From assembly GCF_900637055.1 (NCBI RefSeq), contig NZ_LR134338.1, positions 4,739,001-4,803,000 on the forward strand: DNA of 64,000 nt, in the 5' to 3' direction. The notes beneath the pieces were generated by a model that did not search any database, was not told where the DNA came from, and was given only the letters and a program-made list of their open reading frames with translations. Below, piece after piece: positions 1 through 64,000 of the stretch (position 1 is its first letter; the number at the start of each line of letters is the position of its first letter). Source of the DNA: Brevibacillus brevis (GTDB taxonomy: Bacteria > Bacillota > Bacilli > Brevibacillales > Brevibacillaceae). Made by a program: the position numbers and the translations under genes.

Positions 1-12
1 ACGTCTCTTCAT
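1..12 (-). CDS. Possible 5' end of jetD (runs off left edge)
   Basis: An ATG at 12-10 on the minus strand opens a frame (MKRR...) that leaves the window after four codons. It lies about 105 bp downstream of jetC, where the fourth Wadjet gene (DUF2399/TIGR02679 nuclease subunit) is expected. A G-rich stretch precedes the ATG but sits unusually close to it. The call rests on expected gene order, not on recognisable protein sequence. Confidence 0.2.
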
Positions 13-117
13 TGCCCCCGATTCTTTCTTTTTAAGAGTCCAATTGCAAAAACTGAATTTCTACAAGTCATACTTTAAATTAAAAATGTGGTTGCATATC
101 TTTATGCCCACACTCAG

Positions 118-3100
118 TTATGTTCCAATAATAAGTTGTTTCGGATGAAGCTCATCATATTCTTGAGTTAGAAGAGGAAAACGCTCCTCTCCGTTCCAAT
201 AGAAAAATGCGATACTAGCGTAATTAGCACCTTGAGGCCGTATAATATGAGCAATGGATAAGGTATTAACTGTTTCGTAATCCCCCCACAACGCCTGGGA
301 TGTCAAGATGTACGAAATTTCCATTTCTTCAAGTAACGCAAACATATCTGCTATGTTTTTGTCATCTACACCAGCAAACGCCTCGTCTAGCGTAACTAAT
401 CTGGCAGCATCTTCATTTGCTCCTTCATAACAAGCATGTAACGCAGAAAAAAGAGGTACATAAACCGACAACGCTCGTTCACCACCGGAAGCAGTATTTA
501 AGAACTTTCGGTTTACTTCTTCCCATTTCTGACCCTTGTAACATTCGAGCTTAAAGTCAAACCACTCTCGGTAATCCAAGACTTTACGGAGAGCGTCCTG
601 TATACTGATTTCTGATGATTCTTCCTGAGCCCATTCCCGTGCCCGTTCGACCTGTGCTCTAAAATGTTTGGAAATCTTCCCATAGTCCTCATCATTTAAG
701 AGCTCCGGCCGAGCCATTAACAATTCTACCAATTCTGTAGTATTTAACGACTCGTCACTCTCCGCTTTTTTGCCTCTCCATTCCAATCGAAAGGAAATAG
801 ACGCTTTCCGATTTTTCATAACGTGATTCAAGTTATCAATCCATCGTCTGGTTTTAGTTATTTTTTCACGTATTGTATGACCTAATGTGTTCAAAATGAC
901 TTCTTCAAACAGACGCTGCCGTTCTTTATCTAGGCTTAGTTGTAGATGACTCAATTTCTCAGTAATTTCTCTAACAGCTTCGTCAGGATTCATTCTGCCA
1001 GTGCCCGCTATACATTCCACAATCTTTCTTTGGGCAGACAACCCCTCTTCGTTTTCGAACTGAAGTTTAATGTCGAAGAAATAGCCAGGTACTGTCTCCC
1101 TTACGAGTATGTTACTTAACTCATTTAAAGCTGTTTCACTGTCCTTTGTAACTCGTGCACCCCATTCCCGTGCAAAGGATATTAAGTCAGTTGTTGGGGC
1201 TTTATGGTAGGGCAACGACAGCTCGCATTGCAAGATTGCTTCAGCTCGTGAAGTCCGATAGCTGAGTAAGGATAGAGCATTTTGTGCATCTATCATGTTA
1301 TATTCGCTGGTCTCTAATCCATTTTTAAGTTCTCCCCTATACGTTAATGCATTATCTCTTTCTTCTTTAATTTGAGTCAAACGTTCTACGATGAAGTTTC
1401 GACGATCCCGAATTTGATTAGCACCTACGTCCCTGATTAGTATGTCTACAGCTTCTAGTTGACCATTTACTCTCGCAATCTCTGATTGTATTTCATTTTG
1501 TTCGCCGCGGATTAGCAAAAGCCCATTATCAAAATCTATAATCCGTTCAACTGAAATTTTAATCCTTTGCTGAAGACTCTTCATTTCATTAGACTGATTT
1601 TGAATGGTGAGTATCAATTGAATATATTCAATCAATATTTTGATAGCTTCTTCACAGCCTTGTTCTGTTACTTCCGTTATATTTAATTTTAGAGCAGAGA
1701 TTTCCTTCTTCATTTCTACATACTCGTCGTATATTTTCACGTTCTGGGTACGAAGAATTTCTAGTTCTTCTTCTAAATGGTCATATTTGTATTTTTGTTT
1801 GCCTCGTTGCTTAAGGATAACAAGTATTTCCGTAGGCACCGGCAAGGCTTCTTCCTCAGATTTTAGTTGTTTCATCGCACAACGAACCTGTTCAATCTGT
1901 TTCGAGTACAAAGTAATGGCATCATCCGCTTCTTGAACCCGTTGTTGCAAGAATTGAATTTTTTCCTGCCGCAACAGTTCGCGCGCAGCTTTACCGATAA
2001 AAGAAGCTGAAATGGTTTCTGCATGTCCAACTAGAGCCCCTATCCGATACTGCTTGTTTGAAAGCAAAAACGTGTGGTTATCTGAGTCACTGGATATCGA
2101 AATGGAAGATAAGCATCGCGCTACCCACTCTTCATCTAGACCAGCTAGGGTGGTTGTAAGTTCGACATAGGACAGTAGAGTTCCATCACGATCAATTTGA
2201 TCTGCAGGAAGGAGCATCCGATCCTCTGACACCTCTCTTATAGAAGGAATAATCAAGGCGTCCAGTAAGCCGGTTGCGTACAAAGCGGATTCAATATCTT
2301 GGCGCGTCGAGGGATTCACCGATTCCTTCCACTCTATTAAAGAAAACAATGGGGCATGGGGAATGCCAGTTTCCCTTAAACGTCTGCGAAATGCTTCTGC
2401 CCCTAGTGACCGTTCTGGTTCGGGATCAATCATAGTCTGCCAACGAAGTAATTCTTGTTTTCTTAGTCGTGCTTCTTTATCCCAGTAAGCCAACATTTGT
2501 CTTACTTCTGTTTGCATCTGCACTATCTTTTGTTCCTGTTTTCGCACAAGACTAGTAATAATCCCCTTTATCCTTTCGAAAGAATCGCCTTCTGATAACT
2601 GGGTAGCCAACTTGAAGAGCACCCTCTTTTCCTGGTCTCCCATGGTCAACACTTGAACATTTTCTCTCCAATTAGCAAGTTCCTGCATATAATGTTCCTC
2701 TTTGTCGATGAGTTCCCCATTTAGTTGCGAAATTCTTCCTTGCACCACTTCTTGCCTTTGCATCAACTCTTCTCTTTTTTCGGCCATTTCTTTTAAACGC
2801 TGCTGTTTTTGGTTTAGAACACGGAGTTTTTCCTGTACCTGCTGTAGTTCCCCATGATAGGCTTTCGCCTGTTGAATCCAGGTAGTAAAATCCGGAATTT
2901 CCTTCCTTGCATAATAGTCATGCTCGAAAAAGGCACAGTCATCAGCCCTTCGATCCATTTCGTTCAAACTGTCTTGAAATTGTTTGGTTATCCGCTTATG
3001 CTCAATCTCCATTCCTTCCTTTGCTTTTTTCTCCTCATTCCTTTTCACTAATTCAGATTGGTATTGATCGCCTTTTCCTTTGGCTCGTTCTTCCTTTGCA

Positions 3101-4167
3101 ATCAGCTCATTTTTTAGGTTTTGCTGTTTCTCAAGTAAACTGAGCGCTTCATGATCGTCGTAGCTTTCTTTTTCCGCCATTAGTGCTTGGTCTTCCTGCA
3201 TTAAGCTTTGAATCTGATCATCTAACTCTTTTTTATTGAGTGCTAACTCTGCGTGCCGTAGTCTCATCAGATCGTAATGCTTTTGTCCCTCTGTTTCGTT
3301 GTGACAAGCATCGTTATATTGTCTCGCCTTCTCACTTAAGACGGCTTGATTGTAATGTTGATAGGACCGTGTTATTTTAGTCAATTGCTCTAATACCCTG
3401 GTTGATGTTTCCACATCTTCATGAATCTCATCTATATATTGAATAGAATCAATCAATACCTTAAGCTCGTCATCTGTAAGAGCTGGCATTGATTTTTTTA
3501 ATATTTCATAAACTGCTTTCACATTCATGTCTTTGGCGTTGGCTAATTTCGGCGTTCGCAGTTGAACTAATAATTCAATCCAGTTTTGAAACGCATCAAT
3601 AGTTGGAAAACCAAATAGTATCCGGTTCACCCGATCAGCATAGTCTGCTTTTTCTTTTTCATCAAAATGGCTTACACCATCAGTTACACATTTCCGCAGT
3701 TCCGCTTTCGATAGTGTAACCATTTCCTGATCCCCTTCTGGAGACATTCTATCTCTCGTTACCTTAAAGTCATACCCGTACCGATCGTTGTTATGGATAA
3801 TGAAATACCATACATCAAGCTTGGTTCTTCCCTTTCTACCGTTCAATCCTATGCCAAGGGTAATATATCGTTTCTCATTTGTTTTTTCGAACTCCAGCAA
3901 AATATAACTGGTACGTTCCGTGCGATTTTCCATCTTGCTTTCAAAAAGTACATAATGCTCCATTTTACGATCCTTGCTCCCAAAAGGATCTAGGCGCTTA
4001 GAGGAAATGTTACCGTCTAGTATTACAGGCAGTAGGCTTTGCATAGTTACGGATTTTCCTGTCCCGTTTTCACCTCGCAATAAGAGTTTTCCGTCTCGAA
4101 AATTGAATTCTTGATGGTCAAATACCCAAAAGTCAATCAAAAATGCCCGACTCGGTCTCCAGTTCAT
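118..4167 (-). CDS. jetC: Wadjet JetC, SMC/MukB-like ATPase (TIGR02680 family)
   Basis: This is the motor subunit of a Wadjet plasmid-restriction complex. The 1349 residues have SMC architecture. A Walker A motif GENGTGKS lies at residues 32-39. A long Glu/Lys/Gln-rich coiled coil is interrupted by a central hinge-like segment. The ABC signature SGGE is at 1227-1230 and Walker B TLDEAF begins near 1259. In characterised Wadjet systems (established knowledge) JetABC forms a MukBEF-like loop extruder that senses small circular DNA and activates the JetD nuclease. The ATG is preceded by AAAAGGAG at good spacing and overlaps the end of jetB by 35 bp, indicating translational coupling. Both ATPase halves are intact, so the gene appears functional. 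The region looks AT-richer than the core genes to the right, consistent with an acquired island. Confidence 0.88.
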   Translation of the reverse strand: MNWRPSRAFLIDFWVFDHQEFNFRDGKLLLRGENGTGKSVTMQSLLPVILDGNISSKRLDPFGSKDRKMEHYVLFESKMENRTERTSYILLEFEKTNEKRYITLGIGLNGRKGRTKLDVWYFIIHNNDRYGYDFKVTRDRMSPEGDQEMVTLSKAELRKCVTDGVSHFDEKEKADYADRVNRILFGFPTIDAFQNWIELLVQLRTPKLANAKDMNVKAVYEILKKSMPALTDDELKVLIDSIQYIDEIHEDVETSTRVLEQLTKITRSYQHYNQAVLSEKARQYNDACHNETEGQKHYDLMRLRHAELALNKKELDDQIQSLMQEDQALMAEKESYDDHEALSLLEKQQNLKNELIAKEERAKGKGDQYQSELVKRNEEKKAKEGMEIEHKRITKQFQDSLNEMDRRADDCAFFEHDYYARKEIPDFTTWIQQAKAYHGELQQVQEKLRVLNQKQQRLKEMAEKREELMQRQEVVQGRISQLNGELIDKEEHYMQELANWRENVQVLTMGDQEKRVLFKLATQLSEGDSFERIKGIITSLVRKQEQKIVQMQTEVRQMLAYWDKEARLRKQELLRWQTMIDPEPERSLGAEAFRRRLRETGIPHAPLFSLIEWKESVNPSTRQDIESALYATGLLDALIIPSIREVSEDRMLLPADQIDRDGTLLSYVELTTTLAGLDEEWVARCLSSISISSDSDNHTFLLSNKQYRIGALVGHAETISASFIGKAARELLRQEKIQFLQQRVQEADDAITLYSKQIEQVRCAMKQLKSEEEALPVPTEILVILKQRGKQKYKYDHLEEELEILRTQNVKIYDEYVEMKKEISALKLNITEVTEQGCEEAIKILIEYIQLILTIQNQSNEMKSLQQRIKISVERIIDFDNGLLLIRGEQNEIQSEIARVNGQLEAVDILIRDVGANQIRDRRNFIVERLTQIKEERDNALTYRGELKNGLETSEYNMIDAQNALSLLSYRTSRAEAILQCELSLPYHKAPTTDLISFAREWGARVTKDSETALNELSNILVRETVPGYFFDIKLQFENEEGLSAQRKIVECIAGTGRMNPDEAVREITEKLSHLQLSLDKERQRLFEEVILNTLGHTIREKITKTRRWIDNLNHVMKNRKASISFRLEWRGKKAESDESLNTTELVELLMARPELLNDEDYGKISKHFRAQVERAREWAQEESSEISIQDALRKVLDYREWFDFKLECYKGQKWEEVNRKFLNTASGGERALSVYVPLFSALHACYEGANEDAARLVTLDEAFAGVDDKNIADMFALLEEMEISYILTSQALWGDYETVNTLSIAHIIRPQGANYASIAFFYWNGEERFPLLTQEYDELHPKQLIIGT

Positions 4168-5290
4168 GCTTTTCCACTCCTTTTGATATGTTGATCCGTC
4201 CTGATGCTCGTAGGATGTGAGGAGAAATGCGAACCGTATACGAATCCGGCAGTTCTGCCATTCCCCATCTGAAGAGGTATCTTGTTATTTCTTCTACCCA
4301 TTTTCCTAGCTTCATGTCGTCATATTCTTTTTTCCAATACTCACCGTATGTATCTTTTAAGTCATGAAGTATTTGCTCCCATTGATTCCTGTTCATGTCG
4401 ATCCAACCGTTGTAAGGACGAAGACTTCCTTTTTTGAGCTCCTCTTTAAGTCTATCGGCTATCTGAAGGCTGATATCTGAAATGGAAGTATCGGACGGGT
4501 AATCTTGGTAGACGCTTCCTTCTGGAATATCTCGTACTGCCAAGATCCCTTCGATAAACCGTTCCAAATGAAACGGAGTATGCCTGCCAATATCAACTTC
4601 TATGGCCTCATACTGCTGTTTAACATATTTGACATCATCCAGACTCAAACGTTCGTAGAGCAGAGATGGCTCCAAAAGCAATGTCCGATAGATCAACTGC
4701 CGACGGTCATACGCATGAAGGCCGATGAATTGCTCAGGATCTAGCATCCCTTCTCCCACCGTACAAGGAAACTGCCTAATAAAAAATTGGGCAATGGGCG
4801 GTATTTTGAACAGTACCTCTTCTTCAAAAGCATCGATATCTCCGTCCCGTTGAACTAGGATTCCTGTTTTCACAGCATATTTGAAAACCCTAATCAAACT
4901 TAATCGGTTGCGGTGAGTTTCAAGAAATCTGTTGTCTTTCTCACCAAGGAAACTTCTCAATTCTTCGCAAAATTCACTGATCAAGAAAGTTTCGTCATAA
5001 CGGTTTTCAAAAAACGCCAACAGAGCAAAAAACACTGTGTAATCCATAGGGTTACGGAATGATTCCGGATTCAATACTAAATTAGGAGTAGGGTGGGCTG
5101 GAATTTTCTCTAATCGGGCAAATATTTTTCTATACACCACCAATTCATAGCCCATTTTTTCACGAAACCAAATTTTTAATGGCGTTTCGAATTTTTTTAT
5201 CAAGTCAAATTCCGTCATTTTCTCTTCACGTACAATCCAGTACTGCTCCAAAAGCAAGTTAACGGCTTTTTTCCATTCCTCATTCTTCAT
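4133..5290 (-). CDS. jetB: Wadjet JetB (DUF2398/TIGR02678), MukE-like subunit
   Basis: The 385-residue protein is charged and mostly helical, with no signal peptide or membrane segment. Length, composition and position between the DUF2397-like gene and the SMC ATPase fit TIGR02678/DUF2398, the MukE-like winged-helix subunit that binds the kleisin JetA (family knowledge). The ATG at 5290 overlaps the jetA stop as TGATG, a translational-coupling arrangement, and a GGGAGAGG ribosome site lies just upstream. A TTG one codon earlier is possible but less likely. Assignment relies strongly on operon context. Confidence 0.78.
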   Translation of the reverse strand: MKNEEWKKAVNLLLEQYWIVREEKMTEFDLIKKFETPLKIWFREKMGYELVVYRKIFARLEKIPAHPTPNLVLNPESFRNPMDYTVFFALLAFFENRYDETFLISEFCEELRSFLGEKDNRFLETHRNRLSLIRVFKYAVKTGILVQRDGDIDAFEEEVLFKIPPIAQFFIRQFPCTVGEGMLDPEQFIGLHAYDRRQLIYRTLLLEPSLLYERLSLDDVKYVKQQYEAIEVDIGRHTPFHLERFIEGILAVRDIPEGSVYQDYPSDTSISDISLQIADRLKEELKKGSLRPYNGWIDMNRNQWEQILHDLKDTYGEYWKKEYDDMKLGKWVEEITRYLFRWGMAELPDSYTVRISPHILRASGRINISKGVEKHELETESGIFD

Positions 5291-6771
5291 CAAGCCTCTC
5301 CCTTCTTCTTAGTTTGCAAGACAAGAACCCCATTAGGTGCCACCAGTTGGCCGTCCAAGCAGGAAATGCGTGCTTTACCTGGAAGAGGAATCCATAAGAA
5401 TGTCTGGCCCCACTCCGTTTTCCCCCGATTGTCCAATGAGTTCATGCATCGATTTAACAACTCGAGCACCTTCGACCTTTGAGACTTGTCTAAAATCGGC
5501 AAAGTGTCTAATTTGATTTGATTCTGTTGTATTAAAATCAAAAAGTTTTGTTTTTGGCGTTCTTGTTCTTTAATGTAATCTTCCAGCAATTCTTTTTGCT
5601 TGGCCCTATTATTAGCAATGGCACATATTTTGCCTTTCGTGCGGAAACCCGGCCTACGTGATCTAAGTTCCAACGGCTCTTCCTCACACTCCCATAAACT
5701 CTCCACTCGCCCGGAAGTATCATACGGCTCACACGACATATGCATGGTATGGGGGACTCCGATGACTATGGACGCCAATTTATGTGCATCTTCTTCTGCT
5801 GTAAGCTCATAAAAGTGCTTAGCCAATTCCAAAAACTCCTGCTTGCGGCTACGCAGTGTCTGTTTGGATTCTAGCAGCCTGCTTGCAAAACGTAGGATTT
5901 TTCTAATGATTTCACCAGTTTGAACTAATATATTTCTTGCCTCGTTGTCCTCTCCGCAAAACCACATGAATAATGAGTTCCATTCCTCTTTGAGTCTTTT
6001 TTTGGTGTCTTCTAACGATAGTTTTTCGCCAAATCTAAAGATAGATAACTGATACTCAGCCACACAGATAATGATCTCATCCAGCCATTCCCGATGAAAT
6101 TTTTCCAAAAGAATTACTTGAAACAAGGGAATTTTTTTTTGAAGAACCTGAACGAAGTCTTTTAGATAATCTATAAAATCTTTTTGCCGAACCAAAAATG
6201 CCTCACTTAGCATTTCATCTTCCGCTTGGAAAGATGAGATATGCGCTAGATAATCACTAGTTTTCCTGTCTAAACGCTTGAAAAATTCCATGACATCTTC
6301 CCACCGCCGATACAACTCTTCCGGTAAAGTATACTTATTAAATGCATATAGAGTCTCCAGTGCCTCAAGAAGTCGGTCGAACAAATTTTTGTCCAGTGAA
6401 CCTCCTCCAAAGTCAGCCTGATTTTTCTCCAATGTCTCCACAAAGCGCTCTATCTGAATGGTGTAATGAGTGGCTTGGTATTTAAATCGTTTTGCTTTAA
6501 ACTCCTCAATGCTGTAATAATCGTTAGCTTCCTGACGTGAAGTGATGTTTTTCCATCCCTCCAAAACTTCTAGATCTTTCTTTACATCGTGGATGGTATA
6601 CGTTTCAAATCCTGTGTACTGTTTTAAGTGTTGCAAAATATCCTCTGCCCGTAGATAGGGCCGGTAGCCGTGTTGCTCATAGAAGAACCGTAGAATAGGT
6701 CTGTAGCGGTGCGTATAATCCGTAGACAAATAATTCATTTCAACTACTTTTTTCGTATAAATGCTCTCCAT
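5290..6771 (-). CDS. jetA: Wadjet JetA (DUF2397/TIGR02677), kleisin/MukF-like subunit
   Basis: First gene of the operon, about 493 residues, soluble and rich in charged helices. The N-terminal part (for example YRPILRFFYEQHGYRPYLRA near residues 20-40) resembles a winged-helix region, followed by helical and coiled segments. Size and order before a DUF2398-like gene and a TIGR02680 ATPase match TIGR02677/DUF2397, the kleisin that bridges the SMC heads. I chose ATG 6771 because AAGGG precedes it at workable spacing; a GTG three codons upstream directly abuts that site. No frameshift is visible. Confidence 0.78.
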   Translation of the reverse strand: MESIYTKKVVEMNYLSTDYTHRYRPILRFFYEQHGYRPYLRAEDILQHLKQYTGFETYTIHDVKKDLEVLEGWKNITSRQEANDYYSIEEFKAKRFKYQATHYTIQIERFVETLEKNQADFGGGSLDKNLFDRLLEALETLYAFNKYTLPEELYRRWEDVMEFFKRLDRKTSDYLAHISSFQAEDEMLSEAFLVRQKDFIDYLKDFVQVLQKKIPLFQVILLEKFHREWLDEIIICVAEYQLSIFRFGEKLSLEDTKKRLKEEWNSLFMWFCGEDNEARNILVQTGEIIRKILRFASRLLESKQTLRSRKQEFLELAKHFYELTAEEDAHKLASIVIGVPHTMHMSCEPYDTSGRVESLWECEEEPLELRSRRPGFRTKGKICAIANNRAKQKELLEDYIKEQERQKQNFLILIQQNQIKLDTLPILDKSQRSKVLELLNRCMNSLDNRGKTEWGQTFLWIPLPGKARISCLDGQLVAPNGVLVLQTKKKGEA

Positions 6772-6796
6772 CTGCAGCACCCTTTTTTTGGAACTT

Positions 6797-6808
6797 ATTA
6801 TAATTATA
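6797..6808 (-). promoter_or_regulatory. Candidate -10 elements for the jet operon
   Basis: Two adjacent perfect TATAAT hexamers lie on the minus strand (6808-6803 and 6802-6797), 25-40 bp upstream of jetA. No good -35 hexamer is visible at 17 bp, so the promoter is weakly supported. Confidence 0.35.
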
Positions 6809-6931
6809 TCATACTGACATCGAGGGTAACTTTTACTGCTTATTGGATTTTTTAAGTAAGTCTTTAGTTAGGCTACTGGTGCGATACCGTATTCAACACT
6901 CTAAATGTATTGAATGCGGGAAGATGCATAC

Positions 6932-6958
6932 AAAAAAACGGCATCTCTGCCGTTTTTT
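6932..6958. terminator. Bidirectional-looking terminator beside the tRNA fragment
   Basis: Short perfect stem ACGGCA/TGCCGT with a four-base loop, flanked by A and T runs on both sides. It lies immediately 3' of the partial tRNA-Ala on the minus strand, as a tRNA terminator would, and also upstream of the jet operon. Confidence 0.6.
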
Positions 6959-6970
6959 ATCTAATCAATA

Positions 6971-7030
6971 TGGTGGAGCATAGCGGGATCGAACCTCTGA
7001 CCTCTACACTGCCAGCGTAGCATTCTCCCG
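6971..7030 (-). pseudogene. Partial tRNA-Ala (3' portion), probable attachment-site remnant
   Basis: On the minus strand this matches the 3' part of the intact tRNA-Ala(GGC) at 8440-8365, from within the D arm to the CCA end. It keeps the anticodon loop CTGGCAG and the full acceptor 3' strand with CCA. It lacks the 5' acceptor strand and most of the D arm. It carries mismatches in the anticodon stem (G-T pair) and T stem (AGAGG against CCGCT), so it cannot be a functional tRNA. A duplicated tRNA 3' end is the classic footprint of tyrosine-recombinase integration (family knowledge). Confidence 0.75.
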
Positions 7031-7154
7031 TAATGGTTAGTTTAATCTATGAAACCTGTTTAAAGGTTTCATTGCTTTCGCTCTTTCCATTAAGTCAAAA
7101 TATTTTTCCCTATAGAAAACTCCCATGCTGGGCGAACCACAAAAAGAGAGTCCA

Positions 7155-7922
7155 CTAATCGCCCTTCTTCTCCTTGCTTTTAAAGAAATCGATGAAATTT
7201 TCACCGAATTTACTAAGAGATATTTTACTGTCATCGTAAGGAACTCTTTCTCCACTTAATGCTCCCCATGTACGTGGCTTAATTATTAACCCTTGTTGTT
7301 CTAGCTTCTGTTCTACATAGGTTTTATAACCTTCCACCTCATCTAGCCGATTTCTACCTTCACTCGTACGATCAAGTAGTAACTCCATGTATTCGACGAA
7401 ATCCTTGTTCGACTCATTAGCGGCTCTTTTATCGAATTTCATTAGATGAAGTATTTCATTTATTCGAAGGGTGTTTAAAACATCGTAATACGCTCGTATC
7501 ATACTTTCTTCAACATCAGATCTATTGACAGTGTTTTCTAACCCATTAAGAATAATTTTAATTTTCTCTTCTTCTTGCTCATTATTTAGGCTTTCCATAA
7601 TAAGCGGGAATGCCTTTTGAGTGACAAGCTCTTTATGGGATTCCTCCAACTTTTGTACCTTGGCATTTATTTGTCTCAATTCTGCTAAATGATCATTTAG
7701 TCTCTTATTCAGTCTATAAAACTTGTAAGCGTTTAAAGCTGCACTCCCAAATGGAATTGCCGATGCTCCAATTGACGTAACTTGATCAAAAAGTAGTTCA
7801 CCAGCACTGCCTTCTTCAATATCAAGGAGCCCCATTACTACAGTTTTAACTTGATCTTGAACACTATAAACTAGGTCTTTTCCCTCCAACTGATATCCCT
7901 CATTCCACATTAGTACTATCAT
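7155..7922 (-). CDS. Hypothetical protein, orphan gene between tRNA-Ala copies
   Basis: This 255-residue protein matches no family I recognise. A Gly/Ala/Ser-rich, fairly hydrophobic segment lies near residues 47-68 (SIGASAIPFGSAALNAYKFY). A charged helical stretch with coiled-coil character follows (about 70-130), then a polar C terminus ending in a Lys/Glu-rich tail. No signal peptide is evident. It sits alone in accessory DNA between the tRNA fragment and the intact tRNA-Ala. The start is uncertain: ATG codons lie at codons 1 and 5, neither with a strong ribosome site. A cargo role such as defence is only suggested by location. Confidence 0.6.
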   Translation of the reverse strand: MIVLMWNEGYQLEGKDLVYSVQDQVKTVVMGLLDIEEGSAGELLFDQVTSIGASAIPFGSAALNAYKFYRLNKRLNDHLAELRQINAKVQKLEESHKELVTQKAFPLIMESLNNEQEEEKIKIILNGLENTVNRSDVEESMIRAYYDVLNTLRINEILHLMKFDKRAANESNKDFVEYMELLLDRTSEGRNRLDEVEGYKTYVEQKLEQQGLIIKPRTWGALSGERVPYDDSKISLSKFGENFIDFFKSKEKKGD

Positions 7923-8323
7923 TTAAATGAGAAACTAAACACATTTTGTATTTGTCCATGTTACTATATTAACATGCACAAAGGACGAGAAAATAACGTG
8001 TTTTGTACGTGGTTTTGTCATCTGGATAATTCTACTCCATCTACTCCAAAAATCAGCACAGACAAGGTTTTAACGCCTTCATTAACATCACGTTGTACTG
8101 TTCGGATTTCGATTTTGTGACATTCAACCAGTCTCTCGGCACCCTAATTTTCCCTAGAAATGTAAATGGAATAAATGATCTGATACCTTCTCCGATCTTC
8201 CGGTTGCCCTGAAGATTCACACATTACTTTAAATACACGTACCATTCTCTGTATGAAAATTGACCATCGCTAAAGTTCTCTACTAGTCATATCCTCTGGT
8301 TATCTGCCTTTCCCCTAAAATGA
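7923..8323. other. Intergenic accessory DNA, no gene seen
   Basis: About 400 bp without a convincing coding frame, RNA gene or repeat. It is AT-rich and lies between the orphan gene and the tRNA-Ala terminator, probably remnant island DNA. Confidence 0.5.
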
Positions 8324-8352
8324 CAAAAACCCCTGATTTCTCAAGGGTTTTA
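8324..8352 (-). terminator. Terminator downstream of tRNA-Ala
   Basis: Hairpin with arms AAAACCCTTGA and TCAGGGGTTTTTG (one internal mismatch), ending in a T run on the minus strand just after the tRNA 3' end. Confidence 0.7.
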
Positions 8353-8364
8353 ATGTCTTTCATA

Positions 8365-8440
8365 TGGTGGAGCATAGCGGGATCGAACCGCTGACCTCTA
8401 CACTGCCAGTGTAGCGCTCTCCCAGCTGAGCTAATGCCCC
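8365..8440 (-). tRNA. tRNA-Ala (anticodon GGC)
   Basis: Complete 76-nt cloverleaf on the minus strand. The acceptor stem GGGGCAT/ATGCTCC has one G-T pair. The D arm is AGCTCAGCTGGGAGAGC. The anticodon stem CTACA/TGTAG encloses loop CTGGCAG with anticodon GGC. The T arm is AGCGG-TTCGATC-CCGCT, and CCA is encoded. It is the intact partner of the degenerate copy at 6971-7030 and marks the boundary between accessory and core DNA. Confidence 0.97.
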
Positions 8441-8562
8441 ATATCTATGGTACTTCCAGCGTTTACCGCCTCAGTGAAATCAGTATAGCATACGCCCGCC
8501 GTACACTGCAAGCGAAAAAATCTGATAAATCCCCGTCCCAGCTGAAAAAAAACCACAAAAAA

Positions 8563-8588
8563 AGCCAACCGATCTCCACCGGTTGGCT
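8563..8588 (-). terminator. Terminator of the BIG2 protein gene
   Basis: Perfect 9-bp stem AGCCAACCG/CGGTTGGCT followed on the minus strand by a T7 run, 24 bp after the stop codon. Confidence 0.85.
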
Positions 8589-8611
8589 CCTCTCTTTTCC
8601 CTATCAACCCA

Positions 8612-11209
8612 CTATCTCACCGTCACCACAATCGGTGTCTTCTTCCCGCCATATTGCACATAAATCGTCGCTTTACCCGACCCTGTCGCCTTGATGACGC
8701 CGTCTTTTACATCGGCTACCAACAGACGAGAAGTGGTCCAGAGAGCTGGCTTGGTGACATTTTGCTCAGAGCCATCTGCATACGTCGCGATAGCGCTCAC
8801 TTGCTTCACTTCACCTTTGCTCATGACAAGCTGTACGACATCTGTCTTCAAGTATTTCAATGTATCAACATCGACTGGGATCGATACGCTTTTGTCGTTG
8901 TATCTCGCTGTAATCGTTGCTTTTCCGTAGGTACGTCCTGTAATGAGGCCTTTGGTTACGTCTGCTACCTTGTAGTTGCTCGTCTTCCAGTCAGCCATTG
9001 AGGTAACATCCATTGTGCGGCCATCGGAGAAGGTAGCTGTCAAGGTTACTTGTACGTTGCTGTTCGACTTCGTAGATACGAAGCGCTTGTTTGCTTCCAG
9101 CTTGCTCACGATTCCGACTTCTACCGGGATGCTGATCGATTTGCCGCCGTATTTCGCGGTGATCGTTGCACGTCCGTTGGAGAGACCTGTTACGCGGCCG
9201 TTTACCACATCCGCTACTTTTACCGAGGACGAGGACCATTCTGCATCACTGGTCACATTGTCCGAATTGCCAGCGGAGTCTGTTGCGTTCAGCTTGATCT
9301 CTTTTGACTCGTTTACGTTCAGGATCAGCAGGCGAGGATCAACGGAGAGATTCGTCGCTTGATCTACTTCTACTGCAATCGTAACCGACTTGCCATCGAA
9401 GGTACCTGTTACGGTCGTTTTCCCTGCTCCTGTCGCTGTGATCTTCCCGTTCATTACCTCTGCTACAGCAGCAGAAGCCGAGCTCCATGTCGCTGTATCT
9501 GTTACATCCTTAGTCGTTCCATCTGCGTAAGCTGCTGTCAGCTTAACGGTTTCGGACTTGCCATTGCCAAGCACGATCTTTTTCTTGTCTACCGTCAATG
9601 TCTGCATGACGCCAACCGATACGGAAATGTTCACTGTGCGTGTTCCGTATGTTGCTGTCACGGTCGCTGCACCTGTTGACACACCAGTGATCAAGCCTTG
9701 ACGCACGCTTGCTACGTTAGGTGCACTGGATGACCAAACGACTTTTTGTGTGACATCTTCTGCTGGAGTGCTTCCATCTGGATACGAAGCCGTTACCTTC
9801 ACTTGCTTCGCGCCACCCACTGGGATCGCTACTGTCGTGATATCTGCAGCCAAGTTTTGCGGTACATCTACATCGACAACCAGTGTCGCTGTTTTTCCGC
9901 CGTATTTAGCGGTTACATTCGCCGTTCCAGCCTTGTAGGCGGATACGGTCTTGCCACTAGCAAAAACGGCATCTGCATTGTCCGAAGACCACTCTACTTT
10001 TGAAGTGATATCTTCACTTGTACCGTTTGCGAAGGACGCGTTTACAATTACATCTTTCGTTGTTCCGCTTTTCATCGTCAGGAAAGCTGGAACGATATAC
10101 AAGGAACGAGGTACTTCTACATCTACGCGTACCTGAACCGATTTGTTTCCGTATTTCGCAGTAATCACGGCTTCACCGGACTTCACCGCGTGGATTTTCC
10201 CGTTGCTGTAGTAAGCAACGTCCTCGCGATCGGAGGACCATTCGGCCTTATCGTTCACTACCGTGGAACCGCCGCCATTGGCATACGTTGCTTTTAGCTC
10301 AATGTCTTCTTCCTTGCCCACATTCATGAAAATGTTTTGCTTGTTGAGTTCCAGCTTTTGCGTTGTATCCACATCGACTTTGATCGTCGCTGTTTTTGTA
10401 CCATACTTCGCAGTAATCGTTGCTGTACCTGCGCCATAAGCCTTGATCGTGCCTTTGAGTGCATCGGCTACAGCGGTATTGTCTGAAGACCATTCAGCCT
10501 TGTCGGAGACGTCTTCCGTTACACTTCCATCCGGAAAAATAGCTTTGAGCTTGATTTTTTCTTCGCCGTTCAGCAAGAGTGAAACCTGGTTTTTGCTAGG
10601 CTCCAGTCTGTGTGCAATCTCTACATTGACAGAGATAGTCGTCGTCTGGCTGCCAAACTTCGCTGTCACGGTACCTGTTCCTGAATTCAAACCTTTGATT
10701 GCACCGTTGACTACAGTTGCAATCGCCGGATTATCAATGGACCAGTCTGCTTGAGTCGTTACGTCTTCTGTTGTCCCATCACTGTATACAGCTGTCAGCT
10801 TTACGTTTTCCGTGTTGCCGATCCGTACGTTCAACGTTTGATCTTCTGTCGTCAGTGCCTTTACCTTTTTCGTTACAGTTACACCTACTACAACAGGCTT
10901 ACCCATGTACGTAGCTGTTACGGTTGATTTCCCTACCGATTTGGCTGTAATCTGCCCCGCATATACAGAGGCTACATCCGCATTTTGCGTGGTCCATTCT
11001 GTCTTGACGGTGACGTCTTCCGTTTTTCCGCTCACATAAATAGCGGTAGCCGTCAGCTTGGTAGAATCTCCATTTTCCAAAGTTACCTCGTTCTTGGACA
11101 GAACGAGTCGGCTGATTTCATCGGCAGCCAATCCTACCCCTGCGTTTCCAGTCCCCACTAATAGCAGGACGGCCAGAAACAAGAGCATCGTTTTTTTCCA
11201 GAACATCAA
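8612..11209 (-). CDS. Secreted protein of ten tandem BIG2-type Ig-like domains
   Basis: An N-terminal Sec signal peptide (about residues 1-29, hydrophobic core LLFLAVLLLVG, likely cleavage after GLAA) precedes ten consecutive repeats of about 83 residues. Each repeat has the pattern LxLxxGxxxxVKLTAxYxDG...DVTxxAxW(S/T)S...VADV..G.I.A...G.ATITAKYGGK...I.V.V, typical of bacterial Ig-like group 2 domains. The repeats fill the whole protein; there is no enzyme domain, LPXTG motif, SLH domain or C-terminal membrane anchor. BIG2 arrays usually form extended rods on cell-surface proteins, so this may be an extracellular adhesive or scaffolding protein held non-covalently. It has its own terminator and is transcribed divergently from the DUF218 gene. 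Repeats have diverged at protein level, so this is an old duplication series. Confidence 0.85.
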   Translation of the reverse strand: MMFWKKTMLLFLAVLLLVGTGNAGVGLAADEISRLVLSKNEVTLENGDSTKLTATAIYVSGKTEDVTVKTEWTTQNADVASVYAGQITAKSVGKSTVTATYMGKPVVVGVTVTKKVKALTTEDQTLNVRIGNTENVKLTAVYSDGTTEDVTTQADWSIDNPAIATVVNGAIKGLNSGTGTVTAKFGSQTTTISVNVEIAHRLEPSKNQVSLLLNGEEKIKLKAIFPDGSVTEDVSDKAEWSSDNTAVADALKGTIKAYGAGTATITAKYGTKTATIKVDVDTTQKLELNKQNIFMNVGKEEDIELKATYANGGGSTVVNDKAEWSSDREDVAYYSNGKIHAVKSGEAVITAKYGNKSVQVRVDVEVPRSLYIVPAFLTMKSGTTKDVIVNASFANGTSEDITSKVEWSSDNADAVFASGKTVSAYKAGTANVTAKYGGKTATLVVDVDVPQNLAADITTVAIPVGGAKQVKVTASYPDGSTPAEDVTQKVVWSSSAPNVASVRQGLITGVSTGAATVTATYGTRTVNISVSVGVMQTLTVDKKKIVLGNGKSETVKLTAAYADGTTKDVTDTATWSSASAAVAEVMNGKITATGAGKTTVTGTFDGKSVTIAVEVDQATNLSVDPRLLILNVNESKEIKLNATDSAGNSDNVTSDAEWSSSSVKVADVVNGRVTGLSNGRATITAKYGGKSISIPVEVGIVSKLEANKRFVSTKSNSNVQVTLTATFSDGRTMDVTSMADWKTSNYKVADVTKGLITGRTYGKATITARYNDKSVSIPVDVDTLKYLKTDVVQLVMSKGEVKQVSAIATYADGSEQNVTKPALWTTSRLLVADVKDGVIKATGSGKATIYVQYGGKKTPIVVTVR

Positions 11210-11390
11210 CTAGCCTCCCTCGCAAGTATGAAATTTGCTGTTCTTCGAAACCATTCCACCATTACTATATCGGCAAAGAGCAAGAAACAATTTACTAGTT
11301 TTTCGTGTCAGGCATGTGTCGAGCTTTGTAACTAGACTCCATTTCAAACGTCTAAATTAAAGAGAGCGACTATGAGGGAGATTTCGAAGA

Positions 11391-12032
11391 ATGAAAAATC
11401 GAACGACAAGCGTACAGCCTCCTTGCTGGCGCAGGATTTGGATAGGATTGGAGATTATCGTTCTGCTCGGCCTGATATGGTCGGGCTACAACTGGTACCG
11501 TATCGAACAGACGATTGAGGGAGCCAACGCCCAGCACGCAACTGTCGGCATTGTCCTCGGTGCAGCTGTCTGGGGAGAGGGACCTAGTCCTGGTCTGCGC
11601 GAGCGTCTGGAGCAGGCGGCGACCCTGTATGAAGAAGGTTATGTATCGAAGCTGTTGGTCACAGGCGGCCTCGGTGAAGGCAAAACGATTACGGAAGCTG
11701 CTGTGAGCAGAAATTACTTGGTTGCCAAGGGAATTCCCGAAGAGGACATTTTGCTGGAAAGCAAGTCTACCAGCACATACGAAAACCTGCTGTACGGCCA
11801 GCAGGTCTTGGAGGAACATCATATACAAGACGCCCTGATCATCAGCCACGACTATCATTTGGCCCGTGCAATGATCATGGCTGATTCACTGGGAATTGTC
11901 GCCTCTCCTGTAGGGACGACGTCACACGTCCTGTTTGGACCGTATCATAAGGCGAGAGAAGTACTCGCACTCACGCATTGGGAGCTCTCTCGCCTCTGGA
12001 CACACGTGCTAGGAACGGTGGTTCTCGCGTAA
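11391..12032 (+). CDS. YdcF/DUF218-family membrane protein
   Basis: 213 residues with one N-terminal membrane helix (about 16-34) and a DUF218 domain outside. Hallmarks are VGIVLGAAV near residue 53, LVTGG near 90, the EA(A/V)SRNYL segment, SKSTSTYENL and ISHDYHLARA with the conserved His. DUF218 proteins (YdcF, SanA, ElyC) are linked to envelope or peptidoglycan processes; the exact reaction is unproven for most. It converges on dnaI and overlaps its 3' end by 24 bp. Confidence 0.82.
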   Translation: MKNRTTSVQPPCWRRIWIGLEIIVLLGLIWSGYNWYRIEQTIEGANAQHATVGIVLGAAVWGEGPSPGLRERLEQAATLYEEGYVSKLLVTGGLGEGKTITEAAVSRNYLVAKGIPEEDILLESKSTSTYENLLYGQQVLEEHHIQDALIISHDYHLARAMIMADSLGIVASPVGTTSHVLFGPYHKAREVLALTHWELSRLWTHVLGTVVLA

Positions 12033-12941
12033 AATTTCATACACATCGACAAAATGGCGGATTCGCTCCATGATGCGAGCCGCTTTTGTTTGTTCGATCC
12101 GATTTCCGTTGGAGATAGACATATGCTCTTGCAGTTCACTCAGCGAGTAATTCGAAGTAAACAGCGTAGGCAAATGGTTGTTTGCCCGCTGATTCAGTAT
12201 TACCCCCAAAATCTCATCCCGAACCCATGGCGTCAGGTTCTCTGCGCCGATATCATCGAGGATCAATACTGGTACTTCTTTCAACAGCTCCAGCTTCCCC
12301 GCGTACGATTGATCCGAGATGGAATCCTTCATCTCCCTGATAAAGTCAGGCACATACACCAGCAAGGAAGCGACGTTGCGCTCCGAGAGCTCGCGACCGA
12401 TTGCTCCCATGATGTAGCTTTTTCCTACCCCAAACGGACCGTGCAAATAAAGTCCTTTTACTCGCTCGCCTGTTCCGACTTTTTCACAGAATTGAATCGC
12501 GGCATCTACGGTAGCCAAATTCCCGGAATCAATGACCAAGCCCTCAAAGCTCGCGTTCAAGGTCTCTTCGGAAACGTAATAGCTGCGCATCAGTCGGCGG
12601 CGGCGAATCTCTTCCTCGTGCGACAGTTGCTTGGAACACGGTGTCATCGAACTGATAATATGATGGTGAGCCAGCTCCAAATGAGTGCTATGCCCCTTGA
12701 CCAAATTCGGGCATTCGCCAAGACCCGGACAACGCTCACACCAATACTGCTCCTTGACTGCCGTATAGATGTTGGAGAGCGAGCGAAGGTAATCGTCCCT
12801 GGTCAATGCGGGATGCTCTTGTTGAAATGCTTTTAAATAGGCTGACGAACGGAACATTTTATCTAACTGCTGATCCGGTGTCAGCAACTGACGCGGTGTA
12901 CGTTTGGCGAGCTCTTGCATGAACTCACTGATAGATTCCAT
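12009..12941 (-). CDS. dnaI: Primosomal protein DnaI (helicase loader)
   Basis: AAA+ ATPase that loads the replicative helicase DnaC onto DNA with DnaB and DnaD. The N-terminal helicase-interacting region contains a zinc-binding Cys cluster (CERCPGLGECP near residue 78). The AAA+ core follows, with Walker A GPFGVGKS near 168 and Walker B PVLILDDIGAE near 230. At 310 residues it matches B. subtilis DnaI (about 311). It lies 15 bp downstream of dnaB in the same operon, the standard arrangement. Confidence 0.95.
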   Translation of the reverse strand: MESISEFMQELAKRTPRQLLTPDQQLDKMFRSSAYLKAFQQEHPALTRDDYLRSLSNIYTAVKEQYWCERCPGLGECPNLVKGHSTHLELAHHHIISSMTPCSKQLSHEEEIRRRRLMRSYYVSEETLNASFEGLVIDSGNLATVDAAIQFCEKVGTGERVKGLYLHGPFGVGKSYIMGAIGRELSERNVASLLVYVPDFIREMKDSISDQSYAGKLELLKEVPVLILDDIGAENLTPWVRDEILGVILNQRANNHLPTLFTSNYSLSELQEHMSISNGNRIEQTKAARIMERIRHFVDVYEILRENHRS

Positions 12942-12956
12942 GCTCCCTCACACTCC

Positions 12957-14396
12957 TTATTTCCGTTTTCGCAAGGTTTCCAGTCTTTTCTGCAAGTCTG
13001 GAAAATCCTGAATGGACTGTTTCTTTTCAGCATCCGACGCAGATTTCTCCTGCGACAGCTGCCACTCGACAGATGCTGGCAGCTTGTCCTGCAAGATGGC
13101 TCTACCGTTGCGTCTTACAGGAGCAGATTCCTTCTTGCCCGCTTTTGCCTTCTCAGTTGTTTGTGCCCGTTGATCCGCACGTTCGAGGATCTGCTTGACT
13201 GCCTCGTCAGCTGTCGCGATCCGTTTGGCTTTCCAGCTGTCACGAATCGTCTCCATGTACGCTTTTGGCAGCTCCATTTGCATGCTAGCTAGCGTATGTA
13301 GCAGCAGCGCATTGACGACTTCCGGCTGCATCCCATCCGCAAATACAAGCGTTTCCGCCCGTTCCAAAAACACCTTGCTGATTCTGCCACCAACGACCTT
13401 TTCCAACAGGGTCACCGGAGATAGCTGGCGACAAGCACGGATAAAGGCTTCGCTGCCAGGCTCAGGCAAGCGACCCGGTCCCCATCCATCCTCTGCCGTG
13501 TCAGTTGCAGGCGCCGTTCGGTACAGCTTGTCTTCCGTGTAGCGTTGTACCAAACGCTTGCGTAAAACTTCTCCGTCCAAACTCCGATCCGACTTGTACA
13601 GTGTCCAATCACGCAGCTCCTGTCCCATCCCCCAGCTGTCCAGCTGATAGAAATGGCACAGCGAAAACAACAGCTCCATGCTCTTGCCTTCCAAAACTTT
13701 GACCGAGTCGGCATTATCCGGCAAGTACAGGCGCAAAGACGATACACTCAGCGAATGGTTGACTTGTGCCTCATAGCCAGATTTCATCGGCGCTTGCGGG
13801 AAGCTGTTATCCATCTCGGTTAAAAACTGATCCCGCTCCGATCCTTTTTTCACTTCCAGTTCCGATGGCTTCAACGACTGGAACACATCATGGAAATCTT
13901 TCGTGACGTTTTCCACAATGGAGTATTCTTGATCCAACTGACTGCCAAGCGTATCTGCATAATGCTGGCGCAGTTGCGAATAGCGAACGTTTTCGATTTT
14001 GTTTAACAACATCAATGACAATACGTAGTCTGCAAAAAACTCAGCCGGACTAAGCGGCGGTTTGATCAAATACTCGTAATAATAGTCACGCTGCTGATTT
14101 TCCCTGCGGCGCACCTCGACTAGCCCGATTGCCTCCAGACGTTCACGCGCATCCAATAGCCGATCCAGAGAAAGCGAAGTCGTCAGCATCAAACTGCGAT
14201 GGGTCCCCTCCGAGGAGGCTCCGCTCACCTCCTGCACGCCATGGACGAGCAGTTGGTAGAGAGCGTACGATTCGACACCGATGATCGGCAAGTATAGCTG
14301 CGTAACAAAGCCCATTTCGGCAAAGCCAATCGGTCTTGCCATCCGCACCAGATATCGATCCTTCGGCAACAACTCGTTCCAAACTAAACGACGCAT
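12957..14396 (-). CDS. dnaB: Replication initiation protein DnaB (Firmicute helicase co-loader)
   Basis: Firmicute DnaB is a DnaD-like protein that helps recruit the helicase-DnaI complex to oriC and stalled forks; it is not the E. coli helicase. The protein has the N-terminal winged-helix region (VTQLYLPIIGVESYALYQLL) and a DnaB_2-like C-terminal region with the YxxxI...W motif (YMETIRDSWKAKRI). A Lys/Glu-rich tail follows. I place the start at ATG 14396 because AGGAAGGAAAG lies just upstream; a TTG seven codons earlier would overlap that site. The product is about 479 residues, close to the B. subtilis protein. Confidence 0.92.
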   Translation of the reverse strand: MRRLVWNELLPKDRYLVRMARPIGFAEMGFVTQLYLPIIGVESYALYQLLVHGVQEVSGASSEGTHRSLMLTTSLSLDRLLDARERLEAIGLVEVRRRENQQRDYYYEYLIKPPLSPAEFFADYVLSLMLLNKIENVRYSQLRQHYADTLGSQLDQEYSIVENVTKDFHDVFQSLKPSELEVKKGSERDQFLTEMDNSFPQAPMKSGYEAQVNHSLSVSSLRLYLPDNADSVKVLEGKSMELLFSLCHFYQLDSWGMGQELRDWTLYKSDRSLDGEVLRKRLVQRYTEDKLYRTAPATDTAEDGWGPGRLPEPGSEAFIRACRQLSPVTLLEKVVGGRISKVFLERAETLVFADGMQPEVVNALLLHTLASMQMELPKAYMETIRDSWKAKRIATADEAVKQILERADQRAQTTEKAKAGKKESAPVRRNGRAILQDKLPASVEWQLSQEKSASDAEKKQSIQDFPDLQKRLETLRKRK

Positions 14397-14550
14397 CAGA
14401 TCTTTCCTTCCTGACAAAATTCGATTCTATTATTATAGCACGACTACCCATTCATTCGCGGAAAAATCAGCTGGAAAGCCAAAGAAGCCCTGGCGGATCG
14501 GCCGCAAGAGCGTGAGAGAGAAGTTGCGAGTTTGGCAGAAAAAAGCTTAT

Positions 14551-15030
14551 CTATTCTTTTGGAAACGAGCTGTTTCGCGCTTGAGCCAAAAGCTCCTCCA
14601 GCTCTTTCATAAATACATTGATATCTTTGAATTGGCGGTATACAGAGGCGAAGCGTACATAGGCGACCTCATCGACATGGTATAAACGCTCCATGACCTT
14701 CTCCCCAACGTCATTGCTCGGGATCTCTGCTTGCCCGCAGCTGCGCAATTCTTTTTCAATGTCATTCACTACATTTTCAAGCACTTCCAACGGCACAGGT
14801 CGCTTTTCGCAAGCGCGCACCAGCCCGCGCAATATCTTGTCTCGACTGAATTCCTCGCGTGTTCCGTCCTTTTTCACAATTAACAAAGGTGTTTCTTCTA
14901 CCATTTCAAAGGTAGTAAAACGGCGCTCGCAGGCTTCGCACTCACGGCGGCGGCGAATGGATTTATTATGATTGAAAGGACGTGAATCCAGGACTCTAGT
15001 CCCATTATATTCGCAAAATGGACAACGCAT
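14551..15030 (-). CDS. nrdR: Transcriptional repressor NrdR
   Basis: Global repressor of ribonucleotide reductase genes that senses ATP/dATP. The zinc ribbon is CPFC (residues 3-6) with CEAC (about 31-34), followed by an ATP-cone ([31 protein letters not shown]). Length is 159 residues, slightly longer than the usual 150-155. It lies upstream of dnaB-dnaI as in B. subtilis. A likely target in this window is nrdJ, which has two NrdR-like boxes in its promoter. Confidence 0.97.
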
Positions 15031-15167
15031 ATCAGAATCAACTCCAATACTGACAATACTTGTCTACAGTGTCCCTCATATTCCTGTCAGAAGTCAAGTC
15101 AATCCTTGTACCTATTTAAAGCATAAGTCGAATGGAGTACAATTATGGTACTGTTGGAGGGATAGTC

Positions 15168-16301
15168 ATGCGTTTAGTATCTTTAAGGCACCTACAGCCT
15201 GGAATGAAATTGGGACGTACGGTCTTCACAGAAGATGGAAAGGTGCTTCTTGGAACCGGCATGCAATTAACGGAACGACTCATTTCCGGATTAGAGCGAG
15301 CTGGTGTTGATTCGGTGTATATCGATGATCCCCGTACCAATGACATCGTTGTGGAAGAAGTAATTCGCCCACAAACCAGGCAAGTAGCTGTGGAAGCCAT
15401 CGAGAAGACGATCAAACAAATTACAAACTCAAACAAGCTGGCCCGGAAAATTTCCTTAAAAGAAATGGGCCTTCATTTTCAGCGTGCCTTTAGTTCGATT
15501 TTGGACGACCTGATGCAAAACAAACAAATGGTTGGGCATTTGACAACGATCTCCACTCATTCGCCATCCTTGTACCATCATTCTGTGAATGTGGCTGTGC
15601 TGGCGACTGCTGTGGGCATGTCTCTGGGCTACAATCGCACACAGCTCATGAACTTAGGGATAGGTGCCATGCTGCATGATATCGGCAAGATAAGCCTGCC
15701 AGAAGAGCTGTTGCAAAAAACAGAGCGTTGGACGGACGAAGAGAAGGAAATCGCCAAAGAGCATACGATGCTTGGCTTTAATTTGTTGCGAAAGCAGCAT
15801 GATATCTCGCTTTTGTCCGCACACGTCTGCTTGCAGCACCATGAACGGCTAAATGGAAGCGGCTATCCACAGGGTTTATCCGGCAAGCAAATTCACGAAT
15901 TCGCACAAATCGTCGGTCTCTGTGATATTTACGACTCCTTGACTTCTCCACGTCCATGGCGCAAGCGTTACATGCCACAGGATGCCGTGGAATACCTGTT
16001 TGGATCTGGCGGCACGCTATTCGAGCACCATCTAGTCAATGCCTTTATCAAGCACATTGCTATCTTCCCGATTGGGAGCAGCGTCGTTTTGAATACCGGA
16101 GAAGTCGGGGTAGTGAGTCGGGTTGATCCGGATTATTCGCATCGTCCTACGGTACGTGTGATAAAAGACGGACGAGGAAACGACGTCCCTAGCCCTTATG
16201 ACCTCGATCTCAAGGCGAACATCCGACTGTTTATTGTCGGCTTTGAAGATGATGATCTGTTTAACGTGAACTCATTAGAAGATTCTTCTACCTCATCGTA
16301 A
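15168..16301 (+). CDS. HD-GYP domain protein, probable c-di-GMP phosphodiesterase
   Basis: An N-terminal region of about 100 residues (MRLVSLRHLQPGMKLGRTVF) typical of HD-GYP proteins precedes an HD-GYP domain. The domain shows HD in MLHDIGKISLPEELL, the HHERLNGSGYPQGLSG signature, and further His residues in HTMLGFNLL and CLQHHE. These match the metal-binding and GYP motifs of active c-di-GMP phosphodiesterases. ATG 15168 is preceded by TTGGAGGG at ideal spacing; the ATG 12 codons upstream lacks one. It is a single gene, divergent from nrdR and convergent with gapB, sharing a terminator with gapB. Confidence 0.88.
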   Translation: MRLVSLRHLQPGMKLGRTVFTEDGKVLLGTGMQLTERLISGLERAGVDSVYIDDPRTNDIVVEEVIRPQTRQVAVEAIEKTIKQITNSNKLARKISLKEMGLHFQRAFSSILDDLMQNKQMVGHLTTISTHSPSLYHHSVNVAVLATAVGMSLGYNRTQLMNLGIGAMLHDIGKISLPEELLQKTERWTDEEKEIAKEHTMLGFNLLRKQHDISLLSAHVCLQHHERLNGSGYPQGLSGKQIHEFAQIVGLCDIYDSLTSPRPWRKRYMPQDAVEYLFGSGGTLFEHHLVNAFIKHIAIFPIGSSVVLNTGEVGVVSRVDPDYSHRPTVRVIKDGRGNDVPSPYDLDLKANIRLFIVGFEDDDLFNVNSLEDSSTSS

Positions 16302-16313
16302 ATAAGAAGCAAC

Positions 16314-16352
16314 GCAAAACCCCTTTGCTCGAAATCGGCAAAGGGGTTTTGC
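16314..16352. terminator. Shared terminator between HD-GYP gene and gapB
   Basis: Long stem GCAAAACCCCTTTGC/GCAAAGGGGTTTTGC with a short loop between two convergent genes; it can act on both strands. Confidence 0.75.
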
Positions 16353-16361
16353 TTATGCATT

Positions 16362-17408
16362 TTATTTTACACCAACGGCAGCTGCTTCTTTTGTTGCAGC
16401 TTGATTGTGCTGCTCGGATACGTGGCGAACCAGGTCTACAACACGGCAGGAGTAGCCCCACTCGTTATCGTACCATGCAATCACTTTCACCTGATTGTCT
16501 CCCATTACCATCGTAGACAGACCGTCGATGATCGAGGAGTGATCGTTGCCATTGAAATCGCTGGATACGAGTGGCTCGTCGCAGAACTCGAGGTAGCCTT
16601 TCATGCTGCCTTCGCTCGCTTCACGCAGGACGCGGTTTACTTCGTCCAATGTAACTGGCTTCTTGGTATTGACCACCAAGTCTACTACAGAAACGTTTGG
16701 AGTCGGTACGCGAAGTGAAAACCCATTCAGCTTGCCATTCAATTCTGGCAGAACGATTCCTACTGCACGAGCAGCTCCGGTAGTTGTTGGAATGATGGAC
16801 TCGCTAGCTGCACGTGCACGACGCAGGTCTTTATGCGGATTGTCGAGGTTCACCTGATCGTTTGTAAACGAGTGAATGGTAGTCATGAGACCTTGTTCGA
16901 TACCGAATGCATCATTGAGCACTTTCGCCACTGGTGCGAGACAGTTGGTCGTGCAGGAAGCATTGGAGATAATGTGGTGGTTGGCATGGTCGTAGGTGCC
17001 TTCGTTTACACCCATTACAATCGTGACGTCTTCTTCTTTTGCTGGTGCTGTAATCACAACTTTTTTCGCACCGCTTTGCAGGTGCTTGCCAGCGCCTTCG
17101 CGATTGTTGAACTTGCCTGTAGCTTCTACGACGATCTCTACTCCGAGGTCACCCCAAGGCAGCTTCAGCGGATCACGGTCAGACAGTACAACTGTTGCTT
17201 TTCCATCTACGATAATCTTGTTGTCTTGGACTTCCACTTTATTTTGCAGGCGTCCGTGGATCGTGTCATATTTCAACAAATGTGCAAGCGTCTCCGCTGG
17301 ATAGCTGGCGTTAATTGCAACGATTTCAATGTTGGGGTCCTGGATAGCGCGGCGGAATACCATGCGGCCAATACGTCCGAAACCATTAATACCGATTTTA
17401 ATTGTCAT
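16362..17408 (-). CDS. gapB: Glyceraldehyde-3-phosphate dehydrogenase, gluconeogenic NADP-type (GapB)
   Basis: Catalyses 1,3-bisphosphoglycerate to glyceraldehyde-3-phosphate during gluconeogenesis. The Rossmann motif is INGFGRIGR and the catalytic Cys lies in SNASCTTNC. Instead of the Asp that gives NAD specificity in glycolytic GapA, the dinucleotide-binding strand ends in NASYPAETLAHLLKYDT, as in B. subtilis GapB, which favours NADP. Synteny agrees (between polA-coaE and nrdR). ATG 17408 follows GAAAGGGG and gives about 348 residues; an in-frame upstream extension is unlike the family and runs through the promoter. speD, next to gapB in B. subtilis, is absent here. Confidence 0.95.
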   Translation of the reverse strand: MTIKIGINGFGRIGRMVFRRAIQDPNIEIVAINASYPAETLAHLLKYDTIHGRLQNKVEVQDNKIIVDGKATVVLSDRDPLKLPWGDLGVEIVVEATGKFNNREGAGKHLQSGAKKVVITAPAKEEDVTIVMGVNEGTYDHANHHIISNASCTTNCLAPVAKVLNDAFGIEQGLMTTIHSFTNDQVNLDNPHKDLRRARAASESIIPTTTGAARAVGIVLPELNGKLNGFSLRVPTPNVSVVDLVVNTKKPVTLDEVNRVLREASEGSMKGYLEFCDEPLVSSDFNGNDHSSIIDGLSTMVMGDNQVKVIAWYDNEWGYSCRVVDLVRHVSEQHNQAATKEAAAVGVK

Positions 17409-17454
17409 ATATAGAAACCCCTTTCGAATTGAGTTACGCTTATCTGATACTTTT

Positions 17455-17482
17455 ATTATAATAAGTATGACACAATTATCAA
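17455..17482 (-). promoter_or_regulatory. gapB promoter with CcpN-like operator
   Basis: On the minus strand: -35 TTGATA (17482-17477), 16-bp spacer, -10 TATAAT (17460-17455). The spacer holds TGTGTCATACT (17474-17464), which fits the published CcpN consensus TRTGHYATAYW as I recall it. CcpN represses gapB in B. subtilis when glycolytic carbon is present. An inverted repeat ACACA-N8-TGTGT also spans the -35. Confidence 0.7.
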
Positions 17483-17537
17483 TGTGTTTTACTGAAAAAT
17501 AAATATTTGGACGATTTACCCTACCCAAAAAAAGAGG

Positions 17538-17574
17538 AAAAAGCCGCTCTCTTATCAGTAAGAAAGCGGCTTTT
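17538..17574 (-). terminator. Terminator of the polA-mutM-coaE-transglycosylase operon
   Basis: Stem AAAGCCGCT/AGCGGCTTT followed on the minus strand by a T run, just after the transglycosylase stop codon. Confidence 0.8.
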
Positions 17575-17582
17575 CATGATTT

Positions 17583-18146
17583 TTAACGTAATTGAAAGTC
17601 GTATATATTTTTGTAACGATCATGATAATAGAGCACTCGCTGGACATATTGACGGGTCTCCCCATATGGAATGTCCTCAATCGTCTCTCGAGTTCCGTCC
17701 CATTGCTCACTCGCGAGCCATCCGTTTACTTTTCCCGGACCGGCATTGTAGGCGGCAATGACTTGGACAATGTCCCCATCATAGCGGGACAGCAAAAAAT
17801 CGAGATACCATGTCCCAATCTCGATGTTCATGACAGGGTCGTACAAGTATTGACTGTCCTTTGGACGGAAGCCTGCCTCCTTGACGATCCACTCCGCTGT
17901 TTCCGGCATGATTTGCATGAGCCCTACCGCACCCTTTTTCGAAACGCGATCTGTCGCAAACCCACTCTCGGAACGAATGACGGCCAATACCAAATGAGGG
18001 TCCACTTCATATTTCAATGCAGCCGTCACAATCTGTTGCTCATATTTGATCGGGTACATCCATTTCCACACCAATGGCGTGTTTAGCAGCAGAAATACAC
18101 TCGCCAAAACGAGCAGGATCAATGCTGCACGTTTGCCAAAACTCAT
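17583..18146 (-). CDS. Membrane-anchored lytic transglycosylase (SLT family)
   Basis: 187 residues: one N-terminal signal-anchor helix (about 8-24), then an SLT (Slt70-like) lysozyme fold that cleaves peptidoglycan glycan strands outside the membrane. Catalytic Glu is in IRSESGFA (near residue 60), with the family motifs GAVGLMQIMPETAEW and AAYNAGPGKVNGWL. The start overlaps the coaE stop by 4 bp, so it is the last gene of the polA operon. Similar small SLT proteins sit next to coaE in other Bacillales. Confidence 0.9.
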   Translation of the reverse strand: MSFGKRAALILLVLASVFLLLNTPLVWKWMYPIKYEQQIVTAALKYEVDPHLVLAVIRSESGFATDRVSKKGAVGLMQIMPETAEWIVKEAGFRPKDSQYLYDPVMNIEIGTWYLDFLLSRYDGDIVQVIAAYNAGPGKVNGWLASEQWDGTRETIEDIPYGETRQYVQRVLYYHDRYKNIYDFQLR

Positions 18147-18745
18147 GATTGACGCTCCGATCGAATCGCGGCCAATACTGCCTCCACTTGACGCTCGGTT
18201 TCTTCACGCGAACCAGAATTATCGATCAGAAAGTCCGCCCCCTGCTTCTTCTGATCGATGGGAAACTGCGCCCGCAGTCTTTTTCGTGCTTGTTCTTCCT
18301 CTAATTCGTCGCGCTCCAGCATTCTCGCCAGTTGCATCTCGTAGGGCGCATAGACGACCACGATTTTTTCTACCATATGCGTAAGCTTGCTCTCATACAG
18401 CAGAGGAATGTCCATAAAGACGATCTCGGCTCCATTCGCTTCCGCTGCTTCGGCCTCTTCCCGCATAACGCGGCGTACCTCGGGATGGACGATGGCGTTC
18501 AGCTTTTGACGCTCGGACTCGTCCGAAAACACGATCTCACCTAGTTTTTTCCGATCAATCTGACCATCTTCCAATAGGATTTCTCGTCCAAAATGGCGCA
18601 CGATCGCTTCATAGGCCAATTTACCTGGTTCTACGACCTCTCTGGCGATCTGGTCAGCGTCGATGACAGGAATTCCGCGCTCTCGAAGCATACCTGTCAC
18701 CGTGCTTTTCCCAGTGGCAATTCCGCCTGTTAATCCTAGTATCAT
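18143..18745 (-). CDS. coaE: Dephospho-CoA kinase
   Basis: Final step of coenzyme A synthesis: phosphorylates the 3'-OH of dephospho-CoA. P-loop LTGGIATGKST is at the extreme N terminus, with DADQIAREVVEPG and FMDIPLLYES further on, all typical of CoaE. About 200 residues, normal length. ATG 18745 fits the GGGAGGAGG site better than the ATG two codons upstream, which abuts it. Cotranscribed with mutM and polA. Confidence 0.95.
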   Translation of the reverse strand: MILGLTGGIATGKSTVTGMLRERGIPVIDADQIAREVVEPGKLAYEAIVRHFGREILLEDGQIDRKKLGEIVFSDESERQKLNAIVHPEVRRVMREEAEAAEANGAEIVFMDIPLLYESKLTHMVEKIVVVYAPYEMQLARMLERDELEEEQARKRLRAQFPIDQKKQGADFLIDNSGSREETERQVEAVLAAIRSERQS

Positions 18746-18772
18746 GCCCATCCTCCTCCCTTGGTAGAACTG

Positions 18773-19600
18773 TTATAACTTTTGGCAGGTTGGGCAAATA
18801 TGTGTCCCTCTGCCGCCGACTACAAACCGAATGATTTCGGCCCCGCACTTCGTGCACGCCTCATCTTTTCGCCCATACACCAAAAGCGATTGCTGGAACA
18901 TGCCCATCTCGCCCTGTCCGTTCACATACGACTTGATGGAGCTGCCCCCTTGTTCTACCGCTTCTTGCAAGGTAGAGACGATACTTTCGTGCAGTCGGAT
19001 AACTTCTTTATCTGTCAGCGTTCCTGCTGGTTTCTCCGGATGAATGCCTGCTTTAAAGAGTGACTCGTCCACATAAATATTCCCCAGCCCTACAATACAT
19101 TCCTGGTTTAGGAGAAGCGGCTTAATTTTTGTTGACCGTCCTTTTAACAATTTCCCCAAAACTTCAGGAGTAAAACTTTTATCTAGCGGTTCTACCCCCA
19201 GCTTTGCCAAAGGTCCGACAGTTGTTTCCTTCCCCTTAGGGAACAGATCCATCGTCCCGAACTGGCGAACATCCCGATAACGCAGCTCCGTTCCGTCCGT
19301 AAAATGGAAGACGACATGGGTATGCTTCTCAACGGGATCATCCGCCTGATACACGCCATAGCGCCCTTCCATACGCAGATGGGACACGAGCACATCCTCG
19401 TTTAAGAAAAACTGAATGAATTTTGCCCGCCGTTGGATATCCTGGATGGTTTGTCCCACCAAGAGAGATTTGAAAGCTTCCACGTCATCTGGCTGACGCA
19501 CAATGCGCGCCAAATGAACACTGACTCTCTCAATCGTTTTTCCCATGACCAAGCCACGCAGAGTCCGAACGACGGTTTCTACCTCCGGCAATTCTGGCAT
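18773..19600 (-). CDS. mutM: Formamidopyrimidine-DNA glycosylase (Fpg)
   Basis: Base-excision repair enzyme that removes 8-oxoguanine and nicks the site. It starts MPELPEVE with the catalytic Pro2 and Glu3, contains the H2TH region (GLGNIYVDESLFKAGIHPEK) and ends in a zinc finger (CTKCGAEIIRF...CPTC). 275 residues, full length, with a strong AGGAGGAGG site. It follows polA by 48 bp, the usual Bacillales pairing of repair glycosylase and DNA polymerase I. Confidence 0.97.
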   Translation of the reverse strand: MPELPEVETVVRTLRGLVMGKTIERVSVHLARIVRQPDDVEAFKSLLVGQTIQDIQRRAKFIQFFLNEDVLVSHLRMEGRYGVYQADDPVEKHTHVVFHFTDGTELRYRDVRQFGTMDLFPKGKETTVGPLAKLGVEPLDKSFTPEVLGKLLKGRSTKIKPLLLNQECIVGLGNIYVDESLFKAGIHPEKPAGTLTDKEVIRLHESIVSTLQEAVEQGGSSIKSYVNGQGEMGMFQQSLLVYGRKDEACTKCGAEIIRFVVGGRGTHICPTCQKL

Positions 19601-19648
19601 ATGCCCTCCTCCTCTCGCTGTCTTTCCATCTTTATGTTCTAGGCATGC

Positions 19649-22297
19649 CTACTTCGCATCGTACCAGGTACGTCCGTCACTGACGTCCACCTTGAGCGGC
19701 ACGTTGAGGGACAGCGCACTCTCCATCACTTCTGGCACCAGCTTGCGCATGACCTCCAGCTCATTTTCTGGCACTTCAAATACAAGCTCATCGTGCACCT
19801 GCAAAAGCATGCGGCTAGCGAGACCTTTCTCCTCGATTGCCTCTTGCATGCGAATCATCGCCAGCTTGATCACATCGGCAGCAGTACCCTGGATCGGCGT
19901 GTTCATTGCGGTACGCTCAGCAAACGAACGCAGGTTGAAGTTGCTGCTGCGAATATCAGGCAGGTAGCGGCGACGGTTCAACAAGGTCGTCACATAACCA
20001 TCCGCCTTCGCCTGCTGGACGATTTCATCCATCCAGCGCTTCACACCGGAGAAGACATCAAAGTAGCGCTCAATGAAGTCACCGGCTTCTTTGCGGGTAA
20101 TATTGAGGTTTTGCGACAGACCGTAGTCGCTGATGCCGTATACGATCCCGAAGTTGACCGCTTTGGCCTGACGGCGCATCAGCGAGGTCACTTCTTCCTC
20201 ACTCACACCAAATACGTCCATGGCGGTGCGGGTATGAATATCCATTCCTTTTTGGAAGGCGTCAATCAAGTTCTCGTCTTGCGAAATGTGGGCCAAAATC
20301 CGCAGCTCAATCTGGGAATAGTCGGCCGCCAGCATGTACCAGCCGTCCTCCGACGGGATAAACGCCTCGCGAATCTTGCGTCCTTCTTCCATGCGGATCG
20401 GGATGTTTTGCAGATTCGGGTCCGTACTGGACAGTCGCCCTGTCGCCGTAGTTGCCTGGTTGTAAAGCGTATGCACCTTGCTCGTCTTCGTATGGATTTC
20501 CTTGGTCAAGCCCTCAATATACGTAGAGCGGAGCTTGCCGAGCTGACGGAAGGTCAGGATCGCATCGATAATCGGATGATACGGGGCGAGCTTCTCCAAT
20601 ACATCTGCACTGGTAGAAGGCCCTGTTTTGGTCTTTTTCAATACAGGCAGAGACAAGCGGTCAAACAAAATCTCACCCAATTGCTTCGGCGAGTTGATGT
20701 TGAACTCCCCACCTGCCAACTCGAAAATCTGTTCTGTCAGACCCGCGAGCTTTTTGTCCAAGTCTTCCCCCATTTGCACGAGGCGCTCACTGTTTACCTT
20801 CACGCCTTGCTTTTCCATGAGTGCCAGTACCATACTCAGCGGGGCTTCCAATTCTCCTAGCAGCTTTTCCATTTCGTTTTCCGCCAGCTGCTCGCGCAAG
20901 ACAGGCACGCTCTGCCAGATGGCTGCCGCTTTATGCGCCACATGCTCGCTCAGCACGTCCATTTCAGGAACAAGACGCTTGGCACCCTTGCCGTACACCT
21001 CTTCATCTGACAATACCCGTGTCTGTGCGTATTGGGCCGCAATGCTATCCAAAGTCGGGTTGCTCTCAGCCGCATTCAGCAGGTAAGAAGCGAGGTACAC
21101 ATCAAAGCTGATGCCTTTTATCCCCAAATCATGCCAAGCGAGCCCAACCGTGTCTCGCTTGCCGTCAAATACCCACTTTTCCTTCGCCGGATCAGCCAGC
21201 CACTCACAGAGCGCCTTCCATTCCTTGGCTACGTCCCACGGAACGAACATCACCGTGTCATCCGCAGCCAGTCCAATCCCAAGGAATGGCGCATGATGAT
21301 AGTTTTCCCCGTCCATTTCGATGTAAAGAGCCATTGGCGAAGTCAGCTTGGACTCGAACGCTGCTTTGTTTTCCTCTGAAATCCTCTCAAACGAAAACGG
21401 CTTGGCGTCTGCTTGTCCGCTTCCATCTGCTGGCTGTGCCACTTTGATCTTCGACAAGAGCGATTTGAACTCCATCTTTTTAAAGAACTCGCTGAGAGGT
21501 ACACCATCATAGCCTTCATAGCCAGTCTCTTGCACATCCAGCTCCACAGGCGCTTCACGCAAAATGGTTGCCAAGGCTTTGCTCATGTTCGCCTTGTCTA
21601 CATTCTCACGCAGGTTCTCTTGCAGCTTTTTGCCCGAGACTTTATCGATGTTTTCCAGTACTTGCTCAACAGAGCCATATTCGTGCAGCAGCTTCAGAGC
21701 CGTTTTCTCTCCGACACCAGGGACACCTGGAATGTTATCGGACGAATCGCCCATCAAGCCTTTCAGATCAATTATTTGCAGCGGCTTAAGGCCGTATTTT
21801 TCGTGAATTTCTTGCGGAGTGTACAACTCGATTTCGCTGACTCCCTTGCGCGTCAAAGCAACGGATACATGCTCGGACACGAGCTGCAGCATATCTTTGT
21901 CTCCGGTAATGACAGTCGTTTTCCAAGCTTGCTCATCAGCCTGCTTCGTCAACGTACCGATAATGTCATCCGCCTCGTAGCCTTCCAGCTCGAAACGTTT
22001 GATTGAGAAGGCATCCAACAGCTCCCGAATCAGTGGAAACTGTTCAGACAGCTCCGGCGGAGTTTTGCTGCGTCCCCCTTTGTACTCTGCATACTCGCTA
22101 TGGCGAAACACGACTTTTCCCGCGTCAAAAGCAACCATGATATGCGTTGGCTTCATTTCCTCCAACACTTTTAACAGCATAGTCGTAAAGCCCAGCACTG
22201 CGTTCGTATGCAGTCCTGCCGATGTGGACAATAAAGGGAGCGCATAAAACGCCCGGTTCGCAACACTGTTTCCATCAATCAACACAAAATGACTCAA
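19649..22297 (-). CDS. polA: DNA polymerase I
   Basis: 882 residues: an N-terminal 5'-3' exonuclease (FVLIDGNSVANRAFYAL, GYEADDIIGTL, GDSSDNIPGVPGVGEKTA), a middle 3'-5' exonuclease-like domain, and a C-terminal family A polymerase (motif A LAADYSQIELRILAH, motif B RRQAKAVNFGIVYGIS, motif C LQVHDELVFE). The proofreading domain is degenerate: MALYIEMDGENYH stands where active enzymes carry DTE, so it should lack proofreading, as known for Bacillus polymerases. Translation starts at TTG, preceded by GAGGGG. First gene of the polA-mutM-coaE-transglycosylase operon. Confidence 0.96.
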   Translation of the reverse strand: MSHFVLIDGNSVANRAFYALPLLSTSAGLHTNAVLGFTTMLLKVLEEMKPTHIMVAFDAGKVVFRHSEYAEYKGGRSKTPPELSEQFPLIRELLDAFSIKRFELEGYEADDIIGTLTKQADEQAWKTTVITGDKDMLQLVSEHVSVALTRKGVSEIELYTPQEIHEKYGLKPLQIIDLKGLMGDSSDNIPGVPGVGEKTALKLLHEYGSVEQVLENIDKVSGKKLQENLRENVDKANMSKALATILREAPVELDVQETGYEGYDGVPLSEFFKKMEFKSLLSKIKVAQPADGSGQADAKPFSFERISEENKAAFESKLTSPMALYIEMDGENYHHAPFLGIGLAADDTVMFVPWDVAKEWKALCEWLADPAKEKWVFDGKRDTVGLAWHDLGIKGISFDVYLASYLLNAAESNPTLDSIAAQYAQTRVLSDEEVYGKGAKRLVPEMDVLSEHVAHKAAAIWQSVPVLREQLAENEMEKLLGELEAPLSMVLALMEKQGVKVNSERLVQMGEDLDKKLAGLTEQIFELAGGEFNINSPKQLGEILFDRLSLPVLKKTKTGPSTSADVLEKLAPYHPIIDAILTFRQLGKLRSTYIEGLTKEIHTKTSKVHTLYNQATTATGRLSSTDPNLQNIPIRMEEGRKIREAFIPSEDGWYMLAADYSQIELRILAHISQDENLIDAFQKGMDIHTRTAMDVFGVSEEEVTSLMRRQAKAVNFGIVYGISDYGLSQNLNITRKEAGDFIERYFDVFSGVKRWMDEIVQQAKADGYVTTLLNRRRYLPDIRSSNFNLRSFAERTAMNTPIQGTAADVIKLAMIRMQEAIEEKGLASRMLLQVHDELVFEVPENELEVMRKLVPEVMESALSLNVPLKVDVSDGRTWYDAK

Positions 22298-22437
22298 GGA
22301 ATTCGACCCCTCTCGTTACAAAACTACTATCTTTAATCGTAACATAGGGCAAACAACAAACCAAGCCGTAGATATGGCGGGTAAAGAACAAGCTGATTGA
22401 ACAGACTATGAAAAAAATGGACAAGGAAGGTGATTCG

Positions 22438-23220
22438 ATGAATTGGAGGAAATCGCTTCCTCTCTTGCTCGCATTATTTCTATCCTTTGGCTCGTTGCCA
22501 GTAACGGCGACCCCTAGTGTGGAGCCCAAACCCGCTGAAAAAAAGCTGATCGCATTTGTCATCGATGATTTCGGAAACAACATGCAGGGGACAGAGGAAA
22601 TTTTATCGATGCCCGTCCCTCTGACAATCGCCGTCATGCCGTTTCTGCCAAGCACGAAGCAGGATGCAGAGCTCGCCCATCAAAAAGGTCATGATGTCAT
22701 CTTGCATATGCCGATGGAGCCGATGAAAGGAAAACGCTCCTGGCTTGGTCCCGGTGCCATTACGGCTGATCTGTCCGACGAAGAAATTCGCAGTCGCGTC
22801 GAGAAAGCGATTGACGATGTGCCTCACGCGATTGGCATGAACAATCATATGGGCTCAAAAATAACGGCTGACGAGCGGATCATGCGCATCATCATGAAAG
22901 TGGTCAAAGAACGCGGGCTGATCTATTTGGACAGCAAAACAACCGACAAGAGCGTTGCAGGTAAGGTTGCAGCTGAAATGGGCGTGCCTTTTGCAGAAAA
23001 TCTCTATTTTCTCGATGATATCTATACGGTCCCCCATATTACGAAGCAAATGGAAAAGATCTGCCAAAGAATCGGAAACCATCCGATCTGCATCGCAATT
23101 GGTCATGTTGGACCTCCTGGCAAGAAAACAGCCTCCGTTCTGCGCCAGTACATCCCGCGAATTCAGAAGGAGGCCGAATTTGTAACCATTTCAAAGCTTA
23201 TCCAGCAAACTGCCCATTAA
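22438..23220 (+). CDS. Secreted divergent polysaccharide deacetylase (DUF610/YibQ-like)
   Basis: 260 residues with a Sec signal peptide (residues 1-23). The domain begins LIAFVIDDFGNNMQGTEEIL and includes the divergent NodB-like signatures VILHMPMEP, GMNNHMGSKIT and GLIYLDSKTT. The family is distantly related to polysaccharide deacetylases and is thought to act on envelope glycans; activity is mostly unproven. ATG 22438 has AAGGAAGGTG upstream; the ATG ten codons earlier has none. Its 3' end overlaps the convergent amidase gene by 30 bp, and the two may act on the same wall substrate. Confidence 0.85.
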   Translation: MNWRKSLPLLLALFLSFGSLPVTATPSVEPKPAEKKLIAFVIDDFGNNMQGTEEILSMPVPLTIAVMPFLPSTKQDAELAHQKGHDVILHMPMEPMKGKRSWLGPGAITADLSDEEIRSRVEKAIDDVPHAIGMNNHMGSKITADERIMRIIMKVVKERGLIYLDSKTTDKSVAGKVAAEMGVPFAENLYFLDDIYTVPHITKQMEKICQRIGNHPICIAIGHVGPPGKKTASVLRQYIPRIQKEAEFVTISKLIQQTAH

Positions 23221-23934
23221 TTTTCGCCACCAGCTCTCCTCAACGCTCGCCTCCGTTTGCTTATTTCCCGACAACTTTACGTATTCGCTCACGGCTTCTG
23301 TAATGGCCTGAGCGATTTTTTCTTGTGATTTGGGATTCGTTAACATTTCGCGGTCCTGCGCGTTGCTGATAAAGCCCATCTCCACGATGACAGACGGACA
23401 GTAGTTATGACGGAGCATGTAGTACGTCTTTCCCCGGACTGGCTTTTCGTTGGTTCCTGTAAGCTTGTTCAGCGAGTTTTGCAGCAGCTCTGCCAACAGG
23501 TAGCTCTCTTCTGTGTTTTGATGCAAAATAATCGCGCCCCTGCGCCTTGGACTGGGCGACCAGTTTACATGCAAGCTGAGCATCATCTGTGGACCGATTT
23601 CTTTTGCCAAGTTTTTGCGCTGTGCCAAGTCTCGTATATGCCGCGATCGGTTGTCCAACCAACGATTGTCATCACTCAGGGCAACATCCTTGTTCCGATT
23701 CAAAGCCACCGTGTATCCGGCTGCTGTCAATTGCTGATACAGTCGTTTGGCAATTTGCAGATTGATGTCTTTTTCGTGTAAATCCCCATAAGAAGTACCC
23801 GAATCTACCCCTCCATGGCCAACATCAATCAAAATATGAAACGAGGTGAGCGGCAAGGCCTCGCTTCGCGTCGGGATACAAATGAGGATAAGCATGAAAG
23901 CAGCGATACGGAAAATAGCCAGTAAGTTTCTCAT
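23191..23934 (-). CDS. N-acetylmuramoyl-L-alanine amidase, CwlD-like (Amidase_3)
   Basis: 247 residues with a signal peptide or anchor (about 1-26) and a zinc amidase_3 domain: DVGHGGVDSG (first His), LHEKDINLQIAK (Glu), SLHVNWS (second His) and VEMGFISN (catalytic Glu). Amidase_3 enzymes cut the muramyl-peptide bond. Length and the lack of extra wall-binding domains match CwlD, the spore-cortex amidase needed for muramic-lactam formation. The CwlD call is inference from size and motif style; a vegetative amidase is possible. Confidence 0.82.
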   Translation of the reverse strand: MRNLLAIFRIAAFMLILICIPTRSEALPLTSFHILIDVGHGGVDSGTSYGDLHEKDINLQIAKRLYQQLTAAGYTVALNRNKDVALSDDNRWLDNRSRHIRDLAQRKNLAKEIGPQMMLSLHVNWSPSPRRRGAIILHQNTEESYLLAELLQNSLNKLTGTNEKPVRGKTYYMLRHNYCPSVIVEMGFISNAQDREMLTNPKSQEKIAQAITEAVSEYVKLSGNKQTEASVEESWWRKLMGSLLDKL

Positions 23935-24064
23935 GCCAGTAGGATAACCGGATTGAAAAGAAACCTTTCAAAGGACCGGGTACACATAACATTGTGAATT
24001 TTTTAATCCAACTGTACAATTACAATAATGAAATATGACCTTACCTGCATAAGAAGGTGTACAA

Positions 24065-25009
24065 ATGAATCAATCTTTGGAAAAACCGTTATTCCCCCCG
24101 TATTTGGCTCTCTTAATCGGGGTGATCGCCATTTCCTCTTCTGCGATCTTTGTAAAGCTATCGGATGCGCCTGCTCCGATTATCGCTACGTATCGCCTGA
24201 TTTTTTCCGTTCTCTTAACGCTTCCTTTTTTATTCTGGAATCGTGGCGCCCTTGCAGAGATTGGAAAAATGTCCAAAAAAGTGTGGCTACTCTGTATTTT
24301 ATCCGGAGCCTTTTTGGCAAGCCACTTTCTGTTGTGGTTTGAATCGCTGAACTACACGTCTGTTGCCAGTTCTACTGTGCTCGTTACCTTGCAGCCCTTA
24401 TTTGCATTCATCGGCGGTTATTTCTTTTTTGGTGAAAAAGTTCGATTTCTGGCTCTATCTGGCGGCTTGCTGGCGATTGCGGGAAGCTTCGTGATTGGCT
24501 GGGGAGATTTTCAAGTAGGCGGCATGGCTTTATGGGGAGATTTCCTCGCATTGATGGGAGCAGTTACTGTGACGGGCTACTGGCTGGTCGGGCAGTACGT
24601 TCGCCAGCATATGTCCTCTTTTGCCTACACAATTGTCGTTTATACGGCCACCAGCGTGATTCTGGTCGCCTATGATCTGGCTCTCGGGTATTCGCTCGTC
24701 GGTTACCCTGCGGCGGATTGGGGCTGGTTCTTCTGTCTCGCCCTGTTCCCGACCTTACTTGGACATTCTATTTTTAACTGGATTATTAAATGGCTCAATA
24801 CGACGACGATATCCATGGGGATTTTGGGAGAACCGATCGGGACTGCGATTCTCGCTTACTTCATCTTGGGTGAAGTGGTAACGCCTCCGCAATGGATTGG
24901 CGGCTTGATCATTATCGCAGGCATTTATGTGTTCATTCGTTTTAACCAACCTGCTAAAGGAGTGTCCTCCATTGAACAAGCAACCGGAGAACCGAAAAAG
25001 CTTGCGTGA
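24065..25009 (+). CDS. EamA/DMT-family transporter
   Basis: 314 residues with ten predicted membrane helices in two EamA repeats, the drug/metabolite transporter fold. The first repeat spans about 12-150 (LALLIGVIAISSSAIFVKLSDAPAP, TSVASSTVLVTLQPLF). The second spans about 160-295 (GHSIFNWIIKWLNTTTISMGILGEPIGTAILAYFILGE). Such proteins export amino acids or metabolites; the substrate cannot be read from sequence. AAGAAGGTG precedes the ATG. The 3' end overlaps a small candidate gene. Confidence 0.88.
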   Translation: MNQSLEKPLFPPYLALLIGVIAISSSAIFVKLSDAPAPIIATYRLIFSVLLTLPFLFWNRGALAEIGKMSKKVWLLCILSGAFLASHFLLWFESLNYTSVASSTVLVTLQPLFAFIGGYFFFGEKVRFLALSGGLLAIAGSFVIGWGDFQVGGMALWGDFLALMGAVTVTGYWLVGQYVRQHMSSFAYTIVVYTATSVILVAYDLALGYSLVGYPAADWGWFFCLALFPTLLGHSIFNWIIKWLNTTTISMGILGEPIGTAILAYFILGEVVTPPQWIGGLIIIAGIYVFIRFNQPAKGVSSIEQATGEPKKLA

Positions 25010-25112
25010 ATTCGTCAAGGGACTGAACATTTGGGCGAAGATTGGCTGGACAATTCTTCTTGGCTACATCGTAGGACGGATTTTGTACTGGTTATTTAAA
25101 ATAATGACCTAA
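24972..25112 (+). CDS. Candidate small single-helix membrane protein
   Basis: A 46-codon frame starts at TTG 24972 with AAAGGAG nine bases upstream and overlaps the end of the EamA gene by 38 bp in another frame. The product has a charged N terminus (NKQPENRKSLREF) and one hydrophobic helix (about residues 22-42, IGWTILLGYIVGRILYWLF), ending at a strong terminator. Good ribosome site, membrane helix and position before the terminator support a real gene coupled to the transporter. No family recognised. Confidence 0.5.
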   Translation: MNKQPENRKSLREFVKGLNIWAKIGWTILLGYIVGRILYWLFKIMT

Positions 25113-25114
25113 CA

Positions 25115-25170
25115 GCAAAAGGGGCAATTCCAAAGAAGTCTTCGATAAGACTTGCGGAATTGCCCCTTGC
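25115..25170. terminator. Terminator between EamA unit and efflux operon
   Basis: Long stem GCAA..GGGGCAATTCC/GGAATTGCCCC..TTGC with a nested AAGTCTT/AAGACTT hairpin, lying between two convergent units. Confidence 0.8.
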
Positions 25171-25172
25171 TA

Positions 25173-26747
25173 TTAGGCTGTCGCCTTCTCGGTTGCGGGT
25201 ATCTCTTGCTTTTTTTTCGGCTTTTTATGCAGGAAGTACAGAAGTGGAATCGAGAGGACAATAGGAATAACGGAAACGAGGAAAGTATCCCCGATACCTT
25301 GGACCAACGATTCTTTTGCCATCATTCCGTACAAAATCGTGCTGGCTCCCCCAGTCGCACTCGCCGCATCTACCCCTACTTGTGCATACATTCCGGAAAT
25401 GCCACTGATAAACGGCATCGCCATATCCGTATTCAAGTTTTCAGAGATTGAAGCCATGTGAAAATTTTGACGCGCCTGCATGATCACGGTCAAAATCGCA
25501 ATGGCAAACGAGCTCATAACCTGACGCAAGACGTTGGACAGCGGAGAAGCATCCCCCACACTTGCACGCGGAACAGCGTTCATCCCTACCGTAGACAGCG
25601 TCATCATACACAATCCGATCCCAATCCCGCGAATGGTCAAGATCATATCGATCCACGAGTGCATGCTGTCAGCAGATAGATTGTGCAGTTCATACGTCGT
25701 GACGCTCATGATGGTCAAGCCGATCAACCCGATCGGTCCGATCCCGTATTTATCCATCAGCTTTCCGCTGATTGGCATCATGATCGCCATGGCAATCGAT
25801 TGCGGCATCAGCAGGATTCCAGACTCCATCGCCGTCAATCCCTGAATGTTCTGGAGGAAAATCGGCATCAGGAAGATACCGCCCATCATCCCCATCATGA
25901 CGAAGCCAGAAGTCAAAATGCTGATAGTAAAGGTAGGAATCTTCAAAAGCCGCAAATCGAGCAGCGGACTTTCCTTCCCCAGCTCGACCCAAACAAACAG
26001 GATCAAGCTCATCACGGCAATGAAAAACAGACTGACGATGAAAAAGGAGGTCCAACCCTCTGCTTGCCCTTTACTTAAGGCGAGCAGCAGCGTCCCGAAA
26101 CCGACGATAGCGAGAAATGCTCCCATAAAGTCGAACTTCAGCTCTGGCTTTTTCGGCGTTTCCTTGAGCAGAACGATACTCATGATCACCGCAAAAATAC
26201 CAAAGGGTACACCGACCAGAAAAAGAAATTGCCAGCTTAAAAATTCGATGAGATATCCACCTAATGTCGGGCCCAGCGCAGGGGCTGTCATGGAAGCAAT
26301 CCCGAATATCCCCAATGCCATGCCGATCTTTTCACGCGGAACAATCATGTAAATCATCGACATCCCGATTGGCATGATCATCCCCCCGCTGACACCTTGC
26401 ACGACGCGAAAGGCAATCAACGAAGAGTCACTCCACGCCAAAGCACAAAGGATAGACGAAAAAGTAAACGCGGATAAGGAGAATACAAATATTTTTTTCG
26501 CCCCGAATTTGGCGGACAACGAGCCGCTCATCGGAATCATGACGGCGTTTGCCAGCATATATCCGGTCAATACCCACTGCATGGTCTCTGTGGTCGAACC
26601 AAAAATATTGACCATGGCTGGCAGGGCAACGTTAATTAAACTATTGTTCAGAATCGCAACGAAGGTTCCTGAGAGGATTGCGAGAAGAGACAGCCACATG
26701 CCGCCGTTCCCGCTTTTCTCCTCTCGGTGTGCCACCGCTTCCGCCAT
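25173..26747 (-). CDS. DHA2-family MFS drug efflux pump (EmrB/QacA type)
   Basis: 524 residues with about 14 membrane helices. MFS motifs include NSLINVALPAMVNIFG (helix 1), LSAKFGAKKIF (motif A), VVQGVSGGMIMPIGMSMI (motif B) and APALGPTLGGYL (motif C, the antiporter signature). DHA2 pumps exchange drugs for protons. It is the last gene of an operon MarR - HlyD-like - lipoprotein adaptor - pump, so it probably works with the two adaptors and is induced by MarR ligands. Confidence 0.92.
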   Translation of the reverse strand: MAEAVAHREEKSGNGGMWLSLLAILSGTFVAILNNSLINVALPAMVNIFGSTTETMQWVLTGYMLANAVMIPMSGSLSAKFGAKKIFVFSLSAFTFSSILCALAWSDSSLIAFRVVQGVSGGMIMPIGMSMIYMIVPREKIGMALGIFGIASMTAPALGPTLGGYLIEFLSWQFLFLVGVPFGIFAVIMSIVLLKETPKKPELKFDFMGAFLAIVGFGTLLLALSKGQAEGWTSFFIVSLFFIAVMSLILFVWVELGKESPLLDLRLLKIPTFTISILTSGFVMMGMMGGIFLMPIFLQNIQGLTAMESGILLMPQSIAMAIMMPISGKLMDKYGIGPIGLIGLTIMSVTTYELHNLSADSMHSWIDMILTIRGIGIGLCMMTLSTVGMNAVPRASVGDASPLSNVLRQVMSSFAIAILTVIMQARQNFHMASISENLNTDMAMPFISGISGMYAQVGVDAASATGGASTILYGMMAKESLVQGIGDTFLVSVIPIVLSIPLLYFLHKKPKKKQEIPATEKATA

Positions 26748-26762
26748 GTGTCATCACCCCCG

Positions 26763-27992
26763 TTAGTTTGCGATCACCTTGCTGCCCTCGGACAATTTGT
26801 CTGTCGGGTTCAGCACAATTTGATCATTGTCTTTGACGCCATTCGTGACAGTTGTCCATTCGCCGCTTGCGTTCTCTACCGCAACTTCCACCTGGTGTAC
26901 AACGTTGTCGTCTACGGTATAGACGTAATGCTTGCTGTCCTTTTCCAGCACGGCTGAAGTCGGCAATTTTGTTCCTGGCGTTGCCTGACCTTGGAGCATG
27001 ACCTCTGCTACCATACCTGCGCGCAGCAAGCCGTCCTTATTATTTACTTTCACTTTGACTGGGAAAGAACTGCTGTTGGCATCCGAAATCGGAGAGACAA
27101 ACTCAACGGTACCTTTCAGCACTTTGCCCCCCAGACTGCCTACCTTCACATCAACGGTAGAGCCGACCTTCACTTGGTTGATTTGGTTTTCCGGTACGCT
27201 TGCTTCTACTTTGACATCTGCCATATTCACAAGCACCATGAGAGGCGTCCCCGCTGCTGCCATTTCTCCCGGATCAACCGAGCGCTTGGCGACGATACCT
27301 GTGATTGGCGCACGAATAATGGTATTGTCATAATTGCTTTTCGCCAGCTCCAGATTGGAGCCCAAACGGCTTACTTCTGCTTGCAGAGCCGCTACCGTGT
27401 CAGCAGTTGGGCCTGCTTTTGCCAGATCGTATTGGGCTTGCGCCTGTTCAAGACCTGTGCGTGCTTTTTCCAAATCCAACGAAGATTTCTCCAACTCCGC
27501 TTGGGACAATGCCCCTGCATCAAACAATGCTTTCATTCGATTGTAATTGCTCTCGACCACCTTCAGGCTGGCTTCTGCCTGCGTGACAATACTTGCAAGC
27601 TGCGTCAGTTGCTCATTGCGCGCACCTGCTTTAGTATCTCTCAGCTTTGCCTGAGCGCCTGCAATGGCTGCCTGTGCCTGGTTGATCTGCTGCTGATAAT
27701 CGGCTGCCTCCAGCTTGACCAGAACATCGCCTTGCTTGACGATTGCGCCTTCTTTTGCATTCACGCTCGCTGCTTTTCCAGATACTTTAGAAACGACTTG
27801 GATCTCCTCAGATGCTGCCACCTTACCATTGGCGATGACACCCGTAGAGGCAGAGGTCACCTTCCACGTCTTCACGACAGGGACGTTCTCGCTCGTTTGC
27901 GATGCAGAAGATGTCTCGCTACAGCCCGCCGTAATCAGCGAAACGGCCGCCATGACTGCAGCGATTGTTTTCCATTGTGCTGTCTTTTTCAT
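26763..27992 (-). CDS. Lipoprotein membrane-fusion (RND/HlyD-type) adaptor
   Basis: 409 residues. A lipoprotein signal peptide ends in the lipobox ITAGC (Cys about residue 24), so it is lipid-anchored outside the membrane. Next come a split lipoyl/barrel-sandwich domain (VSKVSGKAASVNAKEGAIVKQGDVLVKLE and RAPITGIVAKRSVDPGEM), an alpha-helical hairpin between them (about 110-225), and beta-barrel and membrane-proximal domains. Such adaptors couple inner-membrane pumps to outer components in Gram-negatives; in Gram-positives they pair with ABC or MFS pumps. It lies between an EmrA-like gene and the DHA2 pump. Confidence 0.88.
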   Translation of the reverse strand: MKKTAQWKTIAAVMAAVSLITAGCSETSSASQTSENVPVVKTWKVTSASTGVIANGKVAASEEIQVVSKVSGKAASVNAKEGAIVKQGDVLVKLEAADYQQQINQAQAAIAGAQAKLRDTKAGARNEQLTQLASIVTQAEASLKVVESNYNRMKALFDAGALSQAELEKSSLDLEKARTGLEQAQAQYDLAKAGPTADTVAALQAEVSRLGSNLELAKSNYDNTIIRAPITGIVAKRSVDPGEMAAAGTPLMVLVNMADVKVEASVPENQINQVKVGSTVDVKVGSLGGKVLKGTVEFVSPISDANSSSFPVKVKVNNKDGLLRAGMVAEVMLQGQATPGTKLPTSAVLEKDSKHYVYTVDDNVVHQVEVAVENASGEWTTVTNGVKDNDQIVLNPTDKLSEGSKVIAN

Positions 27993-27998
27993 GCTTGA

Positions 27999-28658
27999 TT
28001 ACATCTCCTTCACGTGCACTTTGATCTCGGCATTCAATCCGGCAACGAGGTCCAGACCGGCTGTGTCATCTATGGCGATTTTGATCGGAATACGCTGGGT
28101 TACCTTGGTGAAGTTCCCGCTCGTATTGGTCGCTGGCATCAAGGAAAATGTAGAATTCGTCGCTTTTCCGATCTCCATCAAATGACCGCCCAATTTCTTA
28201 CCTGGGTAAGCGTCAAGCGTAAAATCGACTTTTTGGCCGAGTTTCAACCGTTCGATCTCAGTCTCTTCCAAATTGGCGGAGATGTACAATTTGCTTTCGT
28301 CAATTACGAGAGCTACCGATTGCCCTGTCGAAACAATCTCTCCCTCTTTTGCTTGCGTTTTAATCACGGTACCTGTAATGGGGGAGCGCAACACGCTGTT
28401 TTCCAGCATCGTCGTTGCTACGTTAGTTGTATCCTGCTGTCCTACGATTTGATCCGCTATAACGGTGTCGCCTTCTTTGACAGCGAGTCCGGTCAGTTTG
28501 CCTGTCATTTTTGGCATAACGCGATAAATGTCTCCCGTAATCCGGGCATCTTGTGTGGTCACATAATGCGCACCTTGATACCAATAGTAGTAACCGATTC
28601 CTCCACCACCTGCCACGAACAGGAGCAAAATGACATACAAAACCAGTTTTCGCTTCAT
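27999..28658 (-). CDS. EmrA/HlyD-family membrane-fusion protein
   Basis: 219 residues: one N-terminal membrane helix (about 5-25), a biotinyl/lipoyl-like domain (VTTQDARITGDIYRVMPKMTGKLTGLAVKEGDTV, RSPITGTVIKTQAKEGEIVSTGQ) and a beta-barrel (LYISANLEETEIERLKLGQKVDFTLDAYPG). It lacks the long coiled-coil hairpin of E. coli EmrA, so it is a short form. It lies 6 bp from the next adaptor and 9 bp from marR. Having two distinct adaptors in one operon is the odd point. Confidence 0.88.
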   Translation of the reverse strand: MKRKLVLYVILLLFVAGGGGIGYYYWYQGAHYVTTQDARITGDIYRVMPKMTGKLTGLAVKEGDTVIADQIVGQQDTTNVATTMLENSVLRSPITGTVIKTQAKEGEIVSTGQSVALVIDESKLYISANLEETEIERLKLGQKVDFTLDAYPGKKLGGHLMEIGKATNSTFSLMPATNTSGNFTKVTQRIPIKIAIDDTAGLDLVAGLNAEIKVHVKEM

Positions 28659-28667
28659 GGTTTCTCC

Positions 28668-29096
28668 TCAACTTTCTCGTTCTTCTAGTTTCGCAATCAA
28701 TGTTTCCATCGACTGAATAATGATGTCTAAATCCTCATCGGAAAATCCATGGAAAATACGCTTGTAAAAGTTCTCTGAGAAAAAATCAACCTTTGCGAAC
28801 AGCTCGGAAATCTTCGGTGTTTTACGAATCCAGACAACACGCCGGTCATTCTCATCACGTACACGTTCTACGAGTTGTTCACGTTCCAAACGATCAATGA
28901 TGCCAGAAACGGTGCTGTACGATAAGTCTACGGCTTTGCTTATCTGACCGATCGTTTTGGGATCAGGATGTATTTCTCGAATGACCATTAGCTGCGGGAC
29001 AGTCACACCATATTGGGACAGTTCTTTTGTGGCCATCGTGCCAAATGTCTTGTTCAACCGTTTTAACAAGTCCCGAATATGCAGTGATTTATTCAT
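28668..29096 (-). CDS. MarR-family transcriptional regulator
   Basis: 142 residues with the winged-helix MarR fold: helix-turn-helix TIGQISKAVDLSYSTVSGIIDRLEREQLVERVRDENDRRVVWI, flanked by dimerisation helices. MarR proteins usually repress their own operon and adjacent pumps until a small ligand binds. A 16-bp palindrome 24-39 bp upstream is a likely operator. First gene of the efflux operon, with GAAAGGAG ahead of the ATG. Confidence 0.93.
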   Translation of the reverse strand: MNKSLHIRDLLKRLNKTFGTMATKELSQYGVTVPQLMVIREIHPDPKTIGQISKAVDLSYSTVSGIIDRLEREQLVERVRDENDRRVVWIRKTPKISELFAKVDFFSENFYKRIFHGFSDEDLDIIIQSMETLIAKLEERES

Positions 29097-29119
29097 AGCG
29101 CACTCCTTTCTTAAGTAAT

Positions 29120-29135
29120 ATTTCGTGTACGAAAT
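29120..29135. promoter_or_regulatory. Probable MarR operator
   Basis: Palindrome ATTTCGTGTACGAAAT, perfect in 7-bp arms around a two-base centre, located 24-39 bp upstream of the marR start. Size and position fit MarR autoregulation. Confidence 0.6.
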
Positions 29136-29234
29136 TTATCACATGAAAACTATACGATGTTTTTCTTTCCGTGGCAACTATTTCTTTAGGTTAAACTTTA
29201 ACTAGGCAACCTTTTAAGAGCGTGCGTTAAGTCG

Positions 29235-29728
29235 GGCTGTCGTGCTGGGGCGGAAACAGGAGAAAACGCTCCAGCTTCTAGGGCCACCCGCTGTGGGATT
29301 GACTGCCCGACTCCATGCAAAAAGCGAAACCGCGTCCAAAGTGGTCCATTCAGGATGTGTTTCAGAGGTGGACGCTTAAAGTCGTGTTTCGCTTTTTGCA
29401 TTCCGTCTCGGTCGGCGTCCCTAAGATCTTCGCTTATTTCTCCTGTTTCCTCTACGAGCTTTCCGTGTTAAACGGGTTTTAAAAGCCTTAAAAGAATGAA
29501 GAATGTAGTCAGTTACGCTAGAGAAGAATATTTCCAGACGTAGCGACTTGGGGAGTCCTACCGAGCGGAGAAGGGATTTGCGGGCAAAAGAAACGCAACG
29601 TGCCCCTACGTCGAAGCGGCTACCACTTTTGCGTTTCCCCGCAAATCCCTTCGGAGCGGACAGTCTTAGCCCTCAGCAGGACGGAGCCTGGAGCCTAGAC
29701 TGGAAATATTCTTCTCCTCACCGCAGCC
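29235..29728. repeat. Composite nested-palindrome repeat (type A + type B elements)
   Basis: Two adjacent structured elements. Type A at 29252-29450 has 14-bp terminal inverted repeats GGAAACAGGAGAAA/TTTCTCCTGTTTCC and an inner stem GCAAAAAGCGAAAC/GTTTCGCTTTTTGC. Type B at 29521-29716 has 17-bp perfect terminal repeats GAGAAGAATATTTCCAG/CTGGAAATATTCTTCTC and an inner stem GGGATTTGCGGG/CCCGCAAATCCC. The composite is bounded by GGCTGTCGTG... and ...CACCGCAGCC. Further copies lie at 41766-43287 and 58249-58782. Frames across it are repeat-derived and not credible genes. Confidence 0.85.
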
Positions 29729-29772
29729 TCATATCCAAGACGCAAAAAAAAACCGACACCCCCAACTTATCT

Positions 29773-30735
29773 CTAAGGGCTTGCCGGCTCATTTTCATTC
29801 AAAATAGATGGAGCATCCGGTGCTTCCTCAGGAGTCGTGCGGCGCACGCTTGGTACATTTCTTGGCTCATGCTCAATTTCTGGAAAAGAGTGAACCGTCA
29901 CGTACATGCTTCCGTTACTCGCGATCGCACGGATCAAGACAGGATAGGCGTATTTGTTTTGAAACACAAAATCAGGGCCGTACCAGCTCACTGTTGCATC
30001 GCGGCCAGGTGGTACGTAGGCTACGTTTCGACTGTGGGAATAGCGTTGCATAATATGCAGACCTGCCTTGTCTACTGCATTGAACAAGGTAGACGATACT
30101 TGGCAAATTCCTCCCCCGATGCCTTCCGACAGCTCTCCCCTGACAATAATGGGCGCCTGCAAATACCCTTTTTCTTTTGTACGCTTGCCCACGACCTTAT
30201 TAAAAGAAAAGATTTCTCCTGGCAATACCACGTAATTGTTAATCGCCTGCGCGGCGAGCTTGATGTTGTGTACACGATTTCGGTTGCCTGCATTGAAATA
30301 GGTCGCATATTGTCCGATCCTTTTTTTCCGAACCTGACTGATAAGAGCTTTGTCTACCTTCGGGAATACCTCTTTGTAGCTGACATTCATGCTTGCGGCT
30401 CCCGCACCGTAAAAATAATCGTAGAACCGTGTGCGAAATGCCAGGTCATCTAACCTTCTTCCCTTGGTTTCTGGAACAATGGCCCCTGCGTTATTTATCG
30501 TCGCATTGATGGGCTCGATGTACGCTTTTTTCGCCAACTCTTCCACCATTCGCGCAAGCTTGCTTTCATCGACCAAAGGAACACCATCAAAGGGAAGAGA
30601 ATAATCAGCCCGATTGAGAATAGCTACCGTCTTGTCCTCCATCTCTATCTGTAAAAAATTCGTTGGGTCGAGGGGATTGATTAACAGTAACAGAGCCAAC
30701 GTCATAGCAAAACCCATCCGGCTGCTCACCTCCAT
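29773..30735 (-). CDS. VanW-family secreted/membrane protein
   Basis: 320 residues with an N-terminal signal or anchor segment (residues 5-21), a preceding domain (about 30-130) and a VanW domain: YATYFNAGNRNRVHNIKLAAQAINNYVVLPGEIFSFNKVVG, EGIGGGICQVSSTLFNA, YPVLIRA. VanW is named after vancomycin-resistance clusters, but its biochemical role is unknown; the domain is common in sporulating Firmicutes with wall-related domains. No van resistance genes are nearby, so this is not a resistance locus. Confidence 0.85.
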   Translation of the reverse strand: MEVSSRMGFAMTLALLLLINPLDPTNFLQIEMEDKTVAILNRADYSLPFDGVPLVDESKLARMVEELAKKAYIEPINATINNAGAIVPETKGRRLDDLAFRTRFYDYFYGAGAASMNVSYKEVFPKVDKALISQVRKKRIGQYATYFNAGNRNRVHNIKLAAQAINNYVVLPGEIFSFNKVVGKRTKEKGYLQAPIIVRGELSEGIGGGICQVSSTLFNAVDKAGLHIMQRYSHSRNVAYVPPGRDATVSWYGPDFVFQNKYAYPVLIRAIASNGSMYVTVHSFPEIEHEPRNVPSVRRTTPEEAPDAPSILNENEPASP

Positions 30736-30809
30736 TCTCCAACAACGATCATCTTCCGTTATTGTAGTATGAGCAGTCGAACGGGTTTCATTCCACGACT
30801 TGAATACGA

Positions 30810-31898
30810 TTAGCTCATCTTCGTCAGTCTGCTGACAATTGCTTGCGTAACTGCCTTGAGACGCTGCTGATCGACCGCTTCCTGGTAAGCATTGTTCAAC
30901 TGGTCGCGCAGCTCTTTGGCAGCGAGAAGATTCGCCGTTGCTTCTTTCACTTTTTGCTTATATCTTACCTGAATATCCATTAATTCTTCTTCATATACCT
31001 CATCTGTGCCAGGTTCAATTGCCCGTTCATACATATCGATAACCTCATCTGTAACTTTACTTGGAAAATACTCATGAGGTGCGGTGCTGTCAAAAATAGC
31101 GAGGCCCTTCTCAGGAACAATGACCATATCAAGGCTGTGCGGGTCTAGTCCACAGTGGTACACTTCTACGTCAAAGCCGCGTGTTTTGGCTTCCTCCACC
31201 AACTTTTTCAGCATAGTGGACTTGCCAGAGCCTGGTCTGCCCTTGATAAAGTAACGCTTCTCCAAATGGTCGGTCAGCTTCATGATATGATCTACGGGCC
31301 CCTGTGGCGTCGCTGCCCCCAAATACATACGCCGTACCTTTGCTTTCTTTTCCAGTTGCTCCTCTCCGAAGAACAAGGCTTTTACTTCTTCCGTGACGCT
31401 ATTGGCTTCTTCTCTGTTGAGGTGCTCAATGTAGGGAGCCTCCCACTCATCGTGGATGCGCAGCGCCTCGCCAAAAGCTTGATATGCCTCTTCACTCTTC
31501 CTAAAAATCTCTTCGTACCAACTGGCAATCTGGTCTTTGTAATCCACCAGCTGATCAACGTTTACCATCGACTGCAAATTGACCTGAATTTCCTTTACAC
31601 CCGGAGAAGCGGGTCTCCAAATCCGGGGATAGCTTCCATCCATGATCGCCACTTTATACTTGGGAAAAATAACACCATCAAACTGCCCATTCACAAAAGG
31701 CGAATGAATCCACTCCACTTCATCTGTCTCTCGTGCTATTTGATTGCCAATCGCCTCTATGAGCGGTGAGGTAATTCCTTCCACTGTCCCTGTCAAAATA
31801 TAGACGCGCTCCAATCCTTCCAATACGGAGTCATAAAACGTCTTGTATCCTCGCGCAGTATTCCCTGCGGCATATATATGGCGGACTTTTGTGGCCAT
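30810..31898 (-). CDS. P-loop ATPase-like protein of the PRK06851 type
   Basis: 362 residues made of two similar nucleotide-binding halves. The C-terminal half has an intact Walker A (KGRPGSGKSTM, near residue 228) and DSTAPHEYFP after strand FDVEVYHCGLDPHSLDMVIV. The N-terminal half has a degenerate loop (ILTGTVEGITSPLIEAIGNQ) and a parallel segment (VEWIHSPFVNGQFDGVIFPKYKVAIMDGSYPR). Similar Firmicute proteins are annotated only as ATPases. No neighbour suggests a role. Confidence 0.72.
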   Translation of the reverse strand: MATKVRHIYAAGNTARGYKTFYDSVLEGLERVYILTGTVEGITSPLIEAIGNQIARETDEVEWIHSPFVNGQFDGVIFPKYKVAIMDGSYPRIWRPASPGVKEIQVNLQSMVNVDQLVDYKDQIASWYEEIFRKSEEAYQAFGEALRIHDEWEAPYIEHLNREEANSVTEEVKALFFGEEQLEKKAKVRRMYLGAATPQGPVDHIMKLTDHLEKRYFIKGRPGSGKSTMLKKLVEEAKTRGFDVEVYHCGLDPHSLDMVIVPEKGLAIFDSTAPHEYFPSKVTDEVIDMYERAIEPGTDEVYEEELMDIQVRYKQKVKEATANLLAAKELRDQLNNAYQEAVDQQRLKAVTQAIVSRLTKMS

Positions 31899-31992
31899 AG
31901 CCTTTCCCTCCTGTACTTCTTCTAGCTGCCATTGAATCGATGTATTGTATGCACAAAAGGGAGAATAGGCGTCTGTCTACAACCGTGAAAAA

Positions 31993-32029
31993 AACCGCTG
32001 TCAGCTAATATTCATAGCTCACAGCGGCT
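31993..32029 (-). terminator. Terminator of the phoP-phoR-phoU unit
   Basis: Stem GCCGCTGTGAGCT/AGCTGACAGCGG with a T7 tail on the minus strand, shortly after the phoU stop. Confidence 0.85.
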
Positions 32030-32045
32030 CTTTGCCATTCGGGTA

Positions 32046-32702
32046 TTATTTATTCAAATCCGTCATTTTACCAGTAGACATATAAATAATCCATTCGCAG
32101 ATGTTCGTAACATGATCGGCAATCCGTTCCAAATATTGCGCGACCAAGAGCAAATGCGTTCCTTGCGAAATGGCCTGACTGTTTTTCGTCATCAATTCAA
32201 TCAGATCATGGAAAATCGTGGAGTACAGTTTATCAACAATGTCGTCGCGTGCGGCAATCTCTTCAGCCGCATCTTTGTTGCGTGCAATATACGCATTTAA
32301 GCAATCGCGCACCATAGCCTTGACGTGATCAGCCATCATCGGAATATCGATGAGGGGTTTCACGTACGGGTCCGCCATCAAGCGTCGGGTCGTCTTGGCA
32401 ATGGAAACGGCATGATCACCCATTCGCTCCAAATCCGTCACCAGCTTCAACATGGTTCCCAAGCGTCGCAAGTCACCTCCGACTGGCTGCTGCAGTGCAA
32501 TGAGACGGAAGCAATCGCTCTGTATTTCTTGCTCCAGCTCATTGATCACAGGATCGCTTGCGATAACCTGTTCAGCCAGTTCAACATCCCGCTCAACCAG
32601 ACTCTTAATGGATTTATGAATGGCTTCTTCCACCAATGTGCCCATCGTCATGAGCTTGCGGTGCAGTACATCCTGCTGTTCTTCAAAAGCGTGCCGTGAC
32701 AT
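32046..32702 (-). CDS. phoU: Phosphate-specific transport accessory protein PhoU
   Basis: About 218 residues, all helical, with two PhoU repeats carrying the metal-binding E/DxxxD patterns (LGTMLKLVTDLERMGDHAVSIAK and AQYLERIADHVTNICEWIIY). PhoU links the Pst transporter to PhoR and damps the phosphate-starvation response. ATG 32702 follows GGGGGAAGAGGGAA and gives the usual family length; an upstream in-frame start would add ten residues. It follows phoR by about 107 bp. The pst transporter genes are not in the window. Confidence 0.94.
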   Translation of the reverse strand: MSRHAFEEQQDVLHRKLMTMGTLVEEAIHKSIKSLVERDVELAEQVIASDPVINELEQEIQSDCFRLIALQQPVGGDLRRLGTMLKLVTDLERMGDHAVSIAKTTRRLMADPYVKPLIDIPMMADHVKAMVRDCLNAYIARNKDAAEEIAARDDIVDKLYSTIFHDLIELMTKNSQAISQGTHLLLVAQYLERIADHVTNICEWIIYMSTGKMTDLNK

Positions 32703-32809
32703 TTCCCTCTTCCCCCTTCTTTTGTCTGACATGTCAAATGGTACAAGGCGATTGTATTGTAGAAGTAAAGCTACTATTTTGTTTGTGTAAATGTTTTTGC
32801 AGTTGTTTT

Positions 32810-34573
32810 TTAGGTAAGGGGAAGTGTAACTGTGAAGGTTGTCCCTCTTCCTTCCTTGCTCTCCACGCTGATATGTCCGTGCAAATTTTCCACGAGATGC
32901 TTCACAATGGCGAGGCCCAGACCTGTTCCACCTGAATCGCGGCTGCGCGCCTTGTCTACACGATAAAACCGCTCAAAAATACGGGTGAGTTCCTTTTCCG
33001 GAATGCCGATCCCGGTATCCATGACTTGAATGGTGATGTTTTCGTTGTCTGCTTCTGTCTTGACGTTGATTTTTCCACCTTCGGGCGTATAGGCGATCGC
33101 ATTCGTCAACAAATTCAAGATGATCTGCTGCAAGCAATCCTTATCCGTCATCAGCCAAATATCTGGCTTCGGTGAAGGGAGCGTGATCGTCAATTCCTTG
33201 CGCTGTGCCTGGTCATGCATGATGGCAACTGCCGAACTGACCAAATCTTGCAAGTGAACCTTACTCAGATGCAATGGGATTCGCTTCTGCTCGATTTTGG
33301 ACAGGTCCAAAATATCGCGGATCATTCGGTAGAGCCGCTCGCTCTCATCCGAGATGATTTGCAGGAAGTTGCGACATGTTTCCTCGTCCTGCATCGCCCC
33401 TTCAAGCAAGGTCTCCGTGAAGCCCTTGATCGAGGTAATCGGCGTGCGCAGCTCATGCGATACGTTAGCTACGAAGTCACTGCGCATCTTCTCCAAGCGG
33501 CGAATGTCGGTGATGTCATGCAGCACCACGACCACACCCCTCGACTCCCCCTTGAAGTTAATATAGGGAGCAAAATTCACGTCAAGGATGCGTTCCTGCG
33601 GGTAATAGATGTGCACCTCTTGACGGAATTTCTCGCTTCTGTCGAGGCACCTGTCGATATATTGGCTGAGCCCAAAGCTCTTGCCTGCCTCGATATGCAG
33701 CTTCCCTACGATCTCATGTCCAGCGGTCCCCAACAGCTTTTCAACGGCTGGATTGACCAGCATGATCCGACGTTGCTCTGAAATGAAGATCACGCCACTC
33801 GTCATATTGGTCAGTACCCCTGCCAGGCGCTGCTGATTCTCCGAGATTTCGTACATCTGCTGCTCCAGGCTTGATGCCATGAAGTTGATCGCGCCTGCAA
33901 GCTGACCGATCTCATCCTTTGCTTTGATTCTCACACGGCTCTCGTATTGGCGCTGTGTAATGTTGCGGGCTACCCGGGTGATCTCCTCGATCGGACGAAT
34001 AATGGAAAAGGAAATGCGGGAAACGACAATCGATCCGACTACCAAAGTAACCAATAAACCGGTGAGCAAGCTGTACCACATTTTGTGGATCGTATCGGTA
34101 ATATCTTTCATCGACATCGCTGAACGAACGACACCGAATATTTCGTTGTTCAGTTCAACAGGTACTGCAACGTACATCATGTCATAGCCGAGCGTCTCAC
34201 TGAAACGACGGGAAATCCCTGTTTCTCCTTTTAACGCTGCCATCATCTCCGGTCGGTCATAGTGGTTTTCCATCTCTTCCGGGTGGGAGGAGTTGTCGTA
34301 CATCACCTGACCATCCTTGTTGATAATGGTGATCCGTACTTCATCCGTTGGCGCTACTTGTGTGACCCGATCCGCTAACGTCGCCTTATCGGTAAAGACA
34401 TTCGGGAAACGGACCGCCTGAGAGATGAGCTTCGACTCGCGAGACAATAGCTCATTCAGTGATTGGAGGTACGAATTCTCCAGCACTTTGGCAAAATACA
34501 TCCCCATCACCAATAGTACGAGGGAGATTAAACCCAAAATAGTCAAAGTGAGTTTGATTCGAAAGCGAGTCAA
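32810..34573 (-). CDS. phoR: Phosphate-sensing histidine kinase PhoR
   Basis: 587 residues: membrane helix (about 8-28), extracytoplasmic sensor (about 30-160), second helix (about 165-185), HAMP (IVSRISFSIIRPIEEITRVARNITQRQYESR), PAS domain (about 245-350), HisKA with the phospho-His in VSHELRTPITSIKGFTETLL, and HATPase_c (N box LLTNAIAYTP, G boxes DTGIGIPE and GGTGLGLAIVKHL). This is standard PhoR/WalK-like architecture. The start is TTG, preceded by GGAGG. Its location 13 bp after phoP and before phoU supports PhoR rather than another kinase. Confidence 0.93.
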   Translation of the reverse strand: MTRFRIKLTLTILGLISLVLLVMGMYFAKVLENSYLQSLNELLSRESKLISQAVRFPNVFTDKATLADRVTQVAPTDEVRITIINKDGQVMYDNSSHPEEMENHYDRPEMMAALKGETGISRRFSETLGYDMMYVAVPVELNNEIFGVVRSAMSMKDITDTIHKMWYSLLTGLLVTLVVGSIVVSRISFSIIRPIEEITRVARNITQRQYESRVRIKAKDEIGQLAGAINFMASSLEQQMYEISENQQRLAGVLTNMTSGVIFISEQRRIMLVNPAVEKLLGTAGHEIVGKLHIEAGKSFGLSQYIDRCLDRSEKFRQEVHIYYPQERILDVNFAPYINFKGESRGVVVVLHDITDIRRLEKMRSDFVANVSHELRTPITSIKGFTETLLEGAMQDEETCRNFLQIISDESERLYRMIRDILDLSKIEQKRIPLHLSKVHLQDLVSSAVAIMHDQAQRKELTITLPSPKPDIWLMTDKDCLQQIILNLLTNAIAYTPEGGKINVKTEADNENITIQVMDTGIGIPEKELTRIFERFYRVDKARSRDSGGTGLGLAIVKHLVENLHGHISVESKEGRGTTFTVTLPLT

Positions 34574-34586
34574 GGTAAATCCTCCG

Positions 34587-35282
34587 TTATCCTTCCAGTT
34601 TGTATCCTAATCCGCGAACTGTTTTGATGTATTTCGGGTTCTTCGTGTCATCCTCAAGCTTTTCGCGCAAATGGCTGACATGCACGTCCACGATTCGAGA
34701 GTCCCCGATGAAATCGTAGTTCCAAACAGCGTTCAACAATTGATCACGCGTCAGTACACGCCCTTGGTGACTCGCTAAATAGTTAAGCAGCTCGAATTCC
34801 TTTGGCGTCAGCTCAACTTTGACGTCTTTACAGAACACCTCGTACTTCTCCGGGTAGATGCGAATATCCCCAAATTGGAGCAACACTTCTTGAGGCGCTG
34901 TAGTCGCTTCTGGTGTGTTCTGAAACCGCCGCAGAATGGCTTTCACACGGGCAATGACTTCTCTCGGGCTAAACGGCTTTGTCAAATAATCATCGGCACC
35001 AAGCTCAAGCCCCAAAATCTTGTCGAGCTCATCATCTTTCGCTGTAAGCATCAAGATCGGCGTATTATTGCGTTCCTGGCGCAAGGTTTTGCATACGTCC
35101 ATTCCATCCATCTTGGGAAGCATCAAATCAAGAATAATAAAATCAGGCTGCTCGCTCTTCACCATTTCCAAGGCCTGTTTCCCGTCAAAAGCAGTTACGA
35201 CCTGAAATCCTGATTTTTCAAGATTAAATTGCAATAGCTTAACAATGGAAGCTTCGTCATCCACTACCAATACTTTAATCAT
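34587..35282 (-). CDS. phoP: Response regulator PhoP (OmpR family)
   Basis: 231 residues: receiver domain with VLVVDDE, phospho-acceptor Asp in IILDLMLPKMDG, the Thr/Lys switch residues in MLTAKD and YLTKPFSP, then a C-terminal OmpR winged helix (LTPKEFELLNYLASHQGRVLTRDQLLNAVW, DVHVSHLREKLE). Activates the phosphate-starvation regulon when phosphorylated by PhoR. Located downstream of mdh as in B. subtilis. Confidence 0.95.
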   Translation of the reverse strand: MIKVLVVDDEASIVKLLQFNLEKSGFQVVTAFDGKQALEMVKSEQPDFIILDLMLPKMDGMDVCKTLRQERNNTPILMLTAKDDELDKILGLELGADDYLTKPFSPREVIARVKAILRRFQNTPEATTAPQEVLLQFGDIRIYPEKYEVFCKDVKVELTPKEFELLNYLASHQGRVLTRDQLLNAVWNYDFIGDSRIVDVHVSHLREKLEDDTKNPKYIKTVRGLGYKLEG

Positions 35283-35504
35283 CTGTCTGTTTCCCCCTAG
35301 CGTTGCAATGCTTGCGCTCGATTTTCTAACCTACGTCCCCTGAAAAATACTTCTCTCTACAATACTCAGTCTGCCAATGCTCATTGCGGAAAACAAGTAA
35401 TTTTTTTGTAAAGACATGCTGTTGGGCACATAGAACATAGTTGCTTGGCAATAGTATTCCTCTTTTAGGTAAAGGTATCTACTTTAAAAATCCTTGTTGT
35501 CTTC

Positions 35505-35660
35505 TGGCTGTTGTGGTCGGGTGAAGCCCTGCCACATGTTTTCCAGTCGCCTGTTTGAAGCGCTCCCGCCATTTATTCCGAAGCGGACAGTCAATCCCCC
35601 TTGCGGGGCGGAGGCCGAAGCGCAGACTGGAAATTCGCTTCTTCCCCCCACTAGAGCCAC
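35505..35660. repeat. Short type-B-like repeat with the shared terminal inverted repeats
   Basis: Starts TGGCTGTTGTGG and ends CCACTAGAGCCAC, the terminal pair seen on the larger composites. Inside are TTTTCCAGTC and GACTGGAAA arms and the type-B right half (GAAGCGGACAGTC...GGGGCGGAGGCCGAAGCGCAGACTGGAAA). It lies between phoP and the citZ-icd-mdh terminator; the rest of this 430-bp gap (35283-35504) shows nothing definite apart from the expected phoP promoter region. Confidence 0.65.
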
Positions 35661-35672
35661 TTTGACAAGAAA

Positions 35673-35700
35673 AAGACGCCTTCCCAAAGAAAGGCGTCTT
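35673..35700 (-). terminator. Terminator of citZ-icd-mdh
   Basis: Stem AAGACGCCTT/AAGGCGTCTT followed by a T run on the minus strand, 13 bp after the mdh stop. Confidence 0.88.
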
Positions 35701-35713
35701 ACATGTATTGATC

Positions 35714-36652
35714 TTATTTCAAAACAGCCATTACGCTGCGTACGGAGTCAGCAGATTTGTCGAGCGCTGCTTTCTCTTCGGCAGTCAGATCCAATTCGAT
35801 CACTTTTTCGATCCCGTTTGCGCCGAGCAGAGTCGGTACACCCAGGTAGAGATCGTTGTAGCCGTACTCTCCTTGCAGAAGAGCGATGGATGGCAGAATG
35901 CGTTTTTTGTCCTTGATGATGGCTTCAGCCATTTGTACCAAGGAAGCCGCAGGTGCATAGTAAGCGGAACCGTTCCCCAGCAGGTTTACGATCTCGCCGC
36001 CGCCCTTGCGGGTACGCTCTACGATCGCATCCAGACGGTCTTTCGGGATTAATTTTTCCAATGGGATACCACCAGCATAAGAGTAGCGAACCAATGGAAC
36101 CATGTCATCACCGTGACCACCCAAAACGAAACCCGTTACGTCTTCTACAGATACGTTCAACTCCATAGCCACGAAGGTACGGAAACGAGCTGTATCCAGA
36201 ACGCCGGATTGACCGATTACGCGCTCTTTTGGAAAGCCGGACGTTTTGAAGAAGGTGTACGTCATCGCATCAACTGGGTTGGACAGTACGAGCACGATAG
36301 AGTTAGGTGCATATGTTTTTACTTGCTCTGCAACAGATTTCATAATACCAGCATTGGTGTTAACCAGGTCATCGCGGGACATGCCAGGCTTGCGGGCAAT
36401 ACCTGCTGTGATGATGACGAGATCAGCATCTTTGATGTCTTCATAGTTCGCAGTACCTGTGATGTTTGCATCAAAGCCTAATACTGGCGAGGATTCCATC
36501 ATATCGAGCGCTTTACCTTTTGTTGGGTTTTCCAGTTGCGGAATGTCAACCAATACTACGTCGCCCAGCTCTTTTTGCCCCAAAATGAATGCAGTTGTTG
36601 CACCAGTGAAGCCACTACCGATAACAGCGATTTTTTTACGGTTGAATGCCAT
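35714..36652 (-). CDS. mdh: Malate dehydrogenase (NAD, LDH-like type)
   Basis: Oxidises malate to oxaloacetate in the TCA cycle. 312 residues with the Rossmann glycine motif ([14 protein letters not shown]), the catalytic Asp-Arg region [14 protein letters not shown], catalytic His in [14 protein letters not shown] and substrate Arg residues in [13 protein letters not shown]. The typical Bacillus LDH-like MDH. TGGAGGGG precedes the ATG. Last gene of citZ-icd-mdh. Confidence 0.96.
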
Positions 36653-36704
36653 GAACTATTCCCCTCCAAAAATGTAAGTGTAAAAATTTGTACCCAAATC
36701 TATC

Positions 36705-37988
36705 TTACATGTTTTGAATCAGAGCGTCAGCAAACTCGGAGCATTTCAGTTCTTGTGCGCCTTCCATCAGACGAGCGAAATCGTATGTTACAGTTTTCGC
36801 GGAGATGGTTTTTTCCATGGAGTTGATGATCAAATCAGCTGCTTCGTTCCAGCCCAGGTGACGCAGCATCATTTCTCCGGACAGGATCACGGAGGATGGG
36901 TTTACTTTGTCCAGACCAGCGTATTTCGGAGCTGTACCATGAGTTGCTTCGAAGATCGCATGACCAGTCAGGTAGTTAACGTTTGCACCTGGAGCGATAC
37001 CGATACCGCCTACTTGTGCAGCCAGAGCGTCGGAGATGTAGTCACCATTCAGGTTGAGGGTTGCTACTACATCGTACTCAGCTGGACGAGTCAGGATTTG
37101 TTGCAGGAACGCGTCAGCGATAACATCTTTTACGATGATTTTGCCAGCTGCTTCTGCTTCTTTTTGAGCTTTGTCAGCGTCGCCGCCTTCAGCTTTGATG
37201 CGATCGTATTGTGCCCAAGTGAATACTTTGTCGCCGTATTCTGCTTCAGCCACTGCATATCCCCAAGTTTTGAACGCACCTTCCGTAAACTTCATGATGT
37301 TACCTTTGTGTACGAGGGTAACAGATTTGCGGTTGTTGTCGATCGCGTAGTTGATCGCTGCACGAACCAGACGCTCTGTACCGTCTTTGGAAACAGGCTT
37401 GATACCGATACCAGAAGTTTCTGGGAAGCGGATTTTCTTGACGCCCATTTCGTTTTGCAGGAAGTCGATTACTTTTTTCACTTCTGGAGTACCTTCAGCC
37501 CACTCTACACCAGCGTAGATGTCTTCAGTGTTCTCGCGGAAGATTACCATATCAGTCAATTCAGGTTGTTTCACTGGAGATGGAACGCCATCGAAGTATT
37601 GAACAGGACGTACGCAAGCATACAGATCCAGCTCTTGACGCAGTGCTACGTTGATAGAACGGATACCGCCGCCTACTGGTGTAGTCAGAGGACCTTTGAT
37701 TGCGATCAGGTATTCACGAACAGCAGTCAGCGTATCTTCTGGCAGCCACTCGCTGTATTGGTTGAAGGATTTTTCACCTGCGAATACTTCGAACCAAGCG
37801 ATTTTCTTCTCGCCTTTGTAAGCTTTTTCTACAGCTGCATCCAGAACGCGAACGGAAGCTTTCCAAATGTCAGGGCCAGTACCGTCACCCTCGATGAAAG
37901 GAATGATCGGATTGTTTGGAACTACCAGTTTACCGTTATCCACAGTAATTTTTTCGCCTACAGTTGGTTGCGTCAGGTTTTTAAACAC
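36705..37988 (-). CDS. icd: Isocitrate dehydrogenase (NADP)
   Basis: Oxidative decarboxylation of isocitrate to 2-oxoglutarate. Residues include the substrate and phosphorylation-site region ([26 protein letters not shown]), [15 protein letters not shown], the metal-binding Asp residues around [18 protein letters not shown], and the NADP-specifying segment [16 protein letters not shown] chose GTG 37988 ([14 protein letters not shown]) because GGAGGG lies at proper spacing, giving about 427 residues; a longer upstream frame runs through the leader. It sits between citZ and mdh as in other Bacillales. Confidence 0.95.
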
Positions 37989-38026
37989 AAAAAATCCCTC
38001 CAGTGTTATATATATTTGGTGATTAT

Positions 38027-38074
38027 GAATATTTCCAGACGTAGGAGAACTACCACTCACTTGTGGTAGTTCTC
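38027..38074. repeat. Type-B repeat fragment plus hairpin in the citZ-icd gap
   Basis: GAATATTTCCAGACGTAG (38027-38044) is identical to the left arm of type B elements. A 12-bp perfect hairpin GAGAACTACCAC/GTGGTAGTTCTC (38045-38074) follows directly. The right side of the gap (to about 38137) ends in a loosely related GAAAATAGCGAATTC. This looks like a decayed element in the icd leader that could act as a processing or attenuation hairpin. Confidence 0.55.
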
Positions 38075-38141
38075 AAGCTTGCGCTCAGGAGCGATCAGCT
38101 TGGCTGACCACCTGCCCTCCACGCTCGAAAATAGCGAATTC

Positions 38142-39254
38142 TTAGCGGCGGTCAATTGGAACGTAGTGTTGGTTGACCGGACCGGTGTAATCCGCGCGAG
38201 GACGGATCAGACGATTATTTTCATACTGTTCCATGACATGTGCTGTCCAACCGGACATACGGCTGATAGCAAAGATCGGTGTGAACAGGTCCGTTTCGAG
38301 GCCGAGAGAAATGTAAACAGATGCGGAGTAGAAGTCAACGTTTGGCTTCAATCCTTTTTCACCGGAAATCATTTCATCGATCTTCACAGACATCTCAAAC
38401 AGCTCAGGGCGACCGATTTGGGCGGTCAGTGCTTTGGACATTTCTTTCAGCCATTTCGCACGTGGGTCACCGTCTTTGTATACACGGTGTCCGAAGCCCA
38501 TGATTTTTTCCTTGTTATCCAGCTTGGTGCGGATGTAGGATTCTACGTTAGCCATACCGCCAATTTCGTTAAGCATCTTCGCTACTGCTTCATTGGCGCC
38601 GCCATGCAGAGGGCCTTTGAGCGTACCGATTGCAGACACGATACCGGAATAAATATCAGTCAAGGTCGCAACAGTTACGCGAGCAGAGAATGTAGATGCA
38701 TTAAACTCATGGTCAGCATGCAGGATCAGAGCAACGTCAAACGCTTTTACTGCCGTTTCTGTTGGCTCTTGGCCTGTGAGCATGTAGAGGAAGTTTTGTG
38801 CAATCGTGAAATCTGCACGTGGAGCTACTGGCTCCAGACCTTTACGCATACGCTCGTAAGCAGCGATCAAGGTAGGAGTTTGTGCCATCAGACGGATAGA
38901 TTTCCGATAGTTGGCTTCTGGAGACATATCTTGCGCTTCTGTGTCGTAGAGCGCTAGCGAAGAGACAGCTGTGCGCAACGCCGCCATTGGGTGCACGCCT
39001 TTTGGATAGTGGCGAATGCTTTCCAGCACTTCTTGAGCCACTGCTGCATTTTCACCCAATTGTTTTTTCAAAGCGTCTAGCTGATCACGCTTCGGTAACG
39101 CTCCATGCCAGAGCAAATATACAACCTCTTCAAAAGTTGCATGTTCTGCCAGCTCATCGATGTTGATCCCGCCATAGCAAAGAACCCCATCGACGATCGA
39201 ACAGATGGATGATTGAGCGGCAACAACGCCTTCAAGTCCACGAGTAGTTGTCAT
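38142..39254 (-). CDS. citZ: Citrate synthase
   Basis: Condenses acetyl-CoA with oxaloacetate. 370 residues with the catalytic residues in LILHADHEFNASTF (His), MGFGHRVYKDGDPRA (His and Arg) and PNVDFYSASVYISLGL (Asp). Size and sequence style match B. subtilis CitZ rather than the minor CitA. First gene of citZ-icd-mdh. Confidence 0.96.
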   Translation of the reverse strand: MTTTRGLEGVVAAQSSICSIVDGVLCYGGINIDELAEHATFEEVVYLLWHGALPKRDQLDALKKQLGENAAVAQEVLESIRHYPKGVHPMAALRTAVSSLALYDTEAQDMSPEANYRKSIRLMAQTPTLIAAYERMRKGLEPVAPRADFTIAQNFLYMLTGQEPTETAVKAFDVALILHADHEFNASTFSARVTVATLTDIYSGIVSAIGTLKGPLHGGANEAVAKMLNEIGGMANVESYIRTKLDNKEKIMGFGHRVYKDGDPRAKWLKEMSKALTAQIGRPELFEMSVKIDEMISGEKGLKPNVDFYSASVYISLGLETDLFTPIFAISRMSGWTAHVMEQYENNRLIRPRADYTGPVNQHYVPIDRR

Positions 39255-39511
39255 AGAACTCCCTCTCCTTTTCCACTCAAGTAGTAGTACTTATCTAGTC
39301 TTCGCTTGTCCGCCATGACTGATAAACGACCTGATCCCGTTCAAAAAGGCGACTTTTTGAACAACCTATCTATGAAATTATAAGCAGCGGTTTCTTTCAT
39401 CCACCACTCTTGACAGGGAATGTATCCACGCAAATCCTCACAAGGCCATACATGAAAATGACGCTCGTGAAAGGGGAGAGGCGAGAGAAAAGAATCCACT
39501 AAGACGACCCA

Positions 39512-39540
39512 ATTATAAAAGATTATTGCGATTTTGTGAA
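39512..39540 (-). promoter_or_regulatory. Candidate citZ promoter
   Basis: On the minus strand TTCACA (39540-39535), a 17-bp spacer and a perfect TATAAT (39517-39512), about 260 bp upstream of citZ. This implies a long leader; I did not find a clear CcpC operator pair. The rest of the 39255-39678 gap holds nothing else I can name except the ytvI promoter. Confidence 0.5.
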
Positions 39541-39598
39541 TAAGGTTGGCGAAAAAATGTTTCGAAGGGTGAAACGGAGTTTTGTTTTTTCGCGATTC

Positions 39599-39628
39599 TT
39601 GCTCCACCTATCAGGCATGCTGCATAAT
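39599..39628 (+). promoter_or_regulatory. Candidate ytvI promoter
   Basis: TTGCTC, an 18-bp spacer and CATAAT, 50 bp upstream of the ytvI start. Confidence 0.45.
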
Positions 39629-39678
39629 AGAAACATCAGTATTTTGTTCGCACCTTCGCGGCGGAAAGGAGAAATCGT

Positions 39679-40809
39679 TTGAATCAGGAAAACTGGGTAG
39701 AGCGCCTCTTTCAAATCATTCGATTGTTATGGGTTTGCCTGCTTGTCTATGTAGGGATTTGGGTATTCCAACATGCAACACCCTTACTGTACCCATTTAT
39801 AATCGCTTTAATCATTGCGCTCATCATCAACAAGCCAGTCACGTTTATGACCAGAAAGTTCAGGATTCCACGCTGGCTTTCCGTCATTATCGCGCTCTTG
39901 GTTTTGATGCTGCTCGCTGGTGGAGTGGTCACACTGATTATCACGGAAACGGTCGTGGAAATCGGAGAGTTGGCCAAACGCTTGCCAGTCGTTGCACAGG
40001 AACTGGCCCATTATTTGCAAACTACGATTTCTCAAGACTTTTTAATGGGGCTGTACAATCAGATTCAGTGGTTTTATGATCAGCTTGATCAAGGATATCA
40101 AGAAAAGCTCGCCAGTACGGTAGGCAGCGCGATCTCGACCATCACGAATGTCGGACAGGACTTGATCGTCAAATTCCTGGATGGATTGAAAAATCTGCTT
40201 GTCTCACTCCCAAATATGGCGACAGTTTCCGTCATTTCCATCATGGGCGCCTTCTTTATCTCCAAAGATTTTGCACTTTGGGAAGCACGGGCTCGCCGTC
40301 TTTTGCCAAAAGGAGTTAACAGCCGTCTCGATCAAATTTTTATCGATTTGCGCAATGCCTTGTTCGGATTCGTCAAGGCACAGCTTACTCTCATCTCCTT
40401 AACCGCTGCCATCGTGATTATTGGTCTGTTGTTCATGCGTGTGGAATACGCGATTACGATTGGCTTGATCACGGGCTTGGTCGATCTCTTGCCTTATCTT
40501 GGCACAGGAACCGTCTTCGTCCCTTGGATCATCTACATGTTTTTCAAAGGCAATTACGGGATGGTCATCGGCTTGTCCATTTTGTACGGGATCGTTTTGA
40601 TTTTCCGTCAAATTATTGAGCCAAAAGTTGTTGCAGAAAACGTCGGTCTCGACCCGCTCCTCACGCTGGTCGCACTGTTTGTCGGCCTCCAGCTGTTCGG
40701 ATTCCTGGGCTTGATTATCGGACCTGTTTCCCTCGTCATGATCAATGCTCTGGTAAAAGCCAACGTCTTTGTCGATGTATGGGGCTACATTCGCGGGAAG
40801 AAAACCTGA
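39679..40809 (+). CDS. ytvI: YtvI-type membrane protein (AI-2E transporter family)
   Basis: 376 residues with about eight membrane helices and the AI-2E/YdiK family pattern: N-terminal helices (about 13-90), a soluble helical segment (about 100-200), then C-terminal helices with GLITGLVDLLPYLGTGTVFVPW and IIEPKVVAENVGLDPLLTLVALFVGLQLFGFLGLIIGP. B. subtilis YtvI, encoded near citZ and fxsA, is annotated as a sporulation integral membrane protein; its function is unclear. TTG start at 39679 is supported by AAAGGAGA at ideal spacing. Confidence 0.85.
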   Translation: MNQENWVERLFQIIRLLWVCLLVYVGIWVFQHATPLLYPFIIALIIALIINKPVTFMTRKFRIPRWLSVIIALLVLMLLAGGVVTLIITETVVEIGELAKRLPVVAQELAHYLQTTISQDFLMGLYNQIQWFYDQLDQGYQEKLASTVGSAISTITNVGQDLIVKFLDGLKNLLVSLPNMATVSVISIMGAFFISKDFALWEARARRLLPKGVNSRLDQIFIDLRNALFGFVKAQLTLISLTAAIVIIGLLFMRVEYAITIGLITGLVDLLPYLGTGTVFVPWIIYMFFKGNYGMVIGLSILYGIVLIFRQIIEPKVVAENVGLDPLLTLVALFVGLQLFGFLGLIIGPVSLVMINALVKANVFVDVWGYIRGKKT

Positions 40810-40820
40810 CCCAACGTAAA

Positions 40821-40870
40821 AAGAACCGCTTGCGAGCAGCTTGTCACACAGCTCGAAGCGGTTCTTTTTT
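40821..40870. terminator. Terminator between ytvI and fxsA
   Basis: Stem AAGAACCGCTT/AAGCGGTTCTT followed by a T run on the plus strand, with A-rich flank usable on the other strand; lies between convergent genes. Confidence 0.85.
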
Positions 40871-40886
40871 ATTGAGAAAATCTGTA

Positions 40887-41282
40887 CTAACGGCGAAAAA
40901 ACAATTGAACACGACCGGACGAAATGAGGTTCCACAGCCAGCGCTTCAACAGATGACGGATAATCATCCGTGTGTACGGGATGAGGAAGACCAGTCCGAT
41001 CACATCCGTGACGAATCCAGGCAACAAGAGCAAAATGCCACCGATCAAAATCAAAACACCATCGATGAGCGAATCCGTAGGCATTTGCCCACGCCCCAGC
41101 TGGTGTTGGACCATACGGAATACTTGCATGCCCTGCTGCCTAGCAAGCCAAGCTCCCAAAATCCCCGTGAGAATGACGAGCACGACCGTATTCCAGCCGC
41201 CAATCCATGACCCAATGGTAATAAGCCCCCAAAGCTCTAATCCAAACGCAACGACAAACAGAATGGCAAAAAAGCGGAACAT
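40887..41282 (-). CDS. fxsA: FxsA-family membrane protein
   Basis: 131 residues with about three to four helices in the FxsA pattern: VAFGLELWGLITIGSWIGGWNTVVLVILTGILGAWLARQQG and SLIDGVLILIGGILLLLPGFVTDVIGLVFLIP. In E. coli FxsA relieves F-plasmid exclusion of phage T7; the normal role is unknown. It follows the thioesterase gene with 2 bp between stop and start, so the two are cotranscribed. Confidence 0.9.
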   Translation of the reverse strand: MFRFFAILFVVAFGLELWGLITIGSWIGGWNTVVLVILTGILGAWLARQQGMQVFRMVQHQLGRGQMPTDSLIDGVLILIGGILLLLPGFVTDVIGLVFLIPYTRMIIRHLLKRWLWNLISSGRVQLFFRR

Positions 41283-41284
41283 GC

Positions 41285-41716
41285 CTATTCCCCTCCTTTA
41301 TGCTGGGAGTCCAACCAATCGTATATGTCAGGCTCCGCTCGCGACAAGCGAATCGGTCTCAGAGCTGTGTTGGTAAATACATGCATCGTCTCTCCTGAGA
41401 CCAACAGCTGTTGGTCAGACAATCTAACAATCTCGTAGGCAAAAGTGAGACGGACAGGACTGATCTCTTTTACTCTCGTCCGTATTTCTACCTCATCGTC
41501 ATAGCGGGCGGGCTGTTTATAAGAGATGTTGGCATCTGTAACAGGCAGAAGTACGCCTTTTTCCTCCAGCTCACGGTAGGTGATCCCCGCATGGCGGATC
41601 AGCTCTGTTCTTCCTACTTCAAACCAGTTCAAATAATTCGTATGGTAGACCACACCCATCTGATCGGTTTCGCCATAGCGGACGCGCAATCGATGGGAAT
41701 GAATAATGGGAGTCAT
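41285..41716 (-). CDS. YbgC-like acyl-CoA thioesterase (hotdog fold)
   Basis: 143 residues with the 4-hydroxybenzoyl-CoA thioesterase/YbgC signature RVRYGETDQMGVVYHTNYLNWFEVGRTELIR, containing the catalytic Asp, followed by the hotdog strands (DEVEIRTRVKEISPVRLTFAYEI). These enzymes hydrolyse short acyl-CoAs. Cotranscribed with fxsA. The substrate is not predictable. Confidence 0.9.
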   Translation of the reverse strand: MTPIIHSHRLRVRYGETDQMGVVYHTNYLNWFEVGRTELIRHAGITYRELEEKGVLLPVTDANISYKQPARYDDEVEIRTRVKEISPVRLTFAYEIVRLSDQQLLVSGETMHVFTNTALRPIRLSRAEPDIYDWLDSQHKGGE

Positions 41717-41784
41717 TTTGGATCGCTCCTTTCTCTATAGAATGATTGTACCATAGACCCTGTACGTGGCTGTAGTGGTGGGGA

Positions 41785-42236
41785 GGAAACAGGAGAAAAC
41801 GCTCAGCTTCTAGGGCCACCCCCTGGGGGATTGACTGTACGACTCCATGCAAAAAGCGAAACCGCGTCCAAAGTAGTCCATTCATGATGTGTTTCAGAGG
41901 TGGACGCTTAAGAGCGTGTTTCGCTTTTTGCATTCCGTCTCGGTCGGTGTCCCTAAGATCTTCGCTTATTTCTCCTGTTTCCTCTACGAGCTTTCCGTGT
42001 TAAACGGGTTTTAAAAGCCTTAAAAGAATGAAGAACGCTAGAGAAGAATATTTCCAGGCGTAGCGACTTGTGGAGTCCAACCGAGTGGAGAAGGGATTCG
42101 CGGGCAAAAGAAACGCAACGTGCCCACGCGACGTAGCGGCTACCACTTTTGCGTTTCCCCGCGAATCCCTTCGGAGCGGGCAGTCTTGACCCCCAGCAGG
42201 ACGGAGCCTGGAGCCTAGACTGGAAATATTCTTCTC
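41785..42236. repeat. Repeat unit 1 of the array (A 41785-41982, B 42041-42236)
   Basis: Type A has arms GGAAACAGGAGAAA/TTTCTCCTGTTTCC. Type B has arms GAGAAGAATATTTCCAG/CTGGAAATATTCTTCTC and inner stem GGGATTCGCGGG/CCCGCGAATCCC, differing from the 29521 copy by a paired T-A to C-G change. Confidence 0.85.
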
Positions 42237-42289
42237 TCCACCGCAGCCACTTACTAAAAACCTTACAGTTGTTGCTGTAGTGCTGGGGA

Positions 42290-42755
42290 GGAAACAGGAG
42301 AAAACGCTCAGCTTCTAGGGCCACCCCCTGTGGGTTTGACTGCCCGGCTCCATGAAAAAAAGCGAAACCCGCGTCCAAAGTCGTCCATTCAGGATGTGTC
42401 TCAGAGGTGGACGCTAAAAGCTTGTTTCTTTTTTTTCATTGCGCCTCGGTCGGTGTCCCTAAGATCTTCGCTTTTTTCTCCTGTTTCCTCTACGAGCTTC
42501 TAGTGTTAGACGGGTTTTTAAATGCCTTAAAAGGTTGAAAAATCACATCTGTCACGGCAGAGAAGAATATTTCCAGACGTAGCGACTTGTGGAGTCCTAC
42601 CGAGCGGAGAAGGGATTCGCGGGCAAAAGAAACGCAACGTGCCCACGCGACGTAGCGGCTACCACTTTTGCGTTTCCCCGCGAATCCCTTCGGAGCGGGC
42701 AGTCTTGACCCCCAGCAGGACGGAGCCTGGAGCCTAGACTGGAAATATTCTTCTC
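42290..42755. repeat. Repeat unit 2 of the array (A 42290-42488, B 42560-42755)
   Basis: The type A copy is the most diverged of the array: the inner stem reads ATGAAAAAAAGCGAAAC against GTTTCTTTTTTTTCAT, so it has lost some pairing near its middle. The type B copy is nearly identical to unit 1. Confidence 0.85.
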
Positions 42756-42808
42756 TCCACCGCAGCCACTTACTAAAAACCTTACAGTTGTTGCTGTAGT
42801 GCTGGGGA

Positions 42809-43273
42809 GGAAACAGGAGAAAACGCTCAGATTCTAGGGCCACCCCCTGGGGGATTGACTGCACGACTCCATGCAAAAAGCGAAACCGCGTCCAAAGTAG
42901 TCCATTCATGATGTGTTTCAGAGGTGGACGCTTAAGAGCGTGTTTCGCTTTTTGCATTCCGTCTCGGTCGGTGTCCCTAAGATCTTCGCTTTTTTCTCCT
43001 GTTTCCTCTACGAGCTTCTAGTGTTAGACGGGTTTTTAAATGCCTTAAAAGATTGAAAAATCACATCTGTCACGGCAGAGAAGAATATTTCCAGGCGTAG
43101 CGACTTGTGGAGTCCAACCTAGCGGAGAAGGGATTCGCGGGCAAAAGAAACGCAACGTGCCCTTGCTACGTAGCGGCTACCACTTTTGCGTTTCCCCGCG
43201 AATCCCTTCGGAGCGGGCAGTCTTGACCCCCAGCAGGACGGAGCCTGGAGCCTAGACTGGAAATATTCTTCTC
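42809..43273. repeat. Repeat unit 3 of the array (A 42809-43006, B 43078-43273)
   Basis: The type A copy keeps both outer and inner stems. The type B copy is nearly identical to unit 1 apart from the loop region. The A-B spacer resembles that of unit 2, suggesting units 2 and 3 arose by tandem duplication. Confidence 0.85.
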
Positions 43274-43295
43274 TCCACTACAGCCACATAAAAAA

Positions 43296-43331
43296 ACAGG
43301 AGCAGACTGTTTTTCCCAGTCTCCCCCTGTC
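43296..43331 (-). terminator. Terminator of nrdJ
   Basis: Stem ACAGG..CAGACTG/CAGTCT..CCTGT with a T7 tail on the minus strand, 19 bp after the nrdJ stop. Confidence 0.82.
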
Positions 43332-43349
43332 TTATATAATTCGGTTCGC

Positions 43350-45611
43350 TTAGCGAATCGGGCAAGCTCCGCCTTCGCAAGATTCAGCCGTGGACAGATC
43401 AGCCTCGCCGCCGGTTTCATACTGCTGCAAAATCGCAGGATCAAATGGCTTCATGGACTGCTTCAATGCCTCGTACTGTTCTTTGGTGCACTCTTCATAT
43501 GGAGCCAATTGGTAGTTTCCTCCATCCAATTGCAAGAAGGATACACCTACGAAATTATCCCAGTTATCGTAAACGATGTCTTCTACTTCTGCCCACTCTT
43601 CCTTGCGTACCGTAATGGTGTTCGAAGAGTTGTGCTCGGTATATTCTTTCTGGAAACGGAAGTACGTATCGAATTGGCGTTTTGCACTTACTTCGTTCTT
43701 CGTTTCTTCTGCACCTGATGCCACAGGGAAATCGATCACAAGTGTACGTGCATTTGCCATGCGCTCTTCATACGTTTCGCCTGGTGTTCCTACCTCTGGG
43801 TTGACTGTCCAGCCGAGAGCTTGTACCGCTTTTGCCAATGGGTCCTCGGCATTGATACGGATGCGGCGGATGTAGTACGGCGAATGGGACCAGTGCAGAC
43901 CGCTGGAGACACCACCAGCTACTTGAGACAGCGTACCTTCCGGCTTCACGGTCGTAACCAAGAGTGGAGAGTTCACACGCAGCTCATACGCATATCGGTT
44001 CGCCTCGTCACGAGCAGCATCGCCCAGCTGGCGCAGCAATTCGAGCTCTTGCTCTTCTGTATAGCCAAGAGATGCCAACGCATCCTTTACACCAGTAAGG
44101 GAAGTTCCGAGCAAACGGTCACGCTGTTGAACAGTATCCCAATGCGGCAACTCCAACGTTACCAGCGTCATGCGCAAACCGGCACGAGCAGATTTGCGTT
44201 GTGCTTCCAGCAAGCCATCGAGATCCAGGTACTTGGAGCCATCCTCGCGATCCTTCACGAATTCAACCAGATTGACTGTCGTCAGGTTGCAGACGCCATA
44301 AGAATCGAGCAGGATTTCTGCACAAGGGTTCAAGCCCTCTGCATTTGGACGACGACGGTTCGCTTCTTCCAAATTGATGAAGCCTGGTTCGCCTTCCAAT
44401 TGCATCAAGGTGAACACGAGGTTCAAGAATGGCTTAGTCGGTTGTTTGGTAAACGCGATAGAGTTGTTGGACATGCGGCGGTGATCCAGACCGAAGCGTC
44501 CGTCTCCTACATTTTGGATGCTGTCAAACCATACAGGCTTGTGCTCTCCCAACAGCTCGCCCACACGGCGGTGGTGGTTCAGCTGATCCTCTGTCCAGAA
44601 GCCGTTGATGCCGTATTTCGCCAGCATGCACTCGTAATCATCGTGATCAAACAGGAAAATTTCCGCTGTACGGCGCACGCCACCTACAACGACGTTTGCT
44701 CCGATGAGGTTTCCAATGTCGAGAATATGTATCGGACGGATTTTGCCGTATCCTTTTTCATCACTCTCGATTGGTGCCAAATGCTGGTCGATTTGGTTTT
44801 TCAACACTTTGTCGATTCCTTCAAACATTTCGCGAAGCGGCTCATGACCACTAGCTGTACCGCCAAAACGCTTCAGTCGCTCGCCTTTCGGACGCACGCT
44901 GTTATAAGAGATTTTCACGGTGTGAATGTGTTCGTAAGTGGAATCTGTCAAAATTTGCAGGTAGAGACGGAGGGATTCTACCCAGCCTTCTTTACTGTCG
45001 CCCACATAAATTTTGGCAAAGCCGTTATCCAGTACATTCAGCTCAGAACGCTCCAGGCGTTGATGCTTTGGCAGCGGTCTGTATTCAGAAGAAAGCAGCG
45101 AAACATTCGTGCGAATCGGGCCCAGTCCAGCAGCCATTTCCTTCGTGCATTTGAAGCCTACGCCAGTTCCTACCAAGAGAAGGTAGAACAAATCGCCCAA
45201 GTCATCCCAAGACTTGATGTTCAGGAAGGAGCAGTTGAAGTTCGCCAACGGATACAAATCCGCTACGCCGTTGTCTGCACCGCCAACCCACAAGGTACGA
45301 CCAGACAAAAACTGGCGAAGGTTGAACATGTTGTCAAACAAACCTTCTGCCTCTTTTTCCATTGCACGAGAATCGGCGTACATTCCGATTTTGTTCAAAT
45401 GCTGATAAGCCAGCTTAATATTGTAATCCACCGAGCGGCGGCAGGTTTCTTTCCACGTTTCCCGTCTTCCTTTTTCCGGTACAAAGCGAGAATAAGTACG
45501 GTAGTAAACAAATTGTCCCAGAGGACTCATATGGATCGGAAAATCAGGATATTGATCTAAGAATTCATCCCGCAAAAATTGAGTTCGGGATACGGTTTCG
45601 GTCGCCAGCAT
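43350..45611 (-). CDS. nrdJ: Adenosylcobalamin-dependent ribonucleoside-triphosphate reductase (class II, monomeric)
   Basis: Makes deoxyribonucleotides from ribonucleoside triphosphates using coenzyme B12, independent of oxygen. The 753 residues match the monomeric Lactobacillus leichmannii RTPR type (about 739). Visible motifs are the active-site cysteine region [14 protein letters not shown], the [21 protein letters not shown] segment with the Asn/Cys/Glu catalytic set, [17 protein letters not shown] (phosphate binding), and the C-terminal redox pair in [10 protein letters not shown]. Tandem NrdR-like boxes in the promoter and nrdR in the same window indicate NrdR control. Confidence 0.95.
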
Positions 45612-45678
45612 ATCGTTCCTCCTTCGAATCTTTCCTCTCTAGTTTAACTATCTTTATCTATAAAACTCAATAGTTTTA

Positions 45679-45723
45679 CCTATATATTGTGCAAAATAAT
45701 TTTCGACAATACTAGATGTTGTG
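45679..45723. promoter_or_regulatory. Tandem NrdR boxes over the nrdJ promoter
   Basis: Two boxes, CCTATATATTGTG (45679-45691) and ACTAGATGTTGTG (45711-45723), spaced 32 bp or three helical turns, match the ACACWATATVTTGTG-like NrdR pattern in their conserved half. A minus-strand promoter candidate lies between and over them: TTGTCG, 17 bp, TATATA. This is the geometry expected for NrdR repression. Confidence 0.65.
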
Positions 45724-45990
45724 TTTGCCCTAAAAAAACACTTGACACAAAATCCCGAACATTGGACGTATAGAAGGACCATTTTATGTTCAGCCTTTTC
45801 CTGGCAACGAGTGCTACAACACCCGTTCTGTCATGATTTGGAAACCCCGAACGTATGGATTTCATCCGTCCTGACACAAAGCCACCGACCGATTTTAACA
45901 GATTCCCACTCGCTTTGCACCACCTAATAATCACCGTTATCTGGTAAAACTTATCAGGTAGTTCGTCGGCTAACCCTTTTTGCACCAAGC
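45724..45990. other. Unassigned intergenic region upstream of nrdJ
   Basis: About 270 bp between the pyk terminator and the nrdJ promoter. A 115-codon frame crosses it on the minus strand but has no ribosome site and ends inside the nrdJ promoter. I looked for a cobalamin riboswitch because nrdJ needs B12, but the B12-box core is absent. Confidence 0.4.
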
Positions 45991-45995
45991 CAAAA

Positions 45996-46018
45996 AAGGG
46001 TGACACTTGGTCACCCTT
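45996..46018 (-). terminator. Terminator of pfkA-pyk
   Basis: Stem AAGGGTGAC/GTCACCCTT class hairpin with a short loop and T6 on the minus strand, 36 bp after pyk. Confidence 0.88.
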
Positions 46019-46053
46019 CAGAGGCATTCTCCATTAAAGATGAATATTTTTAC

Positions 46054-47808
46054 CTACAGAATCCGGGCATGTCCTGAGTAAATATGCCCACGTTCAGAAT
46101 CCACTGTTACGATTTGTCCGTCCTTCAATACATCCGTAGCAAATTGCACCCCTACGATGACTGGAACGCCGAGATTCAGGCCTACAATAGCTGCGTGAGA
46201 AGTAAGCCCGCCCTCTTCGCAAATCACCGCTCCAGCCTTGCCAAACGCTTCAATCATATCGGAGTCGGTACCGATCGTTACCAGGATCGCTCCTTCTTCT
46301 ACCTTTGCCAGTGCCTCTTCAGCGGATCTAGCAATAACTACCTTGTTTGTGACAACTTTTCGGCCGATTCCTTGTCCTTTTGCTACTACATCGCCAATGA
46401 CATGGATTTTCATCAGGTTCGTTGTCCCAACTTCACGCACAGGCACGCCTGCTGTGATCACAACGAGATCCCCATGACGAACGAAGCCTGCATCAAGCGC
46501 CTCCTGGACAGACATCTCCAGCATTTCATCGGTTGTATTCGCCATCTCGCCCTTTACCGGATACACGCCATTTACGAGTGCAAGACGGCGAATAATCGCT
46601 TCATGCGGCGTTACAGCCACGATTGGTGCTTTTGGACGGAACTTTGATACCATGCGAGCTGTGTGTCCGCTTTCGGTCGCTGTAATAATTGCTGCTGCGT
46701 CCAGATCCAATGCTGCATTGGATACAGCTTGGCTGATGGCATCCGTAATCGTCACTTGTTTGAGCTGTGCTTGCGCGTACAAGATCTCACGATAATTCAG
46801 CTCTTGCTCTGCACGCACTGCGATCCGTACCATGGTTTCGACAGACTCAACCGGGTATTTACCGGCAGCCGTCTCACCGGAGAGCATGATGGCGTCTGTA
46901 CCATCGAAAATGGCGTTCGCAACGTCACTCGCTTCCGCACGTGTTGGACGTGGGTTGCGCTGCATGGAATCTAGCATTTGTGTCGCCGTAATGACTGGCT
47001 TCGCAAGTTCGTTACATTTTTTGATCAGCTTCTTCTGAACAAGTGGTACTTCTTCTGCCGGAATCTCTACGCCCAAATCACCACGCGCCACCATGATTCC
47101 ATCTGTTACTACCAGAATTTCGTCAACGTTGTCGACGCCTTCCTGGTTTTCGATTTTCGCGATAATATCGATACGAACGTTATGGCGCTCCAGGATTTGG
47201 CGAATCTCCAAGATATCCGATGCTTTTCGGACGAAGGAAGCCGCAATGAAATCGACTCCTTGTTCAATACCGAATTCGATATCCTGTGCATCCTTTTCTG
47301 TGATACCTGGCAAGTTGATTTTAACACCAGGTACATTGACGCCTTTTTTGCTCTTCAGTGTTCCGCCGTTTTTGATCAAGCAGATGATTTCGGTGTCACT
47401 CACTTCTTGTACAGTCAACCCGATCAAGCCGTCGTCAATCAAGATTGTATCGCCGATTTTTACATCATGAGGCAATTCCGGATACGTAATGGAGACGCGC
47501 TCTGCTGTACCCGCTACTTCCTCAGTGGTGAGGATCAGCGTATTTCCTTCTACGAGCTCGACTGCATCTGCTGCAAGCGTACCCGTACGAATTTCAGGAC
47601 CTTTTGTATCCAACAGGATTGCAACGGGTTTCCCGGTTTCTTTTGATGCCTGACGAATGTTTACAATTCGCGCCGCATGCTCCTCATGGGAACCGTGCGA
47701 GAAATTCAAACGCGCTACGTTCATTCCTGCTTCGATCAGTTTTTTCAGTGTTTCAACCGATTCACTCGCCGGTCCGATGGTACACACAATTTTTGCTTTC
47801 CTTAACAT
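46054..47808 (-). CDS. pyk: Pyruvate kinase with C-terminal PEP-utiliser domain
   Basis: Converts phosphoenolpyruvate and ADP to pyruvate and ATP. The N terminus [17 protein letters not shown] and catalytic segments ([44 protein letters not shown]) are intact. After about residue 475 comes the extra domain found in Bacillus-type enzymes, with the PEP-utiliser His motif [24 protein letters not shown] 47808 follows GAGGAGG and gives about 584 residues; an upstream in-frame extension would run into the pfkA region. It lies directly after pfkA. Confidence 0.96.
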
Positions 47809-47848
47809 AGGATGTAAGCCTCCTCTACACTCGTAAAAACTGTCGGTA

Positions 47849-48835
<987 letters not shown>

Positions 48836-48858
48836 TTAGCATGTCATTTAACGGAAAC

Positions 48859-48942
48859 AGTATGTACCATACTTTGTATGAAACATGCTGTATCACTCAA
48901 TTCCTCATATCTGTTATACACTCGAAAGATATGTGCCATACT
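48859..48942. promoter_or_regulatory. Putative operators upstream of pfkA
   Basis: A palindrome AGTATGTACCATACT (48859-48873) lies 50-65 bp upstream of pfkA. A related half, TGTGCCATACT (48932-48942), lies 59 bp beyond it. The half-site resembles TGTGTCATACT in the gapB promoter and fits the CcpN pattern TRTGHYATAYW. A weak minus-strand promoter (TTGAGT, 16 bp, TACAAA) lies just upstream of the palindrome. Confidence 0.45.
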
Positions 48943-49014
48943 TTTTGAAAGCTCTGATAACTCTTTCATTCGACTTCGATTGTAGCAGATTTCCCTCGGA
49001 GAAAAAAGAAAAAA

Positions 49015-49041
49015 ACGCCCCCTGTTTCTTACAGGGAGGCG
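49015..49041 (-). terminator. Terminator overlapping the accA stop codon
   Basis: Stem CGCCTCCCTGT/ACAGGGGGCG on the minus strand, with TAA in the loop-side arm and T7 after it. Confidence 0.82.
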
Positions 49042-49985
49042 AATTCTCCGATCTGTTTAAACTTCTCGTAACGGTCCTGTATCAATTCATCTGGAGTTAA
49101 ACGGCCCAGCTGTTCTAGTTGTTCCGTGATGACCGCCTTGACCATCCCTGCCTGCGCGATCAAATCACGATGGGCTCCTCCGAATGGTTCATCAATAATT
49201 CCGTCAATGACTCCTAATTCCAACAAATCAGGAGCCGTAATTTTCATCGTCTCCGCTGCACGCATACCCAAGCTGGAATCTCTCCAGAGGATCGCGGCGG
49301 CACTCTCCGGTGCAATCACGGAGTAATAGGAATTCTCCAACATATAGATACGGTTACCTACGCTGATCGCCAAGGCTCCACCGCTTCCGCCTTCCCCGAT
49401 GACGATACAAATAATCGGCACGCCAAATGTCGCCATTTCACGCAGATTGCGGGCAATCGCTTCACTCTGACCGCGCTCTTCTGCCGCTTTTCCAGGATAT
49501 GCTCCTGATGTATTGATAAAGCAAATAATCGGGCGACCGAACTTATCCGCCTGCTGCATAATGCGCAATGCCTTCCGGTAGCCTTCTGGATGAGCCATCC
49601 CGAAATTGCGCTTGATGTTGTCTTTTGTGTCTTTCCCTTTTTGGTGACCGATGACCGTAACCGGACGTCCATCCAGCTTGGCAATTCCACCCACAATCGA
49701 ATGGTCGTCTCCGAACAAACGGTCTCCATGAACCTCGATAAAATCAGTAAAAAGTAGTTGTATATAGTCCAAAGTCGTTGGCCGTTCCGGATGACGAGCC
49801 AGCTGTACGCGTTGCCAAGGAGTCAAGTTGCCGTAAATTTGCTCAGCAAGCTCTTTTGATTTTTGTTCGAGACGCTGTACTTCGTCAGAGAAGTCAATTC
49901 CCTTTTCCTCTGTAAAACGGCGCAATTCCTTAATCTTGTCTTGTAATTCTACTAATGGCTTTTCAAAGGAGAGCTCGCCTGCCAT
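49029..49985 (-). CDS. accA: Acetyl-CoA carboxylase carboxyltransferase, alpha subunit
   Basis: With AccD, transfers the carboxyl group from carboxybiotin to acetyl-CoA for fatty acid synthesis. 318 residues with the family start [67 protein letters not shown] and [11 protein letters not shown]. It overlaps accD by 34 bp, ensuring equal translation of the two subunits. Confidence 0.97.
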
Positions 49986-50908
49986 GTTTCTACTCCTTCC
50001 CGAGACGTGTGCATCTCTACCAGTTTGGACAGCGTATTTCGCATATCCTTACGGTGTACCACCATGTCGAGCTGCCCATTTTTCAACAAGAATTCCGCTG
50101 TTTGGAAGTCTTTTGGCAACTCCTGACGGATCGTTTGCTCAATGACTCGACGCCCAGCAAAACCGATCATAGCACCTGGTTCTGCGATATTGTAATCTCC
50201 CAACGAAGAAAAGCTGGCTGATACGCCACCATATGTAGGATTCGTCATGACCGAGACAAACAGTAAGCGTTCGCGATCCAATCGAGACAACGCTGCGCTG
50301 GTTTTCGCCATTTGCATCAGGCTCAATACGCCTTCTTGCATACGCGCTCCACCAGATGCACTGAACAGAATGAAAGGCAAACGCCGTTCGATCGCTTGCT
50401 CAATTGCGCGCGTGATTTTCTCCCCGACGACCGATCCCATACTCGCCATACGGAAACGAGAATCCATGACCCCAATCACGATGCGGTTTCCACTCAGAAC
50501 ACCTTCGCCTGTAATGATCGCCTCGTTCAAATTGGTGGTAGCCATATCTTTCTCCAGTTTTTCCAAATAACCAGGAAAACCGAGTGGATTGGCTGTAATC
50601 AAATTGGCATCAAATTCTTCTGTTAGAACCCCATCATCCAGAAGCGCTTGCAGTCGCTCTGGAGCGGACATGGAGTAGTGGAACTGGCAGCCTTTGCAGA
50701 CGCGCAAGTTCTTCTCCAAATCCTTCGAGTAGTGAATCGTCCCACAATGTGGGCATTTATTCATCAATCCCTCAGGGACTTCCTTTTCTTTCGTACCCGC
50801 TTCCTTGCTAGTGTCGGCGGAAGCAGGGACACGTGCTAGTGTCTCTGAAGGAACTGTAGCGAATTTGCGCTTTTTCCCAAAAAGATCTTTAAGCACAGGT
50901 AAACCCAC
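49952..50908 (-). CDS. accD: Acetyl-CoA carboxylase carboxyltransferase, beta subunit
   Basis: 318 residues. The zinc ribbon [20 protein letters not shown] lies at about 52-71 and continues KGC. The carboxyltransferase fold carries [26 protein letters not shown] and [17 protein letters not shown]. The N-terminal stretch before the zinc ribbon (about 50 residues, Ala/Thr/Lys/Glu rich) is longer than in E. coli AccD and looks disordered. Cotranscribed with accA and preceded by a small gene. Confidence 0.96.
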
Positions 50909-50916
50909 CTTTCTCT

Positions 50917-51099
50917 TCAGTGAAGGATCGTGCCGAGTACATCCCGGACTTCGTTTAGTTCGCTCTCCGGCACGAGAATCTCGTATTGCTTCGAGACCTT
51001 ACCTTCGCGAACCTTTACCAAAAACCCTTCATCTGTCAAACGTTGCTGTATCCGTTCTGCAATTCTAGCGCTAGGAGCGATGTAGATGACCGTCCACAT
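50917..51099 (-). CDS. Small DUF2007-like protein upstream of accD
   Basis: 60 residues: [58 protein letters not shown]. The beta-alpha-beta-beta-alpha pattern (VIYIAP, then [11 protein letters not shown], two strands, a final helix) resembles the DUF2007 'putative signal transducing' fold. It has GAGGAGG ahead of its ATG and ends 8 bp before accD, so it is the first gene of the acc unit. Function unknown; a link to acetyl-CoA carboxylase is suggested only by position. Confidence 0.7.
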
Positions 51100-51180
51100 G
51101 CTGGCTTCCTCCTCAATCGTCCAATACAGGTCTGCATCATCATATCACAGCGCCAGCGCCCCTCGCAAATTGAGGGAAAA

Positions 51181-51852
51181 CTAAAGCTTGCTGTTCTCCA
51201 AATGCTTCTTCATTCTCTCTAACGCGACGTTCACATCGCCTTCGCGAATGGCTTCCATAATCTGTCGATGCTCTACAAGTGCTGCACTCGCTCTGCCTTC
51301 GCGCGACAGCGACTCAATACGGATACTGTTGCTGTACTCAACCAAAGGCGTCCAGATGCGATGCAGAATCGAGTTGCGGCTGGAGCGACATATGACACGA
51401 TGAAACTGATAATCTTCTTCCGCAGGTACCTCGCCTCTTGCTACTCTTTCCTCTGCAATGGCCAGGATGCGTTCCATTTCATCAAAATGCTTGTCAGTCG
51501 CCCGTCTACAGGCTAAGCGGACAGCATCCAGCTCTAGCATTCGCCGCATTTCGATCAAGTCCTTCTTGGTTTTGGTATCCCGCAGGATAAAAAAGCCAAG
51601 AATATCGATCAGCCGATTGTGTCGGTAATGCTTGAGGAAGGTGCCTTCCCCGCGACGGGTCTCAATGAGTCCGAGCAGCTCCAGAGCCCGAAGAGCCTCG
51701 CGTACAGAGGAACGACCTGCTCCCAGTTGCTCGGACAACTCTCGCTCAGACGGCAGCTTATCCCCGGGCCGCAAGTTTTGCTCCTGAATGATTTCATGAA
51801 GTTGCAGGAGAATTCCTTCGTAAACCTTTCGATCTTGGGAAGAGTCGAGCAC
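51181..51852 (-). CDS. FadR/GntR-family transcriptional regulator (FCD domain)
   Basis: About 223 residues: GntR winged helix at the N terminus (LRPGDKLPSERELSEQLGAGRSSVREALRALELLGLIETRRGEGTFL) and a C-terminal all-helical FCD effector domain (EMRRMLELDAVRLACRRAT, DYQFHRVICRSSRN, EHRQIMEAI with the metal-binding His and Asp pattern). FCD regulators respond to organic acids such as lactate, gluconate or other metabolites. GTG 51852 is preceded by AAGGAGG. It lies between malic enzyme and the acc genes; an FadR-type palindrome upstream of the malic enzyme gene is a likely target. Confidence 0.9.
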   Translation of the reverse strand: MLDSSQDRKVYEGILLQLHEIIQEQNLRPGDKLPSERELSEQLGAGRSSVREALRALELLGLIETRRGEGTFLKHYRHNRLIDILGFFILRDTKTKKDLIEMRRMLELDAVRLACRRATDKHFDEMERILAIAEERVARGEVPAEEDYQFHRVICRSSRNSILHRIWTPLVEYSNSIRIESLSREGRASAALVEHRQIMEAIREGDVNVALERMKKHLENSKL

Positions 51853-51956
51853 GATTATCCTCCTTACTCGTACCTTCAACGAGGATCACCCTCCACGTTG
51901 TAAAAAGCCTACGTTTTTTCGCGGAGGGTGTCGTCGGTGCCTCGATAAAGAGTATT

Positions 51957-53201
51957 TTACGCTTCTTGGTAAGAGATAGCTGTCAATTTCGTCGTTTTTT
52001 GTTTTACTTCTTCCGGATCAACTGTGATGCGAGCAACACCAGTTTCCATCGCTGCTTTTGCTACTGCCGCAGCTACGTTTGGCGCTACACGTGGATCGAA
52101 TGCGGAAGGGATCACTTTATCCGCAGTAAGCTCTTCTGGTGTGATCAGGTCTGCGATGGCATATACAGCAGCGAGCTTCATTTCTTCGTTGATCTCCGTT
52201 GCACGTACATCCAAAGCGCCACGGAAGATTCCCGGGAATGCCAGTACGTTGTTTACTTGGTTCGGGAAGTCCGAACGGCCTGTACCGATTACTGCCGCAC
52301 CTGCTTCTTTTGCTTCTTGCGGCATGATTTCTGGTACTGGGTTTGCCATAGCGAAGATGATCGGATCGCGGTTCATCGAACGAACCATGTCCTGTGTAAC
52401 AGCGCCAGCTACGGATACACCGATAAATACGTCAGCGCCCTTCATTGCATCAGCCAGGTCACCTTGCAGCATGCTGCGGTTCGTGATTTTCGCCATTTGT
52501 TCCTTCACTGGGTTCATACCGAATGGACGGCCTTCGTACACGATTCCTTTTGTATCAACCATGATCACTTCTTTCACGCCCATGGAAATCAAAAGCTTCA
52601 TGATCGCGATACCAGCTGCACCTGCACCGTTCGCTACCACGCGGATATCTTCCAGCTTTTTGTCAACCACGCGCAGAGCATTGATCAGACCTGCCGCTGT
52701 AACGATTGCTGTACCGTGTTGGTCATCGTGGAAAATCGGGATGTTTGTTTCGCGCTTCAGACGCTCTTCAATCTCGAAGCATGCAGGAGCTGCGATATCT
52801 TCCAAGTTAACGCCACCAAAAGTAGGCTCGAGCAGTTTTACTGTCTCTACGATTTTATCTACATCTGTTGTATTCAAGCAGATCGGGAATGCATCTACGC
52901 CTGCGAAGGATTTGAACAGAACGGCTTTACCTTCCATAACCGGCATAGCTGCTTCTGGTCCGATGTTTCCGAGACCCAGTACAGCAGTACCGTCGCTGAC
53001 TACTGCAACCAGATTGCCTTTCATCGTGTAATCGTACACTTTGGACTTGTCATCAAAAATATCTTTGCAAGGTTCAGCAACCCCAGGAGAATAGGCAAGA
53101 CTCAGATCGTAAGCATTGCGAACGGGTACCTTGGTCACTGCCTCCAATTTTCCTTGATGTTTTCTGTGAAGCTCCAGTGCTTCCTCTCTCAGGTTGGACA
53201 T
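51957..53201 (-). CDS. NAD(P)-dependent malic enzyme
   Basis: Decarboxylates malate to pyruvate. About 414 residues, the short bacterial type (YtsJ-like). Malic domain: NAYDLSLAYSPGVAEPCKDI (Tyr), YTMKGNLVAVVSDGTAVLGLG and GKAVLFKSFAGVDAFP (catalytic Lys). Metal site: NIPIFHDDQHGTAIV. NAD domain: VVANGAGAAGIAIMKL. ATG 53201 follows GGAGTGGG; an in-frame extension upstream crosses the promoter and operator. It lies beside dnaE as ytsJ does in B. subtilis; cofactor preference is not certain. Confidence 0.94.
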   Translation of the reverse strand: MSNLREEALELHRKHQGKLEAVTKVPVRNAYDLSLAYSPGVAEPCKDIFDDKSKVYDYTMKGNLVAVVSDGTAVLGLGNIGPEAAMPVMEGKAVLFKSFAGVDAFPICLNTTDVDKIVETVKLLEPTFGGVNLEDIAAPACFEIEERLKRETNIPIFHDDQHGTAIVTAAGLINALRVVDKKLEDIRVVANGAGAAGIAIMKLLISMGVKEVIMVDTKGIVYEGRPFGMNPVKEQMAKITNRSMLQGDLADAMKGADVFIGVSVAGAVTQDMVRSMNRDPIIFAMANPVPEIMPQEAKEAGAAVIGTGRSDFPNQVNNVLAFPGIFRGALDVRATEINEEMKLAAVYAIADLITPEELTADKVIPSAFDPRVAPNVAAAVAKAAMETGVARITVDPEEVKQKTTKLTAISYQEA

Positions 53202-53273
53202 GAGATCCCACTCCATTTCACGATAATAGTTTCTATGATTGCTTGTAGGCAGTAAAAATGCCTGGGTTATTCC

Positions 53274-53290
53274 AAGTGGTCTGACCACTT
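53274..53290. promoter_or_regulatory. FadR/GntR-type operator upstream of malic enzyme
   Basis: AAGTGGTCTGACCACTT is a perfect 8-bp inverted repeat around one base and closely resembles the E. coli FadR consensus AACTGGTCYGACCAGTT. It lies 73-89 bp upstream of the malic enzyme start and downstream of -10-like sequences, a position suited to repression. The FCD regulator two genes away is the obvious candidate ligand-responsive repressor. Confidence 0.65.
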
Positions 53291-53356
53291 ATTGAGTTAT
53301 GCTCTCAATATAATAAAAAACTGTTCTCCTGTAAACCTGCCGAAAACGGCGAAAAA

Positions 53357-53379
53357 GGGAGGACATTCTTCATCCTCCC
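53357..53379 (-). terminator. Terminator overlapping the dnaE stop codon
   Basis: Perfect 7-bp stem GGGAGGA/TCCTCCC with T5 on the minus strand; the dnaE TGA lies inside the hairpin. Confidence 0.82.
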
Positions 53380-56300
53380 CAATTTACAGGCATTTCTTTC
53401 CGAATTACGCTGTCAGGCCCCACAATTTCTCGCGCTTGCTCCAAAAATGACTCATCTACGTCTACCCAATTTGCTTCTGGCAGGCGAATTGTCTGTCTTT
53501 TTCCTTCGTAGAAGAGGATAACGGGAATCGTTCCTTTTTTTTCGACAAACAAGCGTGAAAGTCTTTGCAGCGTCGAATCGTGCTCTTGCTCTGCCGATAT
53601 TTTGACAAATAATACGGTCTCAGACTTCGGCTGCGGCAGCGTTTGTGCATCCCAGAAACGGGAAGCCAAGAGTTTGACCATGTCGTCCTGGTGATCGACT
53701 CGCGCTTCTGCCACGATGATTTGTTCCCGCTCGAGCAGTGGCGCATACTTCGCATACACCTGCGGGAAGACGACCAGCTCTACTGGTGCGGTTTTGTCCT
53801 CTAGCGTAATAAACGCCATCGGGTCCCCTTTTTTCGTTTGGATGCGTCTGGCTTCCGTTATCATCCCAAATACTTTTACCGTTTTGTCGCGCGGCACATC
53901 CCCCAATGAAGAGATAACCGCTACTTCCGGGCGACTGGCGACATGGGCAAACTGATCAAGTGGATGACCAGAGATGTATACTCCGATCAAGTCCCGCTCC
54001 TCTTTTAATTGCTGCGTACGTGAGAGCGGCGGTACCTCGGGATATTCTGCCGGTTCGCGCAATGGTGCCGCATCTTCTTCTCCCGCAAATAGATTGAGCT
54101 GGTTGGCGTCTCGCTCGATTCTCTTGCTGTTTGCCTTCCCTACCGCTTCATCCAGCAATAGCAAAAGCTGACTGCGATGTCCTGGCAACGAATCCAGCGC
54201 GCCGCATAAAGTGAGCGACTCTACTACTCTGCGATTGACTAACCGCGCATCCACGCGTGCACAAAAATCAAAGACGTCGCGATACGGTCTGCCTTTGCGC
54301 TCTTTCACGATCGATTCAATGGCACCGTAGCCGACGTTTTTCACTGCGGCCAGACCAAAGCGAATCGCATCCTGCTCCACTGTAAAGTAGGCCAGGCTCT
54401 TATTCACGTCAGGCCCGAGCACGGTAAGCTGCAGTCGCCGCGCTTCTTCCGTGTACTCGGCAATTCTCGTTTGACTGCCAATGGACAACGAAAGCAGCGC
54501 TGCCATGAACGCAAGCGGATAAGTTGCTTTCAAATAAGCCATCTGGTAGGCGATGACTGCATAAGCAACCGAATGAGCTTTGTTGAAGCCGTAATCGGCA
54601 AAGCGCACGATCAAATCGTAGACTTGATTGCCCAGCTCTTCTCCGTAGCCTTGTCGGACACAACCAGCCACGAACTTCTCTCGCTGCTCCGCCAATAGAT
54701 CCCGTTTCTTTTTCCCGACCGCTCGGCGCAAAATATCTGCCTCACCAAGACTGAAGCCTGCGAGTGTCGAGGAAATCTGCATGATTTGCTCCTGATAAAT
54801 CATAAAACCGTGCGTCTCCCGCAAAATCGGCTCGAGAACAGGATGAGCGTACTGTACTTTGCTAGTCCCGTGCTTGGCTGCGATGTACTGCGGGATGATC
54901 TCCATTGGCCCCGGACGATACAATGCCAGAACCGCAATGATGTCATCAAGACTGCTCGGCTTCAAATCTCGCAGCACATTGCGCATACCCGAAGATTCCA
55001 GTTGGAAAATGCCGGTTGTCTCCCCACGGGAGAGCATACGAAACGTTTTCTCATCGTCTGTCGGCAGCTTATCCAGATCAAGCGATATTCCCTGCTCCTG
55101 CAAGTGACGCAACGTCTCCTGAATGATTGTCAAATTGCGCAAGCCGAGGAAGTCCATCTTCAACAGACCGACTTCTTCGAGAATCTCCATCGGATACTGC
55201 GTGAGCGCCAAGCCTTCATTGCCCGTCTGCAATGGAACGTAATTCGTCAGCGGTTCACGCGAAATGACGACACCCGCCGCATGTGTGGAGGCGTGGCGCG
55301 GCAAGCCTTCTACGCCCTTTGCTGTTTCGATCAGTTGTGCTGCCTGTTTGTTTTCCGCGCATAGCTTGCCGATATCCGGGTTGATTTGCATGGCTCGTTC
55401 AAACGTCATGCCTGGCGATTGCGGAATCATTTTGGCGACGCGATCCACGATGCCCAAAGACAAGCCTAACGCCCGCCCAACGTCACGGACTGCTGCACGA
55501 GCCGCCATCGTTCCAAAGGTAATGATCTGGGCGACACGATCATGACCGTACTTGCTCGCTACATAGTGAATGACTTCGTCACGGCGCTCTACGGAAAAAT
55601 CGATATCAATATCGGGCATCGTCACCCGCTCCGGGTTAAGAAAGCGTTCAAAGAGCAACTGAAAGCGCAGCGGATCGACATTCGTGATTTTCAAAACGTA
55701 CGCGACCAGGCTGCCTGCCGCAGATCCGCGTCCAGGTCCAGTCGGTATCCCGTTTTCGTGAGCGTACCGCATGAAATCCCATACGATCAGGAAGTAATCG
55801 GTGAAGCCCGTCCCTGTAATAATCGCCAGCTCGTGATCCAGACGCGCTTGCACCTCTGGCGTAATCTCTCCGTATCGCTCCAGGCAGCCCTTTTCACACA
55901 GTTCACGCAAATACTGTGTCGAATCTAGTCCCTCTGCCAAGGGAAATTCCGGCAAAATATGCGCGCCAAAGGCAAGGTCCAGCTTGCACCTGTCTGCAAC
56001 GGCTACCGTATTCGCTAAGGCCTGGGGAGCAAAGGCAAAGAGCGCTGCCATTTCCTCGGCACTTTTCAGATAGTACTGATCCGTCTCGTAGCGAAAACGG
56101 TTTTCTTCGCCAATCGTCTTGCCTTCTTTAATCGCCAGCAAGATATCATGCTGCTGGTGCTCCTCCCTGTGGATGTAGTGAACGTTGTTCGTCGCAATCA
56201 CCGGAATCCCCGTCTCCTGGCTCAGTTTCACGAGACGAGTATTCAGCCTGCGCTCCACTTCCAGTCCGTGATCAGCCAGTTCCAAATAATAATGCTGTTC

Positions 56301-56798
56301 ACCAAACATTCGCTGATACTGGAGGGCTGCTTCTTTCGCAGCGTCCGCTTCTCCAGCCAGTAACAGCTTGGCTACTTCTCCTTGCTGGCAGCCGCTCAGT
56401 GCAATAAGGCCGTCTGTATGCTTTGCCAACACCTCTTTGTTGAGACGCGGAAGGATGTAGTTGCCGTCTGTATTCGCGATTGTCGCTAGCTTCAGGAGAT
56501 TCCGGTAGCCCGTTTCATTCTCAGCGAGAACGATCAGATGACTAGGCGGCGGTGCATTTCGCACGCGATCTTGAAGATTTCCTTCCATTACGTATATTTC
56601 CATCCCGATAATCGGTTGGATGCCTGCTTCCAGACAAGCTTTATAAAACGGGATCGCCCCGTACAGATTGGCATGGTCTGTCATCGCCAGTGCATGCATG
56701 CCCAATTCGCTGGCTCGCTTCACTAGCGCATCGATACGTGCTGCTCCATCCAGCAGACTGTACTCTGTATGAACATGTAAATGGACAAAGGAGGTCAT
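53370..56798 (-). CDS. dnaE: DNA polymerase III alpha subunit, DnaE type
   Basis: About 1142 residues. Domains in order: N-terminal PHP domain (FVHLHVHTEYSLLDG, AMTDHANLYGAIPFYKAC), C-family polymerase with catalytic Asp residues in VTMPDIDIDFSVERRD, the fingers and DNA-binding region (PGPMEIIPQYIAAKHG, HGFMIYQEQIMQISSTLAGFSLGEADILRRAVGKKK, FNKAHSVAYA), helix-hairpin-helix and OB domain (VKVFGMITEARRIQTKKGDPMAFITLED). DnaE1-type length. In low-GC Firmicutes DnaE extends RNA primers while PolC does bulk synthesis. ATG 56798 follows AGAGGGG. Confidence 0.96.
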   Translation of the reverse strand: MTSFVHLHVHTEYSLLDGAARIDALVKRASELGMHALAMTDHANLYGAIPFYKACLEAGIQPIIGMEIYVMEGNLQDRVRNAPPPSHLIVLAENETGYRNLLKLATIANTDGNYILPRLNKEVLAKHTDGLIALSGCQQGEVAKLLLAGEADAAKEAALQYQRMFGEQHYYLELADHGLEVERRLNTRLVKLSQETGIPVIATNNVHYIHREEHQQHDILLAIKEGKTIGEENRFRYETDQYYLKSAEEMAALFAFAPQALANTVAVADRCKLDLAFGAHILPEFPLAEGLDSTQYLRELCEKGCLERYGEITPEVQARLDHELAIITGTGFTDYFLIVWDFMRYAHENGIPTGPGRGSAAGSLVAYVLKITNVDPLRFQLLFERFLNPERVTMPDIDIDFSVERRDEVIHYVASKYGHDRVAQIITFGTMAARAAVRDVGRALGLSLGIVDRVAKMIPQSPGMTFERAMQINPDIGKLCAENKQAAQLIETAKGVEGLPRHASTHAAGVVISREPLTNYVPLQTGNEGLALTQYPMEILEEVGLLKMDFLGLRNLTIIQETLRHLQEQGISLDLDKLPTDDEKTFRMLSRGETTGIFQLESSGMRNVLRDLKPSSLDDIIAVLALYRPGPMEIIPQYIAAKHGTSKVQYAHPVLEPILRETHGFMIYQEQIMQISSTLAGFSLGEADILRRAVGKKKRDLLAEQREKFVAGCVRQGYGEELGNQVYDLIVRFADYGFNKAHSVAYAVIAYQMAYLKATYPLAFMAALLSLSIGSQTRIAEYTEEARRLQLTVLGPDVNKSLAYFTVEQDAIRFGLAAVKNVGYGAIESIVKERKGRPYRDVFDFCARVDARLVNRRVVESLTLCGALDSLPGHRSQLLLLLDEAVGKANSKRIERDANQLNLFAGEEDAAPLREPAEYPEVPPLSRTQQLKEERDLIGVYISGHPLDQFAHVASRPEVAVISSLGDVPRDKTVKVFGMITEARRIQTKKGDPMAFITLEDKTAPVELVVFPQVYAKYAPLLEREQIIVAEARVDHQDDMVKLLASRFWDAQTLPQPKSETVLFVKISAEQEHDSTLQRLSRLFVEKKGTIPVILFYEGKRQTIRLPEANWVDVDESFLEQAREIVGPDSVIRKEMPVNWGG

Positions 56799-56967
56799 GA
56801 TATTACCCCTCTCAATTTTCACGATTGAAACTTTCTCTCTTACATTATACCGGAAGTATAGCGCATACGGACGTTGAGAACAAATGTTCCCGCTCGTATT
56901 TGACCGTTCTCCCCTGATTTTGGTAGGATGAGTAATACCAGAATGGCTAGAAAGGATGAATCCATCT

Positions 56968-57279
56968 ATGTGGTACGCCTTTTACATGACCGGTGTTCTC
57001 GCTTCCCTAGTAGCCAGTGTCTACTATAGTGTCCATGCTCGCAGACGAGGCATCCATCCGCTTGAATCGCGTATGTTGCTGGGGAAAATGAATGTGTCAT
57101 TGGGTATACTCGTTTCTTTGTTCGGCATCAATCAGTTTACTTTTGATTCTCTCGATACGATCCGCATTGTCGTTGCGTTGATCATGCTGATTGTAGGAGC
57201 TATGAATTTATTTTTGGGAACTCGCAATTATTTCCGTTATCGTACAGCTTGGCAGGCAGAATTGAAAAAAGGGGTATAA
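56968..57279 (+). CDS. ytpI: YtpI-family membrane protein
   Basis: About 103 residues with three membrane helices (about 3-20, 44-60, 68-88) and a basic tail. The pattern GMNxSLGxxxxxxGINQF and ALIMLIVGAMNLFLGTRNYFRYR matches the YtpI family, which lies beside dnaE in B. subtilis. Function unknown. Start uncertain: ATG 56968 has AAAGG at workable distance, while ATG 56956 directly abuts that site. Confidence 0.8.
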   Translation: MWYAFYMTGVLASLVASVYYSVHARRRGIHPLESRMLLGKMNVSLGILVSLFGINQFTFDSLDTIRIVVALIMLIVGAMNLFLGTRNYFRYRTAWQAELKKGV

Positions 57280-57281
57280 AA

Positions 57282-57322
57282 AAAAGGGCATGAGAACAAA
57301 TTTACGTTCCACATGCCTTTTT
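57282..57322 (+). terminator. Terminator of ytpI
   Basis: Stem AAAAGGGCATG/CATGCCTTTT (one bulge) with a T5 tail directly after the gene. Confidence 0.78.
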
Positions 57323-57436
57323 CATTTTGGGGAGAAACATCGCTGGTAATACTTTTCCTCTATTCCCAGCTGTTTATCATACAAACCTGATAGAGCTCTC
57401 GCTATAATGAATTTGTGTGACATTCTATTGCTTCGA

Positions 57437-57470
57437 CAACCTGAGCGGCAGTGCCGAAGGTTGTCTTTTT
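57437..57470 (+). terminator. Orphan plus-strand terminator hairpin
   Basis: Stem GACAACCT/AGGTTGTC followed by T7. It has no plus-strand gene upstream except ytpI, which already has its own terminator. A perfect TATAAT (57403-57408) lies 30 bp upstream but without a good -35. It could end a very short transcript or serve as a second ytpI terminator. Confidence 0.6.
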
Positions 57471-57502
57471 TTCTGTTCCATTCAGAAGGAAACGATTTCC
57501 TG

Positions 57503-58132
57503 CTATTGCAGGTCTTCGGCTTTGGCCCACATTTCCTCCGGGTTCAGCTCATAGATCCCCTCTTCTCGATACATATAATGATTCATGATGAATTCCCGGC
57601 GAATCGTAGCGTAATCCTCGTGGAATTGACGGATGTATTCGTTGATTTCTTGTACCTTGTATTTACGACCTTTTTCTAGCCCTCGAACCATGTATTCAAA
57701 GACGATCAGCTTTTTCTTACGCTGAGACGGGATTTGTTTCAGCTTGCCATCTGGCGTAATGAAGCTGCGAATGACCTGCATCTTTTCCGCTGCCATCTGG
57801 TGCCTCCTCTGAACATGTGGGGTGTCTTGCGCAAAAATGTCCTCTGCTGTCGAATCCTTTGCTTTTTCCATGACGTTCACAATTGCTTGCGACTGGCGTT
57901 TTACATTGGCCTCGTGCAGGTAAAAGTAAATGGTGTTTTTATCGCGACGTTCGTAAACGACACCTGCTTCTCGAAGCTTTGCCATATGGTGGGTAATGGT
58001 CGGAGGTGTCACGCCGAGCTTGCCTGCCAACGCCTGTCCATGCAGGGGACCATTTGCCAAAATCGCGAGAATGCGTACGCGCGTCGGGTCTCCGAGTGCT
58101 TTGTAGAAGGTGACGAGTTGGTCTAATTGCAA
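57503..58132 (-). CDS. ArsR-type HTH regulator with DUF2087 domain
   Basis: 209 residues. The N-terminal ArsR winged helix is YKALGDPTRVRILAILANGPLHGQALAGKLGVTPPTITHHMAKLREAGVVYERRDKN; no metal-binding Cys motif is visible. The C-terminal half carries DUF2087 (PDGKLKQIPSQRKKKLIVFEYMVRGLEKGRKYKVQEINEYIRQFHEDYATIRREFIMNHYMYREEGIYEL). DUF2087 is common in Bacillales regulators of unknown ligand. Single gene, no obvious target beside it. Confidence 0.88.
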   Translation of the reverse strand: MQLDQLVTFYKALGDPTRVRILAILANGPLHGQALAGKLGVTPPTITHHMAKLREAGVVYERRDKNTIYFYLHEANVKRQSQAIVNVMEKAKDSTAEDIFAQDTPHVQRRHQMAAEKMQVIRSFITPDGKLKQIPSQRKKKLIVFEYMVRGLEKGRKYKVQEINEYIRQFHEDYATIRREFIMNHYMYREEGIYELNPEEMWAKAEDLQ

Positions 58133-58248
58133 AATGGGGCACTCCTTTCTTTGTTATCCGTTTCGATTAGATGATGTTCTAATTAGATGATAAGTTGGAT
58201 TTCTTTGTCTGTCAATTCGTAGGAGATAAAACACAAATTCTATATCGT

Positions 58249-58782
58249 TGCTGCTGGTGGCAGCGGAAAAAGGAGAAAACGCTCGAGCTTCTTGGGCCCC
58301 CTGCATGGGGGTCATTCCTGCACGTCTCCGTGGAAAAAGGGAAACCGCGTCCAAAGTAGTCCTCCCATGGAGCATGTTCAGAGGTGGACGCTTAAAGGCG
58401 TGTTTCCCTTTTTCCACTGCGCCTCGGCTGGTGTCCCAAAGAGCCTCGCTTATTTCTCCTTTTTCCTTGAAGCGGCTGTCTGTTTAGTTGTGGCTGGTTT
58501 GTCAGTGAATCAAGATGATATTAACTTCATGCAATAACTTTCAAAATGCTTTTGCCAAAGCTGCGTAGAAGAAGCGCATTTCCAGTCCAAGCGCCTCTGG
58601 AGCCCATCTCAGCGTAGGAATGAATGACGGGGAATTTAAGCTTCACTTATGGAATACTTCCTCGAAACTTCAACGTTTGAAGCGCTCCCGTCATTCATTC
58701 CGGAGCGGACAGTCTTCACCCCTTGCGGGGCGGAGGCCGAAGCGTAGACTGGAAATGCGCTTCTTCTCCCCACTACAGCCAC
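58249..58782. repeat. Diverged composite repeat (A + B)
   Basis: Type A at 58265-58466 has arms GGAAAAAGGAGAAA/TTTCTCCTTTTTCC and inner stem GGAAAAAGGGAAAC/GTTTCCCTTTTTCC. Type B at 58568-58766 has arms GAAGAAGCGCATTTCCAG/CTGGAAATGCGCTTCTTC and inner stem GGAATGAATGACGGG/CCCGTCATTCATTCC. It ends CCCCACTACAGCCAC like the other composites. Sequence differs from the other copies mainly by changes matched on both arms. It fills the gap between the ArsR-type regulator and ytoI. Confidence 0.85.
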
Positions 58783-58798
58783 TTTTCCAAACAAAAAA

Positions 58799-58821
58799 GA
58801 ACAGTCATAAAGAGACTGTTC
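58799..58821 (-). terminator. Terminator of ytoI
   Basis: Stem GAACAGTC/GACTGTTC with T6 on the minus strand, immediately after the ytoI stop. Confidence 0.85.
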
Positions 58822-58823
58822 CT

Positions 58824-60134
58824 TTAACGTTCAATAATTTGCGCAGTAATCATGGCCTGCCCCACGAGCTGTTCGCCGTGGAATACGGATACTTCGACTT
58901 TTCCGAAGCGGCGGCTGATGTCCAATAGGCGCGGCTTTACTTCGATGTGGCTTTCCATCTGGACAGGCTTTAGGAAATAGACGGTGATATTTTCTGGTAC
59001 CATGTCGCCACGACGATGGTGACGCAGCAGGTTACAAGCTGCCTCGACCATGACTGTCGTCATGATTCCGCTGGCAATCGTACCGAGGTGGTTGGTCATT
59101 TGTGGGCTCACATCACCCAAATAGACCATCTCATCTGCTTGTCGCTCCTCACGGAAATGCGACATGATCAGATTTGGGAACGTTTCACTCATCTGTGGTT
59201 GCTTGGCTGTAAATTGCAGCGCTTTTAACACGTCATTGCGGCTTAAGACCCCTACGAGCTTGCGATGGTTGTCTACGACAGGCAACAGCTCGATTCCTTC
59301 CCACACCATGGTGTGCGCAGATGATGCTACGGATACTCGCGGCGAGGTCGTAATCGGGTTCTTCGTCATGACCTTGTCGATCGTCGCGGTTTCCTCATGA
59401 CCGATGATGTCTTTGGAGGTAACAATCCCGATCAAACGCATCTGCTCGTCAACGACGGGGAATCTCGTGTCCTGATACAGCTCCGTATACTGGTGCCACT
59501 TGGCAACAGAATCTGATGTCAATAAGACAGGCGTTTCTGCAAGTGGCTTCAAAATATCCTCTACCATTACGATTTCTTTTTTGATCAGGCGATCGTAAAT
59601 GGCCCGGTTAATCATCGATGCTACCGTAAAGGAGTCGTAGCTGGAGGAGATGATTGGCAGCGCTAAGCGGTCAGCCAGCTGCTTGATTTCCTCGCTTGTA
59701 TCGAATCCCCCGGTAATTAATACAGCAGCCCCTTGCTGCAAAGCGATTTTGTGCGCCTGATAGCGGTTACCGACAATCAAAAGACTCCCGGCATCGATAT
59801 AACGCATCATGGCTTCGAGCTGCATGGCCCCTATTACAAATTTATTCAAGGTCTTGTGTAAGCCTTCACGTCCGGCTTGCACATGACCATCTACGATGTT
59901 CACAACCTCCGCAAAGGTCAAACGTTCAATATTTTCCTTTTGCTTCTTCTCGATTCTCACCGTACCGACACGCTCAATCGTGCTGACGTATCCTTGCGTT
60001 TCCGCTTCCTTGATCGCGCGGTATGCAGTCCCTTCACTCACATCCAGGTCTTTCGCGATCTGCCGCACGGAAATCTTCGAACCGATCGGAAGGCGATCAA
60101 TATGTTGCAAGATTTGTTCATGCTTCGTTGCCAT
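58824..60134 (-). CDS. ytoI: YtoI-type regulator (HTH, DRTGG, CBS pair, hotdog)
   Basis: About 436 residues. Order: N-terminal helix-turn-helix (HIDRLPIGSKISVRQIAKDLDVSEGTAYRAIKEAETQGYVSTI), DRTGG-like domain (about 85-190, AMQLEAMMRYIDAGSLLIVGNRYQAHKIALQQGAAVLITGG), CBS pair (about 190-310, DILKPLAETPVLLTSDSVAKWHQ; VMTKNPITTSPRVSVASSAHTM; ELLPVVDNHRKLVGVLSRNDVLKAL), then a hotdog thioesterase-like domain (about 330-436). CBS domains usually bind adenine nucleotides; target and substrate are unknown. ATG 60134 follows AAGGGGG. Length matches B. subtilis YtoI. Confidence 0.9.
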   Translation of the reverse strand: MATKHEQILQHIDRLPIGSKISVRQIAKDLDVSEGTAYRAIKEAETQGYVSTIERVGTVRIEKKQKENIERLTFAEVVNIVDGHVQAGREGLHKTLNKFVIGAMQLEAMMRYIDAGSLLIVGNRYQAHKIALQQGAAVLITGGFDTSEEIKQLADRLALPIISSSYDSFTVASMINRAIYDRLIKKEIVMVEDILKPLAETPVLLTSDSVAKWHQYTELYQDTRFPVVDEQMRLIGIVTSKDIIGHEETATIDKVMTKNPITTSPRVSVASSAHTMVWEGIELLPVVDNHRKLVGVLSRNDVLKALQFTAKQPQMSETFPNLIMSHFREERQADEMVYLGDVSPQMTNHLGTIASGIMTTVMVEAACNLLRHHRRGDMVPENITVYFLKPVQMESHIEVKPRLLDISRRFGKVEVSVFHGEQLVGQAMITAQIIER

Positions 60135-60221
60135 ATTGCTATTCCCCCTTCCTTTTCTCCCACCCGTTCCATGTACGTGCGCTCCTTCGACCAATATACC
60201 CGAAGGCGGGGCAAAAAAAAA

Positions 60222-60244
60222 GGGTAGCTTTTTCGAAAGCTACC
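60222..60244 (-). terminator. Terminator of yheB
   Basis: Perfect stem GGTAGCTTT/AAAGCTACC on the minus strand, followed by T9, about 100 bp downstream of yheB. Confidence 0.85.
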
Positions 60245-60348
60245 GACCAGAAAGTATATCATTAAGGGGGTTTTCATCGTGCTTTTATCTTACCCAAGGA
60301 ATATTACAGGATTATTACAGCACAGTTACAGTTTCTTTTCAGTTTTGT

Positions 60349-61506
60349 TTAACTGACCAAATTTGCCAATAAACCTTGGACAAGCCCAATAATCCCGCCA
60401 AGGATAAATCCGAGAACGGTAATCATCCGGAATTCCTTTCCTGAGATCCCGACTACCATCTCTTCAATTCTTTCAATCGGGAAACCCTCAACTTGCCGGG
60501 TAACAATATCCCGAATGGCCAGGCGCGAAAATATTCTCTCTATGTTTTGTTGCAGCGTGTCCACCATCCACTTTGCCAAACGAGGAACGAGTTCCGTTGT
60601 CACTGTCTCGGAAATAGGCGCTGTCAAACGAGACAGAGGCTCGTCCACGATGCGCAGGCTTTGCTCCTCCAGCTTGGCAAAAAGCTTCCGCGCCCAATCG
60701 TCCACTTGATCTCGCCCAATCCAGGCAACCACTTCGCCCACATTTTTGTCCAAGAGCTTGTCCGCTTCCTTATGCAAAAAGTAGTGCACGCGTTCCGAAA
60801 GCTCTCTGCTTTGCAAAAGCTCATCGAGATACGGGAGAATCTTGCCCAAAATCTTGTCATCCCCAAGAAACATCCCAACCAAGCCACCAAACATGCCTCC
60901 GCCTCCACCGAGCAATCCGCGAACCATATTTTGCAAGGTCTGCTGGCCTTCCGGGGAATGTAAATATTCGCGGAAACGTTTCAAGAGCAGTTCGCTCACA
61001 CTGCCAAGCGCAGCATCCAGACGCTCGCGTCCGTTGTCCGTTACCAACTCTCGCAGTTTTTTCTCTTCATATTGTGCCAGCACCTGTTCGACAAAGGTAC
61101 CCCATTTCGCCTCGATAGGCGCGCGGACACTCTCACTCCACGTTCCGTCTTCACGAAACAGCTGTGGCATCACCGTAAGCAATGCTTGGCGTAGACTGCG
61201 CTCATCTGTCATCCAGTCGCGAGCAATGGTGTTCATCCATCCCGTCAGCGTGCTCTCCAAACCACTCTGGTTCAGCGCACGCTTGACCCCCTCTGTCGTC
61301 AGCAAATGTTCTTCGACGAGTCTGCCCATTTGTATCGCGATATCGTCCCGTCTTCTCGGAATCAATCCCGGGGTAAAAGGCACTTTCCACCTGCCTATAT
61401 ACCACGGTTTTACTGGTTTAAACAGCATTCGGATGGCTAACTCATTCGTCACTCCACCGATGACTGAGCCTACTGCAATGTTCACTAATAGTATCCAAGC
61501 GTTCAT
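60349..61506 (-). CDS. yheB: DUF445-family membrane protein (YheB-like)
   Basis: About 385 residues with one helix at each end (WILLVNIAVGSVIGGVTNELAIRML and MITVLGFILGGIIGLVQGLLANLV) and a long soluble helical middle. The ends match DUF445/YheB: NELAIRMLFKPVKPWYIGRWKVPFTPGLIPRRRDDIAIQMGRLVEEHLLT. Function unknown. Adjacency to yheC/yheD, divergent here, repeats the yheB-yheC-yheD cluster of B. subtilis. The ATG at 61506 fits family length, with AGGATTT upstream. Confidence 0.88.
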   Translation of the reverse strand: MNAWILLVNIAVGSVIGGVTNELAIRMLFKPVKPWYIGRWKVPFTPGLIPRRRDDIAIQMGRLVEEHLLTTEGVKRALNQSGLESTLTGWMNTIARDWMTDERSLRQALLTVMPQLFREDGTWSESVRAPIEAKWGTFVEQVLAQYEEKKLRELVTDNGRERLDAALGSVSELLLKRFREYLHSPEGQQTLQNMVRGLLGGGGGMFGGLVGMFLGDDKILGKILPYLDELLQSRELSERVHYFLHKEADKLLDKNVGEVVAWIGRDQVDDWARKLFAKLEEQSLRIVDEPLSRLTAPISETVTTELVPRLAKWMVDTLQQNIERIFSRLAIRDIVTRQVEGFPIERIEEMVVGISGKEFRMITVLGFILGGIIGLVQGLLANLVS

Positions 61507-61597
61507 AAATCCTAACAACCTCTCTTCTCTACATGGCACCAAACGTTTTGGATGCTCATACCATAGACTAACTTTGCCTGATGGGAAGGGGATACTC

Positions 61598-63043
61598 ATG
61601 TCCTACGTTCCAACAATCGTTGTCGAAAACGAGATAATATCGGAAGTAGACCTTTACCTGCCCCAGGCGCACTTGCGCAAATGGAATCTTTCAACACCGT
61701 CCACCATTGCGGTCCAATTTGGGAGCAAATCCGTTTCCGCACGCGTAGGCGGTTGGGAACGGGGAGGCAAAACCTCGGGTAAAACCTTCATACGACCATC
61801 TGTAGCTCAATCGCTACATCTGCCCAGGGGCGTTCCACTCTTAGTCCGTTATGATGCGAGTCAGAAAACAATTGTTTTCGGACCGTATGTAGGTGTTCTT
61901 GTTTCGAGCTACAATGCAGCGTTCTCGCAAGCACCGTTTGGACACCTAAACTCATTCTTCCAGGAGATGTCTGATATCACCCGTAAACGCGGAGGGATCC
62001 TTTGCGCATTTCGGCTTCAGGATGTCAACTGGGATGCAGGAATCGTACGCGGCCTCGTAAGAAGAGGAGGCGTCTGGAGACAAACCGTACTGCCGCTTCC
62101 ACAATGCATTTACAACCGGCTCATATCCCGCCAACGCGAACGAAGTGAACAGATGGCCAACTGGGTTCAACGCTGCAAGGACGCTTCCATTCCCTTTTTT
62201 AACGAGCGTTTTTTGAATAAGTGGCATGTACACGCCGCTCTCGAGAATCAACCGACAGCCTCCGAACATCTTCCCAGCATGGTTCGCTATCTGAAGCAAG
62301 AAGACCTGCGGCAAATGCTATCTACCTATCGCACCGTTTATGCAAAACCAGCTAACGGCAGCATGGGGCGCGGGATCATTCGAGTTCGCAGTTCACCCGA
62401 AGGATACCGGCTCGCGTTCCCCGGAGGATTGCGCAAATCATTTACTAGCATTCAAGGCTTACATCAGTATTTGCAAAAAAGGACAAAAGGCACATCCTAT
62501 TTGCTGCAGCAAGGGTTACCGTTAATCGGCATCCAAGGACGACCGACAGATTTTCGTGTATTGGTACAAAAAGACCGAAAAGGCGAATGGTCCGTCACTT
62601 CCATGGTAGCTCGCCTGGGATTAAACCGCATTGTTTCCAATATATCCAGAGGCGGGCAGATGATGACTCCCCTTCAGGCCCTGCGAGTTTGTGGACCGCG
62701 GGAGGGGGCAATTCGACCATCCCCTCAAACGTTACGCGCAGTAGCACTTAAGCTCGCGATCCTTTTAGAGGAATCACTGCCAGGGCAGTACGCAGAATTC
62801 GGAATTGATCTGGGAGTCGATGTCCATGGACGGGTGTGGCTATTGGAGGTCAACAGCAAGCCATCCAAGTCAGCCAAAACTGTTCCATTGCCTGAGGGTG
62901 CCGAAGAGCTGCCTCGGCGTGCTCGCCCTTCTGTCATTCGCATGCTGGATTATTCCGCCTTTCTAAGTGGTTTTCCCCGAACCATTCAACCACAAAAGAC
63001 GATAAAAAGAAGACCGAAGCGCAACAAAAACAGGCGAAGGTGA
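61598..63043 (+). CDS. YheC/YheD-family ATP-grasp protein
   Basis: 481 residues. An N-terminal region of about 120 residues (TIVVENEIISEVDLYLPQAHL...GPYVGVLVS) is followed by an ATP-grasp core: VYAKPANGSMGRGIIRVRS, LLQQGLPLIGIQGRPTDFRVLVQKDRKGEW and the metal-binding region YAEFGIDLGVDVHGRVWLLEVNSKPSK. The family is called endospore-coat-associated YheC/D. GGAAGGGGA precedes ATG 61598; a longer in-frame extension reads through yheB in antisense and is not coding. Product and substrates are unknown. Confidence 0.9.
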   Translation: MSYVPTIVVENEIISEVDLYLPQAHLRKWNLSTPSTIAVQFGSKSVSARVGGWERGGKTSGKTFIRPSVAQSLHLPRGVPLLVRYDASQKTIVFGPYVGVLVSSYNAAFSQAPFGHLNSFFQEMSDITRKRGGILCAFRLQDVNWDAGIVRGLVRRGGVWRQTVLPLPQCIYNRLISRQRERSEQMANWVQRCKDASIPFFNERFLNKWHVHAALENQPTASEHLPSMVRYLKQEDLRQMLSTYRTVYAKPANGSMGRGIIRVRSSPEGYRLAFPGGLRKSFTSIQGLHQYLQKRTKGTSYLLQQGLPLIGIQGRPTDFRVLVQKDRKGEWSVTSMVARLGLNRIVSNISRGGQMMTPLQALRVCGPREGAIRPSPQTLRAVALKLAILLEESLPGQYAEFGIDLGVDVHGRVWLLEVNSKPSKSAKTVPLPEGAEELPRRARPSVIRMLDYSAFLSGFPRTIQPQKTIKRRPKRNKNRRR

Positions 63044-63048
63044 CCTAC

Positions 63049-64000
63049 ATGACAGCATCCGAGAGAAGTCTTGGCATCATGGCCCGGTGCCAGGGCTCCC
63101 ACTTTGTAGACAAAGGGTACTACAAAAAGCTTACGCTCTATGGACGCAAGCACGGCATTCGCGTCTTCGTTTTTTCACCACGTCAGGTTAACTTTTCCAC
63201 TCGTATGGTAAAAGGCTTCGAGTATCGCAATGGGTCCTGGCACGCGAAAGACTTCCCAATCCCCGCCTTTATCTATGACCGTTGCTTTGTGGGCCCATCT
63301 TATCGCCACTATAAACCATTTGTGGAAAAGTTGCAAAACGATCGCAACATTACGTTTTTGGGGCATGGTCTGTCTGGAAAATGGCAGGTGCACCAGATGC
63401 TCGCTAAGTCTCCTCTCCTCGCCCCGCTGCTCCCGCCTACTGAAATATTCTCTTATCCTGTGCTCCACGCAACCTTGCAAAAATACGGGGCAGCTATCAT
63501 CAAGCCTATGGCTGGGACTCACGGTATTGGTGTCGTGAGAATCAAAGAAGTACGCAGTGGATATGAAGCTTCTGGACGAAACCGAGACAATAAGCCTTTC
63601 ACTAGGCGAATCCGGGACACTGCCGGATTAAAAAGTTTTGTGTCTGTCTTTACTGCCGGCCGCAAGTTCCTGGTACAGCCCTATCTAGAGTTGCATACCC
63701 CGGATGGTACTCCATTCGATGTCCGTATTCTGGTTCAAAAAAACGAGCTGGGTAAATGGGGAACAACTGGCAAAGCTGTGCGTCTGGGAGACAAACGCAG
63801 TATTACCTCCAATTTGCACGGAGGAGGGAAAGCAACACCTCTGGCCTCTTTCCTGCCCCTTCACTTTACATCCGTAAAAGCGGCACGCATCGAGCAAACA
63901 ATCAACCGAGTGGCGGAAGAACTTCCCCGTTTTTTGGAAGAGTCACACGGCAGGCTCGTTGAGCTGGGAATCGATATCGGCATCGACACCGCAGGTAATG
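63049..64000 (+). CDS. Second YheC/YheD-family ATP-grasp protein (3' end outside window)
   Basis: The ATG is 5 bp after the previous stop; the frame stays open for at least 317 codons to the window edge. The N terminus LGIMARCQGSHFVDKGYYKKL and segments FIYDRCFVG, KYGAAIIKPMAGTHGIGVV, FDVRILVQKNELGKWGTTGKAVRLG and VELGIDIGIDTAGN parallel the preceding gene, indicating tandem paralogues cotranscribed in one operon. It lacks the roughly 120-residue N-terminal region of the first, as YheD/YheC pairs commonly differ. The GGCGAAGG ribosome site lies inside the end of the first gene. Confidence 0.9.
   Translation, partial: MTASERSLGIMARCQGSHFVDKGYYKKLTLYGRKHGIRVFVFSPRQVNFSTRMVKGFEYRNGSWHAKDFPIPAFIYDRCFVGPSYRHYKPFVEKLQNDRNITFLGHGLSGKWQVHQMLAKSPLLAPLLPPTEIFSYPVLHATLQKYGAAIIKPMAGTHGIGVVRIKEVRSGYEASGRNRDNKPFTRRIRDTAGLKSFVSVFTAGRKFLVQPYLELHTPDGTPFDVRILVQKNELGKWGTTGKAVRLGDKRSITSNLHGGGKATPLASFLPLHFTSVKAARIEQTINRVAEELPRFLEESHGRLVELGIDIGIDTAGN

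Follow-up and report, generated by a model that had tools for sequence, protein, structure and literature searches.

A nested palindrome of about 200 bp recurs in the genome of Brevibacillus brevis, and the letters of its two arms change together from copy to copy. The locus raises the question of whether a folded structure is maintained, whether it acts as RNA or as DNA, and how its copies came to occupy their present sites. The window analysed, i.e. the whole stretch of 64,000 nucleotides, spans 4.74-4.80 Mb of a genome represented by a single contig of 6.73 Mb.

Architecture of the repeat

The original prediction had listed five copies of a type A palindrome at 29252, 41785, 42290, 42809 and 58265, and all five were confirmed in the sequence. 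The outer arms read GGAAACAGGAGAAA/TTTCTCCTGTTTCC in most copies and GGAAAAAGGAGAAA/TTTCTCCTTTTTCC at 58265, as described earlier, and the reported change of the inner stem was also found, with the 42290 copy adding a third, imperfect version. Genome-wide profiles showed that the palindrome is the left half of a composite unit of about 494 bp, in which a nested hairpin A of about 208 nt is followed, after about 65 nt of spacer, by a nested hairpin B of about 200 nt. The description as a repeat of about 200 bp is therefore correct for the hairpin but not for the whole unit, which is a facing pair of about 500 bp (Table 1). The window contains five units, one of them of a divergent type at 58.26 kb, and a decayed unit near 35.5 kb, at a site where relatives have about 200-280 extra bases; the copies at 41785, 42290 and 42809 belong to a single head-to-tail array of three. 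The second hairpin about 65 bp downstream, its opposite-strand kinship, the decayed copy and the array had not been part of the original prediction.

Table 1. Coordinates of the composite units, their hairpins and the adjacent terminators in the window.
Feature	Position	Strand	Evidence
Composite unit 1 (A hairpin, spacer, B hairpin)	29236..29729	+	nhmmer, 494-position profile, hmm 1-493
A hairpin of unit 1 (feature originally reported)	29247..29454	+	R1 226 bits, full length
B hairpin of unit 1, same family, opposite strand	29519..29719	-	R1 54.5 bits, full length
Composite unit 2, first in head-to-tail array of three	41769..42250	+	hmm 1-494
A hairpin of unit 2	41780..41986	+	R1 232 bits
B hairpin of unit 2	42039..42239	-	R1 53 bits
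Composite unit 3, second in array	42274..42769	+	hmm 1-494
A hairpin of unit 3, variant inner stem	42285..42492	+	R1 206 bits
B hairpin of unit 3	42558..42758	-	R1 56 bits
Composite unit 4, third in array	42793..43287	+	hmm 1-494
A hairpin of unit 4	42804..43010	+	R1 236 bits
B hairpin of unit 4	43076..43276	-	R1 56 bits
Composite unit 5, divergent type	58261..58782	+	hmm 13-494
A hairpin of unit 5, divergent	58260..58470	+	R1 204 bits
B hairpin of unit 5, divergent	58566..58769	-	R1 71.9 bits
Decayed unit: B-side remnant, end resembling GTGGCTCTAGTGG	35494..35674	+	122-nt match to 58675-58796
Intrinsic terminator of upstream - strand gene, 20 nt from unit 1	29743..29788	-	terminator scan
Intrinsic terminator, 6 nt from array	43290..43331	-	terminator scan
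Intrinsic terminator, 12 nt from unit 5	58794..58822	-	terminator scan
Intrinsic terminator, 13 nt from decayed unit	35672..35702	-	terminator scan

The B hairpins were hit over their full length on the opposite strand by R1, a covariance model of hairpin A, with scores of 53-72 bits, which indicates that A and B belong to one hairpin family in the facing layout A-> <-B. Since A is a palindrome, its reverse complement also scores 36-65 bits with R1, and the orientation of B was called from the minus-strand-only R1 matches of B among the matches listed. In Brevibacillus, the composite is bounded by short, roughly inverted ends (GGCTGTAGTGG / CCACTACAGCC). Folding of the A copies was better than in 200 of 200 dinucleotide shuffles (z -5.1 at 29240 and -6.1 at 58250), and the five A copies of the window reached 204-236 bits with the family covariance model, which was built from related copies and for these scores gives a meaningful ranking only. 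A different arrangement was observed in genome G007 (L373, 9568-11182), where five A hairpins lie head-to-tail at a spacing of about 352 bp, two types alternating.

Covariation and the nature of the folded molecule

The joint change of both arms noted earlier was reproduced in an alignment of 50 diverse Brevibacillus copies (A1), in which double changes occurred in 39 of 64 pairs and the double-change cells numbered 248, compared with 73 in shuffles and 32-61 when the partners were slid. Among 40 distant members, double changes affected 60 of the 64 pairs, with 672 cells versus 198 in shuffles and no more than 175 in slid controls, in an alignment that had been fitted to the structure beforehand. 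The G values summed over the structure also exceeded a tree-based null, in which the same substitutions were placed at random on the tree (1007 versus 187, sd 28; 2722 versus 602, sd 57), and pair by pair, with 12 simulations, two pairs only fell below E 0.05. The hairpin copies exchange sequence by recombination, because some orthologous copies are no closer to each other than paralogues, and the tree-based numbers are therefore approximate; as the test of individual pairs is in addition weak, given the few simulations, the result for the whole structure was relied on.

Distant members have almost wholly different stem sequences and common loop motifs in the same order, the kept internal-loop motifs being GGGAAG near GACTGyCCGCTCC, CAAA, GAAG, CCGCTGGG and a downstream CAAAG-like motif. 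Comparison of the sequences thus strongly supports a hairpin fold that is maintained while its letters change, and the structure in RNA or DNA that had been proposed from five copies is borne out by covariation beyond phylogeny and by loop motifs retained while the stems are replaced in other genera and in a further family. As an RNAalifold consensus calculated on the gapped alignment gave a poor structure, averaged single-sequence folding of both strands was used instead; a MAFFT core alignment misaligned the stems.

Palindromes might also be kept perfect by arm-to-arm copying, through template switching at the hairpins, with no selected function. This process would account for the joint arm changes and for the symmetry of the mismatches, and the tandem arrays show that recombination is active here. 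However, template switching would erase the non-complementary internal loops that are conserved across families, and both the facing-pair layout and the spacing to terminators are left unexplained. Arm-to-arm correction, named as an alternative in the original prediction, may contribute, but by itself it does not account for the conserved mismatched loops; already weakened by them, it appears very improbable as the sole explanation.

Folded RNA tolerates G.U pairs and does not tolerate A.C. In the stems common to the folds of both strands, 93 G.U and 104 A.C mismatches were counted, and the stems of a second alignment contained 43 and 55 respectively, whereas the tRNAs of the same loci showed 39 G.U and 0 A.C as delimited by ARAGORN, which is itself biased toward G.U. 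Because the two mismatches are equally common in the stems, DNA hairpins (or arm correction) are favoured over RNA, short of proof. The alternative, a multicopy family of structured non-coding RNAs, is consistent with a long covarying helix bearing conserved internal loops, as occurs in structured RNAs, and with the alignment A3, where G.U exceeded A.C by 112 to 68 after fitting to a covariance model that itself prefers G.U. The unfitted alignments, with no G.U excess over A.C against the 39 to 0 of the tRNAs, speak against it, and tens of copies, facing pairs and a placement beyond terminators would be odd for an RNA gene. Moreover, the Rfam scan of the window returned only a tRNA above the gathering score and a permissive scan of the array a single chance-level hit; a known RNA family, which the original prediction had considered as a possible identity, was therefore rejected, and an RNA family of any kind is in our judgement quite unlikely.

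Genomic position and history of the sites

The genome carries dnaA-dnaN-recF at base 1, as read from the translations, and its GC skew switches near 3.05 Mb. With the orientation defined as in the original prediction, the element blocks meet the replication fork head-on in 39 of 41 cases (p 8e-10 against chance, p 0.007 against an assumed 80% of leading-strand genes), and part of this bias is explained by the orientation of the genes. At all 8 sites located between converging genes on the long arm, the hairpin facing the leading-strand gene is B. In five relatives, the copies among the matches listed likewise form two contiguous orientation arcs. One element was observed inverted with its flanks across the origin (494604 in G022, 6226503 in G000), its fork orientation being kept.

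The element blocks are intergenic, and an intrinsic terminator lies just outside the B flank in 31 of 41, mostly 6-28 nt away. By comparison, 180 of 429 genes have any terminator within 100 nt (p 5e-5), and the other flank of the blocks has one in 4 of 41 cases (p 1e-9). Most units lie, at this distance, after the terminator of a leading-strand gene. Of 46 outer flanks in a second Bacilli family (f12), 23 carry a terminator directed at the hairpin, mostly 24-42 nt from the stem, and 3 carry one directed away; neighbouring hairpins less than 300 nt apart are convergent in 16 cases, with 0 divergent and 0 tandem. In the other Brevibacillaceae genera, close neighbours are convergent in 3 of 3 cases and the terminator preference is weak (11 toward versus 7 away). 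At two f12 loci (L337 and L382), a strong terminator is found between the facing hairpins instead of outside them.

The nucleotide search detected the element in 22 of the 26 genomes of the genus, and the named matches were all from Brevibacillus, namely B. formosus, B. porteri, B. fortis, B. reuszeri, B. invocatus and B. centrosporus. Full-length relatives were retrieved with R1 from 32 of 39 genomes of the order, representing 5 of 7 genera, with up to at least about 60 copies scored per genome. Among 300 genomes across the class, R1 matches (E 1e-6, a rough value owing to a short calibration) were confined to Brevibacillaceae and f12, where 3 of 11 genomes carry 26, 18 and 2 copies. Genomes G003 and G025, several sister genomes and 8 of the 11 f12 genomes are devoid of the element. 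Searches of the literature and of Rfam returned no description of the hairpin family. Carriage on plasmids or phages was also considered and rejected, as the nucleotide search of plasmid and phage records gave no match to the element.

All the full-length sites of G022 that were compared are occupied at the same place in G000, with flanks about 95% identical, and the elements therefore hardly move now. The length of the tandem arrays differs by whole units between species. The 29-kb site is free of the element in G001 and G009, which are about 80% identical, and unrelated genes occupy the place of half a unit at certain sites. We infer movement of the element from this patchy distribution and from the site differences at about 80% identity; in the aligned flanks, no target duplication was evident and no base-exact empty site was resolved.

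Two sites of the window differ individually in relatives. In G006, G002 and G018, most of the divergent unit (window 58219-58793) is replaced, and the gap, about 1.8 kb longer, carries an apparent AraC-type regulator and an apparent MFS transporter. G022 has no A hairpin at the site corresponding to window 29206-29518, where an intact B hairpin follows about 1.6 kb of other DNA. A composite-transposon reading was considered for G001, in which a pair of inverted A copies flanks 3 kb, and was dismissed, as the content looks like an ordinary mosaic with an IS-type gene.

Examination of Y1 and reverse transcriptase (RT) genes revealed no transposase or other trans-acting gene for the element. None of the Y1 genes examined has an R1 match less than 1.5 kb away, and the suggestion that copies might be shared with an insertion-sequence gene was not upheld, none of these genes being linked to the hairpins. 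Y1 genes are absent from G027, G034 and G035, which carry 30, 15 and 7 copies of the element. The only Y1 match of G000 (6.50 Mb, L061) belongs to a single IS605-type element consisting of a Y1 transposase and a TnpB-like gene; an IS200/IS605 origin or a RAYT-driven REP was rejected, since this sole Y1 gene resides in an ordinary IS605-type element with different ends. A product of a retron or other RT was also rejected, the genome having two RT genes with hairpins near neither. One of them (2.41 Mb, L211, 1222-2295) follows a phosphoribosyltransferase-like gene and encodes a retron-like RT of 357 aa with YADD and VTG motifs; it represents a possible retron defence system. The other (6.60 Mb, L212, 550-2394) encodes a protein of 614 aa that matches a reverse-transcriptase domain and may be an RT of the defence type.

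Interpretation and relation to known systems

The repeat may be half of a non-autonomous, repetitive DNA element that acts as single-stranded DNA hairpins and has spread beside terminators, a reading to which we assign a probability of about 0.45. It draws together the maintained fold, the loop motifs and the facing pairs in two families with the position after terminators, the single fork orientation, the fixed sites with a changing tandem number and the lack of a G.U excess. The action as single-stranded DNA hairpins and the mechanism are what we infer from these observations. Terminators of leading-strand genes would fold on the lagging-strand template, where they would be exposed as single-stranded DNA, and the element would have inserted beside them, moved by a trans-acting enzyme able to recognise the folded loops. 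Position and orientation would therefore arise together. The elements, by now nearly immobile, would grow and shrink through tandem recombination and would be tolerated, and perhaps put to use, in intergenic gaps at 3' ends.

The chief rival to a mobile origin is a host-useful, giant BIME-like DNA element at 3' ends, whose position and orientation would be kept by selection, the hairpins binding a DNA protein (e.g. gyrase or a nucleoid protein) or insulating the genes nearby from read-through and supercoiling. Sites fixed across species at about 95% identity, the location at 3' ends beside terminators in two families, the conserved loops and a paired facing layout as in BIMEs (PMC2817692) are all compatible with such a role. 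However, the element is patchily distributed, being missing from most of f12 among others, and at some sites the hairpins are decayed or replaced by genes; hosts clearly live without them, and we hold a host-useful role to be rather unlikely. An old, terminator-targeting element family is our best reading. That it represents a new class of mobile DNA, with two giant facing hairpins, an enzyme reading folded single-stranded DNA and lagging-strand terminator hairpins as targets, is possible but doubtful.

It is rare in bacteria for strong structural covariation to be combined with tens of copies in a genome and with a strict layout, i.e. facing pairs at a fixed short distance past terminators and in one direction relative to replication. 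The family offers a natural system for studying the recognition of folded single-stranded DNA at replication forks, and it bears on why intergenic palindromes gather at gene ends and on terminator hairpins as general landing sites for mobile DNA. On the practical side, unannotated hairpin arrays can break draft assemblies and confuse the annotation of RNAs and repeats.

Among known systems, REP/BIME elements with RAYT transposases (PMC2817692, PMC3733652) are similar in being intergenic palindromes with inverted pairs, frequent tandem arrays and many copies per genome, and inverted pairing is also found here, close neighbours being convergent in 16 of 16 cases in f12 and in 3 of 3 in the other Brevibacillaceae genera. 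REPs are 20-40 bp long with a GTAG/CGTC tag (PMC3733652), whereas the present elements are nested hairpins of about 200 nt with conserved loops; GTAG occurs near the element ends in Brevibacillus and is absent from the f12 copy read. Among the Y1 genes examined, a RAYT gene between two inverted copies was not found, and no RAYT is linked to the elements.

Group IIC introns favour intrinsic terminators. They recognise a DNA stem-loop as target, and their priming makes use of lagging strands at forks (PMC10190682). The 31 of 41 blocks beside a terminator and the 39 of 41 in one orientation constitute a likeness to these introns and not membership, as the elements differ from them in having neither a ribozyme match in Rfam nor a linked reverse transcriptase. 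MITEs of Bacilli and enterococci (Bcr1, EFAR; PMC3733652, PMC2267715) are comparable as short non-coding repeats of mobile origin, and the inverted ends of the Brevibacillus composite are a further point of similarity. The hairpins described here are, however, much larger and structured, and no parent transposon was found among the Y1 and RT genes examined.

Finally, the 1997 genome paper on Bacillus subtilis reportedly described a repeat of about 190 bp with compensatory changes and the same fork-related orientation, considered a possible structural RNA. By this description, the two repeats would be alike in size, compensatory changes and fork orientation. The element is placed within the large intergenic palindromic repeats, and homology with the 190-bp repeat of B. 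subtilis would change its novelty.
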